Positions 1 through 64,000 of a DNA stretch of 64,000 nucleotides are shown piece after piece. A program made the position numbers and the translations under genes. The stretch comes from Flavobacterium cupriresistens (GTDB lineage Bacteria; Bacteroidota; Bacteroidia; Flavobacteriales; Flavobacteriaceae), in contig NZ_CP087134.1 of assembly GCF_020911925.1 (NCBI RefSeq), positions 2,914,001 to 2,978,000 on the forward strand. Reading direction: 5' to 3'. Below the pieces are notes generated by a model. The model did no database searches, had not been told where the DNA came from, and saw nothing but the letters and a program-made list of their open reading frames with translations. The stretch's first letter is position 1; each line of letters starts with the position of its first letter.

Positions 1-1
1 T

Positions 2-874
2 TATTTTGCTTCCTCGCTGCGGGTCTTGCGCAGATACGGCTGTATACCAACAGTTGGTTACGATATCACGATAACAGGAGATATTCCGATCAATTCGGGA
101 ACGTCAAGTTCATCGGCTTTGTTGATGGCTTGGATTCGTTTTTTAATTGCAGCTTTCGGAGTTGATGATGAGGTTACTCCTGAGTTTATCTCAAAAATCG
201 GATACGAATCAGAAGTATTGGAGCACAGAGAGCCGGGTGGAATGATGGATCATTTTAGCATTGGTGTTGGCAATATAGTGTATATCAATACAAAAGATCC
301 TTTTTCTTATAAAGTTATCGGGGCTGAATTAAAAGGTCTGATTACCGGAGTTTCCGGGGTTCCAAAAGAGACCATCGGTTTGTTAGGGGACTTAAAAGGG
401 AATGCTTTAATGGCTATTGATGTGGTAAAGCAAAATTTTCCCGATTTTGATTTATATACTGCTGAAATTGAAGATATAGACCGATACAGAAATTGTCTTC
501 CCGATCGGTTAATTCCGTTTTTTGAAGCGGCGATTAAAAATTATCACTATACCAAAGAAGCCTTAAAAGAGTTCGAAAAACCCGTTTTGGATCTTAAAAA
601 AATAGGCTCTTTAATGAATGATCATCATGCCGTTTTGCGTGATTTATTGAAAATTACTGTTCCAAGAATTGACGACATGGTAAATGCAGCTTTGAAAGCG
701 GGTGCATACGGAGCCAAAATCGTTGGTTCAGGCGGTGGCGGAAGTATTGTAGTTATTGCCGATCCTAAAGTGGAAAATCTGGTTATAGAGGCCATTTTAA
801 AAGCCGGAGCAGAGGAGGCTTACGCTGTAAATGTAGATGCTGGCGTAAGAATTTTAGAAAATATTGAAATTTAA
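2..874 (+). CDS. GHMP-family sugar kinase, 5' end outside window
   Basis: The reading frame is open from base 2, so the N-terminus lies upstream and the in-frame TTG at 26 is not the real start. GHMP kinases phosphorylate small molecules such as galactose, N-acetylhexosamines or mevalonate with ATP. Visible motifs are the ATP-binding loop PINSGTSSSSALL, the segment EHREPGGMMDH and the C-terminal glycine-rich motif KIVGSGGGGS. It is followed after 9 bp by a sugar nucleotidyltransferase and then by a transporter and NagB. That context suggests it makes a sugar-1-phosphate, possibly from an amino sugar. The substrate is inference. Family assignment is firm; galactokinase or N-acetylhexosamine kinase are both possible. 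Confidence 0.85.
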   Translation, partial: YFASSLRVLRRYGCIPTVGYDITITGDIPINSGTSSSSALLMAWIRFLIAAFGVDDEVTPEFISKIGYESEVLEHREPGGMMDHFSIGVGNIVYINTKDPFSYKVIGAELKGLITGVSGVPKETIGLLGDLKGNALMAIDVVKQNFPDFDLYTAEIEDIDRYRNCLPDRLIPFFEAAIKNYHYTKEALKEFEKPVLDLKKIGSLMNDHHAVLRDLLKITVPRIDDMVNAALKAGAYGAKIVGSGGGGSIVVIADPKVENLVIEAILKAGAEEAYAVNVDAGVRILENIEI

Positions 875-883
875 AAAAATAAG

Positions 884-1765
884 ATGCACAACAATTTAGT
901 TATTCTTGCCGGAGGAGCTTCTTCCCGCATGAAAAAAGAAGCGATTACCACTAATTTATCGCCGGAAGAAATAGCACAGGCAAACGAAAGAAGTAAAGGT
1001 TTAATCGGAGTAGGAGCCAGTGGAAGACCGCTGTTGGATTATCTTTTGTTGAATGCAAAAAAAGCAGGGTACCAAAATATTTACATTATTATTGGAGAAC
1101 AGGGAGGTTTGTTTAAAGAGTTTTACGGAAGTGAAATGAAGAACAATGATTTTCATGGACTCAACATCTCATTCGCTGTACAGTATATTCCGGAAGGAAG
1201 AGAAAAACCGTTTGGTACTGCTGATGCTTTGTTTCAGGCTGTTGAGCAATATCCGGAACTAAATACACAACAGTATTCCGTTTGTAACAGTGATAACCTG
1301 TATTCAGCTGCCGCTTTATTGGCACTTCGTGAAACCGAAAGTCCAAATGCTTTTATTAGTTACGATCGTGATGCTTTGGCGTTTCCAATAGAACGAATTT
1401 CACGTTTTGCGATCGCCAAACTGGATAAAAACAATCAATTGTTGGATATTTTAGAAAAACCTACGGCTGATGTTTTAGAAGAATATAAAGATATTGACGG
1501 GAAAATCAGAGTGAGCATGAATGCTTTTAAATTTAATGGTGCAACCTTATATACGCATCTTAAAAACTGTCCGGTTCATCCCGAAAGAGACGAGAAAGAA
1601 TTGCCAACGGTACTTTTGAACTCTGTTAAAGAAAACCCCGGTACAACAATTGGTATCGCATTTTCTGAGCATGTACCTGATTTAACTGCAAAAGAAGATA
1701 TTGCAGATGTAAAGGAATACCTTCAGAAATATTACCCTGACCTAAATTGGGAAACAAAAAATTAA
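884..1765 (+). CDS. sugar-phosphate nucleotidyltransferase-like protein
   Basis: This 293-residue protein begins with a nucleotide-binding loop of the NDP-sugar pyrophosphorylase fold (LVILAGGASSRMKKE), followed by LDYLLLNAKKAGYQNIYIII, typical of the Rossmann-like core. CNSDNLYS near residue 135 fits the metal- or nucleotide-binding DxD-like region. Such enzymes join a sugar-1-phosphate to an NTP and release pyrophosphate. It starts 9 bp after the GHMP kinase gene, so the two probably act in sequence, kinase then nucleotidyl transfer. No left-handed beta-helix acyltransferase domain follows, so it is not a full GlmU. The exact sugar and nucleotide cannot be read from the sequence. Confidence 0.8.
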   Translation: MHNNLVILAGGASSRMKKEAITTNLSPEEIAQANERSKGLIGVGASGRPLLDYLLLNAKKAGYQNIYIIIGEQGGLFKEFYGSEMKNNDFHGLNISFAVQYIPEGREKPFGTADALFQAVEQYPELNTQQYSVCNSDNLYSAAALLALRETESPNAFISYDRDALAFPIERISRFAIAKLDKNNQLLDILEKPTADVLEEYKDIDGKIRVSMNAFKFNGATLYTHLKNCPVHPERDEKELPTVLLNSVKENPGTTIGIAFSEHVPDLTAKEDIADVKEYLQKYYPDLNWETKN

Positions 1766-1810
1766 CAAAATTTTCATATCTGAATTAGGAATAAGACCAA
1801 CTTATTGTAT

Positions 1811-1818
1811 TACTTTTG
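1811..1818 (+). promoter_or_regulatory. putative -7 promoter element TACTTTTG
   Basis: TACTTTTG matches the Bacteroidetes TAnnTTTG consensus. It lies 110 bp before the transporter start. A second match, TAGATTTG, lies at 1886-1893, nearer the gene. Which one is used is unknown. Confidence 0.4.
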
Positions 1819-1859
1819 TTTTGCAAAAAAAATGCAAAACATTTGCGTAAAAACCGCAA
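1817..1859. promoter_or_regulatory. two operator-like inverted repeats with equal 7-bp spacers
   Basis: The first repeat has perfect 9-bp arms TGTTTTGCA (1817-1825) and TGCAAAACA (1833-1841) around a 7-bp A-run. The second has 5-bp arms TTGCG (1843-1847) and CGCAA (1855-1859), also 7 bp apart. They sit directly on and after the candidate -7 element at 1811, a position suited to a repressor such as a LacI, GntR or ROK family regulator. No regulator gene is in the window, so this is inference from symmetry and position. Confidence 0.45.
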
Positions 1860-1929
1860 TAAGTAATTTAGTGTTGATTCTACTTTAGATTTGAAATCAA
1901 AATCTTTTTAACAATCAACCAAAAATAGT

Positions 1930-3309
1930 ATGTCAAACATTGAAAATGCAGTCCGTTTAGAGAGAGGGAATCCGGTTATTCCGATGGTTATTTTAACCTT
2001 ATTGTTTTTTATTCTGGGTTTTGTTACCTGGCTTAACGGGCCTTTAATTCCATTTTTCGAATTGGCCTGTGAGTTATCCTCTTCACAAGCTTATTTTGTG
2101 ACTTTTGCTTTTTATATTGCCTATTTTGTGATGGCAATTCCATCCTCTTGGATTATCGAAAAAGTAGGGTATAAGAATGGTATTTCTTTAGGATTATTGA
2201 TCATTGCAGCCGGCGCATTTATGTTTTATCCCGCTGCGTCAAGCCGTACTTTTTTGCTGTTTTTAATTGCATTATTTGTGATGGGAACAGGCTTAGCTGT
2301 TTTGCAAACTGCCTCTAATCCGTATGTTGTCGTTATAGGTCCTCGTGAAAGTGCTGCGGCAAGAATAAGTGTTCTGGGAATTGCAAACAAACTGGCCGGA
2401 TTTGTGGCTCCGATTGTATTAACAGCCTTGGTTTTATCAAACATGCAGGATTTTACTGCCGATAAGATTGCGTTGTTGGATGAAGCATCAAAAACAGCTG
2501 CTTTAAATTCACTTGCACTGCAATTGCAAAGACCTTATCTTTATATGGGGTTGATCATTATGGTTTTAGCGTTGTTGGTTAAGTTTTCTCCGCTTCCTGA
2601 GATTGATTTGGATGAAGACGGAAATGTAACAAATTTGAGTATTTTTCAGCAAATAAAAAACGCATTTAAGTACCCGCAATTGGTTTTAGGTGTTGTAACT
2701 TTGATGCTGTACATATCAGCGGAAGTTTTGGCCGGTGATTCAATAGGTGGTTTCGGAAAACAATTAGGAGTTTATGGCGATGAAGGGAACTTTTATTTGA
2801 AATTAACCTCATTCACTATGTCATTTATGGTAGTGGGTTATGTATTGGGAATCACATTAATTCCAAAATATCTTTCGCAGGTTACAGCTTTAAAAGCTTC
2901 GGGATTTTTAGGTTTAATTTTGGTTTTAGCGATTGTATTAATCTCTCCAAAGTTAATGATTCAGTTGCCCGGAATTCCAAATTTACCGATTGTAATTCTT
3001 TTGGTAGCCTTACTTGGATTGGCAAATGCACTTTGCTGGCCGGCAATTTGGCCGATGGCTCTTCAGGATTTAGGAGGTTATACTAAAATTGCAAGTGCAA
3101 TTTTGATTATGGGAATTATTGGTGGTGCTGTTTTTCCTCTGTTTTATGGGATGATTGTGGAGCACGTAAATACATCAAATATTGAAAATGGAGTAGCGTT
3201 AACTTCAAAAAGCGGGAATCAAATTGCTTATTTAATATTATTGCCTTCGTATTTAATGATTCTTTTTTATGCAATAAAAGGTCATAAATACAGAAGTTGG
3301 AAGATTTAG
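1930..3309 (+). CDS. MFS sugar transporter, FucP/GluP/NagP-like
   Basis: This 459-residue inner-membrane protein has about twelve hydrophobic helices and the FucP-type opening LLFFILGFVTWLNGPLIPFF. Loop motifs such as EKVGYKNG between early helices fit the major facilitator superfamily. Family members import fucose, glucose/galactose or N-acetylglucosamine by proton or sodium symport. The nagB fusion gene starts 27 bp downstream, which makes an amino sugar such as GlcNAc or glucosamine the likely cargo; that is inference from context. Operator-like repeats and a -7 element lie upstream, so transporter and nagB may form a separately regulated transcript. Confidence 0.85.
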   Translation: MSNIENAVRLERGNPVIPMVILTLLFFILGFVTWLNGPLIPFFELACELSSSQAYFVTFAFYIAYFVMAIPSSWIIEKVGYKNGISLGLLIIAAGAFMFYPAASSRTFLLFLIALFVMGTGLAVLQTASNPYVVVIGPRESAAARISVLGIANKLAGFVAPIVLTALVLSNMQDFTADKIALLDEASKTAALNSLALQLQRPYLYMGLIIMVLALLVKFSPLPEIDLDEDGNVTNLSIFQQIKNAFKYPQLVLGVVTLMLYISAEVLAGDSIGGFGKQLGVYGDEGNFYLKLTSFTMSFMVVGYVLGITLIPKYLSQVTALKASGFLGLILVLAIVLISPKLMIQLPGIPNLPIVILLVALLGLANALCWPAIWPMALQDLGGYTKIASAILIMGIIGGAVFPLFYGMIVEHVNTSNIENGVALTSKSGNQIAYLILLPSYLMILFYAIKGHKYRSWKI

Positions 3310-3336
3310 AATCAGGAATAAAAAAAGATATATATC

Positions 3337-5265
3337 ATGTTAAAAAGTAAAATAGACAAAGCAACAGGCTTCGAAAAACGATTTGAAAACATCAATACAG
3401 TAGTTTTTGAAAATTCTAATGAGGCTTCTAAGGCGGTTGCTCAGGAAATTGCAGCTTTAATTCAATCCAAACAAAAAGAAAACAAACCTTGTATTTTAGG
3501 TCTGGCAACCGGTTCTTCTCCAAAAGGATTGTATGCAGAGTTAGTACGTCTTCATAAAGAGGAAGGTTTGAGTTTTAAAAACGTAATTAGTTTTAATTTG
3601 GATGAATATTATCCAATGGAACCCAATTCTATCAACAGTTATGTTCGTTTTATGAAAGAATTACTGTTTGACCATGTCGATATTTTACCTGAAAACTTCC
3701 ACGTTCCCGATGGACTTTTAACCAAAGAACAAATTGCAGATTACTGCCATGATTACGAAGCTAAAATTGAAGCCTTAGGTGGAATCGATTTACAAATTCT
3801 TGGAATTGGAGGAAACGGACATATTGGTTTTAATGAATCCGGTTCTCTTCAAAACTCCAAAACGCGTTTGGTAGCTTTAGACCATATTACAAGAGTTGCC
3901 GCAAGTAAAGATTTTTCCGGATTGAGTAATACGCCAAGAACTGCAATTACACTTGGAGTTAAAAAAATCATGGAGGCCAAACAAGTTATTTTGATGGCTT
4001 GGGGAGAAGGAAAATCCAATGTGATCAAAAAATCGGTTGAAGATGAGGTGACCAATCAGATTCCGGCTTCGTTTTTACAGGAACACAATAATGCTGTTTT
4101 TGTTTTAGACAAAGAAGCATCTTCAAAACTAACCCGAATCAACAGACCTTGGTTGGTTGAAAAAGTAACCTGGAGTGATAAATTAATCCGTAAAGCCGTT
4201 TTAGGATTGGCACTTGATCTTAAAAAACCAATTTTAATGCTTACCGATGCCGATTATATCGAAAACGGCATGAGTGATTTATTGGCCGATTCAGGTCCTG
4301 CTTACGACATTAATATTAAGATATTCAATAAATTACAAAATACAATTACAGGTTGGCCAGGTGGGAAACCAAATGCAGACGATGCTAATCGTCCTGAAAG
4401 AGCGGAGCCAGCCAGAAAACGTGTATTGCTTTTCAGTCCACACCCTGATGATGATATTATCAGTATGGGAGGAACGTTTATGCGTTTGCAAGAGCAAGGG
4501 CATGAAGTGCACGTAGCGTACCAGACTTCAGGAAATATTGCCGTTGCCGATGATGAAGCCTTGCGTTTTGCAAGTTTCGTAATTGATTACAATGAGAAAT
4601 TCGGAATCAAAAGTCCGGAAGCGGATGCGATTTATGAAAAAGCAGTTAACTTCTTAAAAAATAAAAAGAACAGCGAAATTGATATCCCTGAAGTGCGTTA
4701 TATCAAAGGACTAATCAGAAAAGGAGAAGCAAGAGCAACAAGTCATTTTGTTGGTTTAACAGACGATCAAATTCATTTTATGGAGCTTCCATTTTATGAA
4801 ACAGGTACCATTGAGAAAAAACCAATCGGACAAGAAGACATTCAATTGACGATGGATTTAATTGAAAAAATTAAACCACATCAAATATATGCTGCAGGAG
4901 ATTTAGCAGATCCACACGGAACACACAAAGTATGTTTAGATGCTATTTTTGAAGCCGTGAAAGCCTTAAAACCAAAATCATTTATGGACGACTGTTGGTT
5001 ATGGTTGTACCGTGGTGCTTGGCAGGAATGGGGTATTGACGAAGTAGAAATGGCAGTGCCTATGAGCCCGGATCAGGTTTTGGCAAAACGCCATGGAATC
5101 TTCAAACACCAATCTCAAAAAGACGGTGTTGTTTTTCAGGGAACCGATGCCAGAGAATTTTGGCAAAGAGCCGAAGACCGAAATCACGAAACAGCAGCTT
5201 TGTATCAGCAATTAGGTTTAGCGACTTATGCGGCGATGGAAGCGTTTGTGAGATGGCATTACTAG
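3337..5265 (+). CDS. nagB: glucosamine-6-phosphate deaminase fused to PIG-L/LmbE domain
   Basis: Residues 1 to about 290 are a NagB domain, which converts glucosamine-6-phosphate to fructose-6-phosphate and ammonia. Its motifs are GLATGSSPKGLYAEL, NLDEYYPM and GIGGNGHIGFNES. From about residue 365 a PIG-L/LmbE-type domain follows, with the metal-binding motif SPHPDDDIISMGG and a second HGTHKVC motif near residue 530. LmbE-type enzymes are zinc-dependent deacetylases of N-acetylated amino sugars. At 642 residues it is more than twice a stand-alone NagB. Long NagB-LmbE fusions are known in Bacteroidetes; whether the second domain deacetylates GlcNAc-6-phosphate here is not established. The start ATG at 3337 fits the upstream spacing. 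Confidence 0.93.
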   Translation: MLKSKIDKATGFEKRFENINTVVFENSNEASKAVAQEIAALIQSKQKENKPCILGLATGSSPKGLYAELVRLHKEEGLSFKNVISFNLDEYYPMEPNSINSYVRFMKELLFDHVDILPENFHVPDGLLTKEQIADYCHDYEAKIEALGGIDLQILGIGGNGHIGFNESGSLQNSKTRLVALDHITRVAASKDFSGLSNTPRTAITLGVKKIMEAKQVILMAWGEGKSNVIKKSVEDEVTNQIPASFLQEHNNAVFVLDKEASSKLTRINRPWLVEKVTWSDKLIRKAVLGLALDLKKPILMLTDADYIENGMSDLLADSGPAYDINIKIFNKLQNTITGWPGGKPNADDANRPERAEPARKRVLLFSPHPDDDIISMGGTFMRLQEQGHEVHVAYQTSGNIAVADDEALRFASFVIDYNEKFGIKSPEADAIYEKAVNFLKNKKNSEIDIPEVRYIKGLIRKGEARATSHFVGLTDDQIHFMELPFYETGTIEKKPIGQEDIQLTMDLIEKIKPHQIYAAGDLADPHGTHKVCLDAIFEAVKALKPKSFMDDCWLWLYRGAWQEWGIDEVEMAVPMSPDQVLAKRHGIFKHQSQKDGVVFQGTDAREFWQRAEDRNHETAALYQQLGLATYAAMEAFVRWHY

Positions 5266-5270
5266 GTAGA

Positions 5271-5312
5271 AGGTGCTAAGATTCTGAGCTGCTAAGGTTC
5301 TGAGTTAAAAAA
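5271..5312. repeat. dispersed repeat copy 1 (CTTAG/CTCAGAA type)
   Basis: Read on the minus strand this contains AACTCAGAACCTTAGCAG followed by CTCAGAATCTTAGCACCTT. Two further copies lie at 23571-23610 and 27863-27904. All three sit just after gene ends. Confidence 0.55.
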
Positions 5313-5319
5313 AGTTTTG

Positions 5320-5389
5320 GCCACGAATTACACGAATTTTCGCGAATTTATTTTCGGGATAATTGGCGTGATTCGTGGCTTTTTTTTTT
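5320..5389 (+). terminator. inverted repeat followed by T-tract, likely nagB terminator
   Basis: Arms GCCACGAAT (5320-5328) and ATTCGTGGC (5371-5379) pair perfectly and extend inward with mismatches. Nine or more T follow directly at 5380-5389. The same opening sequence recurs at 62711-62731, so this is also a member of a dispersed element family. Confidence 0.6.
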
Positions 5390-5455
5390 GCCACAGATTA
5401 AAGGATTCTTGCAGATTTAAAAAAAAAAATCATTTTAATCCTTTAAATCTGTGGC
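5390..5455. repeat. near-perfect inverted repeat (CCACAGATT family)
   Basis: The left arm 5390-5407 (GCCACAGATTAAAGGATT) pairs with the right arm 5437-5455, differing by one inserted T. It abuts the T-tract of the previous hairpin. It may act as a terminator or be a small non-coding repeat element; no ORF is inside. Confidence 0.6.
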
Positions 5456-5476
5456 AAAAAAAATAAAAAATAAAAG

Positions 5477-5484
5477 TAACTTTG
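5477..5484 (+). promoter_or_regulatory. -7 promoter element TAACTTTG
   Basis: TAACTTTG matches TAnnTTTG exactly. It lies 67 bp before the preferred ATG of the DUF3820 gene and just before a leader hairpin. Confidence 0.6.
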
Positions 5485-5491
5485 CATAATT

Positions 5492-5543
5492 AGAAGCAAG
5501 AAAAGAGAATGAGTCTATTCTTTTTTTCTTGCTTCTTTTTTCT
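5492..5543 (+). terminator. leader hairpin with U-tract, attenuator-like
   Basis: AGAAGCAAG (5492-5500) pairs with CTTGCTTCT (5528-5536), and the stem continues inward almost without break. It is followed by a T-run. It lies between the promoter and the ATG at 5551, so it could terminate early transcripts. Confidence 0.45.
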
Positions 5544-5550
5544 AAAAAAA

Positions 5551-5787
5551 ATGCAACAAGACAGTAAACTTCTCATAAAATTAGCCCATACCAAAATGCC
5601 TTTCGGGAAATACGAAGGACGTTACTTAATAGACTTACCCGAGTATTATGTTGTTTGGTATCAAAATAAAGGTTTCCCGAAAGGAGAGCTAGGACAACAA
5701 CTTCAACTGATCTATGAACTAAAACTAAACGGATTAGAAGAGTTGATCCGTAATATCAAAAAGCAGTATCCTAAGCCTTTGAAGTAG
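5551..5787 (+). CDS. DUF3820 family protein
   Basis: This 78-residue protein shows the compact DUF3820 pattern: TKMPFGKYEGRYLIDLPEYY, then VVWYQNKGFPKGELGQQL. The family is small, cytosolic and widespread, and a firm biochemical role is not established. I prefer the ATG at 5551 over the in-frame ATG at 5509 because the latter would add a hydrophobic Phe-rich stretch that is really the U-rich side of the leader hairpin. It stands alone, with its own promoter at 5477. Confidence 0.8.
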   Translation: MQQDSKLLIKLAHTKMPFGKYEGRYLIDLPEYYVVWYQNKGFPKGELGQQLQLIYELKLNGLEELIRNIKKQYPKPLK

Positions 5788-6176
5788 TTTTTGGGTTAGC
5801 TGTTAGAGCTACACTTGTATTTGTTTTTCAATTATCGAAGTTTTTTTAACGGAATTAATATACCACGATTTTGCTTATGTGAAGCGGCTAATTTATGCCT
5901 TGATTTTACTTTGTAGCGATAGCGTTGTGAAAAATAAATAAAACAGGCTGTTATAGAAAAATAATAATTGAACAATTGTTTCTTTTTGGTAACAGTCTTA
6001 TTCGTAAAAACTTCATTATAATGAGAAGGAGGAAGATTATCAAGGTTTTAAAAGTGATTTTCTGATACATAAAAGAGTGGTTTTTTGAAATATAAAGACT
6101 ACAAAAATTTTACATAAATTTTATTATTTGTAAGAAATATTTTATATATTTGGATAAATATTGAAATATCTCTATT
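5788..6176. other. 389-bp intergenic region, no gene seen
   Basis: No ORF above about 15 codons with a plausible start was found. The region is very AT-rich near its right end, where the promoter of the export cassette lies. It separates the export cassette from the DUF3820 gene. Confidence 0.6.
6145..6152 (+). promoter_or_regulatory. -7 promoter element TATATTTG of the export cassette
   Basis: TATATTTG fits TAnnTTTG and lies 25 bp before the ATG at 6177. A TTTG at 6127-6130 could serve as a -33 element, although the spacing is short. Confidence 0.5.
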
Positions 6177-7511
6177 ATGAAAAATCTTAAAAAAATGAAA
6201 TTTTCTGACATTACAGGAATGTTAGAGGCAGATGAAGCAAAGGGAATTTTGGGAGGAGGACCTATAAAGTATACTAACGATCAGGAAGCTCCCGGTGAAG
6301 CGGATAATATTGGAGGAAACGGTGGTTTTGGCTTGACAGGTTTTGGCCAAGGAGGTTTTGTTAGCGGGAGTGCTAACAATTTTTCTCAATTAGGCAGTTA
6401 TGGTAATGCTTCCTTTGGCGGGAATTACTCTAATTCAGGGACTGGTACAAATTCTGGTTCAGGAACAAATAATTTAAATTCTTCTACTTCTAATACCAAT
6501 TATAATAATGATTGGTTTGTCAATGCTCAAGGCAATCTAAGTACTACAAGTGCAATTGCTATTGATCGTTATTTTCAATTTATTCGCGCAAATAATGGGA
6601 TTGTAAATGCGAATCAAGTAAATGCCTTCGTAAATAACGAAAAAACGGCAAGCGGACAGCAGCAAAATTTTATTCAGTATAATATTCAATTGCCGGGCAC
6701 ACGATTAGATAATGTTACTGTAGTGAATTATTACAAAGGGCCAAGTACAATAAAACAAGGTACTGTAATTGATAATATGACATTGCAAATTAATCTTTCC
6801 AATGGTCCAAGAAGCACAAGTACAACCAATACGACAAATTCAAATGCGTCTTGGTATGTAATGCCTATACATGGCAGTTCTTCAAAACCTTCACCTTTAG
6901 AAGCGGCATTACTATCGAAATCAGTTTATGGTGGTAAGGACACGGTTGGGCCTGATAAGCTTTTCGGATGGAAAGTTTCCAATGAAGTAAAAGGTATTAA
7001 GTATAATGATCCTTCCTCAGGTTTTAAATCACAATTATATGAAAGAATTACAGCTGGTAAAAAAGAATATTGTTATGTAACTGCTGGTACAGAACCTGAG
7101 ATAGGAGATTATGCTGCGGACGTCTTACAAACAGCGGGGATTTCTCTGCAATATAAAGAATCTGTGGATAATGCAAAGGCATTAAAGGCTCTGTTTGGTG
7201 ATGCATTATCTTTTTCAGGGCATTCTTTAGGCGGAGGTATGGCAGAAGCCAATGCCCGCGCTACGGGAGGAAGTGCTGTCACAATTAATGCGGCAGGATT
7301 GAGTTATTCAACAGCTTTACTTTTAGGAATAGGGTTCGTGTCAGATACGCATTCTTATATTATGACAAATGATCCTTTAAATATAGCGCAAATGGTGATA
7401 CCGGGACTAACAACAGCGGGAGGGCAAAAACACTATATTACACCAACCAGAACATCAGGAGGGCATGGTGTAAATGAAATGGCAATAGAACTGGGTATAA
7501 AATCAAAGTGA
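6177..7511 (+). CDS. lipase-fold protein with double-glycine leader, PCAT cargo
   Basis: The first 27 residues form a double-glycine leader: Lys-rich start, then LEADEAKGILGG, with Ile at -4 relative to the cut. Cleavage after Gly27 is likely. A Gly/Asn/Ser-rich linker runs to about residue 115. The C-terminal half resembles class 3 / Mbeg1-like alpha/beta-hydrolases: a YVTAGTEPE oxyanion-type segment, the nucleophile elbow SFSGHSLGGG with Ser350, Asp399 in TNDPLN and His430 in GGHGVNEM (His419 is an alternative). This suggests a lipase or phospholipase. Downstream genes are a lipoprotein, a C39-peptidase ABC exporter and an HlyD adaptor, the machinery that removes such leaders. There is no Sec signal peptide and no T9SS tag. 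An antibacterial effector role is inference. Confidence 0.82.
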   Translation: MKNLKKMKFSDITGMLEADEAKGILGGGPIKYTNDQEAPGEADNIGGNGGFGLTGFGQGGFVSGSANNFSQLGSYGNASFGGNYSNSGTGTNSGSGTNNLNSSTSNTNYNNDWFVNAQGNLSTTSAIAIDRYFQFIRANNGIVNANQVNAFVNNEKTASGQQQNFIQYNIQLPGTRLDNVTVVNYYKGPSTIKQGTVIDNMTLQINLSNGPRSTSTTNTTNSNASWYVMPIHGSSSKPSPLEAALLSKSVYGGKDTVGPDKLFGWKVSNEVKGIKYNDPSSGFKSQLYERITAGKKEYCYVTAGTEPEIGDYAADVLQTAGISLQYKESVDNAKALKALFGDALSFSGHSLGGGMAEANARATGGSAVTINAAGLSYSTALLLGIGFVSDTHSYIMTNDPLNIAQMVIPGLTTAGGQKHYITPTRTSGGHGVNEMAIELGIKSK

Positions 7512-7512
7512 G

Positions 7513-8097
7513 ATGAAAAAAGTAATTATGTTATTTGTTATTGTAGCGTCTACATTAAGTTCATGCAATTGCAAGTGTACTAAAACTCATTTATCTAAAG
7601 ACGAAAAAGAGTGGTTTTCGGCTTACAAAAAGGGGCAGCAAATAATTTTTAAAAGCAATCTGGGGAAATTGGACACGCTTTTTGTAGCGGATAAATATGA
7701 AACATATGATAATAAAGAATGTAATTGTTACGAAGTAGGTAATTTACAATACAATATGATGCATATTGACTTTAAGTCCAGAATTTGCCACAATGATTCC
7801 TATTTTGTTAGCGGAGTATCAATTAGTAAAGACGAAATAAATAAAAAGTCTTTTCCTACTTTTAATGTTTTTGGCCTATTTTATCCGGATGTTCAAGTAA
7901 AACCTATACCGACAGAAAGTTGGGTTGTCTTGAGAACATCTTTAAAAAAGTATACACATGTGTATGTTTTTGAAGACGGTATCAATGCAAGAAACTTTGG
8001 TAATAACTATCTAAAATCTTTTTACTGGGATAAAAGAGAAGGTTTAATACGTTACGATACAGGTGAAGGTGAGATATTCGAGCTGCTAAAAAAATAG
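7513..8097 (+). CDS. small lipoprotein, candidate immunity protein
   Basis: This 194-residue protein begins with a lipoprotein signal peptide ending in the lipobox LSSC at Cys18, so it should be membrane-anchored in the envelope. The mature part has several Cys (NCKC, ECNC) and a beta-rich look; I do not recognise a family. It starts 1 bp after the lipase stop codon and 7 bp before the exporter, so it is translated with them. Lipoproteins encoded next to secreted lipases often neutralise them, for example the Tli partners of T6SS lipase effectors. By analogy this could protect the producer. That role is inference; a secretion accessory or chaperone is the main alternative. Confidence 0.7.
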   Translation: MKKVIMLFVIVASTLSSCNCKCTKTHLSKDEKEWFSAYKKGQQIIFKSNLGKLDTLFVADKYETYDNKECNCYEVGNLQYNMMHIDFKSRICHNDSYFVSGVSISKDEINKKSFPTFNVFGLFYPDVQVKPIPTESWVVLRTSLKKYTHVYVFEDGINARNFGNNYLKSFYWDKREGLIRYDTGEGEIFELLKK

Positions 8098-8104
8098 ACC
8101 ACTT

Positions 8105-10291
8105 ATGATTAATTTCCCCCACGAGTTTCAGCTCGATGCTAAAGATTGTGGTCCTGCCTGTATAAAAATTATTGCAAAATATTATGGCAGGTTTTATAGC
8201 CTGCCTTTTTTACGTGATTTATGTGGTATCACGCGCGAAGGGGTCAGTTTTTTAGATCTTAGCGATGCTTGTGAAGCAATTAGTTTGCGTACTAAAAGTG
8301 TTAAAGTAGATTTTAGTGTTTTGCAGACAATTCCATTGCCTTGCATTGTACATTGGCAGGAGAGTCACTTTATTGTGGTTTATAAAATAACACAGAAACA
8401 AGTATATGTTTCAGATCCCGCAAAAGGGTTGTGTAAATATTCTTACGAGAGTTTTCAGGAAGACTGGTTAAAAGAATCAAAAGTGGGTGCTGTTTTAGCC
8501 ATAGAGCCCATGGCGGATTTTAAACAACGCTCTATAAGTGATAAATTAGAACGAAGAAAAACGTTAGAGAATTTTCTGGGGTACTTTACACCTTACAAAA
8601 AGAGTTTTGTAAACCTGTTTGTGGTGATGCTTATAGTGACATTGCTACAGGCTTTTTTGCCCTTTATTTCAAAATCGGTTATCGATGTTGGAATTCAGAC
8701 CAATGATTTAGATTTTATTGATCTTGTTTTAATCGCCAATATTACCATTATAGTCAGTATCTTATTGAGCAACATGATTCGCGATTGGATTTTACTGCAT
8801 CTTACTTCGCGAATAAACATCTCTTTGATATCAGATTATCTGATAAAATTAATGAAACTGCCTATTACTTTTTTTGAGAATAAGTTGATTGGAGATATTT
8901 TACAACGAGCGCAAGATCATGAGCGTATTCGGGATTTTATAATGAACAATTCGCTCAACTTTATCTTCTCTATTCTCACCTTTTTTATATTCGGAATCAT
9001 TCTGTTTGTTTACAGTCCGGTCTTGTGTTTGATTTATTTGATCGGTAGTACTTTATTTATTGGTTGGGTGGTCTTTTTTTTAAAATTCAGGAAAAAACTG
9101 GATTGGGAGTATTTTGACGTTCACACAAAAAATCAGAGTTACTGGGTGGAAACTATTGGAAGCATTCAGGATATAAAAATCAATAATTACGAAAAGCAAA
9201 AAAGATGGAAATGGGAGGCTTTGCAAGTTCAGTTATTTAAGATTGACCAAAAAATACTGCGAATTACCAATGCGCAAAATCTGGGAGCGCAATTTATTAA
9301 TCAATTAACCAATTTAATGATTACATTTTATTCTGCAAAAGCAGTGATAAAAGGTGATATTACATTTGGTGTAATGATTTCGACACAATTTATAATAGGG
9401 ATGCTTAATGGTCCGATTATGCAGTTCATTTCTTTTGTTCAATCTGCTCAATATGCAAAAATTAGTTTTTTAAGGCTTAACGAAATACACGAATTAGAGG
9501 AAGAAGAAGAAAACGAAACCAATAACAGCATCAAGCTTCCGGAAGATAAAAGCTTGCTATTACGAAATGTTAGTTTTCAGTACAGTAGAAATAGTCCTTA
9601 TATCTTAACGAATATTTCAATATTGATTCCGGAGGGAAAAGTAACTGCCATTGTAGGAGATAGCGGTAGCGGTAAGACCACTTTGTTGAAACTTATTTTA
9701 AGATTGTATAAACCGACCCATGGTGAACTTTCTATGGGGAATCTTAATATTCAGAACGTTAATCTAAAACAATGGAGAGCAAGTTGCGGAGCGGTGATGC
9801 AGGACGGCAAAATTTTTAGCGATACGATTCAAAATAACATTGTCTTGGACGATGAGAATATTGATTATGCAAGGTTGAAAAAAGCGGTAATGGTAGCCAA
9901 TATAGCAGCAGAAATAGAAGCTATGCCCAAAGGATATCAAACGATGATGGGAGAAAACGGCAGGGGTTTAAGTGGAGGACAGAAGCAACGTGTTCTGATT
10001 GCAAGAGCTTTGTACAAAGATCCCGACTATTTGTTTTTTGATGAGGCAACAAATTCACTGGATGTTATAAATGAGCAAAAAATTGTGACAGCATTAGAAG
10101 AGATTTTTAAGAATAAAACAGTAATCGTGGTAGCACATCGCTTGAGTACGATTCGTAAAGCAGATCAGATTATAGTGCTTAAAAATGGATTTATTAGTGA
10201 AATTGGAAATCATGATATGTTGATGACAAAAGAAGGTGGGCATTATTATGAATTGGTTAAAACACAGACAGGAGATACTGTAAATGGATAA
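8105..10291 (+). CDS. peptidase-containing ABC exporter (C39 peptidase, TM, ATPase)
   Basis: The order is C39 peptidase (1 to about 130), a transmembrane domain with about six helices (about 165-450) and an ABC ATPase (about 480-728). In the peptidase, Gln9, Cys15 (AKDCGPAC), His88 (HWQESHFIVV) and Asp104 fit the cysteine-protease catalytic set that cuts after double-glycine leaders. The ATPase has Walker A GDSGSGKT at 518-525, signature LSGGQ at 622-626, Walker B ending Asp646-Glu647 and the H-loop His at 678. The protein should cut and export the upstream leader-bearing lipase. The 728-residue length is normal. The HlyD gene overlaps its end by 8 bp. Confidence 0.95.
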   Translation: MINFPHEFQLDAKDCGPACIKIIAKYYGRFYSLPFLRDLCGITREGVSFLDLSDACEAISLRTKSVKVDFSVLQTIPLPCIVHWQESHFIVVYKITQKQVYVSDPAKGLCKYSYESFQEDWLKESKVGAVLAIEPMADFKQRSISDKLERRKTLENFLGYFTPYKKSFVNLFVVMLIVTLLQAFLPFISKSVIDVGIQTNDLDFIDLVLIANITIIVSILLSNMIRDWILLHLTSRINISLISDYLIKLMKLPITFFENKLIGDILQRAQDHERIRDFIMNNSLNFIFSILTFFIFGIILFVYSPVLCLIYLIGSTLFIGWVVFFLKFRKKLDWEYFDVHTKNQSYWVETIGSIQDIKINNYEKQKRWKWEALQVQLFKIDQKILRITNAQNLGAQFINQLTNLMITFYSAKAVIKGDITFGVMISTQFIIGMLNGPIMQFISFVQSAQYAKISFLRLNEIHELEEEEENETNNSIKLPEDKSLLLRNVSFQYSRNSPYILTNISILIPEGKVTAIVGDSGSGKTTLLKLILRLYKPTHGELSMGNLNIQNVNLKQWRASCGAVMQDGKIFSDTIQNNIVLDDENIDYARLKKAVMVANIAAEIEAMPKGYQTMMGENGRGLSGGQKQRVLIARALYKDPDYLFFDEATNSLDVINEQKIVTALEEIFKNKTVIVVAHRLSTIRKADQIIVLKNGFISEIGNHDMLMTKEGGHYYELVKTQTGDTVNG

Positions 10292-11609
10292 TAAAGGATT
10301 TCATAAAACACTAAACTCAAATCGAACCGAAGAGGTAGCTTGGATTATTGAAAAAATGCCGACTAAATTCGGAATTTTAATCAGCTCAGTTGCTATAGGT
10401 TTGGTATTGCTATTGTTGCTTTTTGGCTGGCTTATAAAATATCCGGAAGTATTAATGGGTCAAATTGTGATAAATACAAGACAGGCGCCTGTCAAATTAG
10501 TTGCATCGACTCAAGGGAATATTATATTGTTAGAACATGCTTCCGGTGCTAATGTACATGCCGGAGAATACATTGCCTACATAAAAAATGAAGCCAATTT
10601 AGCCGATGTCAAACTGTTGAAAAACACACTTGATGATATAAATATTCATGAAGTCGATTTTCAAAAACACCGTCATTTATTTCCTGAAAATTTATCTTTA
10701 GGAGATATAAATAATAAATACTATAACTTTTTAAATGCGCTGTATCAATATTTAGATTACACGAATCAACAGCCTTATGAGGTTCAAAAACAAATTAATA
10801 AAAAATTACTCGAGCTGCAGACAAAGAAATTTGAGCAGTTAAAAAATGATTTTAAAAGCCAAAAAATAAAACACGAAGTTTCACAGAGTCTTTTTTATAA
10901 AGATTCGACACTATATAGTAAAAATGTCACTTCCAAAGCAGATATAGAACGTTCAATTATAGCAAAAGCAAATAGTGAGCTGGATTATAAAGCAATTGAT
11001 AAAGAGATTAATAATACAAATTATCAAATCAATGAAGCTCATAATAAATCACAAGTAATTGCAATTGAAAAAACAGCTAAGGAAAGAGAAATGATTATTG
11101 GGTTATTTAATAGCTATTATGATTTAATCGATGCCATAAAAAAATGGGAACGGACGTATGTTTTTCTTTCCCCGATAAAAGGAAAAGTAGATTTTTTGAA
11201 TTTTCTTAAAGACAACGATTATATTCAGTCCGGAGAAGAATTATTTAAAATAGTACCAGATAATAACCAAATAATAGGACAGGTTAATCTGCCTGAAAAT
11301 GGCTCCGGTAAAGTGAAAATTGGACAAAGTGTTATAATTAAACTGAATAATTATCCTTATAATGAATATGGCTCGATTAAAGGTAAGGTGGTAAGGATAT
11401 CACTTGCAACAAACCAGCAGGTTCTTTCTGATAATCAAAAGAAAATGAGTTCCTATCTGGTTGATGTAAATCTGCCCTACGGATTAAAAACGAATTATGA
11501 TGTTGTATTAAATTTTCATGCTGAAGCTAAAGGAACAGCCGAGATCATAACAGAAGACAGGAGACTGATCGAACGCTTCTTTGATAATTTGAGATATAAA
11601 TTAGAATAG
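10284..11609 (+). CDS. HlyD-family membrane fusion adaptor
   Basis: This 441-residue protein has one N-terminal transmembrane helix (about 30-50, ending GWLIKYPE). A lipoyl/barrel-sandwich half follows around residue 65, then a long helical hairpin (about 130-290, rich in Lys, Glu and Gln) and a second beta half with KIGQSVIIKLNNYP and GSIKGKVVRIS. It would bridge the ABC exporter to an outer-membrane channel. It overlaps the exporter gene by 8 bp and closes the cassette. No TolC-type outer-membrane gene lies nearby, so a shared TolC from elsewhere is probably used; that is inference. Confidence 0.92.
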   Translation: MDNKGFHKTLNSNRTEEVAWIIEKMPTKFGILISSVAIGLVLLLLLFGWLIKYPEVLMGQIVINTRQAPVKLVASTQGNIILLEHASGANVHAGEYIAYIKNEANLADVKLLKNTLDDINIHEVDFQKHRHLFPENLSLGDINNKYYNFLNALYQYLDYTNQQPYEVQKQINKKLLELQTKKFEQLKNDFKSQKIKHEVSQSLFYKDSTLYSKNVTSKADIERSIIAKANSELDYKAIDKEINNTNYQINEAHNKSQVIAIEKTAKEREMIIGLFNSYYDLIDAIKKWERTYVFLSPIKGKVDFLNFLKDNDYIQSGEELFKIVPDNNQIIGQVNLPENGSGKVKIGQSVIIKLNNYPYNEYGSIKGKVVRISLATNQQVLSDNQKKMSSYLVDVNLPYGLKTNYDVVLNFHAEAKGTAEIITEDRRLIERFFDNLRYKLE

Positions 11610-11744
11610 AATTTCTTCCGAATAGGTAGGAGCAATGTTTTTAACTTTAAATAAAAATAAGGGTTACTTATTCCGTATTTTAGATTTATAGCAAAGTAGG
11701 ATTTAAGTGAGACCAATAAATTATTCAAAAATAAGTCGCTATAA

Positions 11745-13505
<1,761 letters not shown>

Positions 13506-13584
13506 TTAATATTCTGTAAGGTTGTAACGTTTGGATTAAACTCAAGACAAATAGCCTTTAACGAATAACCTTTTTTAAACTATA

Positions 13585-15489
13585 ATGGAAGAAAAAAAAT
13601 TTGACCTTAATTCAATCATTGGTTTTGTATTGATATTTGGAATTTTGATTTGGATTATGTACCAAAATCAACCTTCTGATAAGGAAATTGCTGCTGAAAA
13701 AGCCAAGAAAGAATTAGTTGCGAAACAAGAAGCTCAAGCTAAATCGGATAAAACTAAAACGGCAGTTTTGCCAGTTGTAGCAACAACTCCGGGCGATACA
13801 GTTCAATTAGCACAATTGCAAAAAACCTTAGGTGGTTTTGCTTACTCAGCGACACTTCCTTCTGCAAAGGAGTCTTTTACAACAATCGAAAATGAGAAGA
13901 TTAAACTAAAAATCGCTAATAAAGGAGGTTATATTGTTGAAGCTACTCTTAAAGAATTTGAAAAATTTCAAAAAGGTTCAAAACAATTAGTGGAATTAAT
14001 CAAAGATAATAATTCTAATTTAAACATTCAGTTACAAACAACAGATAACAGAACTTTAAATTCGAAAGATTTGTTTTTTGAGCCAACACTATCTAAAGTT
14101 GGAGCAGATCAGATTTTAACAATGCGTTTGAAAGCTGGAGCGAACGAATTTTTAGAATACAAATATATTTTAAAACCAAACGAATATTTAGTTGGTTTTG
14201 ATGTTCGTTCTCAAGGTTTGAATAAAATTTTAAATTCGTCTAAGCCATTAGATTTAGTTTGGGATTTAAAATCATACAGAAACGAGAAAAGTATTTCTAT
14301 CGAGAAGCGTTATGCGCAACTTGAATACGAATATGAAGATGAAAAATACAGTTCGGTAAGCGACGGTACAGCAAAAGAAGATACTCCTGAAAAAGTGAGT
14401 TATGTAGCGTTTAAGCAACACTTTTTCACGGCTATTTTGGCGACTGATAAACCATTTGAGAAATCTAAATTACAATCTGATGCTTTAGTAAAAGATGAAA
14501 AAATAGATACGACTTTTATCAAACAATTTAAAGCAACAGTTCCTTTAGCTTTTTCTAATGGAGAAGTGGATTATAAAATGAGTTGGTATTTTGGACCAGC
14601 TGATTATAAAGTTTTAAAAGCATATGATAAAAACTTCGAAAAAATTATTCCACTAGGATGGGGGATTTTCGGATGGATTAATCAATGGATTTTTATTCCA
14701 TTATTCGGATTCTTAAGCTCTTATATTGCTTATGGAATTGCGATTATCATTTTTACAATTATCATTAAATTGGCAATGTCGCCAATTACCTATAAGTCAT
14801 TTTTGTCTCAGGCTAAGATGAAAGTGTTACGTCCGGAGATTACAGAGTTGGGAGAAAAATTCAAAAAAGACCCAATGAAGAAACAACAGGAAACGATGAA
14901 ATTGTACAATAAAGCAGGGGTGAACCCAATGGCAGGATGTATTCCGGCATTGATTCAGCTTCCGTTTATGTATGCGTCATTCCAGTTCTTCCCATCTGCT
15001 TTTGAGTTAAGACAAAAAAGTTTCCTTTGGGCAGACGATTTATCATCTTTTGATGCGGTTGTAAACTTACCATTTCACATTCCTTTATATGGAGATCATA
15101 TCAGTTTGTTTCCAATTTTGGCTGCAATTGCGATTTTCTTCTATATGAAAATGACTTCGGGCGACCAACAAATGGCAGCTCCTCAACAAGAAGGTATGCC
15201 GGATATGGCGAAAATGATGAAAATCATGATTTACGTTTCACCATTAATGATGTTAATTTTCTTCAATAGTTATGGTGCAGGATTGAGTTTGTATAACTTT
15301 ATCTCTAACTTAATTACAATCGGAATTATGTTTGTAATTAAAAACTACATTGTGGATACAGATAAAATTCATGCTCAGATTCAGGAGAACAAGTTGAAAG
15401 AGCCTAAAAAGCAAAGTAAATTTCAACAACGTCTTCAGGAAGTAATGGAGCAACAAGAGGCCGCAAAAGGTCAGAATAAAAAGAAATAA
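13585..15489 (+). CDS. yidC: membrane protein insertase YidC
   Basis: YidC inserts and folds inner-membrane proteins, alone or with SecYEG. The 634-residue protein has a first transmembrane helix at about 8-25, a large periplasmic domain to about 355, then the conserved five-helix core. Core markers are KLAMSPITYKSFLSQAKM, NPMAGCIPALIQLPFMYASF and SLYNFISNLITIG. The C-terminus is a basic, Gln-rich tail, as expected for ribosome contact. It lies 79 bp after pyrG. The long periplasmic domain is normal for Gram-negative bacteria. Confidence 0.96.
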   Translation: MEEKKFDLNSIIGFVLIFGILIWIMYQNQPSDKEIAAEKAKKELVAKQEAQAKSDKTKTAVLPVVATTPGDTVQLAQLQKTLGGFAYSATLPSAKESFTTIENEKIKLKIANKGGYIVEATLKEFEKFQKGSKQLVELIKDNNSNLNIQLQTTDNRTLNSKDLFFEPTLSKVGADQILTMRLKAGANEFLEYKYILKPNEYLVGFDVRSQGLNKILNSSKPLDLVWDLKSYRNEKSISIEKRYAQLEYEYEDEKYSSVSDGTAKEDTPEKVSYVAFKQHFFTAILATDKPFEKSKLQSDALVKDEKIDTTFIKQFKATVPLAFSNGEVDYKMSWYFGPADYKVLKAYDKNFEKIIPLGWGIFGWINQWIFIPLFGFLSSYIAYGIAIIIFTIIIKLAMSPITYKSFLSQAKMKVLRPEITELGEKFKKDPMKKQQETMKLYNKAGVNPMAGCIPALIQLPFMYASFQFFPSAFELRQKSFLWADDLSSFDAVVNLPFHIPLYGDHISLFPILAAIAIFFYMKMTSGDQQMAAPQQEGMPDMAKMMKIMIYVSPLMMLIFFNSYGAGLSLYNFISNLITIGIMFVIKNYIVDTDKIHAQIQENKLKEPKKQSKFQQRLQEVMEQQEAAKGQNKKK

Positions 15490-15499
15490 GCACTAAAAG

Positions 15500-15527
15500 A
15501 AATCTCGATTTATCGGGATTTTTTTTT
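15500..15527 (+). terminator. intrinsic terminator after yidC
   Basis: Arms AAATCTCGAT (15500-15509) and ATCGGGATTT (15512-15521), with one G-U pair and followed by a T-run, start 11 bp after the yidC stop codon. Confidence 0.85.
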
Positions 15528-15551
15528 ACCACAGATATACTTTATAAAGTG

Positions 15552-15559
15552 TAATTTCG
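15552..15559 (+). promoter_or_regulatory. candidate -7 element TAATTTCG
   Basis: One mismatch from TAnnTTTG, 25 bp before the ATG at 15584 and right after a terminator. Confidence 0.35.
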
Positions 15560-15583
15560 TTAAAGTTTAAAAGGAATTAAAAG

Positions 15584-16303
15584 ATGATTTTAAGAAGAAT
15601 ACTACTTGGCTTTGCCTTACTGAATGTTATAGTAATAAATGCTCAAACAGACTTTAATAAGTTAGATGCAAACGGAAAAAAAGAAGGTTTGTGGAAAGGA
15701 ACTTATGAAGTTTCCAAACGTCCGAGATACGAAGGGACTTTCAGCCACGGAAAAGAAACCGGAGTATTTAAGTTTTTTGATGACACCAAAAAAGGAGATG
15801 TTGTTGCAACACGTGATTTTAGTGCCAATGATGGAAGTGCTTATAATATCTTTTATGATCAGAAAAAGAATAAAGTAAGTGAAGGAAAAGTGATCGGAAA
15901 AAATTACGAAGGGAAATGGACGTACTACCATAAAGCTTCAGCTATAGTAATGACCACCGAAAATTATAAAAATGGGAAATTGGAAGGTGCAAGGACCGTT
16001 TTTTACCCAAATGCTAAAGTCGCAGAAAAAATGACTTATGTGAATGGTCAGAAAGAAGGGATCTATGAAAAGTACGGGCAGAACGGAATTATTCTGGAGA
16101 AAAGTACCTACAAGAATGACGAATATAACGGAGATGCTGTTTTCTATGATTCTGATGGAGTGGTGGCTTCTGAAGGAAAATTTTTGAAAGGAAAAAAAGC
16201 CGGAATGTGGAAGTTTTACTTAAAAGGAAAACTGACGAAAGAAGTAAATATGAGTGATCCGAAAAGTAATTACCAGTCTGACTCAAAACCTAAAATGGAA
16301 TAG
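15584..16303 (+). CDS. secreted MORN-repeat / YwqK-like protein
   Basis: This 239-residue protein has a signal peptide ending near VINAQ. It then carries repeated beta-hairpin units of the YwqK/MORN type: KKEGLWKGTYE, YKNGKLEGARTVFYPN, YVNGQKEGIYEKY and FLKGKKAGMWKFY. Such repeats form an extended beta-sheet ribbon. Many databases call them YwqK-family antitoxins, but there is no toxin gene next to this one, and in Bacteroidetes they are common solitary envelope proteins. Function is unknown. It has its own candidate promoter and is not in an obvious operon. Confidence 0.8.
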   Translation: MILRRILLGFALLNVIVINAQTDFNKLDANGKKEGLWKGTYEVSKRPRYEGTFSHGKETGVFKFFDDTKKGDVVATRDFSANDGSAYNIFYDQKKNKVSEGKVIGKNYEGKWTYYHKASAIVMTTENYKNGKLEGARTVFYPNAKVAEKMTYVNGQKEGIYEKYGQNGIILEKSTYKNDEYNGDAVFYDSDGVVASEGKFLKGKKAGMWKFYLKGKLTKEVNMSDPKSNYQSDSKPKME

Positions 16304-16659
16304 AACTTTTTGGTGGCAGTTCAAATTTGAGGCTTTTTTTATGCCAAAATTTTTAGGCTTCTATTTCGGACTAAAGTAAAATAGATGCTAAGGATTTTTT
16401 TTGATTGGTAATTTGTAACTGTGATTTCGGATTATAGCTCGACTCAATGAAAATTACTTTATATTCTATTTTGTCTAGATTGAGTTGTTTATATGTGGAG
16501 TTTTTTTGATAGTATTTTTTTTAATTTTTAATAAAAAAATGGAGTGATGTTCTTTTTTGGTAAGTAAATATCTATATTCGCCGCTTAATCGCAATTTTGC
16601 ATTTTAATTAAAGAAGTGTTTTATTAGACTTCTTTTTGTATGAAAAAAAAGGAATATAT
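16304..16659. other. 356-bp intergenic region, no gene seen
   Basis: No supported ORF was seen. A short hairpin AAGAAGT (16611-16617) / ACTTCTT (16628-16634) followed by TTTG lies just before the metalloprotease gene. No exact TAnnTTTG was found near it. Confidence 0.5.
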
Positions 16660-18846
16660 ATGAGGAAAAACTACCATTTTTTATTGATTTTATTAGTAAT
16701 GTTTTTTTTTAATAATGTCGCTATCTCTCAAACTTCTCTAGGGACATGTACAAGCTTTATGAATAGCTTAAAGAAGGAGTTTATTGTTTCAAAGGGAAAA
16801 AGGGACGTGAAAAGTGTTTTACTTCAGACTGTCGATTCAAAAAAGTTTAATGGAAAAATAAATTACAAGGAATCAACTCCTTCGAGTGAATTTTTGATTG
16901 GAGAAATTAAAGATATTTCAGAGTCTTCTTTTTATATTAAAGTAATTGGGCAGTCATTGGAAGGGCATATTATTTTAAGAAAAACAAAAGAAGCATATAA
17001 GTATTCTTCTGATACTCATGGAAATGCTTATGTTTCAAAAGTAGACATAAATTCTTTGATTTGTGTGGAATATAGTAAACTGCCACAAAAAAAGACCACA
17101 ACTACAAAGTATAATGTTGCAGAGTTGAGTGCTAACATATTTAGTTTAGAAAGCTTGCCAGGCGGAAAAGGTTGTGTACTGTTGGATTTTGACGGTTACA
17201 ATATGCTTGCTGGAAATTATTGGAATGAAGGGAAAGCAATTAATGCAGCTCCGGCTGGATTGAGAAGCGCTTATATAATGGAACTTTTTGAAATTGTTGC
17301 AGAAGATTTCAGACCATTTAATCTGAATATAACAACAAATGAAGCCGTTTTTAATAAGTATCCTAAATCGAAAAGGATGCGTATAGTGCTGACCACAACA
17401 AAAACTGCAAGTCCAAAAGCGGGTGGAGTAGCTTATATGGGGTCCTTTGGCTGGGATAATGATGTTCCGGCCTGGTGTTTTAATCTTAATAATGGTAAGG
17501 ATGCTGGAGATACCTGTTCTCATGAAATAGGGCATACTTTTGGGTTAGAACATGATGGACGTACTTTGCCGACGGAAGAATATTTTTACGGATTAGACAA
17601 TACTTCCTGGGCACCAATTATGGGGTTTAGTTATTACAGACCTGTTGCGCAATGGAGCAAGGGAGAATACAATAGCGCAAATAATAAAGAGAGTGATGTT
17701 GATGTTATTTCCGGACGGGAATATGGAGTGGGGTACAGAATGGATGATTATGGTAATGATGTATCTTCAGCACTTAGTTTAACTCACGATGATACAGGAT
17801 TGATTATTAAAAAAGAGGGCGTAATCGAAAAAGAAAGTGATCGTGATTTCTTTGCATTTACCACCAAAGGAGGAAATGTAATAATCAACGCTAATGCAAT
17901 AAACGGATCTGGTAAAGGGAATCTCCATGTTGCAATTACGTTGCATAATTCGACTGGTGCTGAAATAGAAAAATTTTGGAATCCGAACCCTTATTCGCTC
18001 AATGCGTCAATGAGTATAGACCTGCCGGCAGGTAAATATTTTATCAGCGTGAGTGGAATTGGAGCTGGCGATATTTTATATGGCGGTTATTCTGCATACG
18101 GTTCGGTTGGGGGGTATTCTATTTCAGGGTTTATTTCGATCTCGGACACCCCTGTTTCGGATATCTTTATTTCCGGAGTACAAACAAACGTAAGTTGTTA
18201 TGGGGAAGCTGACGGAGTTGTTCGTGCAAGCGTTGTGGGAGGATCCGGTAATTACACTTATGCTTGGACGCCTTTCGGAGGAACAACTGCCACCGCATCC
18301 GATTTAAAAGCAGGTATTTATAGCCTAATAGTTAAGGATGATAAAGGGGGAAGTAAAACGAGAACCTTTAATATAACAGAACCTCCGGCTTTAAATTCAA
18401 ATGTAACGGTTGGAACTGAAGTTTTAATTGCGGATCAATCCGGTGCGACTTACCAATGGTACGAATGTCCTATATCATCAATCGATGGAGAAACAGGTCA
18501 ATTCTTTGAACCAAAGATAGATGGCTCCTATAAAGTTGTAATGACTTTAAATGGTTGTACTGTTTCTTCCGATTGTATAAACTTTAACAATCTTAGTACA
18601 GTATCGTTCGATAAAGCTGTAAAGTTTATGTTACATCCAAACCCAAGTAATAAAATTATAACGATCAAGTCAGATCATGATGCGGATTTAAATCTTATTA
18701 ACTCATTGGGAGGAATCATTAAAACATTTAAAGTAGTAGCAGAGGTAGATAAAATAGTAAATGTCGAAAATTTAGCTAATGGTATTTATTTTATTTGTGA
18801 AATAAGGGAAGGAAAATTAATCACTCATAAATTTGTGAAAAACTAG
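16660..18846 (+). CDS. secreted zinc metalloprotease with SprB repeat and T9SS sorting domain
   Basis: The signal peptide is hydrophobic and ends near NVAIS. I prefer ATG 16660 because the in-frame ATG at 16636 adds a charged, non-signal segment. The catalytic domain has the extended zinc motif HEIGHTFGLEH (288-298), typical of metzincin-type proteases. Next comes a PPC-like beta domain (about 380-490; DRDFFAFTTKGG, LPAGKYFISVSG), then one SprB repeat (about 510-580; VSCYGEADG, YTYAWTPFGG). The C-terminus is a type A T9SS sorting domain (LHPNPSNKIITI to the terminal FVKN). It should be exported by Sec, then by T9SS to the surface or medium. Probable roles are extracellular protein degradation. 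Length is 728 residues. Confidence 0.9.
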   Translation: MRKNYHFLLILLVMFFFNNVAISQTSLGTCTSFMNSLKKEFIVSKGKRDVKSVLLQTVDSKKFNGKINYKESTPSSEFLIGEIKDISESSFYIKVIGQSLEGHIILRKTKEAYKYSSDTHGNAYVSKVDINSLICVEYSKLPQKKTTTTKYNVAELSANIFSLESLPGGKGCVLLDFDGYNMLAGNYWNEGKAINAAPAGLRSAYIMELFEIVAEDFRPFNLNITTNEAVFNKYPKSKRMRIVLTTTKTASPKAGGVAYMGSFGWDNDVPAWCFNLNNGKDAGDTCSHEIGHTFGLEHDGRTLPTEEYFYGLDNTSWAPIMGFSYYRPVAQWSKGEYNSANNKESDVDVISGREYGVGYRMDDYGNDVSSALSLTHDDTGLIIKKEGVIEKESDRDFFAFTTKGGNVIINANAINGSGKGNLHVAITLHNSTGAEIEKFWNPNPYSLNASMSIDLPAGKYFISVSGIGAGDILYGGYSAYGSVGGYSISGFISISDTPVSDIFISGVQTNVSCYGEADGVVRASVVGGSGNYTYAWTPFGGTTATASDLKAGIYSLIVKDDKGGSKTRTFNITEPPALNSNVTVGTEVLIADQSGATYQWYECPISSIDGETGQFFEPKIDGSYKVVMTLNGCTVSSDCINFNNLSTVSFDKAVKFMLHPNPSNKIITIKSDHDADLNLINSLGGIIKTFKVVAEVDKIVNVENLANGIYFICEIREGKLITHKFVKN

Positions 18847-18871
18847 TATTTAGAAAATATCTTTTTATCTG

Positions 18872-18934
18872 TCATTACACCTGATTTTTGCCTGTAGTAA
18901 GACCTGAATGGTTTGGTAAAATCAGGTGTAATGA
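18872..18934. repeat. perfect 17-bp inverted repeat with 29-nt loop
   Basis: TCATTACACCTGATTTT (18872-18888) and its exact reverse complement (18918-18934) flank a 29-nt spacer. It lies 26 bp after the metalloprotease stop codon. The long loop is unusual for an intrinsic terminator, though the right arm is followed by TTTTGATT. Confidence 0.7.
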
Positions 18935-19229
18935 TTTTGATTCAGAAAAAAATACATTCCAAAATTTTTTAGACAGAAAAATAGAAAGTATAATTTCATC
19001 TTTAGTAGTAAAGTTTGAATAGTGGTGAGCGTATTTAAGTTTTATCCAAAAAACGACTTAGGGAAATTCCTAAAGAAATAGAAAGAACTTCACATTCTTT
19101 AAGAAAAAAAATAGGTGCCTTGCATTGACTTTGGTGATTTTTGCGGGCAAACAAAAAATACAATAAGTTTTATCTACCGCAGCATTATATAAAGTAATCA
19201 AAAGAATTACAATTATCTATAATTTGGCT

Positions 19230-19237
19230 TACCTTTG
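19230..19237 (+). promoter_or_regulatory. -7 promoter element TACCTTTG of mnmA
   Basis: Exact TAnnTTTG match 29 bp before the mnmA ATG. Confidence 0.65.
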
Positions 19238-19266
19238 CACCCTTGTAAAAATATAAACGAGTTAAA

Positions 19267-20454
19267 ATGAAACGTGTAGTTGTTGGACTTTCCGGTGGTG
19301 TTGATTCTAGTGTTGCTGCTTATTTGTTGCAAAAACAAGGGTACGAAGTTATTGGCCTTTTTATGAAAAACTGGCACGATGATTCGGTTACTATTTCTAA
19401 CGAATGTCCTTGGTTAGAAGATAGTAATGATGCTTTATTGGTAGCCGAAAAACTTGGAATACCGTTTCAAACTGTTGATTTGAGCGAAGAGTACAAAGAA
19501 AAAATCGTTGACTATATGTTCAACGAATATGAAAAAGGAAGAACTCCAAATCCGGATGTACTTTGTAACCGTGAGATCAAATTTGATGTTTTTATGAAAA
19601 TTGCTTTAAGTCTTGGGGCCGATTATGTGGCCACAGGACATTACTGTCAAAAAAGCGAAATTGAAGTAGATGGAAAGCCGGTTTATCAATTAATAGCAGG
19701 TGCAGATACGAACAAAGACCAATCTTACTTTTTATGCCAGTTGTCACAAGAGCAATTAGCTAAATCATTGTTTCCAATTGGCGCTTTAACCAAACCGGAG
19801 GTTCGCGAAATTGCTGCCGAAATGGATTTGATAACAGCAGAGAAAAAAGATTCCCAAGGATTATGTTTTATCGGAAAAGTTCGTTTACCGGAGTTTTTAC
19901 AACAAAAACTACAACCAAAAGAGGGTAAAATTGTACAGATTGATAAAAATGATCCGATTTATACAATCGAAAAACCAACTGGTTTATCTATAGAAGAAGA
20001 ATTAAAATTAGAGTCTCAGAAACGAAATTACCTTCCTATAATGGGGAAAGTAGTGGGTAAACATCAAGGCGCACATTATTTTACAATCGGACAAAGAAAA
20101 GGCCTTAATGTAGGCGGAACAACTGATCCGTTATTTATTATTGCTACCAATGTTGAAACCAATACTATTTATACAGGATTAACAAGTCAACATCCGGGAT
20201 TGTTTAAGAAAGCTTTGTTTATAGAAAAGTCTGAGGTACACTGGATTCGTACTGATCTGGCTTTAAAAGTTGGAGAAACGATGGAAGTGATGGCTAGAAT
20301 TCGTTACCGTCAGCCTTTGCAAAAAGCGACTTTACACCAGTTTGAAGAGGGGATGTATGTTTCTTTTGATGAACCTCAATCTGCTATAACAGAAGGTCAA
20401 TTTACAGCTTGGTATTTTGAGAATGAATTAGTTGGTTCGGGAGTAATTTCTTAG
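19267..20454 (+). CDS. mnmA: tRNA 2-thiouridylase MnmA
   Basis: MnmA adds sulfur to U34 of tRNAs for Lys, Glu and Gln using ATP and a persulfide relay. The PP-loop [17 protein letters not shown] opens the protein, followed by LFMKNWHDD. The two catalytic cysteines are Cys100 ([12 protein letters not shown]) and Cys200 ([12 protein letters not shown]). ATGHYC and DQSYFL are further family motifs. At 395 residues it is slightly longer than the E. coli enzyme, as is usual in Bacteroidetes. The subtilase gene follows after 43 bp and may share the transcript. Confidence 0.96.
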
Positions 20455-20497
20455 CTTTATACTTTTTAAGAAGGTTTTGCCTTTAAAAAAGTATACT

Positions 20498-22096
20498 ATG
20501 AAAAACAACTACCTATTTTTTCTATTGTTATTTTCTTCTGCCTTGTTTGCGCAAGAAGATGCGTGGGTGTATTTTAATGCAAAGCCCAATGCACAGTTCT
20601 ATCTGGATAACCCACTGCAAATGCTTTCACAACGAGCATTAGATCGACGAACCAATCAGAATATTGCCTTAAGCAGTACTGACGTTCCTGTAGAAACTAC
20701 CTTTGTTACTCAGGTAAAACAAAGCACCGGAATTACGGTAATGGCACAATCCAAGTGGTTAAACGCACTTCATATCAGGGGGAGTCAGGCCGATATTAAT
20801 GCTTTGAAAAACTTTACTTTCGTTGATAAAGTGGTTTTTGCCAATAAGATTTTAAATACGACTTCAAAAAAAGATAGGCAGAATAAAATAGCGAAAACAA
20901 AGGATAAGTTTAAAGCTACCGTTAACTATGCTTACGGAGCTTCCGCAAATCAAATTCAGATGTTGAATGGTCAGGTTTTGCACCAGCAGAACTATACCGG
21001 ATCGGGAAAAATAATTGCTGTTTTAGATGCCGGTTTTCCGGGAGTAGACGTGGCACAACCTTTTCAAAGACTGATAAATAATAACCAAATTTTAGGCGGT
21101 TATGATTTTACAACCCGTAACGCCAATTTTTATGCCGGAGACGAGCATGGTACGATGGTGCTTTCAACAATGGGTGGTTACAAAGAGAATTCTTTAGTAG
21201 GAACAGCTCCGGATGCTTCTTATTATTTGTTCATTACAGAAATTGATGCTACAGAAAATCCGGTGGAAGAATCACTTTGGGTTGAAGCGGCAGAAAAAGC
21301 AGATGAGTTTGGAGTTGATATCATTACGACTTCATTGGGATATTTTGGTTTTGATAATGCGAATTACAGTCATACCTATAGTGATATGAATGGAACGACC
21401 AATTTTATTTCCCGTGGTGCCGAAATGGCGTTTAGCAAAGGTATTGTGGTGCTTGCTTCAGCAGGAAATGAAGGAAATACAACAGAACGACATATTGGTG
21501 GGCCGGCAGATGCTGTTTCCGTTATAGCAGTGGGTTCCGTTACCGCTTCAAAGGTTAAATCAAGTTTTAGTTCAATAGGGCCAAGTTTTGATAGTCGAAT
21601 TAAGCCGGAAGTTATGGCACAAGGAAGCTCAGCAGTTGTTTCAAGCCCTGCCGGTACTATTACTACGATTGATGGGACTTCATTTTCGTGTCCTATTATG
21701 GCGGGGATGGTTGCTTGTTTGTGGCAGGCTTTCTCTTCCAAAACGAATCAGGAAATTAGACAAATGATTCTGAAATCTTCAGATCGATATACCGTTCCAA
21801 ATAATGATTATGGTTACGGAATCCCTAATTTCGGGTCGACTTTAGGAGTTGATGATTTTCAGATCTCTTCTTTTTCGGTATATCCAAATCCGACTCAGAC
21901 CACAGTTACGTTTGCCCTTTCAGATCAAAACACAGCTTCCATAACGATTTATTCTGTTTTGGGACAAAAAGTTTTGGAGAAACAAATTACAAATGAAAAT
22001 TCAACTCTTTCTTTACAAACCTTAAAAAGCGGTCTCTATTTTTATACTTTTGATGCCGAAGGTTTACATAAAACAGGAAAGATTATCAAACAATAA
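20498..22096 (+). CDS. secreted subtilisin-like serine protease with T9SS sorting domain
   Basis: From ATG 20498 the protein has a clear signal peptide ending ALFAQ; the in-frame ATG at 20477 would add seven residues before it. A propeptide-like region (about 20-165) precedes an S8 peptidase domain. The catalytic triad is Asp177 (IAVLDAGFPG), His217 (DEHGTMV) and Ser395 (DGTSFSCP). The C-terminus from about residue 460 is a type A T9SS sorting domain (VYPNPTQTTVTF, LKSGLYFYTF, final GKIIKQ). It should be a surface-released protease. The length is 532 residues. It follows mnmA, and a nitronate monooxygenase-like gene starts 12 bp after it. Confidence 0.94.
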   Translation: MKNNYLFFLLLFSSALFAQEDAWVYFNAKPNAQFYLDNPLQMLSQRALDRRTNQNIALSSTDVPVETTFVTQVKQSTGITVMAQSKWLNALHIRGSQADINALKNFTFVDKVVFANKILNTTSKKDRQNKIAKTKDKFKATVNYAYGASANQIQMLNGQVLHQQNYTGSGKIIAVLDAGFPGVDVAQPFQRLINNNQILGGYDFTTRNANFYAGDEHGTMVLSTMGGYKENSLVGTAPDASYYLFITEIDATENPVEESLWVEAAEKADEFGVDIITTSLGYFGFDNANYSHTYSDMNGTTNFISRGAEMAFSKGIVVLASAGNEGNTTERHIGGPADAVSVIAVGSVTASKVKSSFSSIGPSFDSRIKPEVMAQGSSAVVSSPAGTITTIDGTSFSCPIMAGMVACLWQAFSSKTNQEIRQMILKSSDRYTVPNNDYGYGIPNFGSTLGVDDFQISSFSVYPNPTQTTVTFALSDQNTASITIYSVLGQKVLEKQITNENSTLSLQTLKSGLYFYTFDAEGLHKTGKIIKQ

Positions 22097-22108
22097 CAGC
22101 ATTTTTGA

Positions 22109-23053
22109 ATGAATAAAATCACACAACTTTTTAAAATAAAATATCCAATAATTCAAGGAGGAATGATTTGGAACAGCGGATATAAATTAGCAAGTGCAGT
22201 TAGTAATGCGGGAGGTTTAGGACTTATTGGTGCCGGCTCTATGTATCCGGAAGTATTACGCGAACACATTCAGAAATGTAAAAAAGCTACGGACAAACCT
22301 TTTGGAGTCAATATACCAATGTTGTATCCCAACATTGAAGAAATTATGAATATTGTTGTAGAAGAAGGCGTGAAGATCGTTTTTACTTCAGCAGGAAATC
22401 CTAAAACATGGACTTCTTTTTTGAAAGAAAAAGGTATTACAGTAGTGCATGTGGTCAGTAGTAGTGTTTTTGCCTTAAAAGCGGAACAAGCAGGTGTAGA
22501 TGCTATTGTGGCGGAAGGTTTTGAAGCCGGTGGACACAACGGGAGAGATGAAACCACAACGCTGACGTTGATTCCTATGGTGAAAGAAAAAGTTCAGATT
22601 CCGCTTATCGCTGCCGGAGGTATTGCAACCGGAAGAGGAATGCTGGCCGCTATGGTTTTAGGTGCCGATGGTGTTCAGGTTGGAAGCCGTTTTGCAGCTT
22701 CTGTAGAATCTTCTTCTCATGATAATTTCAAACAGACTATTTTGAATGTGAAAGAAGGGGATACCCAACTAACATTAAAAGAATTGGCACCGGTACGATT
22801 GATTAAAAATAAATTCTACCAGGATGTTCAGGACTTATATGAAAGATGTCCGTCAAAAGAAGAATTGGTACAGCTTTTAGGCAGAGCACGAGCTAAAAAA
22901 GGAATGTTTGAGGGAGATTTAGAAGAAGGAGAACTTGAAATAGGTCAAATTGCCGGAATTATTCATGAAATTTTGCCTGTAGAAAAAATTATTCAACAAA
23001 TGATGGCCGATTTTGAAATTGCAAGCAAGGAAAAAGCTAAATTTGAGTTTTAA
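22109..23053 (+). CDS. nitronate monooxygenase / FabK-like FMN enzyme
   Basis: This 314-residue TIM-barrel protein begins FKIKYPIIQGGMIWNSG and contains NAGGLGLIGAGSM, AEGFEAGGHNGRDE, IPLIAAGGIATGRG and GADGVQVGSRF. These are the FMN-binding signatures of the 2-nitropropane dioxygenase family, which includes nitronate monooxygenases and the enoyl-ACP reductase FabK. The His in AGGHNGR matches the family active-site region. Neighbours do not decide between the two roles. It starts 12 bp after the subtilase gene, with a small secreted protein 17 bp downstream. Confidence 0.88.
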   Translation: MNKITQLFKIKYPIIQGGMIWNSGYKLASAVSNAGGLGLIGAGSMYPEVLREHIQKCKKATDKPFGVNIPMLYPNIEEIMNIVVEEGVKIVFTSAGNPKTWTSFLKEKGITVVHVVSSSVFALKAEQAGVDAIVAEGFEAGGHNGRDETTTLTLIPMVKEKVQIPLIAAGGIATGRGMLAAMVLGADGVQVGSRFAASVESSSHDNFKQTILNVKEGDTQLTLKELAPVRLIKNKFYQDVQDLYERCPSKEELVQLLGRARAKKGMFEGDLEEGELEIGQIAGIIHEILPVEKIIQQMMADFEIASKEKAKFEF

Positions 23054-23070
23054 TAGCCCTAAATTACATC

Positions 23071-23481
23071 ATGAATACTTTACGTACCTACATATTATTC
23101 CTTTTCCTTGGACTTGGTTTGCAGCAGTCCTATAGTCAGTCTTATCGTTTTAAAACATCCGGATTTAGTGTGTTAGAAAAAAATGAAAGAGGAAAATGGG
23201 GAGAGTGGTCCACGCTTGATCTGGTCAATCTTTCTGTAATTCTGGATACTGATAAACACCGAATCGTGGTGTATTCTCAGGAAATTCAGTTGTACACGAT
23301 CACCAATTATATCGAACGCGAAGAAAACGACACCGACATAGTGTATTCATTTTTATGCAAAGATAATAACGGAAACGACTGTAAGCTCTCCATAATTACG
23401 CGAAAAAAACAAGATTATCGAAAACAGCTTTACATTAATTACGATAATCAGATTATAGTTTATAATATTGTTACGGTATAA
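23071..23481 (+). CDS. small secreted protein of unknown function
   Basis: This 136-residue protein has a signal peptide ending near QQSYSQ and a short beta-rich mature part (KWGEWSTLDLVNLSVI, RIVVYSQEIQLYTI). No family is recognised. It is the last gene of the run from mnmA and is followed by a strong terminator. The start ATG at 23071 directly precedes the signal peptide. Confidence 0.75.
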   Translation: MNTLRTYILFLFLGLGLQQSYSQSYRFKTSGFSVLEKNERGKWGEWSTLDLVNLSVILDTDKHRIVVYSQEIQLYTITNYIEREENDTDIVYSFLCKDNNGNDCKLSIITRKKQDYRKQLYINYDNQIIVYNIVTV

Positions 23482-23488
23482 GACAAAA

Positions 23489-23533
23489 AAATAAACCCAA
23501 CAGGTTTCTAAAACCTATCGGGTTTATTTTTTT
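23489..23533. terminator. intrinsic terminator, 19-bp arms
   Basis: Arms 23489-23507 and 23511-23529 pair with few mismatches (AATAAACCC / GGGTTTATT, CAGGTTT / AAACCT) and end in a T-run to 23533. The core resembles the terminator at 51178-51208. Confidence 0.85.
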
Positions 23534-23570
23534 AAACCTTTGCAACTTTGCATCTAAAAAGGCTAAAAAA

Positions 23571-23610
23571 CTTAGCGACTTATAAACTCAGAGCCTTAGA
23601 ATCTTAAAAA
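23571..23610. repeat. dispersed repeat copy 2 (CTTAG/CTCAGAG type)
   Basis: Contains CTTAGCGACTTATAAACTCA and GAGCCTTAGAATCTTAAAAA, closely related to the copies at 5271-5312 (opposite strand) and 27863-27904. It sits between the ends of two convergent genes. Confidence 0.5.
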
Positions 23611-23615
23611 AAAAC

Positions 23616-24050
23616 CTACTCAATATCCTTAATAAATTCATCATATTCAAGATAGAACATTTCAAGAGCGTGCATTTTTTCGTTGAAAAAATCAAAAATA
23701 GCATCCCAATTAGTACGATTACTAAAACCAACGCCTGTTATTTCTACCCAGATTCGGCTTATGGTTTTGCCGCTTTCAAGGGTATATTCCTTTTCGAAAA
23801 CCAAATCTTTGATGAATTCTTCTTCCAGAATATTTTTTAGGGCTTCCAGTTTTTCAAAATAAGCAATTCGCTTTTCATCGTTTCGTTGCTCGATATCAAT
23901 TAAAACCTGTGCTTTTTTATTGTCTACATAAAACTTAAAAGAGAAGTCTTTAATTTTAGTATCATAAAGTACCCATTTACGCGGGTATTTTTCGGCGAAA
24001 GCCACCCAAAATTCTCTTTTTATTCGCTGTGATTCTTCTTTACTGTACAT
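23616..24050 (-). CDS. DUF4268 family protein
   Basis: This 144-residue cytosolic protein matches the DUF4268 pattern: SKEESQRIKREFWVAFAEKY at the start, FSFKFYVDNKKAQVLIDIE in the middle and RTNWDAIFDFFNEKM near the end. The family is found alone or fused to nuclease-like domains; its function is unknown, and no nuclease domain is attached here. It lies 29 bp after the PCMD lipoprotein gene on the same strand, so it may be the third gene of that transcript. Confidence 0.8.
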   Translation of the reverse strand: MYSKEESQRIKREFWVAFAEKYPRKWVLYDTKIKDFSFKFYVDNKKAQVLIDIEQRNDEKRIAYFEKLEALKNILEEEFIKDLVFEKEYTLESGKTISRIWVEITGVGFSNRTNWDAIFDFFNEKMHALEMFYLEYDEFIKDIE

Positions 24051-24079
24051 TTTTAAAAATTGGTATAGTCGGAACTATT

Positions 24080-25150
24080 TTAATATTTAAGTTCAAAATT
24101 ATTTACGAATAACGTACTGTTTACACCTCCCTCATACAAGATTCCGTCGGCACTGGAGGCAAAAACAACGATGATGTGTGTTGGTTTGTCATTAGAATTT
24201 CCATAAATTCCGTTGCCAGGCTTCTGATAATCAGGGAATGTTGCGTTTAACGTTCCGTAGGTCAAAGCTACATTAATATTTTGAAGATTCACACCTGTTG
24301 TTGTTCCGGTTCTGTGCCAACCTGTTGCAATACGTTTGATCGCATTAGGATCCTCTCTGTTTTCAAGAATAACATAAATATCTGCTTGGTCGGTTTTGTC
24401 TAAAACATTGCCTTTGCCATCCTGATAAGGTGTTCCGGCCGTGTACTTAATTTCGGCAGAGAAACTTTTGGGTTTGGCGGTAAACGGAATTCCAAATTGT
24501 GCCGAAGCAGGCGGATTTGCAACATTCAAAACAAATTTTCCGGTAAATAAAGTACCAGATCCCATACGTTGTCCCACAATTCCGGAGACACTGCCCAAAT
24601 CTTTGGTAATAATTTGAGCTACATAATCAGTGCCCGTATTCAGATAAGGATAAGTGGTTACATTGGCGCTGCTGGTAGTGGTGGTTCCGTCATTGGCGGT
24701 TGCCCAAATGGTATTATCATTGGTTCCGGGTTGTTTGTATGATTTTCCCGAAGGTTGATACCAGGCATCAAAAGTGCTGTTGTCTAATTGCGGGTTAGCA
24801 CCTTCTTGTGTAACAGTAACAAGATAAGCTGCCTGATCTCCATTTTCGGCGGTTACTATATAAGTCTGAGGAGTTGTAAAATCTCGTATCGTTTCTTTAA
24901 CTGGTGAAATTGTAGCAAAAGTTGATAAAGCAAGTGAATCAATTGCCAGTTTTGTGATATCAGCTTCAGAATTCACCGTAATCTGAATCGTTTTTGTTGC
25001 GATGTTGATAGTAGAAAAACCCGACTGTCCTGCGACTGTAAAATAGCGAATAGCGTTTTTGTCGGATTTACCAAAATAAGTATCGTTTACACAAGCGGCG
25101 GTAAGCAGAAACAAACAAAAGCTGAAAATTTTAAAGATTATATTTTTCAT
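24080..25150 (-). CDS. PCMD-domain lipoprotein
   Basis: A lipoprotein signal peptide ends at TAAC, with Cys20 as lipidation site. Residues about 30-115 form a repeat-like beta domain (ITVNSEADITKLAIDS, TYIVTAENGDQAAYLVTVTQ). The rest matches the PCMD putative carbohydrate-metabolism domain: FDAWYQPSGKSYKQPG, QRMGSGTLFTGKF and PKSFSAEIKYTAG. The last strand ends LFVNNFELKY, as in that family. The domain is seen in Bacteroidetes outer-membrane lipoproteins thought to bind glycans; the ligand is unknown. Its start overlaps the stop of the barrel gene by 4 bp (ATGA), so the two are translationally coupled and probably work together. Confidence 0.88.
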   Translation of the reverse strand: MKNIIFKIFSFCLFLLTAACVNDTYFGKSDKNAIRYFTVAGQSGFSTINIATKTIQITVNSEADITKLAIDSLALSTFATISPVKETIRDFTTPQTYIVTAENGDQAAYLVTVTQEGANPQLDNSTFDAWYQPSGKSYKQPGTNDNTIWATANDGTTTTSSANVTTYPYLNTGTDYVAQIITKDLGSVSGIVGQRMGSGTLFTGKFVLNVANPPASAQFGIPFTAKPKSFSAEIKYTAGTPYQDGKGNVLDKTDQADIYVILENREDPNAIKRIATGWHRTGTTTGVNLQNINVALTYGTLNATFPDYQKPGNGIYGNSNDKPTHIIVVFASSADGILYEGGVNSTLFVNNFELKY

Positions 25151-25899
25151 TTTGAGTGTTTTTTAATGGGGAAATAATAATAAAAACCAATATTCAACCG
25201 TAATAAATTGATACTGAAATCGGCATCGGTTGCATGTGATTTCTCCGTAACTTCATTATTGAGTGTAGTCTTTGACCAAGTTGAGCTAAAACCGGCAATT
25301 TGAGCCCCTACTTCAATAGAAAACCCCTTTACAACATTGACCATAATCCCCGGATTAATCTGCAATTCAAGAGCGACATCTTTGGTATAACTTCTTTTTA
25401 GCAAATCGTTTGTAGTTCGTTCTTCAATTATATGTTTAAAACTGGTTCCCAAAAGAACCAAATTGTACAAATAAAAGCGTCTTTTTGAATCAAGTGGAAT
25501 GAAATTTTTCATTCCGCCATAAATTCCATAAGAATCCTTGGCATATTGCACTGCCGTTTTTGTGCCTTGTTGATCCGTTTCGGTTTGATTATGACGATCA
25601 TTTTCGAAACTAATTAAGGCTCCCAAAGCAAAATTATCTTTGATAAAATAACCCGCATCAACGCTCATTTTAAACTGATTTCGTGATTGATCACTAACGT
25701 CTACAAGCAAGCCTTGCTTGACATCGGTATCTTTTGTTGAGAAATTAAAAGTTAGCCCACTGTACATATTGCCTTTTGAGGTAAGCCTGTTTTTTGAAAC
25801 CAAAGTGTCTTTAACGATTTGATTTTGAGCGTTAATCCTTTGGCCGGAAATAAGTAAAATAAACAGAAAAGAAAAGAGGAGTAAGGTTTTCTTAATCAT
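25147..25899 (-). CDS. outer-membrane beta-barrel protein
   Basis: This 250-residue protein has a signal peptide ending near INAQ. It then shows alternating amphipathic strands ending in aromatic-rich GFYYYFPIKK, typical of 8-12-stranded barrels. Phrases like DAGYFIKDNFALGALISFE and SIEVGAQIAGF fit the family of OmpW/OmpX-like or porin-family barrels. No specific substrate is visible. It is the first gene of a coupled pair with the PCMD lipoprotein, which suggests a surface complex; that is inference. Confidence 0.8.
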   Translation of the reverse strand: MIKKTLLLFSFLFILLISGQRINAQNQIVKDTLVSKNRLTSKGNMYSGLTFNFSTKDTDVKQGLLVDVSDQSRNQFKMSVDAGYFIKDNFALGALISFENDRHNQTETDQQGTKTAVQYAKDSYGIYGGMKNFIPLDSKRRFYLYNLVLLGTSFKHIIEERTTNDLLKRSYTKDVALELQINPGIMVNVVKGFSIEVGAQIAGFSSTWSKTTLNNEVTEKSHATDADFSINLLRLNIGFYYYFPIKKHSK

Positions 25900-26068
25900 A
25901 AATTAGTTTTTTGTGACTTTATTATTCGTTTAAAAAATTGCCTTTTATAAAAGTACACTTTTTATTTACGCATTAAGATTTTCAGAAGTAGTTTGCATTA
26001 AAATTTGTGGGGCGATGAATTCTAAACTATCTTTAGATATTATTTAAAAGTATTCGCAACGCTATAAT

Positions 26069-26719
26069 ATGGATTTTAAAGATTTCTTGCATTATGTTCC
26101 TAATATAATTCCGGTAGAGTTGCCGGCTATACTAGCTCATTTGAAAATGGCTCCAAAAGAGCGGGCAGAGGCATTAAAGAACTTAAATGCAGAAGCGATA
26201 AATCCCAGAATAGCAGCTGTTATGATGTTGTTTTATCCTAAAAAGGGAAAAACACATTTGGTTTTAATAGTCCGAAATGCCTACAACGGAGTTCATTCTT
26301 CGCAAATTGCTTTTCCGGGTGGAAAATACGAAACGACTGATGCCGGATTTGCAGCAACGGCTTTAAGAGAGACACATGAAGAAGTAGGGATTTTACCGGA
26401 GAAAATAAAGGTAATTAAGGAATTTACGCCGATGTTTATACCGCCGAGTAATTTTATGGTGCATCCTTTTTTGGGAGTTTCTTCAGAAGAACTTTCTTTT
26501 TATCCGGATGTCAGAGAAGTTGCGGACATTATAGAATTACCTCTTTCTGTTTTTTTGAATGACGAAATTATAATCGAGGCCACATTGTCAACTTCTTACG
26601 GATCAAATATTCTGGTTCCGGCATTTAATATTCAAAATCATATCGTTTGGGGAGCAACAGCGATGATATTAAGTGAATTAAGAGATGTGCTAAAATTGAC
26701 TTTTGCAGAAAATTCGTAA
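26069..26719 (+). CDS. NUDIX hydrolase, CoA-pyrophosphatase type
   Basis: The NUDIX box GGKYETTDAGFAATALRETHEEVGI is spread over residues about 91-115, with the required Glu, Arg-Glu and Glu-Glu residues. Just before it lies HSSQIAFPGG, matching the HxGQxxFPGG motif of CoA-diphosphatases such as NudL. Such enzymes split CoA or its derivatives. The 216-residue length fits. It precedes the acyltransferase gene but has a separate promoter region after it, so it may be monocistronic. Confidence 0.9.
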   Translation: MDFKDFLHYVPNIIPVELPAILAHLKMAPKERAEALKNLNAEAINPRIAAVMMLFYPKKGKTHLVLIVRNAYNGVHSSQIAFPGGKYETTDAGFAATALRETHEEVGILPEKIKVIKEFTPMFIPPSNFMVHPFLGVSSEELSFYPDVREVADIIELPLSVFLNDEIIIEATLSTSYGSNILVPAFNIQNHIVWGATAMILSELRDVLKLTFAENS

Positions 26720-26806
26720 AAACAATAAATTAACAATTTGATATTCATTACGATAAGCATTTGTCTTAGAAATTGCTTAATACTATAGGTAAAAGAATAA
26801 TTTTTG

Positions 26807-26814
26807 TATGTTTG
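26807..26814 (+). promoter_or_regulatory. -7 promoter element TATGTTTG
   Basis: Exact TAnnTTTG match 31 bp before the acyltransferase ATG. Confidence 0.6.
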
Positions 26815-26845
26815 CGAACTTAACTAAAAAATACAATACACAGCT

Positions 26846-27655
26846 ATGGGATTGTTTAAACGAAATCCTTTCGGACATATATTATTCATCAAGAAATGGT
26901 TAATCCGTGTTTTGGGTGCCATGACGCACCGAAGATATAGAGGTTTTAATGAATTACAGATTGAAGGATCTGAAATCATAAAAAACTTGCCGGATACTAA
27001 TGTTTTGTTTATATCCAATCACCAAACTTATTTTGCTGACGTTGTAGCCATGTTTCATGTTTTTAATGCAAGTTTATCTGGTCGTCAGGATACGATCAAG
27101 AATATTGGTTATTTGTGGCAACCTAAAATGAATCTGTATTATGTTGCTGCCAAAGAAACGATGCAAGCTGGCCTGTTGCCAAGAATTTTGGCTTACGTTG
27201 GTGCAATTACAGTAGAAAGAACCTGGCGTGCAAAAGGGGTTGATGTTACCGAAAAAAGAGATGTAAATCCTAACGATACCGAAAATATTAGAATAGCGCT
27301 GGAAGATGGCTGGGTAATCACATTCCCGCAAGGAACTACAAAATCGTTTAAACCCGTTCGAAAAGGAACGGCTCATATTATAAAACAGCATAAACCAGTT
27401 GTAATTCCAATTGTCATTGACGGTTTTCGTCGTTCATTTGATAAAAAAGGATTGCGAATGAAAAAGAAAGGGATTCTACAGTCCTTTATAATCAAAGAAC
27501 CTCTTGATATTGATTACGAAAACGATACGATCGACGAAATCGTAGAAAAGGTAGAATACGCAATCGAACAACACCCGTCATTCTTAAAAGTAATTCCCGC
27601 AGAAGAATTAAAAGTGCAGGAAGAACTGAACCAAATGAGAAGATGGGGGTATTAG
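26846..27655 (+). CDS. 1-acyl-glycerol-3-phosphate acyltransferase-like (PlsC family)
   Basis: This 269-residue protein carries the acyltransferase motif NHQTYFAD (NHx4D), the family motif TFPQGTT and the later VVIPIVIDGF. PlsC-type enzymes add the second acyl chain to lysophosphatidate, at the inner face of the cytoplasmic membrane. Related members acylate ornithine or glycine lipids, which also occur in Bacteroidetes, so the acceptor is not certain. It has its own promoter and no obvious partner genes. Confidence 0.88.
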   Translation: MGLFKRNPFGHILFIKKWLIRVLGAMTHRRYRGFNELQIEGSEIIKNLPDTNVLFISNHQTYFADVVAMFHVFNASLSGRQDTIKNIGYLWQPKMNLYYVAAKETMQAGLLPRILAYVGAITVERTWRAKGVDVTEKRDVNPNDTENIRIALEDGWVITFPQGTTKSFKPVRKGTAHIIKQHKPVVIPIVIDGFRRSFDKKGLRMKKKGILQSFIIKEPLDIDYENDTIDEIVEKVEYAIEQHPSFLKVIPAEELKVQEELNQMRRWGY

Positions 27656-27660
27656 AATTT

Positions 27661-27721
27661 TAGATTTCTGATTTTAGAGTGTAGATTTCTGATTTTAGAT
27701 TTTGGAGTGTAGATTTTAGAT
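27661..27721. repeat. short tandem repeat (TAGATTTCTGATTTTAGA)
   Basis: The 21-bp unit TAGATTTCTGATTTTAGAGTG begins at 27661. A second copy follows directly with an 8-bp insertion, then a truncated third copy. It starts right after the acyltransferase gene and is probably non-coding. Confidence 0.7.
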
Positions 27722-27862
27722 TGAAAATTTTTAAGTTTTTTTTGGTTTGCGGACAGCAGAGTAGGTATTCTAAAGTTTGTTGGTCTATTGTTTAGATTTA
27801 GCACCACAATAGACATAGTAACTCAAAGAAACCTCTGCAACTCTGAATTGCGCCTAAGAAAA

Positions 27863-27904
27863 AAACTCAGAACCTTAGCAACTCAGCACCTCAGAACCTT
27901 TTTT
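27863..27904. repeat. dispersed repeat copy 3 (CTCAGAACCTTAG type)
   Basis: Contains AACTCAGAACCTTAGCAACT, CAGCACCTCAGAACC and a T-run. It lies 5 bp before the end of the convergent minus-strand gene. Related to 5271-5312 and 23571-23610. Confidence 0.55.
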
Positions 27905-27908
27905 AAAA

Positions 27909-28541
27909 CTACAGATCAATCTTCTTCAACTCCTTATAGTTAGCGTATAATCTGCGTAAAAGTGTACCGTACAATAATCTGTAAAAGCACCAGAATATCC
28001 CTAAGAAAGCTAATGTAACCAAAAGTAAAATCCCACCCGTAACAAACATTGCTTTACCGTTTGTCGCTAATTTATCTCTTAAAAAGCTCATATCCGGATT
28101 GTATACAAAGGCGATAAAGAAACTTATTATCGAACTGATTACGGCCATTCCCAAATTATACCACACATAATATTGAACTGTTCTTCGGGTTTTCAAAATA
28201 CTGCTCATTAATAGTTTAGTAGACCCTGTAGTCGATATTGTTTTGTAATTTTTATAGAAAAAATAGACAAAAATAAGCACAACTACATAGTTGAAGTAGG
28301 TTAAAACAGCAAGATAAAAAATCATTTCAGGATGTTTTATCTTAATTAACATTTCATCAGTACTGAAAAATAAATTTGAAACGGTCCAGAATAAAATTTC
28401 CAAAATACTGATAATCAAAATCCACTTCACGATCGAAGAAGATTTTTTGTGTATCATTTTGTAGATTTCATTTTCTGAAATTTGCTCAAAAGAATCGGCA
28501 TTCTTTTTCCAGTCTTTTTTTAATAAATCCAGTTCTTTCAT
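27909..28541 (-). CDS. four-helix membrane protein next to ECF sigma factor
   Basis: This 210-residue protein has a charged, soluble N-terminus (LKKDWKKNADSFEQISENEI) followed by four transmembrane helices, near residues 40-58, 75-97, 125-148 and 168-188. I do not recognise a named domain. It starts 8 bp after the ECF sigma gene ends, the usual place for an anti-sigma factor, and the cytosolic N-terminus could bind sigma. It has no FecR or zinc-type anti-sigma motif, so this role is inference. An alternative is a stress-related membrane protein merely co-transcribed with the sigma factor. Confidence 0.75.
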   Translation of the reverse strand: MKELDLLKKDWKKNADSFEQISENEIYKMIHKKSSSIVKWILIISILEILFWTVSNLFFSTDEMLIKIKHPEMIFYLAVLTYFNYVVVLIFVYFFYKNYKTISTTGSTKLLMSSILKTRRTVQYYVWYNLGMAVISSIISFFIAFVYNPDMSFLRDKLATNGKAMFVTGGILLLVTLAFLGIFWCFYRLLYGTLLRRLYANYKELKKIDL

Positions 28542-28549
28542 AATAATTT

Positions 28550-29044
28550 TTAAGGATTTAATATTTTTTTAAGTTTCCCTTTTATTCTGTTCATTTTCAC
28601 ACGTGCATTCACTTCGCTGATTCCTAAGGTCTCTGCTATTTCTTGATAATCTTTGTCTTCTAAATACATAAAAACTAATGCTTTTTCGATGTCATTAAGC
28701 TGATAAACGGCTTTGTACATCAGTTTAATTTGTTCCTCCTCTTCATAGTTGTAATCAACGTCTTTTACAAAATGCTGATGACTTTCATAATCTACAGTAG
28801 ATATGGTTCTTTTGGTTTTTCGATATAAGGTAATGGCGGTATTTAAAGCAACGCGATACGTCCAGGTCGAAAATTTACTGTCGCCTCTAAATTTAGGATA
28901 AGCTTTCCATAATTGAATAGTAATTTCCTGAAACAAGTCTTTATGAGCGTCTTCGCCAGCAGTATATAATCTACAAATCTTGTGGATTATATTCTGATTT
29001 GCCTGCAATTGCACAACAAATGACTGTTCTAGATTTTCGCTCAT
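28550..29044 (-). CDS. ECF-type RNA polymerase sigma factor
   Basis: This 164-residue protein has region 2 (HKDLFQEITIQLWKAYPKF, then STWTYRVALNTAI) and region 4 (LEDKDYQEIAETLGISEVNA, then KMNRIKGKL with a helix-turn-helix). Both are typical of extracytoplasmic function sigma factors. It should direct RNA polymerase to a small regulon in response to an envelope signal. A four-helix membrane protein follows and may be its anti-sigma factor. It is divergent from the barrel/macroglobulin operon, which could be a target. A palindromic site lies just before its start. Confidence 0.93.
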   Translation of the reverse strand: MSENLEQSFVVQLQANQNIIHKICRLYTAGEDAHKDLFQEITIQLWKAYPKFRGDSKFSTWTYRVALNTAITLYRKTKRTISTVDYESHQHFVKDVDYNYEEEEQIKLMYKAVYQLNDIEKALVFMYLEDKDYQEIAETLGISEVNARVKMNRIKGKLKKILNP

Positions 29045-29057
29045 ATTGTATTAGTAG

Positions 29058-29079
29058 TGTTACAACAAATTTTGTTACA
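29058..29079. promoter_or_regulatory. imperfect palindrome TGTTACA...TGTTACA
   Basis: TGTTACAACAAATTTTGTTACA reads similarly on both strands (8 of 11 pairs match). It lies 14 bp before the sigma gene start, between the divergent genes. TGTAACA-like motifs resemble ECF -35 elements in this phylum, so autoregulation is possible but unproven. Confidence 0.35.
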
Positions 29080-29192
29080 GTGTGAAAGTAGAAAAATATA
29101 ATTAATAACAAAATAAAATATTAATGCTATTCTTATAAAATTTTAAGTTCTTTCCAACCTTTTGCCAAAATAGATACTCTATATATAAAAAC

Positions 29193-31964
29193 ATGAATAT
29201 GAAAGAACTATTACTTTTGCTTTTTGTCTCAACAGTTGGATTTTCACAATCAGTTTATAAGGGAAATGTAAGTGAGGGAGGTCTTGCATTACCGGGAGCC
29301 AGTATATGCATTCGAAATACAAAAACCTGTACTACCAGTGATTTTGATGGGAATTACCAAATTGAGGCTAAGGTTGGGGATATTTTGCAGATCTCTTATA
29401 TTGGAATGAAAACAAAGTCTTTTAAAATTACGCATGCAAGTTTTAAAAAAAAGAGCAATTCAGGTGATCAGATTCTAAGTAGTGATTATATAGAAAAAGT
29501 AAGAAAAACGACAGATACAGTTAAAATTGCGCAGTCATCCGGAAGCCATGAGCTTAATCTTAGTGAAGTTTTCGAAGATCAAAATATACTCAAAATTGAT
29601 CGAAATAAGTATGGTATCTATAGCGTTAAAAAAAGAAACCAATATCATAAAATATCTTTTGAATTAAATCAGGAATATATTTCTTCGACACCAATCCGAC
29701 TCTCAAAATATCAAAATACATATGCACAAGGAAGGAGCTTAAACGGAGAAGCAGTGTATCAATCTCCTGCGACTAAGGAAATTTTTAGCTGGGGACCAAA
29801 TGTCAATTCTTTAGCATATTCGACAACCCCTTCAGAGTATTATCCGCAAGGGGATATTGTAAACAAGTCTTCAGGGAATAGTAATACATTACAATTGCAC
29901 AATGCGAATGATTTTTTCCAAAACGGGGTGGATAATAAATTTTCGTTGGCCACTCAAATTGAAAGCCCCAAAGGAAATTTTCTTAAAATAAATTTTTTCT
30001 ATAAAACAGGTACCATCTCGATTCCAACAAGTAGAAATAATGAAAGTACAACAACGTTAAAGTATTTTAGAAGAGTGTCGAATTTCAGCACAATTGAAAC
30101 ACTTCTGTCATACAATGATTTTGAAAACAATCTTTCCAATTCCAATTTTGGAGTAAATAAAATCATTTTTGGTAACGCTGTTACACCAATTCATTTTGAT
30201 AATAAAACAGCTTCAACACTGTCAAGCGGTTTACAACGAAGTTATTCTGCTTTTGAAAATAACCCCTATTATTTGATTCAGAATAATTTAGATAAAAACA
30301 AAAGTAAAACAGTTTCTTTTGTTTTTAATCATAAATACAGTAAGGGGGCTTATGAAAATACTTTAAATGCCAATTTTCAATCTTCTGAAATTACAAACAG
30401 TAGCGGTCAGAATTTTAATTTTGCGAGGATTACGGCTCCAAATGTCAATAAAAGATTCGAAAAATTCAAGAATTTTTCTGTTTCGGATTTTCTCAGACGT
30501 GATTTTAATAGTGATGCATTTGTCGAATCAAAAATGGAGTTCAGATTTCTGGAGCGGGGTCTGGAAAGAAATTATTTTAGCGGATTTGTGACTCCAATTG
30601 ATGCTCCTGCCAATAATTTGCCTCAGAATAAACTTGATAGTAGACAGAAGAGAGTTGAAGTTTTTTACAATCTAAATGGTTCCTATTCTTTTAAAGATAT
30701 TTTAGGCAACTATGAAGAACTTGTCTTAAAAGCAAGTTCGAACTTAAATTATTCTTCAACAGTCAAGAATAGATTAATGTTAAATTCACTTGTTTCTGCA
30801 GAAATAAAAAACCTGTTTAATAAAAAAATGGCATTTAGTATCAGCTACACCTCAAATGAGACGGAACCTTCTCTGCAGAATAATAATTTGAGTTTTAATT
30901 CTTTGCGATACCAGGTCGCCCAGTTTAAGCAGCTTCAGAATAACTTAGAGCTGATGACTCCAAAAAATGCCATTGCTACAGAAGAAACAACTGCCAGTTT
31001 TGGGTTGCTTTATAACATAAACTACCGCTGGAGTTTTAAGGTGAATTATTACAACAAAAATGTGCATAATTTATATGTTCCGGTTTTTAATTCGAATACG
31101 GTCAATTGGTCACCTGAGGTCAATTATAAACAAAAGGGGATTGAAGCGGAATTAGATAAGATAATTTATTTTTCACGTCAATTGAGTTATGGTTTTAACT
31201 TGAATTTTACACATTTCAGAAATGAAGTAACAAGCTTTAACAGCAATCAAACCCGTCTTCCTTTTGCCGGTTTTGCCGATGTAAACAAAAATTATATAGT
31301 AGGGCAACCACTTGGTGTTATTGTTGGTAATGGTTATTTAAGAGACGCAAATCATACTGTTATTGTCGATGAAAATGGTTTTCCTATTGAAGACGCACAA
31401 CCAAAAGTTTTAGGGAATGCGAATCCGGATTTTGTTGTTGGTTTGTCTAATACAATCCGTTACAAAGATTTAACGCTCAATTTTTCCTTTGATTGGAGTC
31501 AGGGAGGTAAAATATGGAACGGTACACAGCAAACTTTAAATTATTACGGAAAATCGGAATGGACCGGAAACCAAAGAAATGTTACCAATTATGTTTTTGA
31601 CGGTGTCACACAATCCGGTTTAAAAAACACTCAGCCAGTTTCGTTTTATGATGTCAATCTTCCGGTAGAACAAAATCGCTGGTCAAGATATGGTGTAGAA
31701 GGAGTCGCAGAAGAGGCGATAGAAGACGCTACGTACGTAAGATTGAGTTCGGTTAATCTGTCTTACACAAAAGGTTTCGATTATTTTGATAATAAATTCA
31801 GTTTTTCTATTTCCTTTTTTATGAATAATGTTTTCATTATCTCCAAAAGCAAGTCTGCTTTTAGTAACAATGCCATGTTTAATTCTATAGAAACCGGTGG
31901 ATTAGATTATTTCAATGCCCCAATGATGAGAAGCTTTGGATCTTCCTTAACAATCAAATTTTAA
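29193..31964 (+). CDS. SusC/RagA-like outer-membrane barrel lacking a plug domain
   Basis: A signal peptide ends near VGFSQ. Residues about 20-75 are a CarboxypepD_reg-like domain (GGLALPGASICIRN, TTSDFDGNYQIEAKVGD, SYIGMKTKSF). In a normal SusC protein a plug follows, with a VVVxGYG motif and a DGxP motif. Here it is missing and the chain passes through about 45 unmatched residues straight into the barrel (FELNQEYISSTPIRLSKYQN, FSWGPNVN). The barrel runs to the C-terminal strand FGSSLTIKF. With 923 residues it is a full-sized barrel. The next gene, 5 bp downstream, encodes a protein containing the absent plug. The pair probably forms one transport or sensing complex; that is inference. Confidence 0.88.
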   Translation: MNMKELLLLLFVSTVGFSQSVYKGNVSEGGLALPGASICIRNTKTCTTSDFDGNYQIEAKVGDILQISYIGMKTKSFKITHASFKKKSNSGDQILSSDYIEKVRKTTDTVKIAQSSGSHELNLSEVFEDQNILKIDRNKYGIYSVKKRNQYHKISFELNQEYISSTPIRLSKYQNTYAQGRSLNGEAVYQSPATKEIFSWGPNVNSLAYSTTPSEYYPQGDIVNKSSGNSNTLQLHNANDFFQNGVDNKFSLATQIESPKGNFLKINFFYKTGTISIPTSRNNESTTTLKYFRRVSNFSTIETLLSYNDFENNLSNSNFGVNKIIFGNAVTPIHFDNKTASTLSSGLQRSYSAFENNPYYLIQNNLDKNKSKTVSFVFNHKYSKGAYENTLNANFQSSEITNSSGQNFNFARITAPNVNKRFEKFKNFSVSDFLRRDFNSDAFVESKMEFRFLERGLERNYFSGFVTPIDAPANNLPQNKLDSRQKRVEVFYNLNGSYSFKDILGNYEELVLKASSNLNYSSTVKNRLMLNSLVSAEIKNLFNKKMAFSISYTSNETEPSLQNNNLSFNSLRYQVAQFKQLQNNLELMTPKNAIATEETTASFGLLYNINYRWSFKVNYYNKNVHNLYVPVFNSNTVNWSPEVNYKQKGIEAELDKIIYFSRQLSYGFNLNFTHFRNEVTSFNSNQTRLPFAGFADVNKNYIVGQPLGVIVGNGYLRDANHTVIVDENGFPIEDAQPKVLGNANPDFVVGLSNTIRYKDLTLNFSFDWSQGGKIWNGTQQTLNYYGKSEWTGNQRNVTNYVFDGVTQSGLKNTQPVSFYDVNLPVEQNRWSRYGVEGVAEEAIEDATYVRLSSVNLSYTKGFDYFDNKFSFSISFFMNNVFIISKSKSAFSNNAMFNSIETGGLDYFNAPMMRSFGSSLTIKF

Positions 31965-31969
31965 TTAAA

Positions 31970-34900
31970 ATGAAAAATATATTATACGCAATGTTTCTGT
32001 TGGTATTTCAAACCGTGCTAGCCCAAGATATTGAAAAAGATTGGGATAAAATTTATAGAAAACCGATCACAGAAAAAGTATATCTGCAACTAAATAATGT
32101 GCTGTATGCGCCTGGTGAAACGATTTATTTTAAAGGATTTGTTACAGAAAGTGACAACAGTCCATCAACTTTAAGTGACTTTGTTTATGTAGATCTGTTT
32201 GATAGTGGTAACAAAAAAGTAGCCAGCCAGATTTATGTTGTCGAAAACGGCAGTGTAGCCTGTTCTTATAGAATTTCTGAAAATGCAGCTGCCGGGATGT
32301 ATAAAATAAAAGCATATACCCGAATTCAAAAACAGACTTCCGAGAATATTTTTGAGAGAACAGTTTTTGTACAAAAAGTAGTAACACCAAGAATTCTAAT
32401 GACGTTAGATTTTAAGAAAAAATCATACGGAAAAGGTGAAACTTGTGAAGCCGATTTTGAATTAAAAAATCTAGAAAACCAGGCCATTAAGTATCAGGTG
32501 TTTAAATATGATGTTTTTATTGCAGGAAGAAAGATAGATTCATTAGAAGGAAAAACCGACGAATTAGGAAAAGCGATTATTCATTTTAAATTGCCAAATG
32601 ATTTAAAGTCAAACGATGGAATCGTAAACGTTATGCTTGATTACGATAATTTTAAAGAATCGGTAACACGTGCCATTCCCATTGATTTAAATTTTGTTGA
32701 CTTACAATTTTTGCCGGAAAGCGGTAATTTTATTCTGAATGAAATTTCTTCTTTGTTTTTTATTGCAAAAAATGAGTTCGGATTACCAATGGATGTTGGA
32801 GGTTATATTGAAGATGAAAATGGAACTAAAGTGACTGATTTTACAACCACTCATGATGGAATGGGAAAGGTATTTTTAAAGACAGAAAAAAACAAAAAAT
32901 ACGTTGCAGTAGTAACTTCTCCATTTAAATCGCAAAAAAAAATAACATTACCTGAAGCCGGAAAAAATGTTTTTACAATAAACGCTCAAAAGACCGGAGA
33001 AAGTGTCGCGTTAAATATTTATGCACCATTAGCAATTGATGGCAATGTTTTGGTACGCAATACATCAAAGATTCATAAATCGGTAAAGGTGAATTTAGAG
33101 CAGGGCTGGAATACCGTTACTATAAAAACAGAGAATTTTCCGGTTGGTATACAGTCCTTTTCTTTAGTTATTGAAAAAAGAGTAGTAGCTGAGAGACTTG
33201 TTTTTCTGAATTATCAGGAGGGATTAAAAATAGAAATTAAAACAGACAAAAGCAGTTATTTACCAAGAGAAAAAGTTGAGGTCTCCGTTCTCACAAAGGA
33301 TAAAAATAATGATCCGATTTCTTCTAGTTTGTCTGTTTCAGTAGTCGACTCCAAGTTGTTGACTTATATAGATGACAAACAAGATACTATTTTATCGTGG
33401 CTGCTTCTCGGATCAGAGCTGAAAGGCAAAATTCATGAGCCAAGATTTTATTTTGATGACACTAAAAAAACAGAATTAAAAGAAGAAGCCATCGATTTAC
33501 TTTTAAATACGCATGGTTGGAGAAAGTACAGTCAAAAAGAGATTCAGAAGTTAATGTCAGAAAGGGAACATTTTGAGCCTGAAAAAAGTGATATACTCGA
33601 AGGTTTTGTTTTAAATAATAAAGAAAAACCGGTTGCGGTAAAAGTGATGTTTTTTACAGATCAGGGAAAAGTTTTTGAAACAAAAAGTAATTCAAGTGGT
33701 TATTTTAATTTTAACAGAGTTGTTTTTTCTGATTTTGGATGTTTGATTACGGAAAGCAGAAAATTAAACGAATACACGATTAAAAGCTCAATTTCAAATC
33801 AAGCTGATTTTTTGAGAATGAAAGACACGCTTTCCAATACGAGTTCAGTGGAAATAAATTATAAGGTTGTGAATAAAGAGAATACAGTTGAAAAAACAAC
33901 CGCACATGTAACATCAGGATCTAATTCCGTTTCTTTAAATTCTGATCAGGCTTTGTTGGAGTCTGTTGTAGTAACAGCATATGGTTATAGTTTTAAAAAA
34001 CAGCTTTCAAGCTCAGTTACTGTTATTAGTGCCCAGGAAATTGCACGTTCGTTAAGTGGGAGAGCAGCCGGAATTCAAATTACTTCAGGATCAGGTCAGC
34101 CGGGTGCTTCCGACAAAGTGGTAATCCGTGGGTACTCTTCACTTTATGGAAACAGGGCAGGGGGACAGCCATTGATTATTGTTGACGGAATTCCGTACCC
34201 GAATAATGAGAATTCTTCTGTGCTGGGAAATCTGCCTCCAGATTCAATAAACTCAATTGCTATTCTGAAAGATGCGTCCGCAACCACTCTTTATGGTTCA
34301 GGTGGGGCTAATGGAGTAATCTTGATAACGACAAAAAAGAAATTGCAACAGGGAAATATTCTTCTGGGAGGAAATTACAATTACAGTTTTCAAAATATTT
34401 CCAAGTCAGGTACAAGAGAACTAAACGAAGCAGAGTCTTTTTATAAGCCGATTTATAGCGCAACAACAACAGAAGAAAAATCGGATTTTAGAAGCTGTAT
34501 TTACTGGAACTCAATTATTCAAACCAATAATAAAGGAGTAGCCTATTTTGGGTTTTATAATTCTGATGATAATACGTCTTTTAAAATTATAGCAGAAGGG
34601 ACTTCTTATAAGGGAGATATTGGAAAATCGGAAGCTGTTTTTTCGGTAAGGGAATTAATTCAGTGCGATTTAAAAATTCCGGTTTATACTTCACAAGAAG
34701 ATGTTATTTTGATGCCACTGTGGTTAAAAAATAATTCTGAAAATAGTTTGAAATTAAACTATAAAATGATTTTTGATGGGAAAGAAAACGACAATTTTAA
34801 AAATTCTTTCGTAGTGCTAAATCCAAATGAATCTAAAACAGTTTATATCACATTGATTCCGAACAAAATGGGGGAAAATATTTCATTGGAAATTGTATTG

Positions 34901-36511
34901 GAAGGTGAAAACTTTAAAACTAAAATTAAGAAAACGATCAGTGTTTACGCTAAAGGTTTTCCGATGAATATTGATATTGCCGGAACTAAATCTCAGGATA
35001 CAGATTTTTCTATTTTTGAACCAATGCCCAGTTCTATTGACTCGGGAGTTAAGTTTTTCTTCAATCCATTCTCTGCTATTTTTGATGGTTTAGAAGGTAT
35101 GATGCGTGAACCTTCCGGGTGTTTTGAGCAGGTTTCTTCTTCCAATTACCCCAATATTATGGCAATGCAGTTGTTAAAATATAAAAATACGGCACCGGAA
35201 TTTAAAAATAAAGCTTTAAAATTTTTAGAATCAGGTTATAAAAAGCTAAAAAACTATGAATCAAAAGGCGGTGGTTTTGAATGGTACGGTGGAGACCCCG
35301 GTAATGAAGCTTTAACTGCTTATGGTTTATTGCAATTTAATGAAATGAAGGAATTTATAAACGTCGATGAAAAGATGATTGAAAGAACGACGAATTGGTT
35401 ATACTCAAGGAAAGATGGCCTGGGCGGATTCAAACAAAATTCAGGAAGATATGGTTTTTCAGGAATAAAATACGAGGTTAACAATGCTTATATTGTCTAT
35501 GTTTTGTCTGAAATTGGAGAAGATAATATCAAAAAAGAATATGAAAAAGGGTTAGAAGAAGCTTTAAAGAGCAATGATTTGTACCGAATGGAATTAATGG
35601 CTTTAGCTTCTTTTAATCTGAAAAAAGTGCATGAGTACAAGCAGTTGATGTCACTAATAAAAACTAAAATTGATAAGCTGGGATTAAAAGATTTGAAAGC
35701 AGAACAAACTGTTATTTCTAGTAACGGGAAATCTAAAACTATAGAAATTTCATCTCTTTACGCTCTTGCTTTGTTAAAAGAAAAACAAGTTACAAAAGAA
35801 GTGACAGACGTTTTAGACTATATTCAGTCGTCAAATTCAATTTATGGATTTGGTTCTACACAAGCTACTGCTCTGGCTTTGAAAGCAATTACCGAGTTTA
35901 CCAAAATTTATAGCAACTCAGTAACGGTAGCAGTTCCCAAAATGAATTTAAATAGGGAGTCGATAGATTTAAGAACGAAAGACAATAGCGGCAATGTAAT
36001 AGTAGGAAATTTAAAAATCAATGCAGGAACAAACAATTTTTCGGTTCAAATTCCGGAGAATAATACAATTCCCTATTTGTTTTATGTGAAATACAATACG
36101 TACACACCAAACAATTCTAAAAAATGTAAGCTGCTTTTAAAAACAAACACATTGACTAATAAATTGAAGATTAGTGAGACAGCAAGACTCGAAATTGAAA
36201 TTCAAAACAAGAGCGCAGAACAGGTTTCAAACCCTATTGCCCGAATTGGAATTCCAGGCGGATTAACTCCTGAGCCTTGGCAATTGAAATTGCTTGTGGA
36301 AAAAAACAATATAGATTATTATGAAATTTTTGGAAGTGAACTGGTTTTGTATTTTAGAAAGTTGGAAGCCAATGAAATCAGGAAAATTAACATTGATCTG
36401 AAAGCGATTGTTCCCGGGAAGTATAAAGGCGTAGCTTCATCCGCCTATCTGTATTATGAAAATGAACATAAGAACTGGAATCAGGGAGTCGAAATAGAAG
36501 TTATTCCCTAA
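31970..36511 (+). CDS. alpha-2-macroglobulin-like protein with embedded TonB plug domain
   Basis: This 1513-residue protein has a Sec signal peptide (ends TVLAQ). Its N-terminus is an MG2-type domain (TEKVYLQLNNVLYAPGETIY), followed by further macroglobulin domains to about 560 and a carboxypeptidase-regulatory-like domain (about 575-620). Residues about 664-787 are a TonB-receptor plug: SVVVTAYGY, GRAAGIQITSGSGQPGA, VVIRGYSS, IIVDGIPYP, AILKDASATTLYGS, GVILITT. Macroglobulin order then resumes with the A2M motif YWNSIIQTNNKGVAYFGFYN. The thioester-region motif GCFEQ has Cys1051 and Gln1054 retained. A helical TED domain (EWYGGDPGNEALTAYGLLQF) and a C-terminal receptor-like domain complete it. 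It lacks a lipobox. It is co-transcribed with the plugless barrel. Confidence 0.88.
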   Translation: MKNILYAMFLLVFQTVLAQDIEKDWDKIYRKPITEKVYLQLNNVLYAPGETIYFKGFVTESDNSPSTLSDFVYVDLFDSGNKKVASQIYVVENGSVACSYRISENAAAGMYKIKAYTRIQKQTSENIFERTVFVQKVVTPRILMTLDFKKKSYGKGETCEADFELKNLENQAIKYQVFKYDVFIAGRKIDSLEGKTDELGKAIIHFKLPNDLKSNDGIVNVMLDYDNFKESVTRAIPIDLNFVDLQFLPESGNFILNEISSLFFIAKNEFGLPMDVGGYIEDENGTKVTDFTTTHDGMGKVFLKTEKNKKYVAVVTSPFKSQKKITLPEAGKNVFTINAQKTGESVALNIYAPLAIDGNVLVRNTSKIHKSVKVNLEQGWNTVTIKTENFPVGIQSFSLVIEKRVVAERLVFLNYQEGLKIEIKTDKSSYLPREKVEVSVLTKDKNNDPISSSLSVSVVDSKLLTYIDDKQDTILSWLLLGSELKGKIHEPRFYFDDTKKTELKEEAIDLLLNTHGWRKYSQKEIQKLMSEREHFEPEKSDILEGFVLNNKEKPVAVKVMFFTDQGKVFETKSNSSGYFNFNRVVFSDFGCLITESRKLNEYTIKSSISNQADFLRMKDTLSNTSSVEINYKVVNKENTVEKTTAHVTSGSNSVSLNSDQALLESVVVTAYGYSFKKQLSSSVTVISAQEIARSLSGRAAGIQITSGSGQPGASDKVVIRGYSSLYGNRAGGQPLIIVDGIPYPNNENSSVLGNLPPDSINSIAILKDASATTLYGSGGANGVILITTKKKLQQGNILLGGNYNYSFQNISKSGTRELNEAESFYKPIYSATTTEEKSDFRSCIYWNSIIQTNNKGVAYFGFYNSDDNTSFKIIAEGTSYKGDIGKSEAVFSVRELIQCDLKIPVYTSQEDVILMPLWLKNNSENSLKLNYKMIFDGKENDNFKNSFVVLNPNESKTVYITLIPNKMGENISLEIVLEGENFKTKIKKTISVYAKGFPMNIDIAGTKSQDTDFSIFEPMPSSIDSGVKFFFNPFSAIFDGLEGMMREPSGCFEQVSSSNYPNIMAMQLLKYKNTAPEFKNKALKFLESGYKKLKNYESKGGGFEWYGGDPGNEALTAYGLLQFNEMKEFINVDEKMIERTTNWLYSRKDGLGGFKQNSGRYGFSGIKYEVNNAYIVYVLSEIGEDNIKKEYEKGLEEALKSNDLYRMELMALASFNLKKVHEYKQLMSLIKTKIDKLGLKDLKAEQTVISSNGKSKTIEISSLYALALLKEKQVTKEVTDVLDYIQSSNSIYGFGSTQATALALKAITEFTKIYSNSVTVAVPKMNLNRESIDLRTKDNSGNVIVGNLKINAGTNNFSVQIPENNTIPYLFYVKYNTYTPNNSKKCKLLLKTNTLTNKLKISETARLEIEIQNKSAEQVSNPIARIGIPGGLTPEPWQLKLLVEKNNIDYYEIFGSELVLYFRKLEANEIRKINIDLKAIVPGKYKGVASSAYLYYENEHKNWNQGVEIEVIP

Positions 36512-36520
36512 TTTTTTTAT

Positions 36521-36551
36521 GAGGATCCAGACAGTAATGGTTTGGATCCTC
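36521..36551. terminator. 12-bp hairpin between convergent genes
   Basis: GAGGATCCAGAC (36521-36532) pairs with GTTTGGATCCTC (36540-36551), with one G-U pair. The flanks are T-rich on the left and A-rich on the right, extending the stem. It lies between convergent gene ends and may stop transcription from both sides, but no clean U-tract follows. Confidence 0.55.
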
Positions 36552-36557
36552 TAAAAA

Positions 36558-37619
36558 TTAAAATTCTTTTCCTTTATAATAATTCACCATCAAATCGACA
36601 AATTTGCTGTAACTCTCCATGCCGTCTTTTTGCTGGTTTATTTTTAAGAAATTATCATAAAAAATATGAAAACCGGTTTCGATCGGGGTTTCATATTGTT
36701 TCCAAAAGTCCTGACTTTCCTGATAGTTTTTTAAAATCCCAACATGAACCGTTTTCTTTAATTGATTAAAAAGGGGTTCATTTTTTGCCTGCCAAATGCC
36801 AAGACAATAACGCAAAGCAAAACTATAACCTGAATATTGGTAATATAAATTATCGTTTTTAACGGTTGCCAGAACGCCAATAAAATTACATTCGCTTTCG
36901 CTGGCAAACCCGATTTGATGTGCCATTTCGTGACAACTCGTTGCAGGGAAATTATACATTGGCAATAAATCATTGACCTGCGCTTCATTGGTAAATGGAT
37001 TCAGGTAACCTCCAAATCCCATATAAGTCAATGGCAGGCTGAATAGCGATTTTTTGATGCTTAGATTTTGATAAGCAAAATAGGGATGTTCTTTTGCAAG
37101 ATTTTGATATCCGTTTAAATTCATCTGAAAAGCTTGCTGCTGTGAATACGGGAAAACGACTTTTGAACTGTCTTTTTTTGTTATTTGAAATTGAATTTCA
37201 TTCGTTTTTGCTATTAGTTTTTTAGTAAAAACCAATAGTTCGGCATCCGTGTATTCTCTTTTAATCTTCATTTTTTCAAAAAGAGGTTCACGATAATAAT
37301 TAAGAGCCCAAATCAGGTGAAAGAAAAAGTAAAATATAGAAATTACGCTTAGTGTTCTTAAAAGATGGTCTTTCCAATTTGATTTCCAGGTCTTACGGTT
37401 TTTCCAAAACCAACGAATTAAAAGGAGTATTAAAACCGAGTATACACAATCGCCTATCGAAAACGGAATCCAACCTAGAATAATTCTCGAGAAATGAGAG
37501 ATTTTCAAATACATTCCATTGCTATAAAAGCGTTCGATGAATTCCGGAAAAAAGGGAAGAATCTTTAAAAGAATAATCTGCAGGAGAAGTAATAAAGGTA
37601 GAATGTATTTTCGTTTCAC
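36558..37619 (-). CDS. DUF3810 family membrane protein with HExxH motif
   Basis: This 353-residue protein has about three N-terminal transmembrane helices and then a soluble domain with SCHEMAHQIGFASESECNF. The HEMAH motif with a distant Glu suggests a zinc metallopeptidase of gluzincin type. This is the DUF3810 family of Bacteroidetes and Firmicutes, with no firmly known substrate. MGFGGYLNPFTNEAQVN is another conserved stretch. It has no operon partner on its strand within 270 bp. Confidence 0.85.
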   Translation of the reverse strand: MKRKYILPLLLLLQIILLKILPFFPEFIERFYSNGMYLKISHFSRIILGWIPFSIGDCVYSVLILLLIRWFWKNRKTWKSNWKDHLLRTLSVISIFYFFFHLIWALNYYREPLFEKMKIKREYTDAELLVFTKKLIAKTNEIQFQITKKDSSKVVFPYSQQQAFQMNLNGYQNLAKEHPYFAYQNLSIKKSLFSLPLTYMGFGGYLNPFTNEAQVNDLLPMYNFPATSCHEMAHQIGFASESECNFIGVLATVKNDNLYYQYSGYSFALRYCLGIWQAKNEPLFNQLKKTVHVGILKNYQESQDFWKQYETPIETGFHIFYDNFLKINQQKDGMESYSKFVDLMVNYYKGKEF

Positions 37620-37743
37620 AATGTAAATTTTGGTTACGTAAATATAAATACAATTATTAATTTTCTATAAGAGATTTTTGATATTCTGGCAGATCGTAAA
37701 TGGTAAAGATACATTTATGGCGATACGAAGTATTAAAAAACAG

Positions 37744-37768
37744 AAAAACCGAAGAGACTTCGGTTTTT
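37744..37768 (-). terminator. perfect 11-bp hairpin terminator
   Basis: AAAAACCGAAG (37744-37754), loop AGA, CTTCGGTTTTT (37758-37768). It lies about 125 bp after the end of the minus-strand gene 37893-38453; on either strand the stem ends in a T-run. Confidence 0.65.
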
Positions 37769-37892
37769 GGTTGTATTTTTTAAGTGTTATTTTTTGATGG
37801 GCTTACATTGCAATGATATCATTTTTCATAACCGTTTTGTTTTAAGTTTAATACCGTAAATGTATGTATTTATTATTGATATAAAAAGTTAA

Positions 37893-38453
37893 TTAACATT
37901 GTAAGATTTCTTTGAAGTTTCCTTCTTTAAATTTTCCTTCACGGATCGCGGCTTTATTGACAAATTCATGTGTAAATATGTTGTTTAACCCCGTTAAACT
38001 ATGACGGGCAGTAATTTGAAATTGTATGTGTGTAGGGGAATATTTCATTTTTTCAGGTAAATCTTCATAAGTAAAAAACTGAATGCAGTTATGACCGTAA
38101 TTCTTTTTGAAAGGAATATAACCGGGTATGTAATTGATTGTATCTGTTTTAAGTTCAATTCTGGAAAAGATCTTATTAATAATACCATTTTCGCCTTGTA
38201 TGATGTAATAATAATTGGTTCTGGCTTCAATGTTATAAGCACCAAAGAGTGATTTGTTTATAATTTTGAACGAATAACAAATTTGGTCAATATTATCAAA
38301 AGGACTATTGTTTTTTGCTATTAAGGGTACTATTTCAAATTTGGGTTTGAAAAAAATTAAAAGCGTAAAGATAAAAAAGAACGAAGCAAAGAAGCTGCAA
38401 ATAATATTGAATAATAGAGTGGAAACTGTAAATTCTGAAAGGAGAGATTCCAT
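37893..38453 (-). CDS. single-helix membrane protein of unknown function
   Basis: This 186-residue protein has one long transmembrane helix near residues 12-36, rich in Phe (SFFASFFFIFTLLIFFK). A mostly beta-type soluble part follows, with YSFKIINKSLFGAYNIEAR and HIQFQITARHSLTGLNN. That half looks like an immunoglobulin-like or ion-channel-style cytosolic domain, but I do not recognise a family. It has no close neighbours on its strand. The call rests on a continuous frame, a plausible start and a terminator downstream. Confidence 0.6.
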   Translation of the reverse strand: MESLLSEFTVSTLLFNIICSFFASFFFIFTLLIFFKPKFEIVPLIAKNNSPFDNIDQICYSFKIINKSLFGAYNIEARTNYYYIIQGENGIINKIFSRIELKTDTINYIPGYIPFKKNYGHNCIQFFTYEDLPEKMKYSPTHIQFQITARHSLTGLNNIFTHEFVNKAAIREGKFKEGNFKEILQC

Positions 38454-38632
38454 AAAATGATTTTTAGTTTAAAAATTAAAACAATAACTAAAAGTAAGAA
38501 AAATTTTATAATTTTAAATAGATTTTTACTTTTTATAACCTTCCTTATTTGTTAATTGGAAGTAATATCCAACGATTCATTTTATTTGTTGATTGAATGG
38601 TAGATACTTTTTTTTAAGAGGTAATACTTTCT

Positions 38633-38640
38633 TAACTTTG
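38633..38640 (+). promoter_or_regulatory. -7 promoter element TAACTTTG
   Basis: Exact TAnnTTTG match 34 bp before the dipeptidase ATG at 38675. It makes the earlier in-frame start at 38651 unlikely. Confidence 0.65.
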
Positions 38641-38674
38641 ATGCTCTTAATTGTTAAACTTCAAACACAAAATA

Positions 38675-40135
38675 ATGAGTCAGGAAATAAGAAATCTGGA
38701 ACCTAAAGCGCTATGGAATAAATTCGCTGATTTGAATGCCGTTCCACGTCCGTCAAAGAAAGAAGAACGAGTGATAGAGTTCATGAAGAACTTTGGAAAT
38801 AGCTTAGGTTTAGAAACTTTTGAAGACGATATCCGCAACGTTATAATTAGAAAACCGGCAACACTGGGAATGGAAAATCGTAAGGCGATTGTAATGCAAG
38901 GGCATCTTGATATGGTGCACCAAAAAAATGCAGACACTGTTTTTGATTTCGATACGCAAGGAATTGATATGTATGTTGATGGTGACTGGGTTCGTGCGCG
39001 TGGTACTACACTTGGTGCAGATAACGGGTTAGGGGTAGCTACTATTATGGCTATTTTAGAAAGTAAAGATATTCCGCATCCTGCGATTGAAGCTTTGTTT
39101 ACAATTGATGAGGAAACCGGAATGACAGGAGCTTTAAACCTAAAAGGAGGAATTCTTCAAGGACAGATTTTATTGAATTTAGATACTGAAGAGGATGATG
39201 AAATTGATATTGGTTGCGCCGGAGGAATTGATGTAACGGCTACAAGAAGCTATCATGAAGAAGAAGTTCCGGAAGGTTCTGTTGGACATATTATTACCGT
39301 AAAAGGGCTTAAAGGAGGTCATTCAGGAATGGATATTCATAAAGGTTTAGGGAATGCTAATAAAATCATGAACCGTTTGTTATTTGATGCCTTTGAAAAC
39401 TTTGGTTTACAAGTGGTTGAAATAAACGGAGGAAGTTTACGAAATGCAATTCCAAGAGAAAGTGTTGCTAAAGTAATCATTTCTGAAATGTTTGATGAAG
39501 CTTACATTTTTGATATGCAGGAAATCATCAACGATATTAAAGCGGAGTATAAAACGACTGAACCTAATCTTTCTATTGAAATCGTGAAATGCGATTTACC
39601 GGAAAAAGTAATGGATTTAGGGGTTCAGGAAGGTATTATTCGTGCTATTTATGCAGCTCATAATGGTGTTTACAGAATGAGTGCTGATATGGAGGACTTA
39701 GTTGAAACCTCCAATAATATTGCCAGAGTAATAATAAAAGACGGTGAAATCACAATTGGATGTTTGACACGTTCTTCTGTAGAGACTTCAAAATTTGATT
39801 TGGCAAATGCATTGCGTTCTGCTTTTGAATTAGTAGGTTGCGAAGTAGAACTTTCAGGTTCTTACCCGGGTTGGACACCAAATGTAAACTCAGAAATATT
39901 AGAAGTATTAAAAGAGATTTACGAAAAACAAAATAACGAGAAACCAAAAGTAGTGGCTTGTCATGCTGGTTTGGAATGTGGAATTTTAGGAACAAATTAT
40001 CCGGATATGGATATGATTTCTTTTGGGCCAACCATTCACGGAGCACACTCTCCGGACGAAAGAGCAAGTATCTCTTCTGCTAAGAAATATTGGAAATTTG
40101 TATTAGAAATTCTATCAAATATTCCGGTTAAATAA
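38675..40135 (+). CDS. pepD: aminoacyl-histidine dipeptidase (M20 family)
   Basis: PepD-type enzymes hydrolyse Xaa-His dipeptides such as carnosine with two metal ions. Metal-ligand motifs are QGHLDMVHQK, GADNGLGVA and IDEETGMTGA. A later conserved segment, LKGGHSGMDIHKG, lies in the lid or dimerisation domain. The C-terminus has CHAGLECGILG and the final metal-site motif GPTIHGAHSPDER. From ATG 38675 (MSQEIRNLEPKALW) the protein has 486 residues, the usual length. It is transcribed alone. Confidence 0.95.
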   Translation: MSQEIRNLEPKALWNKFADLNAVPRPSKKEERVIEFMKNFGNSLGLETFEDDIRNVIIRKPATLGMENRKAIVMQGHLDMVHQKNADTVFDFDTQGIDMYVDGDWVRARGTTLGADNGLGVATIMAILESKDIPHPAIEALFTIDEETGMTGALNLKGGILQGQILLNLDTEEDDEIDIGCAGGIDVTATRSYHEEEVPEGSVGHIITVKGLKGGHSGMDIHKGLGNANKIMNRLLFDAFENFGLQVVEINGGSLRNAIPRESVAKVIISEMFDEAYIFDMQEIINDIKAEYKTTEPNLSIEIVKCDLPEKVMDLGVQEGIIRAIYAAHNGVYRMSADMEDLVETSNNIARVIIKDGEITIGCLTRSSVETSKFDLANALRSAFELVGCEVELSGSYPGWTPNVNSEILEVLKEIYEKQNNEKPKVVACHAGLECGILGTNYPDMDMISFGPTIHGAHSPDERASISSAKKYWKFVLEILSNIPVK

Positions 40136-40152
40136 GTAATTAGTCTCAGTTT

Positions 40153-40192
40153 GCAGTCACAGTTTTCGGTAATAACTGAAAACTGCGACTGC
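40153..40192. repeat. 15-bp inverted repeat related to the 46.4-kb repeat
   Basis: GCAGTCACAGTTTTC (40153-40167) pairs with GAAAACTGCGACTGC (40178-40192) with one mismatch. The phrase AACTGCGACTG also occurs at the right end of the repeat at 46389-46636. It lies between convergent genes and may act as a terminator. Confidence 0.55.
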
Positions 40193-40207
40193 GACTGAAT
40201 ACTACTA

Positions 40208-40318
40208 TCAATCTCGTTTAGGATTATTTTTCTTCTCTCTCTTTTCTTCTTTCTTTTCTTTAGCCGTTTTTAACGGTTCTTTTTTTACCGTTTTTTTTGC
40301 ATCTTGACTTTTTGACAT
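40208..40318 (-). CDS. small lysine-rich protein, 36 residues
   Basis: A short ORF begins ATG at 40318 (MSKSQDAKKTVKKEP) and ends TGA at 40208. About 40 percent of residues are Lys, with many Glu. It starts 5 bp after the stop codon of the DUF389 gene, in an A-rich context suitable for initiation in this phylum. No family is recognised; it could be a nucleic-acid-binding or ribosome-associated small protein. Support comes from spacing and coherent composition only. An A-rich stretch without function is the alternative. Confidence 0.5.
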   Translation of the reverse strand: MSKSQDAKKTVKKEPLKTAKEKKEEKREKKNNPKRD

Positions 40319-40323
40319 AATAT

Positions 40324-41658
40324 TTATTTTTTTAGGGTTTTTATTTCGGGTACACTTTGTCTATATACTTCTATAGAATCTTTCTGAAGTCTCACTTTTA
40401 GCCAGGACTTTAGTTTTTCTTTGGTTTCTGAAGTGATGTCTTTTTTGCTTTGAAAAAGGATTATCGGGATAATTTTGGTTTTACTGTCTTTGTGTTCAGA
40501 CGAATAATTTCCAATAGACAGTGAGGTTACAAATGGAAACAGAATTTTGGCTTCGCTTCCTATCTGAAGGTTTTTGAATTGATATTGTGACAATTGATTT
40601 CTTAAATCGTTAATCAGAACATCTTTTTGATCGACTAAGTTTTTGCTGCTGTTGATTTTATTCATGATGTCTTTTGACAGATTAAAAGTATCTTGTTTAA
40701 TAATCAATCGGGTATTTTTCAGATCGTATTCCGTTAATTTTTTATTTAAGTTGATAATCTCGGCATCGTTAAATTTCTTTGTTAAAAATGCAAGTTCTAT
40801 TCTTTTTGGATTAGTATTGTATTCGATGTTTTTGTAGATGATAGGATAATCGTTATCCAGAAATTCTTTTCGGATAAAAGTTTCTGTTTTAAAGGTATAA
40901 TTTTTTTGAATGAATAATTGGTAAGCAAAATAGATGCTGGGAACTATTAAAAATAAAATCAGAATCGTAATAATGTATTTAACACGTTTTTGATGTACAG
41001 TATCAAGCTGTCTGGTTATAGGGTATTTCAGGTAGTTGACAATTACAAAAGTAGCGATACAGATAAAAACACAATTGATGGTATATAAGTACATGGCACC
41101 TAAGAAAAACTTAAAATTACCTAAAGCAAGGCCATAACCCGCGGTACATAAAGGAGGCATTAAAGCCGTTGCAATAGCAACACCTGGAATTGGATTTCCT
41201 TTTTCGACTCTGGTTACGGCTATCACACCAACCAAACCTCCAAAAAAGGCAATTAAGATGTCGTAGATATTTGGAGATGTTCTGGCTAGTAATTCAGATT
41301 GTGCTTCTTTAAAAGGGCTAATGTAAAAGTAAATGGTAGAAGTTGCTAAACTTGCGATTGTTGCAATTAATAGATTCTTAATCGATTTTTTTAGTAATTC
41401 AAAATCATACATTCCTAAGCCAAATCCAGCGCCAACGATTGGTCCCATTAAAGGAGAGATAAGCATGGCGCCAATTATCACAGCGGTAGAGTTGACATTT
41501 AGCCCTACAGATGCAATGATGATAGCGCATACTAAGATCCAGAGATTTGATCCTCTAAAAGATACCGTGCTGCTAATGTTTTGTATTACTGTTTTTTTGT
41601 CTTCTTCCCCTTTATGCAGATCTATAAAATTTAGAATCTTATCGGTTATGTTTATCAT
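40324..41658 (-). CDS. DUF389 family inner-membrane protein
   Basis: The N-terminal half (residues about 35-245) has about six transmembrane helices with the DUF389 pattern: NVNSTAVIIGAMLISPLMGP, GFGLGMYDFELLKKS and VAIATALMPPLCTAGYGL. The C-terminal half after the last helix (about 250-444) is soluble, with a coiled-coil-like segment near 330-360. DUF389 proteins are widespread; their transport or structural role is not established. The 444-residue length is within the family range. A tiny Lys-rich gene follows 5 bp after its stop. Confidence 0.88.
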   Translation of the reverse strand: MINITDKILNFIDLHKGEEDKKTVIQNISSTVSFRGSNLWILVCAIIIASVGLNVNSTAVIIGAMLISPLMGPIVGAGFGLGMYDFELLKKSIKNLLIATIASLATSTIYFYISPFKEAQSELLARTSPNIYDILIAFFGGLVGVIAVTRVEKGNPIPGVAIATALMPPLCTAGYGLALGNFKFFLGAMYLYTINCVFICIATFVIVNYLKYPITRQLDTVHQKRVKYIITILILFLIVPSIYFAYQLFIQKNYTFKTETFIRKEFLDNDYPIIYKNIEYNTNPKRIELAFLTKKFNDAEIINLNKKLTEYDLKNTRLIIKQDTFNLSKDIMNKINSSKNLVDQKDVLINDLRNQLSQYQFKNLQIGSEAKILFPFVTSLSIGNYSSEHKDSKTKIIPIILFQSKKDITSETKEKLKSWLKVRLQKDSIEVYRQSVPEIKTLKK

Positions 41659-41763
41659 TTTAAATTGATTTTTAAAATCGATGACGATTTTAAGAGATGT
41701 ATAATGACTAATTTAATCAATTATTTGTTGAAATACCATTATTTTGAAAGAATAATGCCGTAA

Positions 41764-41796
41764 ATAAAAAAATCCCCAATTAGACAATTGAGGATT
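41764..41796 (-). terminator. intrinsic terminator after minus-strand gene 41816-42589
   Basis: On the minus strand AATCCTCAATT pairs with AATTGGGGATT around a 4-base loop (GTCT) and is followed by TTTTTTTA. It lies 20 bp after the stop codon. Confidence 0.85.
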
Positions 41797-41815
41797 GATT
41801 TTTATAATGTAGCAA

Positions 41816-42589
41816 TTAATTTCGTTTTAATACTTTATATTGTTCATAACAAGCGCTTATGGCATCCATGATTTGCAGATCGTTTGCGGTCTGAATAAAA
41901 GAATCAGAATAGTTACAACGATGCATAATCTCCGGAATTTCATCTTTACTGATACCTAATAATACAGAAACTGTTTCGCGATCGTATTTGGACTCTAAGA
42001 GATTTCGAACCGTATCGTCTTTTTTCATCTCTTTAAGCTTCTTGAGTTCTTTACCATTTTTTCCAAAGAAATTATAAAGCATATCTGCAGGATTAAAGAT
42101 CGAGCCTAATACTTTTCCAAAGGCATTTGGAGAATATTCACCGGCTTCGTACCCTTGTGTAAGGCCTGAAATGCTATAACGATAGTTTTCTTTAGTCGGA
42201 ATTAATTTAGAATCAACTTCAAGGTAACCCGTTAAGCTAAAGGGAGCAATAATAACTTCTTCAAGCGCAATTGCTTTTTCAGTAAGCTGAATTCTGGTTA
42301 CTTTATTTTTTATCCAGTCATTGGTTACTCTGATACGCAGCGATTGAAATCCTAAAATCGAAAAATGAAGGGTATCATTGACTTGTACATCGATTTCAAA
42401 ATATCCTTTTTCATCAGATTTTGCACCTCTCACCTTATTGGTGTTGATGATGTTAACTCCTGAAAGAGGTTGTTTGCTGTTGTCATTAATAATGTAACCC
42501 GAAACTCTTTGAGGTATTGTAGACGGGGTGTCTTGTGCAAAAGCAATAGTAGATAGTAATGTAAAAAAGAAAACTGCGAAATATTTCAT
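41816..42589 (-). CDS. secreted CarboxypepD_reg-like protein
   Basis: A signal peptide ends near IAFAQ. Residues about 28-110 form a carboxypeptidase-regulatory-like beta domain (GYIINDNSKQPLSGVNIINT, SDEKGYFEIDVQVND, LHFSILGFQSLRI). This domain usually precedes TonB receptors, but here no plug or barrel follows. The remaining 145 residues are mostly helical (GKVLGSIFNPADMLYNFFGK) and not recognised. It is a common stand-alone periplasmic protein type in flavobacteria. It has its own promoter, after the helicase gene. Confidence 0.85.
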   Translation of the reverse strand: MKYFAVFFFTLLSTIAFAQDTPSTIPQRVSGYIINDNSKQPLSGVNIINTNKVRGAKSDEKGYFEIDVQVNDTLHFSILGFQSLRIRVTNDWIKNKVTRIQLTEKAIALEEVIIAPFSLTGYLEVDSKLIPTKENYRYSISGLTQGYEAGEYSPNAFGKVLGSIFNPADMLYNFFGKNGKELKKLKEMKKDDTVRNLLESKYDRETVSVLLGISKDEIPEIMHRCNYSDSFIQTANDLQIMDAISACYEQYKVLKRN

Positions 42590-42644
42590 ATCCTGATTTA
42601 AAGCACTAAAAGTAGTGAATCAAGATTAAATATTTCGCAGTATC

Positions 42645-42652
42645 CAAATATA
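42645..42652 (-). promoter_or_regulatory. -7 promoter element TATATTTG (minus strand)
   Basis: Minus-strand TATATTTG matches TAnnTTTG, 56 bp before the ATG at 42589, and lies just beyond the helicase stop. Confidence 0.5.
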
Positions 42653-42677
42653 ATTATCAGAAAATTAACAAAGAGAA

Positions 42678-44591
42678 TTAATCTCTTCTTGGTCTTCTTG
42701 GTCTTGGCGAATCACCAAAGCTTTCAGAACGTCTTGGGGCTCTGTCAGAACCACCTTCAGTTCTTGGAGTTGAACTTCTGAAACCACCTTCTCTTTTTGG
42801 AGCAGATGAATTTCTGTCGCTTCTGAAACCACCTTCTCTAGGAGCAGAGTTTCTGTCGCTTCTGAATCCACCACCACCAGAACCTTCACGTCTTGGAGCG
42901 AAACTTCCTTCTCTTCTTGGTCCTCCAGAGCTTCTTCCGCCACCAGAACGTCCATTATGATCACGTCTTCCGCCACCGTCATTTTTAGAAATTTCAACAT
43001 TAATACGACGTCCTTCTAATTGTACGTTGTTTAATACTTCCATTACTTTTTCTGTGTGCTCAGGATCAGTGTTAAAGAAAGAGAAACCTTCTTTTACGTC
43101 TACTTTGAAAACGTCATCACGACCTAAGTCTAATGTTTCTTTCAAGTAATCTTTAAGTGACATCCAATCGAAGTTGTCTCTTGAACCGATGTTTACGAAA
43201 TAACGAACTGCTCCATTATTGTTGAATTCTCTTGGTTCAGAATCACTTCTTTCGCGTCTTTCTCCTGCTTGAGATGAAATATCTCTGTTCTTTTTGTAGT
43301 AAGCGATAAAACGATTAAATTCTACAGATACCATTTTTTTGATCAACTCTTCTTTAGATAACTCTTCAAGAACGTTGTTGATAGCCGGTAGGTAGTTGTC
43401 AATTTCGTGATCTACCTCAGTATCTTTAATTTTATTAGCTAAGTGTAATAATTGAATTTCGCAGATTTCGATTCCGGATGGAATAACTTTCTCTTCGAAT
43501 TTTTGTTTGATAATTCTTTCGATAGAAGAAATCTTACGCAATTCACTTTTAGTAACAATTACGATAGAAGTTCCTAATCTTCCAGCTCTACCTGTACGTC
43601 CTGAACGGTGATTGTAAGTTTCAATCTCGTCAGGTAATTGATAGTTTACTACGTGAGTAATATTATCAACGTCAATTCCACGTGCAGCAACGTCAGTAGC
43701 AACAAGCATCTGAATTTGTCTTCCACGGAAAGATTTCATTACACCATCACGTTGCGCTTGAGATAAATCTCCGTGTAACGCAGCAGCGCTGTATCCATCT
43801 TCGATTAATTTTTCAGCTACCGCTTGTGTATCACGTTTTGTTCTACAGAATACTACTGAGAAAATGTCCGGATTAGCATCGGCGATACGTTTTAAAGCTT
43901 CGTAACGGTCACGTGCATTTACTAAGTAAAATTCGTGAGAAACAGTTGCAGAACCTGAGTTCTTAGCACCTACTGTAATTTCTACAGGCTCGCTCATGAA
44001 TTGTTTTGCAATTCTGGCTACCTCTTGTGGCATAGTTGCAGAGAACAACCATGTGCTTTTTTCGTCTGGAGTATCGGATAAAATAGATACGATATCCTCA
44101 TAAAATCCCATGTTCAACATTTCGTCAGCCTCATCAAGAATACAGTAATCTATATTTTTAATGTTAACTAAACCTCTGTTGATCATGTCTTGCATTCTCC
44201 CCGGAGTAGCTACAATGATCTGAGCTCCTCTTTTAATTTCTCTGGCTTGCTCTGTAATACTAGCCCCGCCGTAAACTGCTACCACATTAATACCTTTTTC
44301 GTATTTTGAGTAGTTTTTAAGTTCGTTGGTAATCTGTAAACAAAGTTCTCGTGTTGGCGATAAAACTAATGCTTGTGTATTTCTGTTGTCAGCATCAATT
44401 TTTTGAATTAGCGGAAAACCGAAAGCTGCCGTTTTCCCTGTCCCTGTCTGAGCCAACGCAACCATATCTGTGTCTTTTTCCAATAATAGGGGAATCGCCT
44501 TTTCCTGTACCTCTGACGGATTTTCAAATCCTAGATCTAAAATCGCCTTCAGTAACGATTCATTCAATCCTAATTGTTCAAATTTATTCAT
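42678..44591 (-). CDS. DEAD-box RNA helicase with DbpA-like domain and Arg/Gly-rich tail
   Basis: The helicase core shows the Q motif (FEQLGLNESLLKAI), motif I AQTGTGKTAAF, motif II LDEADEML, motif III SATMP and motif VI HRSGRTGRAG. After about residue 375 comes a helical linker, then a DbpA-type RNA-binding fold (about 470-545; VRYFVNIGSRDNFDW). The last 90 residues are low complexity with Arg, Gly and Ser repeats such as GGFRSDRNS, seen twice. I prefer ATG 44591 (MNKFEQLGL), because a -7 element overlaps the in-frame ATG at 44615. It is a CsdA/DeaD-like enzyme, probably in ribosome assembly or RNA decay, especially in the cold. Confidence 0.94.
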   Translation of the reverse strand: MNKFEQLGLNESLLKAILDLGFENPSEVQEKAIPLLLEKDTDMVALAQTGTGKTAAFGFPLIQKIDADNRNTQALVLSPTRELCLQITNELKNYSKYEKGINVVAVYGGASITEQAREIKRGAQIIVATPGRMQDMINRGLVNIKNIDYCILDEADEMLNMGFYEDIVSILSDTPDEKSTWLFSATMPQEVARIAKQFMSEPVEITVGAKNSGSATVSHEFYLVNARDRYEALKRIADANPDIFSVVFCRTKRDTQAVAEKLIEDGYSAAALHGDLSQAQRDGVMKSFRGRQIQMLVATDVAARGIDVDNITHVVNYQLPDEIETYNHRSGRTGRAGRLGTSIVIVTKSELRKISSIERIIKQKFEEKVIPSGIEICEIQLLHLANKIKDTEVDHEIDNYLPAINNVLEELSKEELIKKMVSVEFNRFIAYYKKNRDISSQAGERRERSDSEPREFNNNGAVRYFVNIGSRDNFDWMSLKDYLKETLDLGRDDVFKVDVKEGFSFFNTDPEHTEKVMEVLNNVQLEGRRINVEISKNDGGGRRDHNGRSGGGRSSGGPRREGSFAPRREGSGGGGFRSDRNSAPREGGFRSDRNSSAPKREGGFRSSTPRTEGGSDRAPRRSESFGDSPRPRRPRRD

Positions 44592-44612
44592 ATGTATTTT
44601 TAAAATAGGGTG

Positions 44613-44620
44613 CAAAATTA
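44613..44620 (-). promoter_or_regulatory. -7 promoter element TAATTTTG (minus strand)
   Basis: Minus-strand TAATTTTG matches TAnnTTTG, 22 bp before the helicase ATG at 44591. It overlaps the upstream in-frame ATG, which favours the downstream start. Confidence 0.65.
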
Positions 44621-44795
44621 CTGTTAATTATTCAGATAAACTAATGCTTATTTAAGAATTATGGATTTGTTATGATTTGATTATCAAAAAGTTATAAATA
44701 TTGTAAAATCATTTTGAGTAAGAAATCGTTAAAAAAGAAAAAAAATACGTCGTGAAATATAATTTTTTGAGTTTAAAATGTTGTATTTTAAACGA

Positions 44796-45374
44796 TTATT
44801 TTGCTGAATTCAGAAAATCAATTAGTTGCTGTGTTGCTTTTCCGCGATGACCGATTTTATTTTTGATCTCTAAAGGCAGTTGCGCAAAAGTTTCCGTATA
44901 GTTTTCGGGCTGAAAAATCGGATCGTACCCAAAACCCTCATCTCCTGCTTTGGTAAGTGTGATGGTTCCTTTTACGATTCCCGTAAAAAGATGTTGTTCT
45001 CCTTTTAAGTTTAATGTTATAACGGTCTTGAACTGGGCGCTGCGATCTGATTGATCCGATAGCGCATCTAAAAGTTTGTCCATATTATCATTTGCATCAC
45101 GATGTTCGCCTGCATAACGGGCAGAATATACACCTGGAACGCCATTCAAAGCAGTAACTTCAAGACCTGTATCATCTGCAAAACAATCGTAGCCATAGTT
45201 TTTAGATACATAATCGGCTTTTAAAATTGCATTTCCTTCTATGGTATCGGCAGTTTCGGCAATGTCTTCGTGGCAGCCAATTTCTTCAAGACTTAATATT
45301 TTGATAGAATCCGGAAGGATGCTTTGTATTTCTTTAATTTTATTTTTGTTGTTTGAAGCGAAAACGAGATTCAT
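44796..45374 (-). CDS. rdgB: non-canonical purine NTP pyrophosphatase
   Basis: RdgB/HAM1 proteins hydrolyse ITP, dITP and XTP to the monophosphates and so keep deaminated purines out of nucleic acids. The 192-residue protein begins LVFASNNKNKIKEIQSILPD and has FADDTGLEV, VPGVYSARYAG and GFGYDPIFQPEN, all family motifs. Its start lies 35 bp inside the end of the upstream DUF2809 gene, in a different frame. The two are therefore likely coupled. Length is normal. Confidence 0.95.
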   Translation of the reverse strand: MNLVFASNNKNKIKEIQSILPDSIKILSLEEIGCHEDIAETADTIEGNAILKADYVSKNYGYDCFADDTGLEVTALNGVPGVYSARYAGEHRDANDNMDKLLDALSDQSDRSAQFKTVITLNLKGEQHLFTGIVKGTITLTKAGDEGFGYDPIFQPENYTETFAQLPLEIKNKIGHRGKATQQLIDFLNSAK

Positions 45375-45744
45375 AAGTAGTATAGTTTAAGGTAAGTTTT
45401 TCTATTGTATAGGCAATTGCAATTCCAAAAGTATAAGCTAGGAGATCACTCCATAAAAATCCCTGTCCTAAAACATACCTTCCGAAGAGCGTTTTTCTCA
45501 GAGCGATAATCCATTCTTGCTGACAGAGTTGAAAAATTTCAATACTATAACAAATCAATAAAGAAATTAGTATAATAAAGTATGCTTTTTTATTAATGAA
45601 TACAATTCTAACTAAAGTATACATCATTATGGCGTATAATACATCTCCAAAACATAGCGGAATTAGTGTAATTTTTCTGGAGAGTATTCCAAGACAGATT
45701 ACCAAAAGAAATACGAGAGTATAGTAGATTCTTGATTTTTTCAA
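45340..45744 (-). CDS. DUF2809 family membrane protein
   Basis: This 134-residue protein has about four hydrophobic helices, with the family pattern FGDVLYAIMMYTLVRI, SIEIFQL and LGQGFLWSDLLAYTFGIAIA. The DUF2809 family is small and of unknown function. Its 3' end overlaps the rdgB start by 35 bp, so the two genes share a transcript. The role in relation to RdgB is not known. Confidence 0.8.
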   Translation of the reverse strand: MKKSRIYYTLVFLLVICLGILSRKITLIPLCFGDVLYAIMMYTLVRIVFINKKAYFIILISLLICYSIEIFQLCQQEWIIALRKTLFGRYVLGQGFLWSDLLAYTFGIAIAYTIEKLTLNYTTYESRFRFKQQK

Positions 45745-45942
45745 TTTCTGTATTAATTTAGGTCTTGGTAGTCTTTTAGTTAAACAAAGATATAAAAAGG
45801 GGCGTAAAGTAGTGTGATTTTAGCGTGTCTAAAAAAAAGGCAACAGATTAGGTTTCTTTTTTGTCTTTATATATTAGACGGATTATTATTATCTTGAGAC
45901 ACTTTTAAGAGTAAAGCGATTAATGTAAAAATTCTAAAAATT

Positions 45943-46350
45943 ATGAGGAAGAAAATAAGTCGGATTTTGTTTGCAGTTAGTATCATGGTACTATTGGTAA
46001 GTTGTAAAAACACTAAACAAAAACTTCAGGAGTATGTGGTTGAATATAACAATACGGCTAAAAGCTTTAAAGCAGAAAACGTAACATTAACTACCGCAAG
46101 AGGATATATAAACGACGATAAGATTGAACTGCGATTTGAAACCAATTTAGAACAAAACGAACCTAATAAAGTAGCTGCCAATGCATCATTTCCTGAATTA
46201 TTAAAAGAAATGATCCATAAAAATCAAATTCCCAAAGAGCTAATCGAAGAAGGAGTGCGATTTGATGTTTATTTTTTAGCCAATGATAATACGGTTCTGG
46301 TAAAAGAAATTCTGGATAAGGAAGCTGTTGTTGTTTTGTTGAAAAAATAG
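45943..46350 (+). CDS. small lipoprotein of unknown function
   Basis: This 135-residue protein has a lipoprotein signal peptide with lipobox LVSC and Cys21. The mature part is mixed helix and strand (QKLQEYVVEYNNTAKSF, DDKIELRFETNLEQ, RFDVYFLANDNTVL). I do not recognise a family; similar small lipoproteins are common in flavobacteria. It stands alone, followed by a repeat region. Confidence 0.75.
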   Translation: MRKKISRILFAVSIMVLLVSCKNTKQKLQEYVVEYNNTAKSFKAENVTLTTARGYINDDKIELRFETNLEQNEPNKVAANASFPELLKEMIHKNQIPKELIEEGVRFDVYFLANDNTVLVKEILDKEAVVVLLKK

Positions 46351-46388
46351 TTTTAGCAAAGTGATCTAGAGGGGTGAGAAGTTTTTTT

Positions 46389-46636
46389 TAGTTTCAGGTT
46401 GGGATTGGGACTGTAAACTGAGACTGTTTAAGGTTTCAGGTTTCAGGTTTCAAGTTGAGATTGAGACTGTAAACTGAGACTGTTTTTAGGTTTCAAGTTT
46501 CAAGTTTCAGGTTGGGACTGAGACTGTGAACTGAGACTGTTTTTAGGTTTCAAGTTTCAAGTTTCAGGTTTCAGGTTGGGACTGAGACTGTAAACTGAGA
46601 CTGTAAACTGCGACTGAAAACTGCGACCGCAAACTA
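46389..46636. repeat. tandem repeat, about four units, 57-bp period
   Basis: Units at 46431-46487 and 46488-46544 are each 57 bp. Each is a run of the 7-mer GTTTCAG/GTTTCAA, then GGTTGGGACTGAGACTG, AACTGAGACTG and a T-run. A shorter unit precedes (from 46389) and a longer one follows (to 46636, ending AACTGCGACTGAAAACTGCG). Non-coding, between convergent genes. Confidence 0.8.
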
Positions 46637-46641
46637 AAAAT

Positions 46642-46683
46642 AAAAGCTACTTTTCGGTTGAATATAACCGCAAAGTAGCTTTT
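46642..46683 (-). terminator. 18-bp hairpin terminator
   Basis: AAAAGCTACTTTTCGGTT (46642-46659) pairs with AACCGCAAAGTAGCTTTT (46666-46683), with one mismatch. On the minus strand it is followed by ATTTTTAG. It lies 6 bp after the stop of the FMN enzyme gene. Confidence 0.85.
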
Positions 46684-46689
46684 GTTGTT

Positions 46690-48201
46690 TTAATGTTTGG
46701 TGACATTCGTTAGGTTATCAGGGAAATAACTGTCTGATAAATTGCTGAATTCATCACCACGCATGAATATATTAATGTCTACATCGGCGAAGCTTTTTTT
46801 GCCGGCTGCGGCAAGAAGTTCATTTGCGGCATGTAAAGTGTTTTTGTGAAAATGATAGACACGATCAGATTTATCAGTTACTACCAAACCTTTCATGAGC
46901 ATTTTGTTTTGAGTTGCTACTCCGGTAGGACATTCGTTATTGTGACAACGTAATGCCTGGATGCAACCTAGAGAAAACATAAATCCACGGGCGCTATTAC
47001 ACATGTCGGCGCCCAAAGCAACGGCATGTAGAATAGAGTAACCCGAAATAATTTTTCCGCTGCCAATAATGCGTATTTTGTCACGAATATTTAAACCTAC
47101 CAATGTTTTGTTTACAAAGATCAAAGCAGGTTCAAAAGGCATTCCGACACCATCAGAAAACTCCAGAGGTGCTGCTCCGGTACCACCTTCTGCGCCATCT
47201 ACTGTAATGAAATCAGGGAAGATGTTTTCTGCGATCATTTCGTGACAAATGGCTTCGAATTCGGCAGTGTTTCCGATACATAATTTAAAACCGATTGGTT
47301 TTCCGTTCGACAATTCACGTAAGTGTGCTATAAAATGAACTAAGCCTTTTGCATCAGAAAAAGCACTGTGGCTAGGAGGGGAGAGGATCAGCGTATGTGG
47401 AATAACTCCTCTTATTTTTGCAATTTGAACGGTGTTTTTTGCTGCCGGAAGAACACCACCATGACCTGGTTTTGCACCCTGCGAAAGTTTAATCTCAATC
47501 ATTTTTACATTTGGATGATTGGCTTTTTCTTTAAAGTTTTCCGAACTAAAATTTCCTTCAGCGTCACGACAGCCAAAATAACCGGTTCCAATTTGCCAGG
47601 TAATATCTCCGCCTCCGGCAAGGTGAAATTCTGTTAATCCTCCTTCACCGGTATTTTGATAAAATTTTCCTTTTTGTGCGCCAATGTTTAATGCACGAAC
47701 AGCATTTTCGCTTAGGGAGCCAAAACTCATGGCCGAAACATTAAAGAGAGAGGCAGAATAAGGTTGTTTGCAGTCTTTTCCTCCAACTAATACACGTGGT
47801 AGTTCGTCATTTACTTTTGCGGGGAAAATAGAATGTTTGATTCCTTCGTAGCTGTCCTGGTTTAAATTGAGTTGTGTTCCGAAAGGGGTGTTTGAATCAA
47901 TATTTTTGGCTCTTTGATAGACTAAGGAGCGCTGATTTCTGGAAAAAGGTTTTCCGTCTGTAGATCTTTCGATAAAATATTGTTGAATTTCCGGAGCGAT
48001 CATTTCAAATAAATACCTGAAATAGCCTAAAACCGGAAAGTTTCTCAGAATGGCATGTTTGGTTTGAACAGCGTTATAGATTCCGACAACCAATAGAATC
48101 GGCAGAATGATAACGAGTAAAAAACCACGATCTGTATAATAATAGACGGCAGCAACAATTAGAAACAATAAGAATCCGTAAATAAAGAATTTTTTTCTCA
48201 T
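46690..48201 (-). CDS. FMN-binding glutamate synthase-like protein, membrane-anchored
   Basis: Two N-terminal transmembrane helices (about 5-42) precede a glutamate synthase central/FMN domain. Motifs are SAMSFGSLSENAVRALNIGA, NTGEGGLTEF, GAKPGHGGVLPAAKN and VDGAEGGTGAAPLEFSDGVG. The iron-sulfur cluster motif CIQALRCHNNECP (Cys-x5-Cys-x4-Cys) is intact. There is no amidotransferase domain, so it is not a complete GltB; related short proteins are called archaeal-type or GltB2-like. The electron partner is unknown. The NYN-domain gene lies 34 bp upstream on the same strand. Confidence 0.88.
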   Translation of the reverse strand: MRKKFFIYGFLLFLIVAAVYYYTDRGFLLVIILPILLVVGIYNAVQTKHAILRNFPVLGYFRYLFEMIAPEIQQYFIERSTDGKPFSRNQRSLVYQRAKNIDSNTPFGTQLNLNQDSYEGIKHSIFPAKVNDELPRVLVGGKDCKQPYSASLFNVSAMSFGSLSENAVRALNIGAQKGKFYQNTGEGGLTEFHLAGGGDITWQIGTGYFGCRDAEGNFSSENFKEKANHPNVKMIEIKLSQGAKPGHGGVLPAAKNTVQIAKIRGVIPHTLILSPPSHSAFSDAKGLVHFIAHLRELSNGKPIGFKLCIGNTAEFEAICHEMIAENIFPDFITVDGAEGGTGAAPLEFSDGVGMPFEPALIFVNKTLVGLNIRDKIRIIGSGKIISGYSILHAVALGADMCNSARGFMFSLGCIQALRCHNNECPTGVATQNKMLMKGLVVTDKSDRVYHFHKNTLHAANELLAAAGKKSFADVDINIFMRGDEFSNLSDSYFPDNLTNVTKH

Positions 48202-48235
48202 GTTTTTTTGAAATTAAAATGGAATAGTTTGGTAA

Positions 48236-49015
48236 TTAGTTGAAGCGTAAACGAACGTATACGTGTTTAATGCCTTTTTTGTCTGATTCTCTTTCGTCAA
48301 TTTCAAGAATATCAGTTAAGGATTTCAACATGGGCGTAAGTTTTGAGAAACCGTAGTTTCTAGGGTCAAATTCGGGTTTTTTCTTTACAATCAGATTTCC
48401 GACATCACCAAGGAATGCCCAGCCGTCATCGTCTTCGATGTCTTCAATTGTGGCTTCGATAAGTTCGATAGTTTGTTTGTCGATTTTGTGAAGGGCTTTT
48501 TCGGCGGGTTTTTCGACGGGTTTTTTAATATCGGCTACGGCGGTTTTTGTTTTCTTTTTCTGAATGGCACCGTCTAAAACTTCAATATAAATAAATCGGT
48601 CACAGGCGACAATAAAAGAGTTTGGTGTTTTCTTTTCCCCAATACCAATCACTTTCATGCCGGATTCCCGTAGACGAATTGCTAAACGTGTGAAATCGCT
48701 ATCGCTGGAAACAATGCAAAAACCATCCAATTTACCGGAGTAAAGCAAGTCCATGGCATCGATTATAAGTGCTGAATCGGAGGAGTTTTTACCGACCGTA
48801 TAACTGTATTGTTGTATAGGAGTGATGGCATGCTCGAGTAAAACCCCTTTCCATCCGTTAGCGTTTGGTTTGGTCCAGTCGGCATAAATACGTTTTGTGG
48901 TTGGTGTTCCAAATTTTGTTATCTCTTCCATCATACCCTTTACATTACTATAAGGAACGTTGTCGGCATCAATAAGAACGGCTAGTTTTAAATCTTTTGA
49001 GGTGCTTAAAGCCAT
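48236..49015 (-). CDS. NYN-domain ribonuclease-like protein with OST-HTH/LOTUS domain
   Basis: The N-terminal NYN domain (PIN-like fold) shows the acidic residues expected for metal-dependent RNA cleavage: AVLIDADNVPYSN, ALIIDAMDLLYSG and CIVSSDSDFTRLAIRLRES. A Lys-rich linker follows (about 150-180). The C-terminus (about 185-259) is an OST-HTH/LOTUS domain (WAFLGDVGNLIVKKKPEFD, YGFSKLTPMLKSL), thought to bind RNA. The 259-residue arrangement is the common bacterial one. A role in RNA turnover is likely; specific targets are unknown. Confidence 0.9.
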   Translation of the reverse strand: MALSTSKDLKLAVLIDADNVPYSNVKGMMEEITKFGTPTTKRIYADWTKPNANGWKGVLLEHAITPIQQYSYTVGKNSSDSALIIDAMDLLYSGKLDGFCIVSSDSDFTRLAIRLRESGMKVIGIGEKKTPNSFIVACDRFIYIEVLDGAIQKKKTKTAVADIKKPVEKPAEKALHKIDKQTIELIEATIEDIEDDDGWAFLGDVGNLIVKKKPEFDPRNYGFSKLTPMLKSLTDILEIDERESDKKGIKHVYVRLRFN

Positions 49016-49260
49016 TATTTAGATATTAGAATTTATAATGTTCATTTTGTAAAATGCTTTTAAAATTAATAAAAAATAAAACAATTTCGTTCGTTTAAGC
49101 GGAATTTATAACAGGTATAAATTACGGTTTTTAGTGTTGGTTGTATTTTTTTAAAAGAAAAACACTACAAATAAAAAGGTTTTTACTCTTAAAGTATATT
49201 AAAGTATTGCCTTGAATCCGATTCATTTTTAAATTATTATGATAACATAGAATAAATATT

Positions 49261-49268
49261 TATTTTTG
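49261..49268 (+). promoter_or_regulatory. -7 promoter element TATTTTTG
   Basis: Exact TAnnTTTG match 37 bp before the ATG of the PLP enzyme at 49306. Confidence 0.6.
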
Positions 49269-49305
49269 CTCGCGTTTAAAATTAAAAATATTACTTCATT
49301 ATATT

Positions 49306-50568
49306 ATGGTAAAAGATTTATTCGAAAGAATTCAAAACAATAAAGGGCCGTTAGGAAAATGGGCTTCACAAGCTGAAGGGTATTTTGTATTCCCTAAATT
49401 AGAAGGAGAACTTGGTCCAAGAATGCAATTTGGTGGGAAAAATATTTTGAACTGGAGTATAAACGACTATTTAGGTTTGGCAAATCATCCTGAAGTACGT
49501 CAGGCAGATATTGATGCTGCTGCAGAATATGGTGCTGCTTATCCTATGGGAGCACGTATGATGTCTGGTCACACTAAATACCACGAACAATTAGAGAATG
49601 AATTGGCTGCTTTCGTAATGAAAGAATCGGCTTATTTGTTGAACTTTGGTTACCAGGGAATGGTATCTACTATTGATGCTTTGGTTACTAAAAATGATAT
49701 TATTGTGTATGATGTAGATTCTCATGCTTGTATCATTGACGGAGTTCGTTTGCATATGGGGAAACGTTTTACTTACAAGCACAATGATCTTGAAAGTATA
49801 GAGAAAAACCTGCAGCGTGCTACTAAAATGGCATTGGAGACTGGTGGTGGAATCTTACTTATTACAGAAGGTGTTTTTGGAATGCGTGGTCAACAAGGGA
49901 AATTGAAAGAAATTGTTGCGCTTAAAGAGCAATACAATTTCAGATTATTAGTAGATGATGCACACGGTTTTGGAACTCTTGGTAAAACAGGAGCCGGAGC
50001 AGGTGAGGAGCAAGGAGTTCAGGACGGTATCGATGTTTACTTTTCTACTTTTGCAAAGTCAATGGCTAATATTGGAGCTTTTTTAGCTGCAGATAAAGAT
50101 ATTATCGATTATTTAAAATACAATTTGCGTTCTCAAATGTTCGCTAAGGCGTTACCAATGATTCAAACTATTGGATCTTTGAAACGTTTGGAATTGTTGC
50201 GTAACCACCCGGAATTGAAAGATAAACTTTGGGAAAACGTAAATGCATTACAAAACGGATTACGTTCAAAAAATTTCAATATTGGAGATACTAATACTTG
50301 TGTAACACCGGTTTATTTAGAAGGAAGTGTTCCTGAAGCAATGGTTATGGTGAATGATTTAAGAGAAAACTACGGTATTTTCTTGTCTATTGTAATCTAT
50401 CCGGTAATTCCAAAAGGGATTATTTTATTGAGAATGATTCCAACAACTTCACATACTTTAGCTGATATTGATGAAACGTTAGTTGCTTTTGAAGCAATTC
50501 GTGAGAAATTAGAAAACGGTACCTACAAAGAAATAGCAAGTAAAACAAAGGTTGATTTAGATGCTTAA
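49306..50568 (+). CDS. alpha-oxoamine synthase family PLP enzyme
   Basis: This 420-residue protein is a fold-type I PLP enzyme of the alpha-oxoamine synthase group, which joins an amino acid to an acyl thioester with loss of CO2. Motifs are WSINDYLGLANHPEV, GARMMSGHTKYHEQLE, LLVDDAHGFGTLG and the PLP-lysine motif STFAKSMANIG with Lys251. Group members include serine palmitoyltransferase, KBL and BioF. Flavobacteria use such enzymes for sphingolipids and, with cysteate, for capnine-type sulfonolipids needed for efficient gliding. Capnine or sphingoid-base synthesis is thus plausible here but not proven. No biotin genes are nearby. It has its own promoter and terminator. Confidence 0.85.
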   Translation: MVKDLFERIQNNKGPLGKWASQAEGYFVFPKLEGELGPRMQFGGKNILNWSINDYLGLANHPEVRQADIDAAAEYGAAYPMGARMMSGHTKYHEQLENELAAFVMKESAYLLNFGYQGMVSTIDALVTKNDIIVYDVDSHACIIDGVRLHMGKRFTYKHNDLESIEKNLQRATKMALETGGGILLITEGVFGMRGQQGKLKEIVALKEQYNFRLLVDDAHGFGTLGKTGAGAGEEQGVQDGIDVYFSTFAKSMANIGAFLAADKDIIDYLKYNLRSQMFAKALPMIQTIGSLKRLELLRNHPELKDKLWENVNALQNGLRSKNFNIGDTNTCVTPVYLEGSVPEAMVMVNDLRENYGIFLSIVIYPVIPKGIILLRMIPTTSHTLADIDETLVAFEAIREKLENGTYKEIASKTKVDLDA

Positions 50569-50610
50569 TTGCTGAAAATGATAGATTCCTCCAATAGTGG
50601 GAATTATGTA

Positions 50611-50643
50611 AAAAAATCCATTCTGCATAAGAATGGATTTTTT
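50611..50643 (+). terminator. intrinsic terminator
   Basis: AAAAAATCCATTC (50611-50623) pairs perfectly with GAATGGATTTTTT (50631-50643), and more T follow. It lies 42 bp after the PLP enzyme stop. Confidence 0.85.
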
Positions 50644-50688
50644 TTATTTCAGCTAAATTTATAATAGTAAAACATAAAAATTATTATT

Positions 50689-51165
50689 ATGAAAAAAATA
50701 CTCGCACTAACGATAGTCACTTTGGCTGTTTTAACATCCTGTAAAAAAGCACCTGAACCGGTAGAGATTGCGCCAAATCCGCCAAAAGAGGCAGAGATTG
50801 TAGAGCCTTCCGGAGATCAATGTTATGCTTCTATTGCTAATAATAGTATTGTGCAACTTAGTTTTAATGTAAATTCACATCAGGAAGTTAACGGGAAATT
50901 GAGTTATGCTTTATCGGGAAAGGATAAGAATGACGGAACGATTATCGGAAATATGAAGGGAGATACGCTGATTGCAGATTATACCTTTATGTCGGAAGGA
51001 CTTTCGTCTGTCAGAGAAGTTGTTTTTCTTCAAAAAGACGGTGCATTTATTGAAGGATATGGAGATATTGTCGAGGTAAATGATAAAGCAACCTTTAAGG
51101 ATAAAACAAAACTGAAGTTTGATCAGAAAAATGCGTTGACGAAGGTCGATTGTAAGGTCGAATAA
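50689..51165 (+). CDS. small lipoprotein of unknown function
   Basis: This 158-residue protein has a lipoprotein signal peptide with lipobox LTSC (Cys18), then a Pro/Glu-rich spacer. A beta-rich domain follows (CYASIANNSIVQLSFNVN, GKLSYALSGKDKNDGTI, GDTLIADYTFMSEG). The last part resembles many flavobacterial lipoproteins that measure or bind unknown ligands; no function is known. It lies between two terminators and is transcribed alone. Confidence 0.78.
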   Translation: MKKILALTIVTLAVLTSCKKAPEPVEIAPNPPKEAEIVEPSGDQCYASIANNSIVQLSFNVNSHQEVNGKLSYALSGKDKNDGTIIGNMKGDTLIADYTFMSEGLSSVREVVFLQKDGAFIEGYGDIVEVNDKATFKDKTKLKFDQKNALTKVDCKVE

Positions 51166-51177
51166 AATAATAAAATC

Positions 51178-51208
51178 AAACCCGACAGGTTTCAAACCTG
51201 TCGGGTTT
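51178..51208. terminator. bidirectional terminator between convergent genes
   Basis: AAACCCGACAGGTTT (51178-51192) and AAACCTGTCGGGTTT (51194-51208) are exact reverse complements, leaving a small loop. The core sequence resembles the terminator at 23489-23529. Confidence 0.85.
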
Positions 51209-51216
51209 AGTTTATT

Positions 51217-52335
51217 TTAAAGATCCTTTTTATACGTTTTTCTTCGACAGTGTACTTTTGGATCGAAATTTTTCCAAAGTAAATGAATGGCCGTATTTTC
51301 GGCTAATTCCGGAGTTCTAATGCAGTTTACGATTCCTTTTTCAGAAAAAGTTTTAAAATACTCATCAAAGATAATCGCTGTAACTCCTTTGTTTTGATAG
51401 TCGGGATGTACGCCTATTAAATAGAAAACAACATCTTTACTGTGTTTTCTGGCTTTTAATAGATGGTAAAAACCAAATGGGAAAAGTTTTCCTTTTGCTT
51501 TTTGTAAAGCTTCAGAAAAACTAGGCATTACAATACTAAAAGCTACTAATTTATCGTCCTTGTCCACAACAAATTTGATGTATTCCGGATTGATAAAACT
51601 GATGTATTTCTTTTTGAAATATTCTTTCTGCACATCAGAAATGGCAACAAATGAAGCCAGGTTTGCATAAGAATCATTAAACAAATCAAACATTTTATCC
51701 ACATGTGGCATAATGTCTTTTGTTTTGGTAAAAGTAAGCGATCTTAAACCGTATCTTTTTTTGATTAATTCCTGTGCTTTCAGGAAAAATTCAGGTTTTA
51801 CGTTAGAAAATGGGAAGATGCTTTCGAGATATTCTTTCTCGACCTGAAAACCTAATTGTTCAAAATGGGTTACATAATAAGGATTGTTGTACCAGGTAAT
51901 CATAGTCCCCATCTGATCGTATCCTTCTGTAAGTACTCCAACTTTGTCCAAATTAGAGAAGCCCATTGGACCTTCAACATGTTCCAGATTGTTTTGTTTT
52001 CCTAATTCGTATACTTTTTCTAATAAGGCTTTGGTCACTTCAATATCATCAATAACATCAAACCAGCCAAAACGAACTTTCTTTTTGTGCTGATTGTTTA
52101 CTTCCGACCAGTTGATAATGGCCGTTATTCTACCAACAATTTCATCATTTTTGTAAGCCAGATAAAAATAAGCTTCGGCGTTCTCAAAAGCAGGGTTTTT
52201 GGTTTTATCAAAAGACTCCAGTTCGTCAGCAATTATAGGCGGAACCCAATACGGGTTGTCTTTGTATAATGAAAACGGGAATTTGATATAATCTGTTAAT
52301 TCTTTTTTGCTTTTGGCTTCTTTAATTGTAATCAT
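51217..52335 (-). CDS. GNAT-like acetyltransferase-fold protein (YghO-like)
   Basis: This 372-residue protein has an N-terminal GNAT-type domain with KKELTDYIKFPFSLYKDNPY, WVPPI and a beta-alpha core (YFYLAYKNDEIVGRITAIIN). A second GNAT-like half near residues 240-350 has VDKDDKLVAFSIVMPSF and LIGVHPDYQNKGVTAIIFDE, which fits acetyl-CoA binding. This double arrangement matches YghO-type proteins, whose substrate is unknown. It is convergent with the lipoprotein gene and shares a transcript direction with the following OM protein gene. Confidence 0.8.
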   Translation of the reverse strand: MITIKEAKSKKELTDYIKFPFSLYKDNPYWVPPIIADELESFDKTKNPAFENAEAYFYLAYKNDEIVGRITAIINWSEVNNQHKKKVRFGWFDVIDDIEVTKALLEKVYELGKQNNLEHVEGPMGFSNLDKVGVLTEGYDQMGTMITWYNNPYYVTHFEQLGFQVEKEYLESIFPFSNVKPEFFLKAQELIKKRYGLRSLTFTKTKDIMPHVDKMFDLFNDSYANLASFVAISDVQKEYFKKKYISFINPEYIKFVVDKDDKLVAFSIVMPSFSEALQKAKGKLFPFGFYHLLKARKHSKDVVFYLIGVHPDYQNKGVTAIIFDEYFKTFSEKGIVNCIRTPELAENTAIHLLWKNFDPKVHCRRKTYKKDL

Positions 52336-52388
52336 TAAGATCGTATTGTGAAATATCTCTTTGTTTTGAGATTTAGGTTATTAAATTT

Positions 52389-53369
52389 TTATTCGTATTT
52401 AGATTTACGTTTTCTCTCTTGTGCCTGATAATCTGTTTCTTTCTTAGATTTAGCATCTTTAGGATTGTTTTTGTCTTTTCGGGACTGTCTCTTGGATTCT
52501 ATTTGTTTCTCTTTGTATTTTCCATCATAACGCCATGAAACTCCAACTCCTCCGTACAATATAGACGGTGTGTTTTTAAAATTGGTGCTTACAGAAGCAT
52601 CAACCTGTAAGTTTGGGTTAATCAGATAGGCTGCTCCACCGCGCACGATGGCATCGCTGTAAAAATCACTTTTATAACCCTGATTTTCAACAAAACCAGA
52701 CCATTTGTTGTTGAAACCGTGCGTTAAAGTTAATACATAACCATAACTTGGGTAATCTGTTGTGATATAATCGGCAATAATATTAGTTACAAATACCCAT
52801 TTCCCGCCACCAAACTGATTTTGTGTAATCAATACTACTTTTGGCGAAATACTGGACTTCGGAGAAAAAGAGTACGGATTGTCTGCGCCAACAAAATTGG
52901 CTCCCGCAAAAAGTGATACAGCAGGTATTAACTGATGCCAGTCAAAACTATGATTGGCTTTGTAACTGTATATGTTTTTGGTTTTTTCGTAGTTTTTAAA
53001 AGGATCGTAAATTAAATATTTCGCTCCCAAAACGGTTTGTCTGAAATTATTTCTCTTAGAATTGTTGTAGGGTGTATTAAAAGCTTCCATTTGATATTGC
53101 AAATCAAGTACAAATTCAAGTTTTTCTAAAAATGCACCATAACGGAATGTTAAATCGGTACCAAAACCATTCGCATCATAATTTAATAAATCATGTTTTT
53201 CCTTTATTCCATAGATGCCAATTTCGGCCTGAATAACAGTTTTTCCAACAGCAAAGGCAGACATTGTCTCCCCCGGACGGTTAGAATTAATGATATCAGT
53301 GTATTGTGCGAAAAAGAATTGTGGTGTAAAAAAGAGAGTAGCAATAAATAAGTTTTTAACTTTTAACAT
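52389..53369 (-). CDS. outer-membrane transporter-like barrel protein
   Basis: The 326-residue protein has a signal peptide ending FFFAQ. Its mature part is a beta-barrel of the type grouped with phenol-degradation meta-pathway OM proteins: NSNRPGETMSAFAVGKTVIQ, GAFLEKLEFVLDLQYQ and WRYDGKYKEKQ. The C-terminal 45 residues are highly basic and polar (RKDKNNPKDAKSKKE, AQERKRKSKYE), unusual for a barrel end, and probably extend into the periplasm. Cargo is unknown. A candidate promoter lies 37 bp before its start. Confidence 0.8.
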   Translation of the reverse strand: MLKVKNLFIATLFFTPQFFFAQYTDIINSNRPGETMSAFAVGKTVIQAEIGIYGIKEKHDLLNYDANGFGTDLTFRYGAFLEKLEFVLDLQYQMEAFNTPYNNSKRNNFRQTVLGAKYLIYDPFKNYEKTKNIYSYKANHSFDWHQLIPAVSLFAGANFVGADNPYSFSPKSSISPKVVLITQNQFGGGKWVFVTNIIADYITTDYPSYGYVLTLTHGFNNKWSGFVENQGYKSDFYSDAIVRGGAAYLINPNLQVDASVSTNFKNTPSILYGGVGVSWRYDGKYKEKQIESKRQSRKDKNNPKDAKSKKETDYQAQERKRKSKYE

Positions 53370-53405
53370 AAACGTAATTTTTGATTAAAAAGTAATAACG
53401 CATTT

Positions 53406-53413
53406 CAAATGTA
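53406..53413 (-). promoter_or_regulatory. -7 promoter element TACATTTG (minus strand)
   Basis: Minus-strand TAnnTTTG match 37 bp before the OM protein ATG at 53369. Confidence 0.6.
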
Positions 53414-53467
53414 CATATTTTATTATTTATTTAAGATTGATATTTTAATTTTAAACAACAGATTTCT

Positions 53468-53475
53468 TAATTTTG
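53468..53475 (+). promoter_or_regulatory. -7 promoter element TAATTTTG
   Basis: Exact TAnnTTTG match 19 bp before ATG 53494. It overlaps a possible upstream TTG start at 53473, which is therefore unlikely. Confidence 0.6.
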
Positions 53476-53493
53476 AAAAAAAAATATACAATT

Positions 53494-53778
53494 ATGCAAG
53501 AAGCATCTTTTTCAGGTTTAATAAAAGCTATTTTTTACATCTTGGCTTTTTATTATATTTTTAAATTTTTAGCTAGAATCTTTTTGCCTGTGTTGGTTAA
53601 AAAGGCTGTAGAAAAAGCAGGAGAGAATTTTCAGAGACAACAACAATATAGCCAAGGTAACTCATGGCAAAATACGCAACGCAATAAAGATGAGATAATT
53701 ATCGATACTGCGAATGCGAAAAATCCCCGTGAAACCAAAAAAGTGGGAGATTATGTTGATTACGAAGAAATAGATTAA
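53494..53778 (+). CDS. DUF4834 family small membrane protein
   Basis: This 94-residue protein has one transmembrane helix (about 8-30; LIKAIFYILAFYYIFKFLAR), then a charged, Gln-rich tail with DEIIIDTANAKNPRETKK and a conserved end GDYVDYEEID. This is the DUF4834 pattern of Bacteroidetes; function is unknown. It precedes the YfhO-like gene by 41 bp and probably shares its transcript. Confidence 0.82.
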   Translation: MQEASFSGLIKAIFYILAFYYIFKFLARIFLPVLVKKAVEKAGENFQRQQQYSQGNSWQNTQRNKDEIIIDTANAKNPRETKKVGDYVDYEEID

Positions 53779-53819
53779 GTTTGTGTCCTGAAAAAACAGG
53801 ATTCATCATTTAACCAAAC

Positions 53820-56267
53820 TTGCCTAAATTGAAAATAGTAAATAAGTTCTATCCGCACGCCCTAGTAGTTTTGGGCTTTATTCTCGTTTCCCTAATTTAT
53901 TTTTACCCGGTTTTACAGGGAAAACAAATTTTCCAGTCTGATATTGCTCAGTATACCGGAATGGCAAAGGAGCAAAATGATTTTAGAGCTACAGAACATG
54001 CCGAGCCTTATTGGACAAATTCTGCTTTTGGAGGGATGCCGACGTACCAACTTGGTGCCAATTACCCTAACGATTATGTTGGGAAATTAGACGATGCATT
54101 GCGTTTTTTACCTCGTCCGGCTGATTACTTATTTTTATACTTTTTAGGTTTCTACGGTTTATTGTTGGTTTTAAAAACAGATCCTTTAAAAGCTTTTATT
54201 GGCGCATTGGCATTTGGTTTTTCAACCTACTTAATTATTATCTTGGGAGTAGGGCACAATGCAAAAGCACATGCGATTGCTTATATGCCATTGGTTATTG
54301 CCGGATTTATACTGGTTTTTCAGAAAAAATACATTTGGGGAGGTTTGCTCACCATGTTTGCGGTGGCTTTAGAGGTTAATGCCAACCACTTCCAGATGAC
54401 CTATTATTTATTGATTTTTCTGCTGATACTTTCGGGTTATTATGCGTTCAATTTCATTAAAGATAAAGAATACAAGCCGCTTTTAATTTCGTTTGGTGTT
54501 TTGGTAGCTGCAGGAATTTTGGCTATTGGAGCCAATGCAACTAATTTATTGGCGACTAGCGAATATGCTAAATTTAGTACACGAAGCAATAGCGAATTGA
54601 CTTTTAATCCGGACGGAACAAAAAAGACTAACGAGAATGCGCTAAGCCGTGAATATATCACAGAATACAGTTATGGAATTGCAGAGAGTTTGAATCTAAT
54701 TGCGCCAAGACTTTTTGGAGGTTCAAATCATGAAAATGTAGGGACAGACAGTCGTATGTATTCTTTCATGATCGAAAAAGGAGTTCCGTCAGAACAAGCA
54801 CAAGATTTTGTATCCGGGATGCCTACTTATTGGGGAGACCAACCTATTGTTGCAGCTCCGGCTTATATTGGGGTTGTAGTTTTCTTTTTAGCCGTTTTGG
54901 CATTGTTTATTGATGATAGAAAAATAAAATACGTTTTTCTTTCTGGAGCATTAGTCTCACTTATACTTTCATGGGGGAAAAACTTCTCTCTTTTAACAGA
55001 CTTTTTTATCGATTACGTACCAATGTACGATAAATTCAGAGCCGTTTCTTCTATTCAGGTGATACTTGAATTGTGTTTCCCTGTTTTGGCTGTTATGGGA
55101 TTACAATCGTTTTTTAAAGCGAAAGAAGAACCAAAATTACAACAGAAAGCATTGGTGCAAACCGGAGTTTTTGGTCTTGGAATTTTGTTGATTTTAGTAT
55201 TTACCAAAAGCATGTTCCATTTTTCAGGAAGCAGCGATAGTTATTACTTAGAAAGCTACGGACCTGATTTTGTTGACGCATTAAAAGAAGACAGAATGAG
55301 TTTGTATTCGGCAGATTTATTGCGATCAGGCTTTTTTATTGTAGTGACTTTTGGAATTCTGTGGTTGTTCATTAAAAACAAATTTTCGCAAAATACAACT
55401 TTGGTCATTGTTGGTGTTTTAATGATTTTTGATTTGTTTTTTGTAGATAAAAAATATGTTTCAGCCAAAGATTTCGTTAGTCCGGTGCAAATTGCAGCTC
55501 CATTTCAGGAAACGCCATCCGATGCTCAGATTTTAAAAGATACCACACATTACAGAGTTTTTGAAGTAAACGGAAATATGTCGAGTGCACGTGCTTCTTA
55601 TTTTCATCATTCATTGGGAGGATACCACGCAGCAAAACCAAGAAGAATTCAACAGTTGTTTGATTACCAAATTGCAAAAAACAATATGGAAGTGCTGGAC
55701 ATGTTGAATGTAAAATATATTATCCAGACGGATAAAGAAGGGAAAGAATTCCCGACCGTAAACCCGAATACCAATGGTAATGCCTGGTTTGTAAGTTCGG
55801 TTAGACTGGTAAACAAACCGGATGATGTGATGAAAGCATTAGACAATATCGATACTAAAAGGGTCGCTGTTTTTAATGTCCGTGAACACGAAGGTAAATT
55901 CAGAAATGCACGTTTAAAAAAGCAATGGGATACAACCGGAACGATCAAAACGGTAGTATACAAACCAAATTATATTAAATACCAATCGGATAATAAGAAA
56001 GACGGTTTAGCGGTTTTTTCTGAAATGTATTATAAAAATGGTTGGAATGCCTATATCGATGGACAATTGACAGATCATTTCCCTGTAGATTATGTCTTAA
56101 GAGCGATGGAGATTCCGGGTGGTCAACACACTATTGAGTTTAAATTTGAACCTCAGGTTGTAAAAACCGGAAGTACGATTACCTTGATAAGTTCAATCGG
56201 AATGTTATTATTGTTGATTGGTGGGATTTATTTTGAAAGGAAAAGAGTAATTTTACATAAAGAGTAA
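53820..56267 (+). CDS. YfhO-family membrane protein
   Basis: This 815-residue protein has about a dozen transmembrane helices and the YfhO pattern: YPVLQGKQIFQSD near the start and LNVKYIIQTDKEG in the soluble part. The C-terminus has FSEMYYKNGWNAYIDGQ and a final helix. YfhO proteins are GT-C-fold enzymes linked to glycosylation of surface polymers in other bacteria; the substrate here is unknown. No ATG lies near the expected N-terminus. The best start is TTG at 53820 (a second TTG at 53829 is possible). The following genes for a glycosyltransferase and a flippase support a surface-glycan role. Confidence 0.88.
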   Translation: MPKLKIVNKFYPHALVVLGFILVSLIYFYPVLQGKQIFQSDIAQYTGMAKEQNDFRATEHAEPYWTNSAFGGMPTYQLGANYPNDYVGKLDDALRFLPRPADYLFLYFLGFYGLLLVLKTDPLKAFIGALAFGFSTYLIIILGVGHNAKAHAIAYMPLVIAGFILVFQKKYIWGGLLTMFAVALEVNANHFQMTYYLLIFLLILSGYYAFNFIKDKEYKPLLISFGVLVAAGILAIGANATNLLATSEYAKFSTRSNSELTFNPDGTKKTNENALSREYITEYSYGIAESLNLIAPRLFGGSNHENVGTDSRMYSFMIEKGVPSEQAQDFVSGMPTYWGDQPIVAAPAYIGVVVFFLAVLALFIDDRKIKYVFLSGALVSLILSWGKNFSLLTDFFIDYVPMYDKFRAVSSIQVILELCFPVLAVMGLQSFFKAKEEPKLQQKALVQTGVFGLGILLILVFTKSMFHFSGSSDSYYLESYGPDFVDALKEDRMSLYSADLLRSGFFIVVTFGILWLFIKNKFSQNTTLVIVGVLMIFDLFFVDKKYVSAKDFVSPVQIAAPFQETPSDAQILKDTTHYRVFEVNGNMSSARASYFHHSLGGYHAAKPRRIQQLFDYQIAKNNMEVLDMLNVKYIIQTDKEGKEFPTVNPNTNGNAWFVSSVRLVNKPDDVMKALDNIDTKRVAVFNVREHEGKFRNARLKKQWDTTGTIKTVVYKPNYIKYQSDNKKDGLAVFSEMYYKNGWNAYIDGQLTDHFPVDYVLRAMEIPGGQHTIEFKFEPQVVKTGSTITLISSIGMLLLLIGGIYFERKRVILHKE

Positions 56268-56273
56268 ATTTTC

Positions 56274-56438
56274 ATGAAAACTACTACTGTAAAAAAAAAT
56301 CAGAAACCTCAAGTGAATGATACTTCCGTTAATTCGGAATTGCAGCAGTTATACGTTGAAAGGATAGAGCGTTTTATGGCTTTAGTGGAACTTTCATATG
56401 CCTTAAAACATTCTCCTAAAATTATTCAGAGTAAATAA
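56274..56438 (+). CDS. 54-residue small protein coupled to a nucleotidyltransferase
   Basis: This short ORF begins ATG 56274 (MKTTTVKKNQ) and ends at 56438. Its TAA overlaps the ATG of the next gene by one base (TAATG), a strong sign of coupled translation. The second half is helical: LYVERIERFMALVELSYALK. A degenerate second copy of this part lies after the nucleotidyltransferase. No family is recognised. The pairing with a minimal nucleotidyltransferase resembles toxin-antitoxin-like modules, but that is inference. It starts 6 bp after the YfhO-like gene. Confidence 0.65.
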   Translation: MKTTTVKKNQKPQVNDTSVNSELQQLYVERIERFMALVELSYALKHSPKIIQSK

Positions 56439-56896
56439 TGCTTCTGGAAATTCTAAATATTTGGAGAATTTTTAATGAAGAGAATGTTCGTTACATTACT
56501 ATTGGAGGTTTGGCTGTTAATATCTATGGTTATGTAAGAAATACAGGAGATATTGATATATTGATTGAGGATTCTGTTGAAAATAGATTAAACCTTCGTG
56601 CCGCTTTTAAAAAAATAGGATTAGGTGATTTTCCACAAATTGAAACAATGCAATTTGTAGCAGGATATACTGATTTTACTATATCTTATGATTTGAGATT
56701 AGATGTAATGACTTCGATTAAAGGTCTAGAGAATGTGAAATTTGATGAATTACATCGAAAAGCTACTATTGTTTATTTACAAAAAACACCTGTCTATTTT
56801 ATTGATTATGATAATTTAATGATTGCAAAAAAAGCGACTAATAGATTAAAAGATCAGCTGGATATTGAAGAATTGAATAAATTGAATAAAAAATAA
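56438..56896 (+). CDS. nucleotidyltransferase-fold protein (AbiEii/MNT-like)
   Basis: This 152-residue protein has the minimal nucleotidyltransferase pattern: YITIGGLAVNIYGYVRNTGD with the acidic pair in IDILIEDS (residues about 35-42), then DYDNLMIAKKATNRLKDQLD. That is the GG...DxD arrangement of MNT/AbiEii-type enzymes, which often transfer nucleotides to tRNA or proteins in defence or toxin-antitoxin systems. It is coupled to a 54-residue gene, and no HEPN or AbiEi partner is seen. It sits inside a surface-glycan region and looks like an insertion. Activity is not known. Confidence 0.8.
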   Translation: MLLEILNIWRIFNEENVRYITIGGLAVNIYGYVRNTGDIDILIEDSVENRLNLRAAFKKIGLGDFPQIETMQFVAGYTDFTISYDLRLDVMTSIKGLENVKFDELHRKATIVYLQKTPVYFIDYDNLMIAKKATNRLKDQLDIEELNKLNKK

Positions 56897-56914
56897 ATGG
56901 AAAGCAGAATCTAA

Positions 56915-57016
56915 AAAGCGCTTTCTTATTTGGAAAGATTTGAAAAATTAATGGCTCTGATAGAGTTGTGTTATATGTTGAGAAGGGTAAAAAAGTACAC
57001 TTTTAAAGATATATAA
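56915..57016 (+). pseudogene. degenerate copy of the 54-residue small protein
   Basis: The frame from 56915 to the TAA at 57014 reads ALSYLERFEKLMALIELCYM and further, clearly similar to VERIERFMALVELSYALK of the gene at 56274. A stop at 56912 and no good start remain; a TTG at 56930 could start only 28 residues. It lies 18 bp after the nucleotidyltransferase gene. A remnant of duplication is the simplest reading. Confidence 0.55.
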
Positions 57017-57038
57017 AAGCTAGTTTAATTAGAAATGG

Positions 57039-57311
57039 GTGATTTTGAGTAAGTTATTTTTGAACGTTTTTTCAATTATTGGTCTGCTGATTTTAGATCT
57101 TTCAGTTTATATTTTCTGTGGTCTTTTTATGATGGGATACGATGATTTTTATGATGAAAGTCAAGGAGAGTATTTTAGTTTTTCAAGCATGGAAATGAAA
57201 TATAAAGTAGTTTATGTCTTTAGTAATTTCTGGCTTATCTTAAACGGTATTCTGTTATTTTATTTTTTATTTAATTTATATAAGAAATTGATTTTAAAAA
57301 GGCATAAATGA
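57039..57311 (+). CDS. small two-helix membrane protein
   Basis: This protein of 88-90 residues has two transmembrane helices (about 5-30 and 62-82) around an acidic loop (YDDFYDESQGEYFSF). The start is GTG 57039 or, giving two residues fewer, TTG 57045; no ATG is available. The family is not recognised. It is placed between the nucleotidyltransferase module and the glycosyltransferase, and has no clear promoter of its own. The coding call rests on the clean membrane pattern. Confidence 0.5.
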   Translation: MILSKLFLNVFSIIGLLILDLSVYIFCGLFMMGYDDFYDESQGEYFSFSSMEMKYKVVYVFSNFWLILNGILLFYFLFNLYKKLILKRHK

Positions 57312-57324
57312 TTCTAATAACTTT

Positions 57325-57332
57325 TAAATTTG
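57325..57332 (+). promoter_or_regulatory. -7 promoter element TAAATTTG
   Basis: Exact TAnnTTTG match 28 bp before the TTG start at 57361. It supports that unusual start. Confidence 0.6.
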
Positions 57333-57360
57333 CATTTTTAAAACTTTAAACCAATTTTTC

Positions 57361-58647
57361 TTGGAACAAAAAAAGCTCTTAATCATTACCTATTATTTCC
57401 CACCTGCCGGAGGGCCTGGTGTACAACGTTGGTTGAAATTTGTAAAGTACTTACCTGACTTTAATGTTCAGCCTATCGTTTATGTTCCTGAAAATCCAAC
57501 CTATCCAATCGTTGATGAAGCTTTGGTTAACGAAGTGTCGGATCAGGTAATTGTTCTTAAAAATAAAATTATGGAGCCTTACCAACTGGCGGCTCTTTTT
57601 TCTAAAAATAAAACAAAGAAAATCAGTTCGGGAATCTTTCCACAAAAGAAAAAGCAAACGTTTCTGGATAAACTTTTTCTTTGGGTCAGAGGGAATCTTT
57701 TTATTCCGGATGCCCGTGTTTTATGGGTAAAACCTTCTGTTTCTTATCTTGAAAAATACATCAAAGAAAACAATATAGATACGATTGTAACTTCGGGTCC
57801 ACCGCACAGTTTGCATTTAATCGGATTAGAATTAAAAGAAAAACTAAATGTAAAATGGTTTGCTGATTTCCGCGATCCGTGGACTACAATTGGCTATCAT
57901 AAAGCATTGCGTTTATCTGCTTACGCTGCGAAAAAACATAAAAAATTAGAGCATAAAGTACTTAATTCGGCAGATACGATTATTGTAACCAGTAAAACGA
58001 CGAAAACGGAGTTTCAGGCGATCACCAGTAAACCAATTTCGGTAATTACAAACGGTTATGATATTGAAAATGTTGAAAAACAAACGTTGGATACCAAGTT
58101 TACTCTGGCTCATATCGGATCCTTTCTTTCAGATCGCAACCCTCGTTTTTTATGGGAAAGTCTGATCGAATTGCTTCAGGAAGTTCCGGATTTTAAGACG
58201 CATTTAGAAATAAAATTAATTGGTGCCGTAAGTCAGGAAGTATTAGATGCTATCAAGGAGTTTAATCTGGAGGGATATTTAAACCTATTGGGTTATGTTT
58301 CGCATCATGAAGCTATTGCGCATCAGAAAAAATCACAGGTTTTGCTGCTGATCGAAATTAATTCAGAAGATACCAGAAGTATTATTCCGGGTAAATTGTT
58401 TGAATATATGGTGTCAAACAGACCTATAATAGCAATTGGACCACAAGGTTCTGATTTCGCGGATATTATAAAGGAAACAAATACAGGTGTATTTTTTGAT
58501 TATTCTGAAAAAGCGAAACTAAAAAGTGTAATTTTGGACTTTTATAATCAATATTTGGAAGGGAAATTACAAGCGAATGGCGTTGGTTTGCAACAATATT
58601 CGAGAAAAAACCTAACCAAACAGTTAGCACAGTTGATTAGCGAATAA
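57361..58647 (+). CDS. group 1/4 glycosyltransferase
   Basis: This 428-residue GT-B-type protein begins TTG (MEQKKLLIITYYFPPAGGPG) and has FADFRDPWTTIGYHKAL in the N-terminal half. The C-terminal nucleotide-sugar domain has LAHIGSFLSDRNPRFLWESL, LLGYVSHHEAIAHQKKSQVL, then PGKLFEYMVSNRPIIAIGP, a GPGKxxEYM-type sugar-nucleotide site. It should transfer a sugar at the cytosolic side of a glycan pathway. The promoter at 57325 fits the TTG start. The flippase gene follows after 31 bp. Confidence 0.9.
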   Translation: MEQKKLLIITYYFPPAGGPGVQRWLKFVKYLPDFNVQPIVYVPENPTYPIVDEALVNEVSDQVIVLKNKIMEPYQLAALFSKNKTKKISSGIFPQKKKQTFLDKLFLWVRGNLFIPDARVLWVKPSVSYLEKYIKENNIDTIVTSGPPHSLHLIGLELKEKLNVKWFADFRDPWTTIGYHKALRLSAYAAKKHKKLEHKVLNSADTIIVTSKTTKTEFQAITSKPISVITNGYDIENVEKQTLDTKFTLAHIGSFLSDRNPRFLWESLIELLQEVPDFKTHLEIKLIGAVSQEVLDAIKEFNLEGYLNLLGYVSHHEAIAHQKKSQVLLLIEINSEDTRSIIPGKLFEYMVSNRPIIAIGPQGSDFADIIKETNTGVFFDYSEKAKLKSVILDFYNQYLEGKLQANGVGLQQYSRKNLTKQLAQLISE

Positions 58648-58678
58648 ACGATCAGAACACTACAATCTAAAATTACAA

Positions 58679-60148
58679 ATGGGCATTGTCTTAAATCAGT
58701 CTTTCAAAAATACCATAATTACTTATATAGGCTTCGGAATTGGAGCTATCAATACCCTTTATTTGTATCCGGTTTTTTTAGGTGCTACCTATTATGCTTT
58801 AACCAATTATGTTCTTTCCGCGGCCAATGTAATCATGCCATTGTTTGCAATCGGAATGCAAAACACATTGGTTAAATTTTATTCGCAGTATAAAACAGAA
58901 AAAGAAAGAGAGCAGTTTCTGTCGTTTACGGCATTGTTTCCTATTATAATGTGTATTCCTTTAGGGATTATTGGTTTGCTCTTCTTTGACGATATTACAG
59001 CTTTTGTTTCTAAAGAAAATCCTGTTGTAAAGGAATTTATGCTTCTGATTCCTTTTATCGGAATTTGTATGGCTTATTTTGAAATTTTTTATGCCTGGGC
59101 AAGAGTACACATGCATTCGGTTTTTGGAAATTTTATTAAAGAAGTAGGATTGAGATTGTTTTCTTCGTTTGCATTAGTTGGTTTGTATTTTCATTGGATT
59201 ACCTTGGTGCAATTTGTTTACGTTACGGCAGTAATTTATTTTATTGGCTTTCTGGTGACGATGTTTTATGCCTTTTACATAAAAAGACCCAATTTTCAGA
59301 TTACAATTCCAGCGAATGTAAAAAGTGTAATGGAATATACTTTCTTTATTATTCTATCAGGAAGTGTAGCAAATTTACTTTTGGACGGGGATAAACTGAT
59401 GCTGAATCAATACATGAAAATTGAGAATATTGCCTATTACTCTGTTGCGACCTATATTGCGTTGGTAATTTCGGTTCCAAGTCGGGCGATGCATCAGATT
59501 GTATATCCAATTACAGCAAAATTGATGCACGAAAATAAACATGATGAACTGAATGTTTTATACAAAAAAACCTCAATAAACCTACAGTTCGTCGGTGGTT
59601 TTGTAATGCTGTGCATTTTTGTAAACATCAATCAATTGTACGAATTGGTTCCTAAAGAATACAGCGGGGGAATTCCTGTAGTGTTTATGATTGGATTGTC
59701 GAAGTACTTCGATTTGATTTTAGGAAATAATAATGCCATTATTTTTAATACCAAATACTACCGAATGGTGCTGTATTTAGGATTACTGCTGGTGTTTTTG
59801 ACTTTTGTTTTAAACATGATCTTTATTCCGTATTGGGGAATATTCGGTTCTGCATTTGCGACTTTATTGTCTATTACTTTATACAGCTTAGCTAAATTGC
59901 AATTTGTGGTTAAGAGACTGCATCTGTATCCGTTTACAAAACAGACGATACATTCTATTTTAATAACAGCTGCTTTGTTTTTAGTGTTTTATTTTTGGGA
60001 ATTTCCTTTTTATCAATTGATTAGCATTGCCTTAAAATCCGCTATAGTAACTGTTTTTTATGTTTATTTCAATTATAAGTTCAATATCTCACCTGAAATC
60101 AATCAGGTTATTAAGAATCTTTTAAAAAGAATCGGAATTAGCATTTAA
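58679..60148 (+). CDS. polysaccharide flippase (Wzx-like, MATE/MVF fold)
   Basis: This 489-residue protein has about 14 transmembrane helices and the oligosaccharide-flippase pattern: FKNTIITYIGFGIGAINTLY at the start, ISVPSRAMHQIVYPITAKLM mid-protein and MIFIPYWGIFGSAFATLLS near the end. Such proteins move lipid-linked glycan units across the inner membrane. It follows the glycosyltransferase gene by 31 bp, so both probably serve the same surface glycan. Confidence 0.88.
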   Translation: MGIVLNQSFKNTIITYIGFGIGAINTLYLYPVFLGATYYALTNYVLSAANVIMPLFAIGMQNTLVKFYSQYKTEKEREQFLSFTALFPIIMCIPLGIIGLLFFDDITAFVSKENPVVKEFMLLIPFIGICMAYFEIFYAWARVHMHSVFGNFIKEVGLRLFSSFALVGLYFHWITLVQFVYVTAVIYFIGFLVTMFYAFYIKRPNFQITIPANVKSVMEYTFFIILSGSVANLLLDGDKLMLNQYMKIENIAYYSVATYIALVISVPSRAMHQIVYPITAKLMHENKHDELNVLYKKTSINLQFVGGFVMLCIFVNINQLYELVPKEYSGGIPVVFMIGLSKYFDLILGNNNAIIFNTKYYRMVLYLGLLLVFLTFVLNMIFIPYWGIFGSAFATLLSITLYSLAKLQFVVKRLHLYPFTKQTIHSILITAALFLVFYFWEFPFYQLISIALKSAIVTVFYVYFNYKFNISPEINQVIKNLLKRIGISI

Positions 60149-60200
60149 TAAGATTTTACAGAAAATAAAAAGAAATGTTAAAAGGAAACTTAATTGTTTT

Positions 60201-60208
60201 TATATTTG
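60201..60208 (+). promoter_or_regulatory. -7 promoter element TATATTTG
   Basis: Exact TAnnTTTG match 35 bp before the MscS-like ATG at 60243. Confidence 0.6.
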
Positions 60209-60242
60209 TTAGAAAGGATAATTAATTTATTTCTAATAGCTT

Positions 60243-61895
60243 ATGAAAAAAAGATTAGTTTGTTTTTTAGTGCTCTTTATTGCACTGTCTTCTTCTGTCA
60301 GTTTTGCTCAGAAAAAAGAGCCGCAAGAGCCAGCAAAAGCTATAGATTCAGTTAAGTTAAAAGGTTATCCTGTAAGTCCTTTTAAAGATACACTTTTTTA
60401 CATTTACAACAGAGTAGGCTCGTTTTCTGCAGAAGACAGAGCAAACACCATTACAGGAAAGATAAAAAAAATATACGAAGATTCTTTTTTCGATACAGAC
60501 TCGATTCAGGTCGTGCCGTCGGATATTACTCAGGACATCGTCTATAAAGGTGATTTTGTCATTATGTCTGTTTTGGACATTGATGCCCAGTCCGAAAAAC
60601 AGTCCGCAGCTTATCTTGCAAAACGGAATCTAAACTTAATTAAGAAAGCAATTATTGGCCAGAACGAAAATCATTCCCAGCTTCCAAAAAGATTGGGTTA
60701 TACGGTTCTGCTTATTCTGATTGTTGGTTTTATACTGTTTTTTGTCGGCAAGATTTTTAATAGAGTTAAACTTTACATTTTAAAGAACAGCGACAAACAC
60801 TTTAAAGGGTTTGTTTATAATAATATCACGATGCTTTCGCCGCAAAGACAGCAATTTGTCGTGATGCGTTTATACGGATTCGTCAAGATTATTGCGCTGA
60901 TTCTGATCGTTTATTTCTCTTTGCCTTTATTGTTTAGTATTTTTCCGGCTACAGAAGATTACACCACAACATTGCTTCGCTGGGTGCTTTCTCCGGCAAA
61001 ACTTGCTTTTTTAGGATTTGTTGGTTTTCTGCCAAGTTTATTTGCTATTATAGTGATCATTGTAATATTCAAATACGCGCTGAAAATTATCAAATTCTTT
61101 TTTGACGAAATAAAAAAAGAGAACATAAAAATCGATGGTTTTTACAGCGATTGGGCAATGCCAACCTTTAATATTATTCGGTTTTTAATGATGGCCTTTA
61201 TGCTGGTTATTATTTTCCCGTATCTGCCGGGTTCTGATTCTCCGATTTTCAAAGGAGTTTCCGTATTTGTGGGGGTTTTGTTTTCATTGGGCTCTTCAAA
61301 CGCCATTGCCAATATGGTGGCGGGATTAGTTATTACTTATATGCGTCCTTTTAAGATTGGTGATTTTATTAAGATTGGTGATGTAAGCGGGGAAGTGATC
61401 GAAAAAACAGCTTTAGTAACCCGTGTAAGAACTCCGAAGTTTGAAGACATTACGATTCCAAATGCGACTGTATTATCGAGTACATCGACGAACTTCTCGG
61501 CGAATACAAAAAATGCCTCAAATGGCTTGTTAATCCACACTACGGTGACAATTGGATACGATGTTCCGTGGAAAGATATTCATAAAGCTTTGATTGAAGC
61601 AGCACTAAAAACAGACATGATAGAACAAACTCCGACTCCTTTTGTATTGCAAACGAGTCTGGATGATTTTTACGTTTCCTATCAGGTAAATGTTTATACT
61701 AAAGAACCTACAAAACAACCGAGGATTTATTCGTCGTTGCATCAAAATATTCAGGACTCTTTTAATGCTGCCGGTATCGAGATCATGTCTCCACACTATA
61801 AAGCGTTAAGGGACGGAAACACAACAACAATTCCTGAAAATTATTTAAAAACAGACTATGAAGCACCAACCTTTAATGTAAAGAACAAGAGTTAA
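60243..61895 (+). CDS. MscS-type mechanosensitive channel with periplasmic N-terminal domain
   Basis: A signal peptide ends near VSFAQ. A soluble domain of about 120 residues follows, then four or five transmembrane helices (about 155-365). The MscS pore helix appears as FVGVLFSLGSSNAIANMVAG and then RPFKIGDFIKIGDVSGEVIE. The cytosolic vestibule follows, with RVRTPKFEDITIPNATVLSS. The channel opens on membrane tension and releases solutes after osmotic downshock. With 550 residues it is a larger MscS-like form, as is common in Bacteroidetes. Confidence 0.92.
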   Translation: MKKRLVCFLVLFIALSSSVSFAQKKEPQEPAKAIDSVKLKGYPVSPFKDTLFYIYNRVGSFSAEDRANTITGKIKKIYEDSFFDTDSIQVVPSDITQDIVYKGDFVIMSVLDIDAQSEKQSAAYLAKRNLNLIKKAIIGQNENHSQLPKRLGYTVLLILIVGFILFFVGKIFNRVKLYILKNSDKHFKGFVYNNITMLSPQRQQFVVMRLYGFVKIIALILIVYFSLPLLFSIFPATEDYTTTLLRWVLSPAKLAFLGFVGFLPSLFAIIVIIVIFKYALKIIKFFFDEIKKENIKIDGFYSDWAMPTFNIIRFLMMAFMLVIIFPYLPGSDSPIFKGVSVFVGVLFSLGSSNAIANMVAGLVITYMRPFKIGDFIKIGDVSGEVIEKTALVTRVRTPKFEDITIPNATVLSSTSTNFSANTKNASNGLLIHTTVTIGYDVPWKDIHKALIEAALKTDMIEQTPTPFVLQTSLDDFYVSYQVNVYTKEPTKQPRIYSSLHQNIQDSFNAAGIEIMSPHYKALRDGNTTTIPENYLKTDYEAPTFNVKNKS

Positions 61896-62134
61896 GTTGC
61901 TGATAGGCAGATATAAGTATTAAAATTTTAACAGTTTTTTATTTTGTTGTTCGCTTAATAAAAACTAACTTTAGGTGAGAATTTAATAGCAGTTTAATTA
62001 GTATGATTAAAAAAATCTAATAAAATGCAATAAATATAAAGTAATGGTGTTTTAGTAGATTGAAATAATTGATAGTAATTAAGAAAAATTAACAATGAGA
62101 GTGGAAGTATTGGGATTAATTTAATTTGGTAATT

Positions 62135-62434
62135 ATGAAGCACAATCAACTTAGTCAGGAACAAAGCTTACAAGTATTTTCTAATATGATATCGAATAAA
62201 GTTCATAATGGATTTACACTGGAAGAAAGAAATGATGAATTGCTTTTTGCAGTTCTTTCAAAAGGGGGAAAAGTGGTCAATCACAGTTTGAATTTTACAA
62301 TTTTTTGTCTGACTTTGGGGTTATGGTCATTTGCATGGCTTTATCTTACTCTGGAAGCGTCTAAACAGAAAAAAATATTAGTCGCAATAGATGAAGACGG
62401 GTTTCCTTTTGAAGAGAAATGTTTAGTAGCTTAA
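62135..62434 (+). CDS. small membrane protein of unknown function
   Basis: This 99-residue protein has one or two hydrophobic helices near residues 52-73 (SLNFTIFCLTLGLWSFAWLY), flanked by soluble ends, and the conserved-looking end IDEDGFPFEEKCLV. I prefer ATG 62135 to the in-frame TTG at 62126. No family is recognised. It is transcribed alone, ahead of a terminator. Confidence 0.65.
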   Translation: MKHNQLSQEQSLQVFSNMISNKVHNGFTLEERNDELLFAVLSKGGKVVNHSLNFTIFCLTLGLWSFAWLYLTLEASKQKKILVAIDEDGFPFEEKCLVA

Positions 62435-62455
62435 AAGTAACAGCTAACAGTAAGT

Positions 62456-62488
62456 AAAACGGCCAGAAATAGGATTTCTGGCCGTTTT
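62456..62488. terminator. 15-bp intrinsic terminator
   Basis: AAAACGGCCAGAAAT (62456-62470), loop AGG, ATTTCTGGCCGTTTT (62474-62488), followed by ATTTTTTG. It is perfect and works for the gene ending at 62434. Confidence 0.88.
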
Positions 62489-62541
62489 ATTTTTTGAGTT
62501 ATTTAGTTACGTATTAAACGCAATTTATTTATTTTTTTCAT

Positions 62542-62604
62542 GCTGATTTTGCAGATTTTTTTTCATTGTTTTTTGAAAAAATCTGTTAAATCTGCAAAAT
62601 CTGC
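62542..62604. repeat. 17-bp inverted repeat with internal direct repeat
   Basis: GCTGATTTTGCAGATTT (62542-62558) and AAATCTGCAAAATCTGC (62588-62604) pair with one mismatch around a 29-nt spacer. The sequence belongs to the same CAGATTT style as the element at 5390-5455. Confidence 0.6.
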
Positions 62605-62710
62605 GTGCTATTCTACTTTTGTATTTCCTATCCCAAAAATGTACTTTCTCGAAATCTGTGGTACAAAAATAAGTACGCTGGTTCAGAGTGATAGCAATAC
62701 AAAGAAAAGC

Positions 62711-62731
62711 TGGCCACGAATTACACTAATT
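62711..62731. repeat. fragment of CCACGAATTACAC element
   Basis: TGGCCACGAATTACACTAATT nearly repeats the left end of the inverted-repeat element at 5318-5340. No matching right arm was seen, so it looks like a partial copy. Confidence 0.5.
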
Positions 62732-62829
62732 AAAAGGATTTGATCTAAGGTTTTTGATTTCTCCTTTTACTATTTTGTCATTCTTGCACTGACTAAACGA
62801 AATAGTATTCGTAAAGCTTTGTGCAAAAC

Positions 62830-64000
62830 CTACAGTTTGTCTTTTAAATATATTCCAGTAACCGATTCTTTTACTTTTACAATGTCTTCCGGAGTTCCTA
62901 CCGCTAGTAAATGACCTCCATTTTCTCCACCTTCCGGGCCTAAATCAATGATCCAGTCAGCACATTTGATGAGATCCAGATTGTGTTCAATAACAATTAT
63001 CGAATGACCTTTATCTATTAATGCTTCAAACGAAGCAAGTAATTTTTTGATATCGTGAAAATGCAAACCGGTGGTAGGTTCATCAAATACAAACAAAGCT
63101 TTGTCTTTTGTAGCTCCTTTTACCAAGAAGGAAGCCAGCTTAATACGTTGCGCTTCACCACCTGAAAGAGTAGAAGAAGATTGCCCTAATTGCACATACC
63201 CTAAACCTACATCCTGAAGCGGTTGTAATTTTTGAGTGATCTTGGCTTGTTTGTTTTTTTCGAAAAAAGCAATAGCATCATCAATCGTCATCGTAAGGAT
63301 ATCGTTGATGTTTTTATCATCGAAAGTAATTTCTAAGACTTCTTTTTTAAAGCGTTTGCCTCCACAAGTTTCGCAAGGTAGCTGCACATCGGCCATGAAG
63401 ACCATTTCAACATTAATAGAACCTTCTCCTTTACAGGTTTCACATCGGCCTCCATCAACATTAAAAGAAAAATGTTTCGCCTGATACCCTCTTATTTTTG
63501 ATAGTTTTTCTTTGGAGTACAAATCACGAATATCATCATAGGCTTTGATATATGTAACAGGATTAGATCTCGAACTTCTTCCAATCGGATTCTGATCGAC
63601 ATACTCAATATGTTTTATTTGCGAAAAAGAGCCTTTTATTTCGCTAAACTGCCCCGCTTTTTCAGAAGCACTTTCCAGCATTTTTTGCATGGCCGGAAAT
63701 AAAATTTTCTTTATCAGGGTACTTTTTCCACTTCCGGATACACCGGTAACGACTGTCAAAACGTCTAAAGGAAAAGTAACATTAATATTTTTTAAGTTGT
63801 TTTCTCTGGCGCCAACGATGTCAATATGATTTTTGAATTTTCGTCTTTTTTTCGGAACGGTAATTTCCAGATCTCCATTTAAATACTTTGCGGTCAGAGA
63901 TTCTGATTGCAGGATTTCTGGATAAGTACCTTGTGCCACAAGATGTCCACCAAAAGTACCGGCTTCTGGACCAATATCGATAATCATATCGGCTGCCTTC
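62830..64000 (-). CDS. uvrA: UvrA, excinuclease ABC subunit A, C-terminal part
   Basis: UvrA recognises damaged DNA in nucleotide excision repair. The frame stays open to the window edge (codons before 63987 read KAAD), so the N-terminal part lies outside. Visible features are Walker A GVSGSGKSTL, a zinc-binding Cys pair group (CETCKGEG ... CETCGGKRF), signature LSGGEAQRIKLASF and Walker B FVFDEPTTGLHFHD. A full UvrA is about 940 residues; about 390 are here. Sequence and motif spacing are normal. Confidence 0.96.
   Translation of the reverse strand, partial: KAADMIIDIGPEAGTFGGHLVAQGTYPEILQSESLTAKYLNGDLEITVPKKRRKFKNHIDIVGARENNLKNINVTFPLDVLTVVTGVSGSGKSTLIKKILFPAMQKMLESASEKAGQFSEIKGSFSQIKHIEYVDQNPIGRSSRSNPVTYIKAYDDIRDLYSKEKLSKIRGYQAKHFSFNVDGGRCETCKGEGSINVEMVFMADVQLPCETCGGKRFKKEVLEITFDDKNINDILTMTIDDAIAFFEKNKQAKITQKLQPLQDVGLGYVQLGQSSSTLSGGEAQRIKLASFLVKGATKDKALFVFDEPTTGLHFHDIKKLLASFEALIDKGHSIIVIEHNLDLIKCADWIIDLGPEGGENGGHLLAVGTPEDIVKVKESVTGIYLKDKL

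What the first reader, a model, noticed from the sequence alone, without database searches (positions are those of the whole stretch)
29193..36511. Split TonB-type receptor: barrel in one protein, plug inside a macroglobulin
The 923-residue SusC-like barrel keeps its CarboxypepD domain but has no plug. The next gene, 5 bp away, encodes an alpha-2-macroglobulin-like protein with a full plug signature (VVVTAYGY, VVIRGYSS, VDGIPYP, GVILITT) at residues about 664-787. Barrel without plug plus plug without barrel in one operon suggests the two proteins complete each other. The macroglobulin might sit in or below the barrel and respond to proteases, peptides or large cargo. I know of no experimentally described system of this kind.
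Basis: partly seen in the sequence, partly recalled or inferred. Interest (0 to 1): 0.87.

Follow-up and report, generated by a model that had tools for sequence, protein, structure and literature searches.

The report
Two-piece TonB receptor with macroglobulin plug
A bacterial outer-membrane channel that should carry its own stopper has lost it, and the stopper sits instead in the trigger position of the neighbouring complement-like trap protein, which suggests a gate and a covalent trap built as one machine.

Summary
The 923-residue protein is a SusC-type barrel (22 predicted strands) without a plug; the next gene encodes a 1513-residue thioester macroglobulin with a full TonB box and SusC plug. 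Of 58 barrel-anchored loci with a plugless barrel ORF over 700 aa, one stops at its contig end and the other 57 have this macroglobulin beside it. Of 72 macroglobulin-anchored loci, 69 carry a plug and have upstream sequence; all 69 have a plugless barrel there, while a plug-free relative has none in 13 kb. The plugless barrels form one clade. New here: the plug occupies the slot where animal macroglobulins have the protease bait and complement proteins the anaphylatoxin, just before the R-x-x-F trigger motif; in another genome the slot holds a TonB C-terminal domain. I propose that the plug closes the barrel from the periplasm and doubles as bait, so that TonB pulling or plug cleavage opens the pore and arms the thioester. 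Split receptor about 0.8; plug as trigger about 0.4. Docking is not shown: no complex could be predicted, and covariation had no power. The ten paper searches showed no such system.

The parts
29193..31964 (+). plugless SusC-type outer-membrane barrel protein, 923 aa
   Evidence: AF2 model pLDDT 88.5 with 22 strands by my count; best Foldseek match SusC 5fq6, E 1.3e-43
29259..29444 (+). CarboxypepD_reg-like N-terminal extension (residues 23-84), kept from SusC
   Evidence: Pfam PF13715 3.1e-10
29445..29642 (+). linker of about 66 residues where TonB box and plug of a normal SusC should be
   Evidence: no Plug hit; pLDDT under 50 at 84-94 and 101-114 of the model
29646..31961 (+). complete 22-strand barrel (residues 152-923)
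31970..36511 (+). thioester alpha-2-macroglobulin family protein with an inserted TonB box and plug, 1513 aa, signal peptide (by eye) without lipobox
32075..32332 (+). MG2 domain (residues 36-121)
   Evidence: Pfam PF01835 4.9e-13
32993..33361 (+). bait-region-domain-like MG domain (A2M_BRD, residues 342-464), weak here
   Evidence: PF07703 E 0.05 here, 0.0017 in L266 and L053, 0.0037 in L120
33956..33982 (+). TonB box LESVVVTAY (residues 663-671)
   Evidence: family consensus L-x-E-V-V-V, e.g. E/D at 665 in 139 of 144 pairs; same place before the plug as DEVVVTG of BT1763 (PMC7782687, passage)
33998..34318 (+). TonB-dependent receptor plug domain (residues 677-783) in the bait-region slot
   Evidence: PF07715 1.6e-14; TIGR04056 2.6e-44; slot
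34478..34489 (+). BR-C trigger motif K-S-D-F (residues 837-840), equivalent of R-K-Y-F in human A2M and Arg730/Phe733 of A2ML1
   Evidence: alignment; K/R in 141 of 144 and F/Y in 139 of 144 pairs; PMC9156758 passages
34502..34759 (+). A2M domain (PF00207, residues 845-930), below Pfam's cut-off here
   Evidence: E 0.0083, 16.4 bits against a cut-off of 21
35084..35899 (+). thioester domain TED (residues 1039-1310)
   Evidence: PF07678 1.9e-22
35117..35131 (+). thioester motif GCFEQ (residues 1050-1054)
   Evidence: 144 of 144 pairs; 120 of 120 listed homologues
28550..29044 (-). divergent ECF sigma factor (named by eye), associated but not part of the core
   Evidence: a same-cluster gene in 28 of 62 loci
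27909..28541 (-). membrane protein behind the sigma factor, possibly its anti-sigma factor (by eye)
   Evidence: a same-cluster gene in 8 of 62 loci

Best explanation
It is a TonB-dependent outer-membrane receptor split over two chains. The first gene makes the barrel; the second makes a soluble periplasmic macroglobulin whose bait-region slot holds the TonB box and plug. Step 1 (inferred): the plug docks into the barrel from the periplasm, so the macroglobulin hangs below the pore with its thioester domain. Step 2 (inferred): TonB binds the TonB box and pulls; because the plug is not covalently tied to the barrel it can leave completely and give a full-bore opening. Step 3 (inferred): pulling, ejecting or cleaving the plug disturbs the R-x-x-F strand next to it, as bait cleavage does in animal macroglobulins, and exposes the thioester. 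Step 4 (inferred): the thioester couples covalently to whatever comes through the open pore, a protease, another protein or a cargo. Shown: the anatomy, the slot from its C-terminal side, intact TonB box, trigger motif and thioester, pairing in every informative locus examined, and one clade of plugless barrels. My probabilities: split receptor with the plug in this barrel 0.8; plug acting as bait or trigger 0.4; substrate and purpose open.
For: Complementary loss and gain of the plug. Pairing: 57 of 57 informative barrel-anchored and 69 of 69 informative macroglobulin-anchored loci. Natural control: L120 belongs to the same macroglobulin subfamily, has no plug, and has no barrel in the 13 kb fetched. 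In a tree of 95 barrels the 61 plugless rows are one side of a branch (SH-aLRT 100, quick method), next to a single-chain plug-plus-barrel lineage. At 32 columns over 80% conserved in 36 canonical SusC plugs, 129 A2M plugs have the same commonest residue at 31, and over 80% of it at 22. TonB box, R/K-x-x-F/Y and CFEQ conserved in 144 pairs. Slot: the main sequence and fold alignments to human A2M, A2ML1, TEP1 and C3 begin behind the plug; bait region and, in complement, the anaphylatoxin domain sit in that insert in MG6 (PMC9156758, passages). The same slot carries a TonB C-terminal domain, 4.7e-20, in L266 and six listed relatives. SusC plugs were seen displaced from the barrel in vitro (PMC7782687, passages).
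Against: No complex structure was predicted. Covariation between plug and barrel was uninformative: the positive control failed. Partial distance correlation ranked the plug 64 of 89 windows overall (1 of 45, 4 of 45 and 35 of 45 in close, middle and far pairs, a split made afterwards). Free-standing plugs also occur without an adjacent barrel, e.g. on a vWA protein in the same genome (L233); 25 plugs of such non-A2M, non-barrel proteins keep the canonical columns about as well, so plug conservation alone does not prove docking in this barrel. The plug part of the model has only 34-73 pLDDT by block. The N-terminal border of the slot rests on a weak A2M_BRD match (0.05) and was not mapped by fold, as the model began at residue 541. 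L073 keeps the pair with only half a plug and L053 with a poor one (9.4e-7 and 5.7e-5). No experiment on any member was found.
Confidence: 0.55

Rival explanations
1. Burglar alarm without TonB: the plug docks in the barrel only to close and anchor; the macroglobulin is an ordinary protease trap that fires when a protease entering through the pore cuts the plug or its linkers.
For: Bait slot, R-x-x-F motif and thioester are those of protease-triggered macroglobulins (PMC9156758 passages). [quoted passage not shown]
Against: The TonB box is well conserved, and relatives carry a TonB C-terminal domain in the slot, which a pure protease bait would not need.
Confidence: 0.22
2. Import or export adaptor: the plug docks and TonB drives transport, but the macroglobulin handles peptides or proteins as a carrier or chaperone and the thioester is not the main output.
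For: The nearest barrel folds include the peptide importer RagA; pairing and conservation do not tell the cargo.
Against: CFEQ is invariant in 144 of 144 pairs, so the thioester is under strong constraint. No cluster that I recognised as SusD was among the 22 neighbour clusters printed (no SusD profile was run).
Confidence: 0.12
3. The free plug does not enter this barrel; it is a TonB-binding or signalling module, as in the vWA and anti-sigma-like plug proteins, and the barrel is closed by something else or is open.
For: A plug on a vWA protein exists with no barrel beside it; Chryseobacterium-type loci have both another plug protein and an A2M plug beside one barrel.
Against: Strict pairing of plugless barrels with plug-bearing A2Ms, one clade of such barrels, and no barrel beside the plug-free L120.
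Confidence: 0.1
4. Annotation or assembly artefact, or random domain shuffling without joint function.
For: CarboxypepD and plug domains occur on several unrelated proteins in these genomes.
Against: 116 non-redundant locus pairs in many genera with conserved motifs.
Confidence: 0.01

Closest known systems
SusC/RagA TonB-dependent receptors (BT2264, BT1763, RagA)
   Same: 22-strand barrel, CarboxypepD N-terminal extension, TonB box and plug of the same family
   Different: plug and TonB box are on another protein; no SusD-like neighbour was recognised (no profile run)
Animal alpha-2-macroglobulins, A2ML1, CD109, insect TEP1, complement C3/C4/C5
   Same: MG2, thioester domain, R-x-x-F trigger element, insert in the same slot before it
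   Different: the slot holds a TonB plug instead of a bait region or anaphylatoxin domain; bacterial and paired with a channel
Bacterial Type I A2Ms such as E. coli YfhM (ECAM) and Salmonella A2M
   Same: bacterial thioester macroglobulin, probably periplasmic
   Different: weaker match (8.1e-17 against 2.8e-50 for human A2M); these PDB entries are named lipoproteins, while the window protein has no lipobox; that they have no plug is recalled
vWA-YfbK proteins with a plug, and proteins with half plugs (L233, L041, L119)
   Same: a TonB plug placed on a non-barrel protein
   Different: no thioester domain found in L233 and L041; in L233 no barrel adjacent
Dysgonomonas single-chain VIT-vWA-plug-barrel protein (L035, L048)
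   Same: barrel of the neighbouring lineage with a large domain joined to the plug
   Different: all in one chain; VIT and vWA instead of macroglobulin

Membership tests
TonB-dependent receptor, SusC/RagA family | 22-strand barrel of the SusC fold | tested here: met
   (predicted model)
TonB-dependent receptor, SusC/RagA family | plug domain in the same chain as the barrel | tested here: not met
   the plug is in the next gene's product
TonB-dependent receptor, SusC/RagA family | TonB box directly before the plug | tested here: met
   met only across the two chains: residues 663-671 of the macroglobulin
TonB-dependent receptor, SusC/RagA family | plug seated in the barrel lumen | not testable with these tools
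   no complex prediction possible; covariation without power
TonB-dependent receptor, SusC/RagA family | partner SusD lipoprotein | tested here: inconclusive
   none recognised among the 22 neighbour clusters printed for 62 loci; no SusD profile was run
Alpha-2-macroglobulin (thioester protein) family | MG domains and TED with the CxEQ thioester | tested here: met
Alpha-2-macroglobulin (thioester protein) family | BR-C trigger motif R-x-x-F behind the slot | tested here: met
   K/R 141 and F/Y 139 of 144; alignment; the window itself has K-S-D-F
Alpha-2-macroglobulin (thioester protein) family | protease-cleavable bait region in the MG6 slot | tested here: inconclusive
   the slot holds a TonB plug with low-confidence linkers; cleavability not tested
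Alpha-2-macroglobulin (thioester protein) family | covalent trapping of proteases | not testable with these tools
   needs protein
Bacterial Type I A2M of the ECAM kind | lipoprotein anchor | tested here: not met
   no lipobox in the window protein; 2 of 116 homologues match a loose pattern

The most novel reading that the evidence does not exclude
A mechanically triggered macroglobulin: the plug of a TonB-dependent channel is the bait of a complement-like thioester protein, so that proton-motive force through TonB both unplugs a full-bore outer-membrane pore and arms a covalent trap beneath it. This would be an energy-gated, bacterial counterpart of complement activation in which a pull replaces the proteolytic cut.
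Probability: 0.38. Interest if true: 0.95.

Novelty: categorically new. Interest (0 to 1): 0.87.

Why it matters
In the TonB-dependent receptors that I recall, plug and barrel are one chain; how far the plug leaves the barrel during transport is debated (recalled), and a natural two-chain receptor makes the question directly testable. For thioester proteins it shows a third kind of insert (after bait region and anaphylatoxin) in the trigger slot, and suggests that a force instead of a cut could fire it. It also offers a function for a family of bacterial macroglobulins whose profile matches human A2M better than E. coli A2M.

Tried and rejected
Hidden plug in the barrel: searched by Pfam, NCBIfam, a profile of A2M plugs and the predicted fold; rejected. 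P0219 has a faint plug-like C-terminal piece in its linker (10.6 bits for that stretch), possibly a relic.

Covariation of plug and barrel columns (144 pairs, effective number about 104): the enrichment of plug columns among top couplings went from 0.05 to 1.75 times expectation depending on the ridge value, and the control, neighbouring barrel strands among the top 50 intra-barrel couplings, stayed at background (0 to 4% against 2.7%). No power; discarded in both directions. Partial distance correlation: plug 64 of 89 overall; not used as support.

Plug tree: 148 columns for 107 rows, 24 of 103 inner branches starred; it does not show where the A2M plugs came from.

Linking proteins by identical longest contig: 40 A2M-barrel pairs among the 120 listed of each search; adjacency of these was not read, and they serve as pair data only (28 of the 144 after thinning).

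Literature: of ten searches, 7, 9 and 108 gave no paper, 8 gave 13 off-topic listings, 20 gave 2 off-topic, 21 listed 20 of 113 (TonB transport papers), 109 gave one on ZnuD, and 99, 100 and 112 gave background. No title or abstract start on a plug-bearing macroglobulin or a two-chain TonB receptor was seen; most subscription papers are not held. In PMC9156758 and PMC7782687 I read passages found by term; in PMC11658791 one passage; of PMC4498604 only the start of the abstract in the listing. The residue range of the human bait region is recalled.

Rows dropped or doubtful: L051 (contig ends at the barrel), L081 and L091 (barrel cut at contig start, plug status unknown), L060 (barrel in three frames) and L075 (barrel fragment) are not among the 57; L270 and L266 (both begin at a contig start) and L120 are not among the 69. 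Among the 69, the barrel frame of L259 is cut at the contig end and that of L166 begins late, so their N-termini are not fully read; L257 and L269 have the A2M in two frames. L081 has about 5 kb downstream without an A2M and scores like a canonical SusC (223 bits).
Full report
WHAT IS THERE. The window lies in a one-contig genome of 5.74 Mb whose closest named relatives in the searches are Flavobacterium. Two same-strand genes 5 bp apart encode a 923-residue barrel protein and a 1513-residue macroglobulin. The barrel protein keeps the SusC N-terminal CarboxypepD domain (23-84) and then goes through a short, low-confidence linker into the barrel; no Plug match exists at E<=1. TIGR04056, the single-chain SusC model, is divided between the two proteins: its positions 671-981 match the barrel protein and its positions 67-238, TonB box and plug, match the macroglobulin (2.6e-44). 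The database search found 711 relatives of the macroglobulin's C-terminal half and 265 of the barrel; the best 120 of each were listed, and 119 of the 120 macroglobulins gave a plug hit.

THE SLOT. In animal macroglobulins LNK and bait region form one insert in MG6; [quoted passage not shown] at its C-terminal end the conserved Arg730-Pro734 of A2ML1 pass through a channel, and their retraction is proposed to start the conformational change (PMC9156758, passages read). In our family the profile alignment to human A2M puts its R-K-Y-F on R/K837-x-D839-F840. In 144 non-redundant pairs residue 837 is K or R in 141 (mean over columns 11%), residue 840 is F or Y in 139, and CFEQ is present in 144. 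So TonB box and plug sit directly before the trigger motif, and trigger motif and thioester are kept. The N-terminal border of the slot is less sure: Pfam's bait-region domain lies before it (342-464) with only E 0.05 in the window protein, 0.0017-0.0037 in L053, L266 and L120.

THE PAIR. Of the 80, 58 have a plugless barrel ORF over 700 aa; one ends at its contig end, and the other 57 all have the macroglobulin next to it, one (L045) in reversed order, one (L077) with a gap in the assembly, one (L073) with half a plug (9.4e-7). The 18 loci whose barrel ORF also holds a plug have no such macroglobulin. Macroglobulin-anchored: matches at E<=1e-40 occur in 5 of 392 genomes of a phylum sample (counted from its table), 15 of 397 of the family, 15 of 398 of the genus, 26 of 395 of the order, 10 of 195 and 14 of 196 in two other families (the centres of these two were chosen because they have the pair); the samples overlap. 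Of 72 macroglobulin loci fetched or read in the window, 69 carry a plug and have upstream sequence, and all 69 have a plugless barrel there (L257 and L269 with the macroglobulin in two frames, L166 and L259 with a barrel N-terminus not fully read). L120, same subfamily and no plug, has no barrel in the 13 kb fetched. The two anchored sets overlap and must not be added up. Neighbour clustering over 62 loci finds the barrel (62), the macroglobulin (61) and an ECF sigma factor (28) as the most frequent; the next cluster is in 15 loci.

HISTORY. In a tree of 95 barrels, 61 plugless ones form one side of a branch with SH-aLRT 100 (quick method, LG+G4, no bootstrap), and the Dysgonomonas single-chain VIT-vWA-plug-barrel proteins are next to them. 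These Dysgonomonas genomes also have the pair (L223, L224). One origin of the split followed by joint inheritance or joint transfer fits. The plug tree cannot tell the origin of the A2M plug.

VARIANTS. In G1678 a second macroglobulin (L266) has a TonB C-terminal domain in the same slot (PF03544 4.7e-20); six further proteins of 1590-1652 aa share it, while 14 others of that list (P0247-P0260) show neither insert in their precomputed Pfam domains. In Chryseobacterium-type loci a further gene upstream of the barrel carries a plug; the one scanned, L041, is a vWA-YfbK protein with one probable membrane segment by eye. The window's own genome has a sigma-factor-like gene, a half-plug protein and a vWA-plug protein together at 5.713-5.717 Mb without a barrel in the 7 kb fetched (L233). 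Slot and plug are thus repeatedly wired to the TonB system.

LOCATION. The macroglobulin has a plain signal peptide by eye, no lipobox and no C-terminal sorting domain in the Pfam table; a plug enters a barrel from the periplasm (established knowledge), so the body should be periplasmic. This is inference.

HOW IT PROBABLY WORKS. Shown: anatomy, slot from its C-terminal side, conservation, pairing, one clade. Inferred: docking of the plug in this barrel; TonB pulling on it; full withdrawal of a plug that is not tied to the barrel; coupling of that movement, or of plug cleavage, to thioester exposure. Gray et al. saw SusC plugs displaced from the barrel in closed states in vitro and found growth defects of TonB box mutants (PMC7782687, passages), which makes withdrawal plausible. 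Results against or neutral: covariation without power, plug not outstanding in partial distance correlation, free plugs without barrels elsewhere that keep the same residues, half plug in L073, no complex predicted.

COMPARISON. It works like a TonB-dependent receptor but fails the single-chain plug feature, so it is not filed as an ordinary member. The macroglobulin passes the tests made for the thioester-protein family; a bait region was not demonstrable. I rate the combined system as categorically new on the papers that could be searched, with the reservation that these are open-access papers only.

Noticed in passing
L266 (G1678:C300:1-6100), residues 732-809 of the first ORF: A macroglobulin of the same subfamily has a TonB C-terminal domain (4.7e-20) in the bait slot instead of a plug; six database relatives of 1590-1652 aa share it.
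   Followed up: partly
L233 (own genome, C1:5711500-5718500): A sigma-factor-like gene, a 332-aa protein with a half-plug-like C-terminus (58 bits with the A2M plug profile, no Pfam Plug hit), and a 728-aa CarboxypepD + plug + vWA-YfbK protein in a row, with no barrel in the 7 kb fetched.
   Followed up: partly
Chryseobacterium-type loci, e.g. L041:5350-7929, L039:5348-7927: A further plug protein is encoded upstream of the plugless barrel, so two plug-bearing proteins sit beside one barrel; 36 of 37 plug-only ORFs found in loci with a plugless barrel are on the same strand upstream of it, some genomes counted twice. Only L041 was scanned by Pfam: vWA-YfbK plus plug.
   Followed up: partly
L035:5307-10265 and L048:5346-10268 (Dysgonomonas): Single-chain receptors with VIT and vWA domains (inter-alpha-trypsin inhibitor type; Pfam run on L035) between CarboxypepD domain and plug; neighbouring lineage of the plugless barrels.
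   Followed up: partly
L119:3105-3590: A 162-aa ORF upstream of the barrel that looks like two tandem half plugs (VDG...GVVLITTK) behind a signal peptide, by eye.
   Followed up: no
L257:6340-11043: The macroglobulin is in two same-frame ORFs divided by one stop, MG part (654 aa) and plug-TED part (913 aa); not known whether real.
   Followed up: no
P0219, residues about 120-185: A faint plug-like C-terminal stretch remains in the linker of one distant plugless barrel, a possible relic of the lost plug.
   Followed up: no
window 31970-36511: The family profile matches human A2M (2.8e-50), CD109 and insect TEP1 far better than E. coli A2M (8.1e-17), so it may bear on the origin of animal thioester proteins.
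   Followed up: no
window 27909-29044: Divergent ECF-sigma-like gene with a membrane protein behind it; genes of the sigma cluster accompany 28 of 62 loci, suggesting regulated expression.
   Followed up: partly
L056: A pair in a bin labelled Limnohabitans (Pseudomonadota) groups with Flavobacterium barrels, probably a binning error.
   Followed up: no
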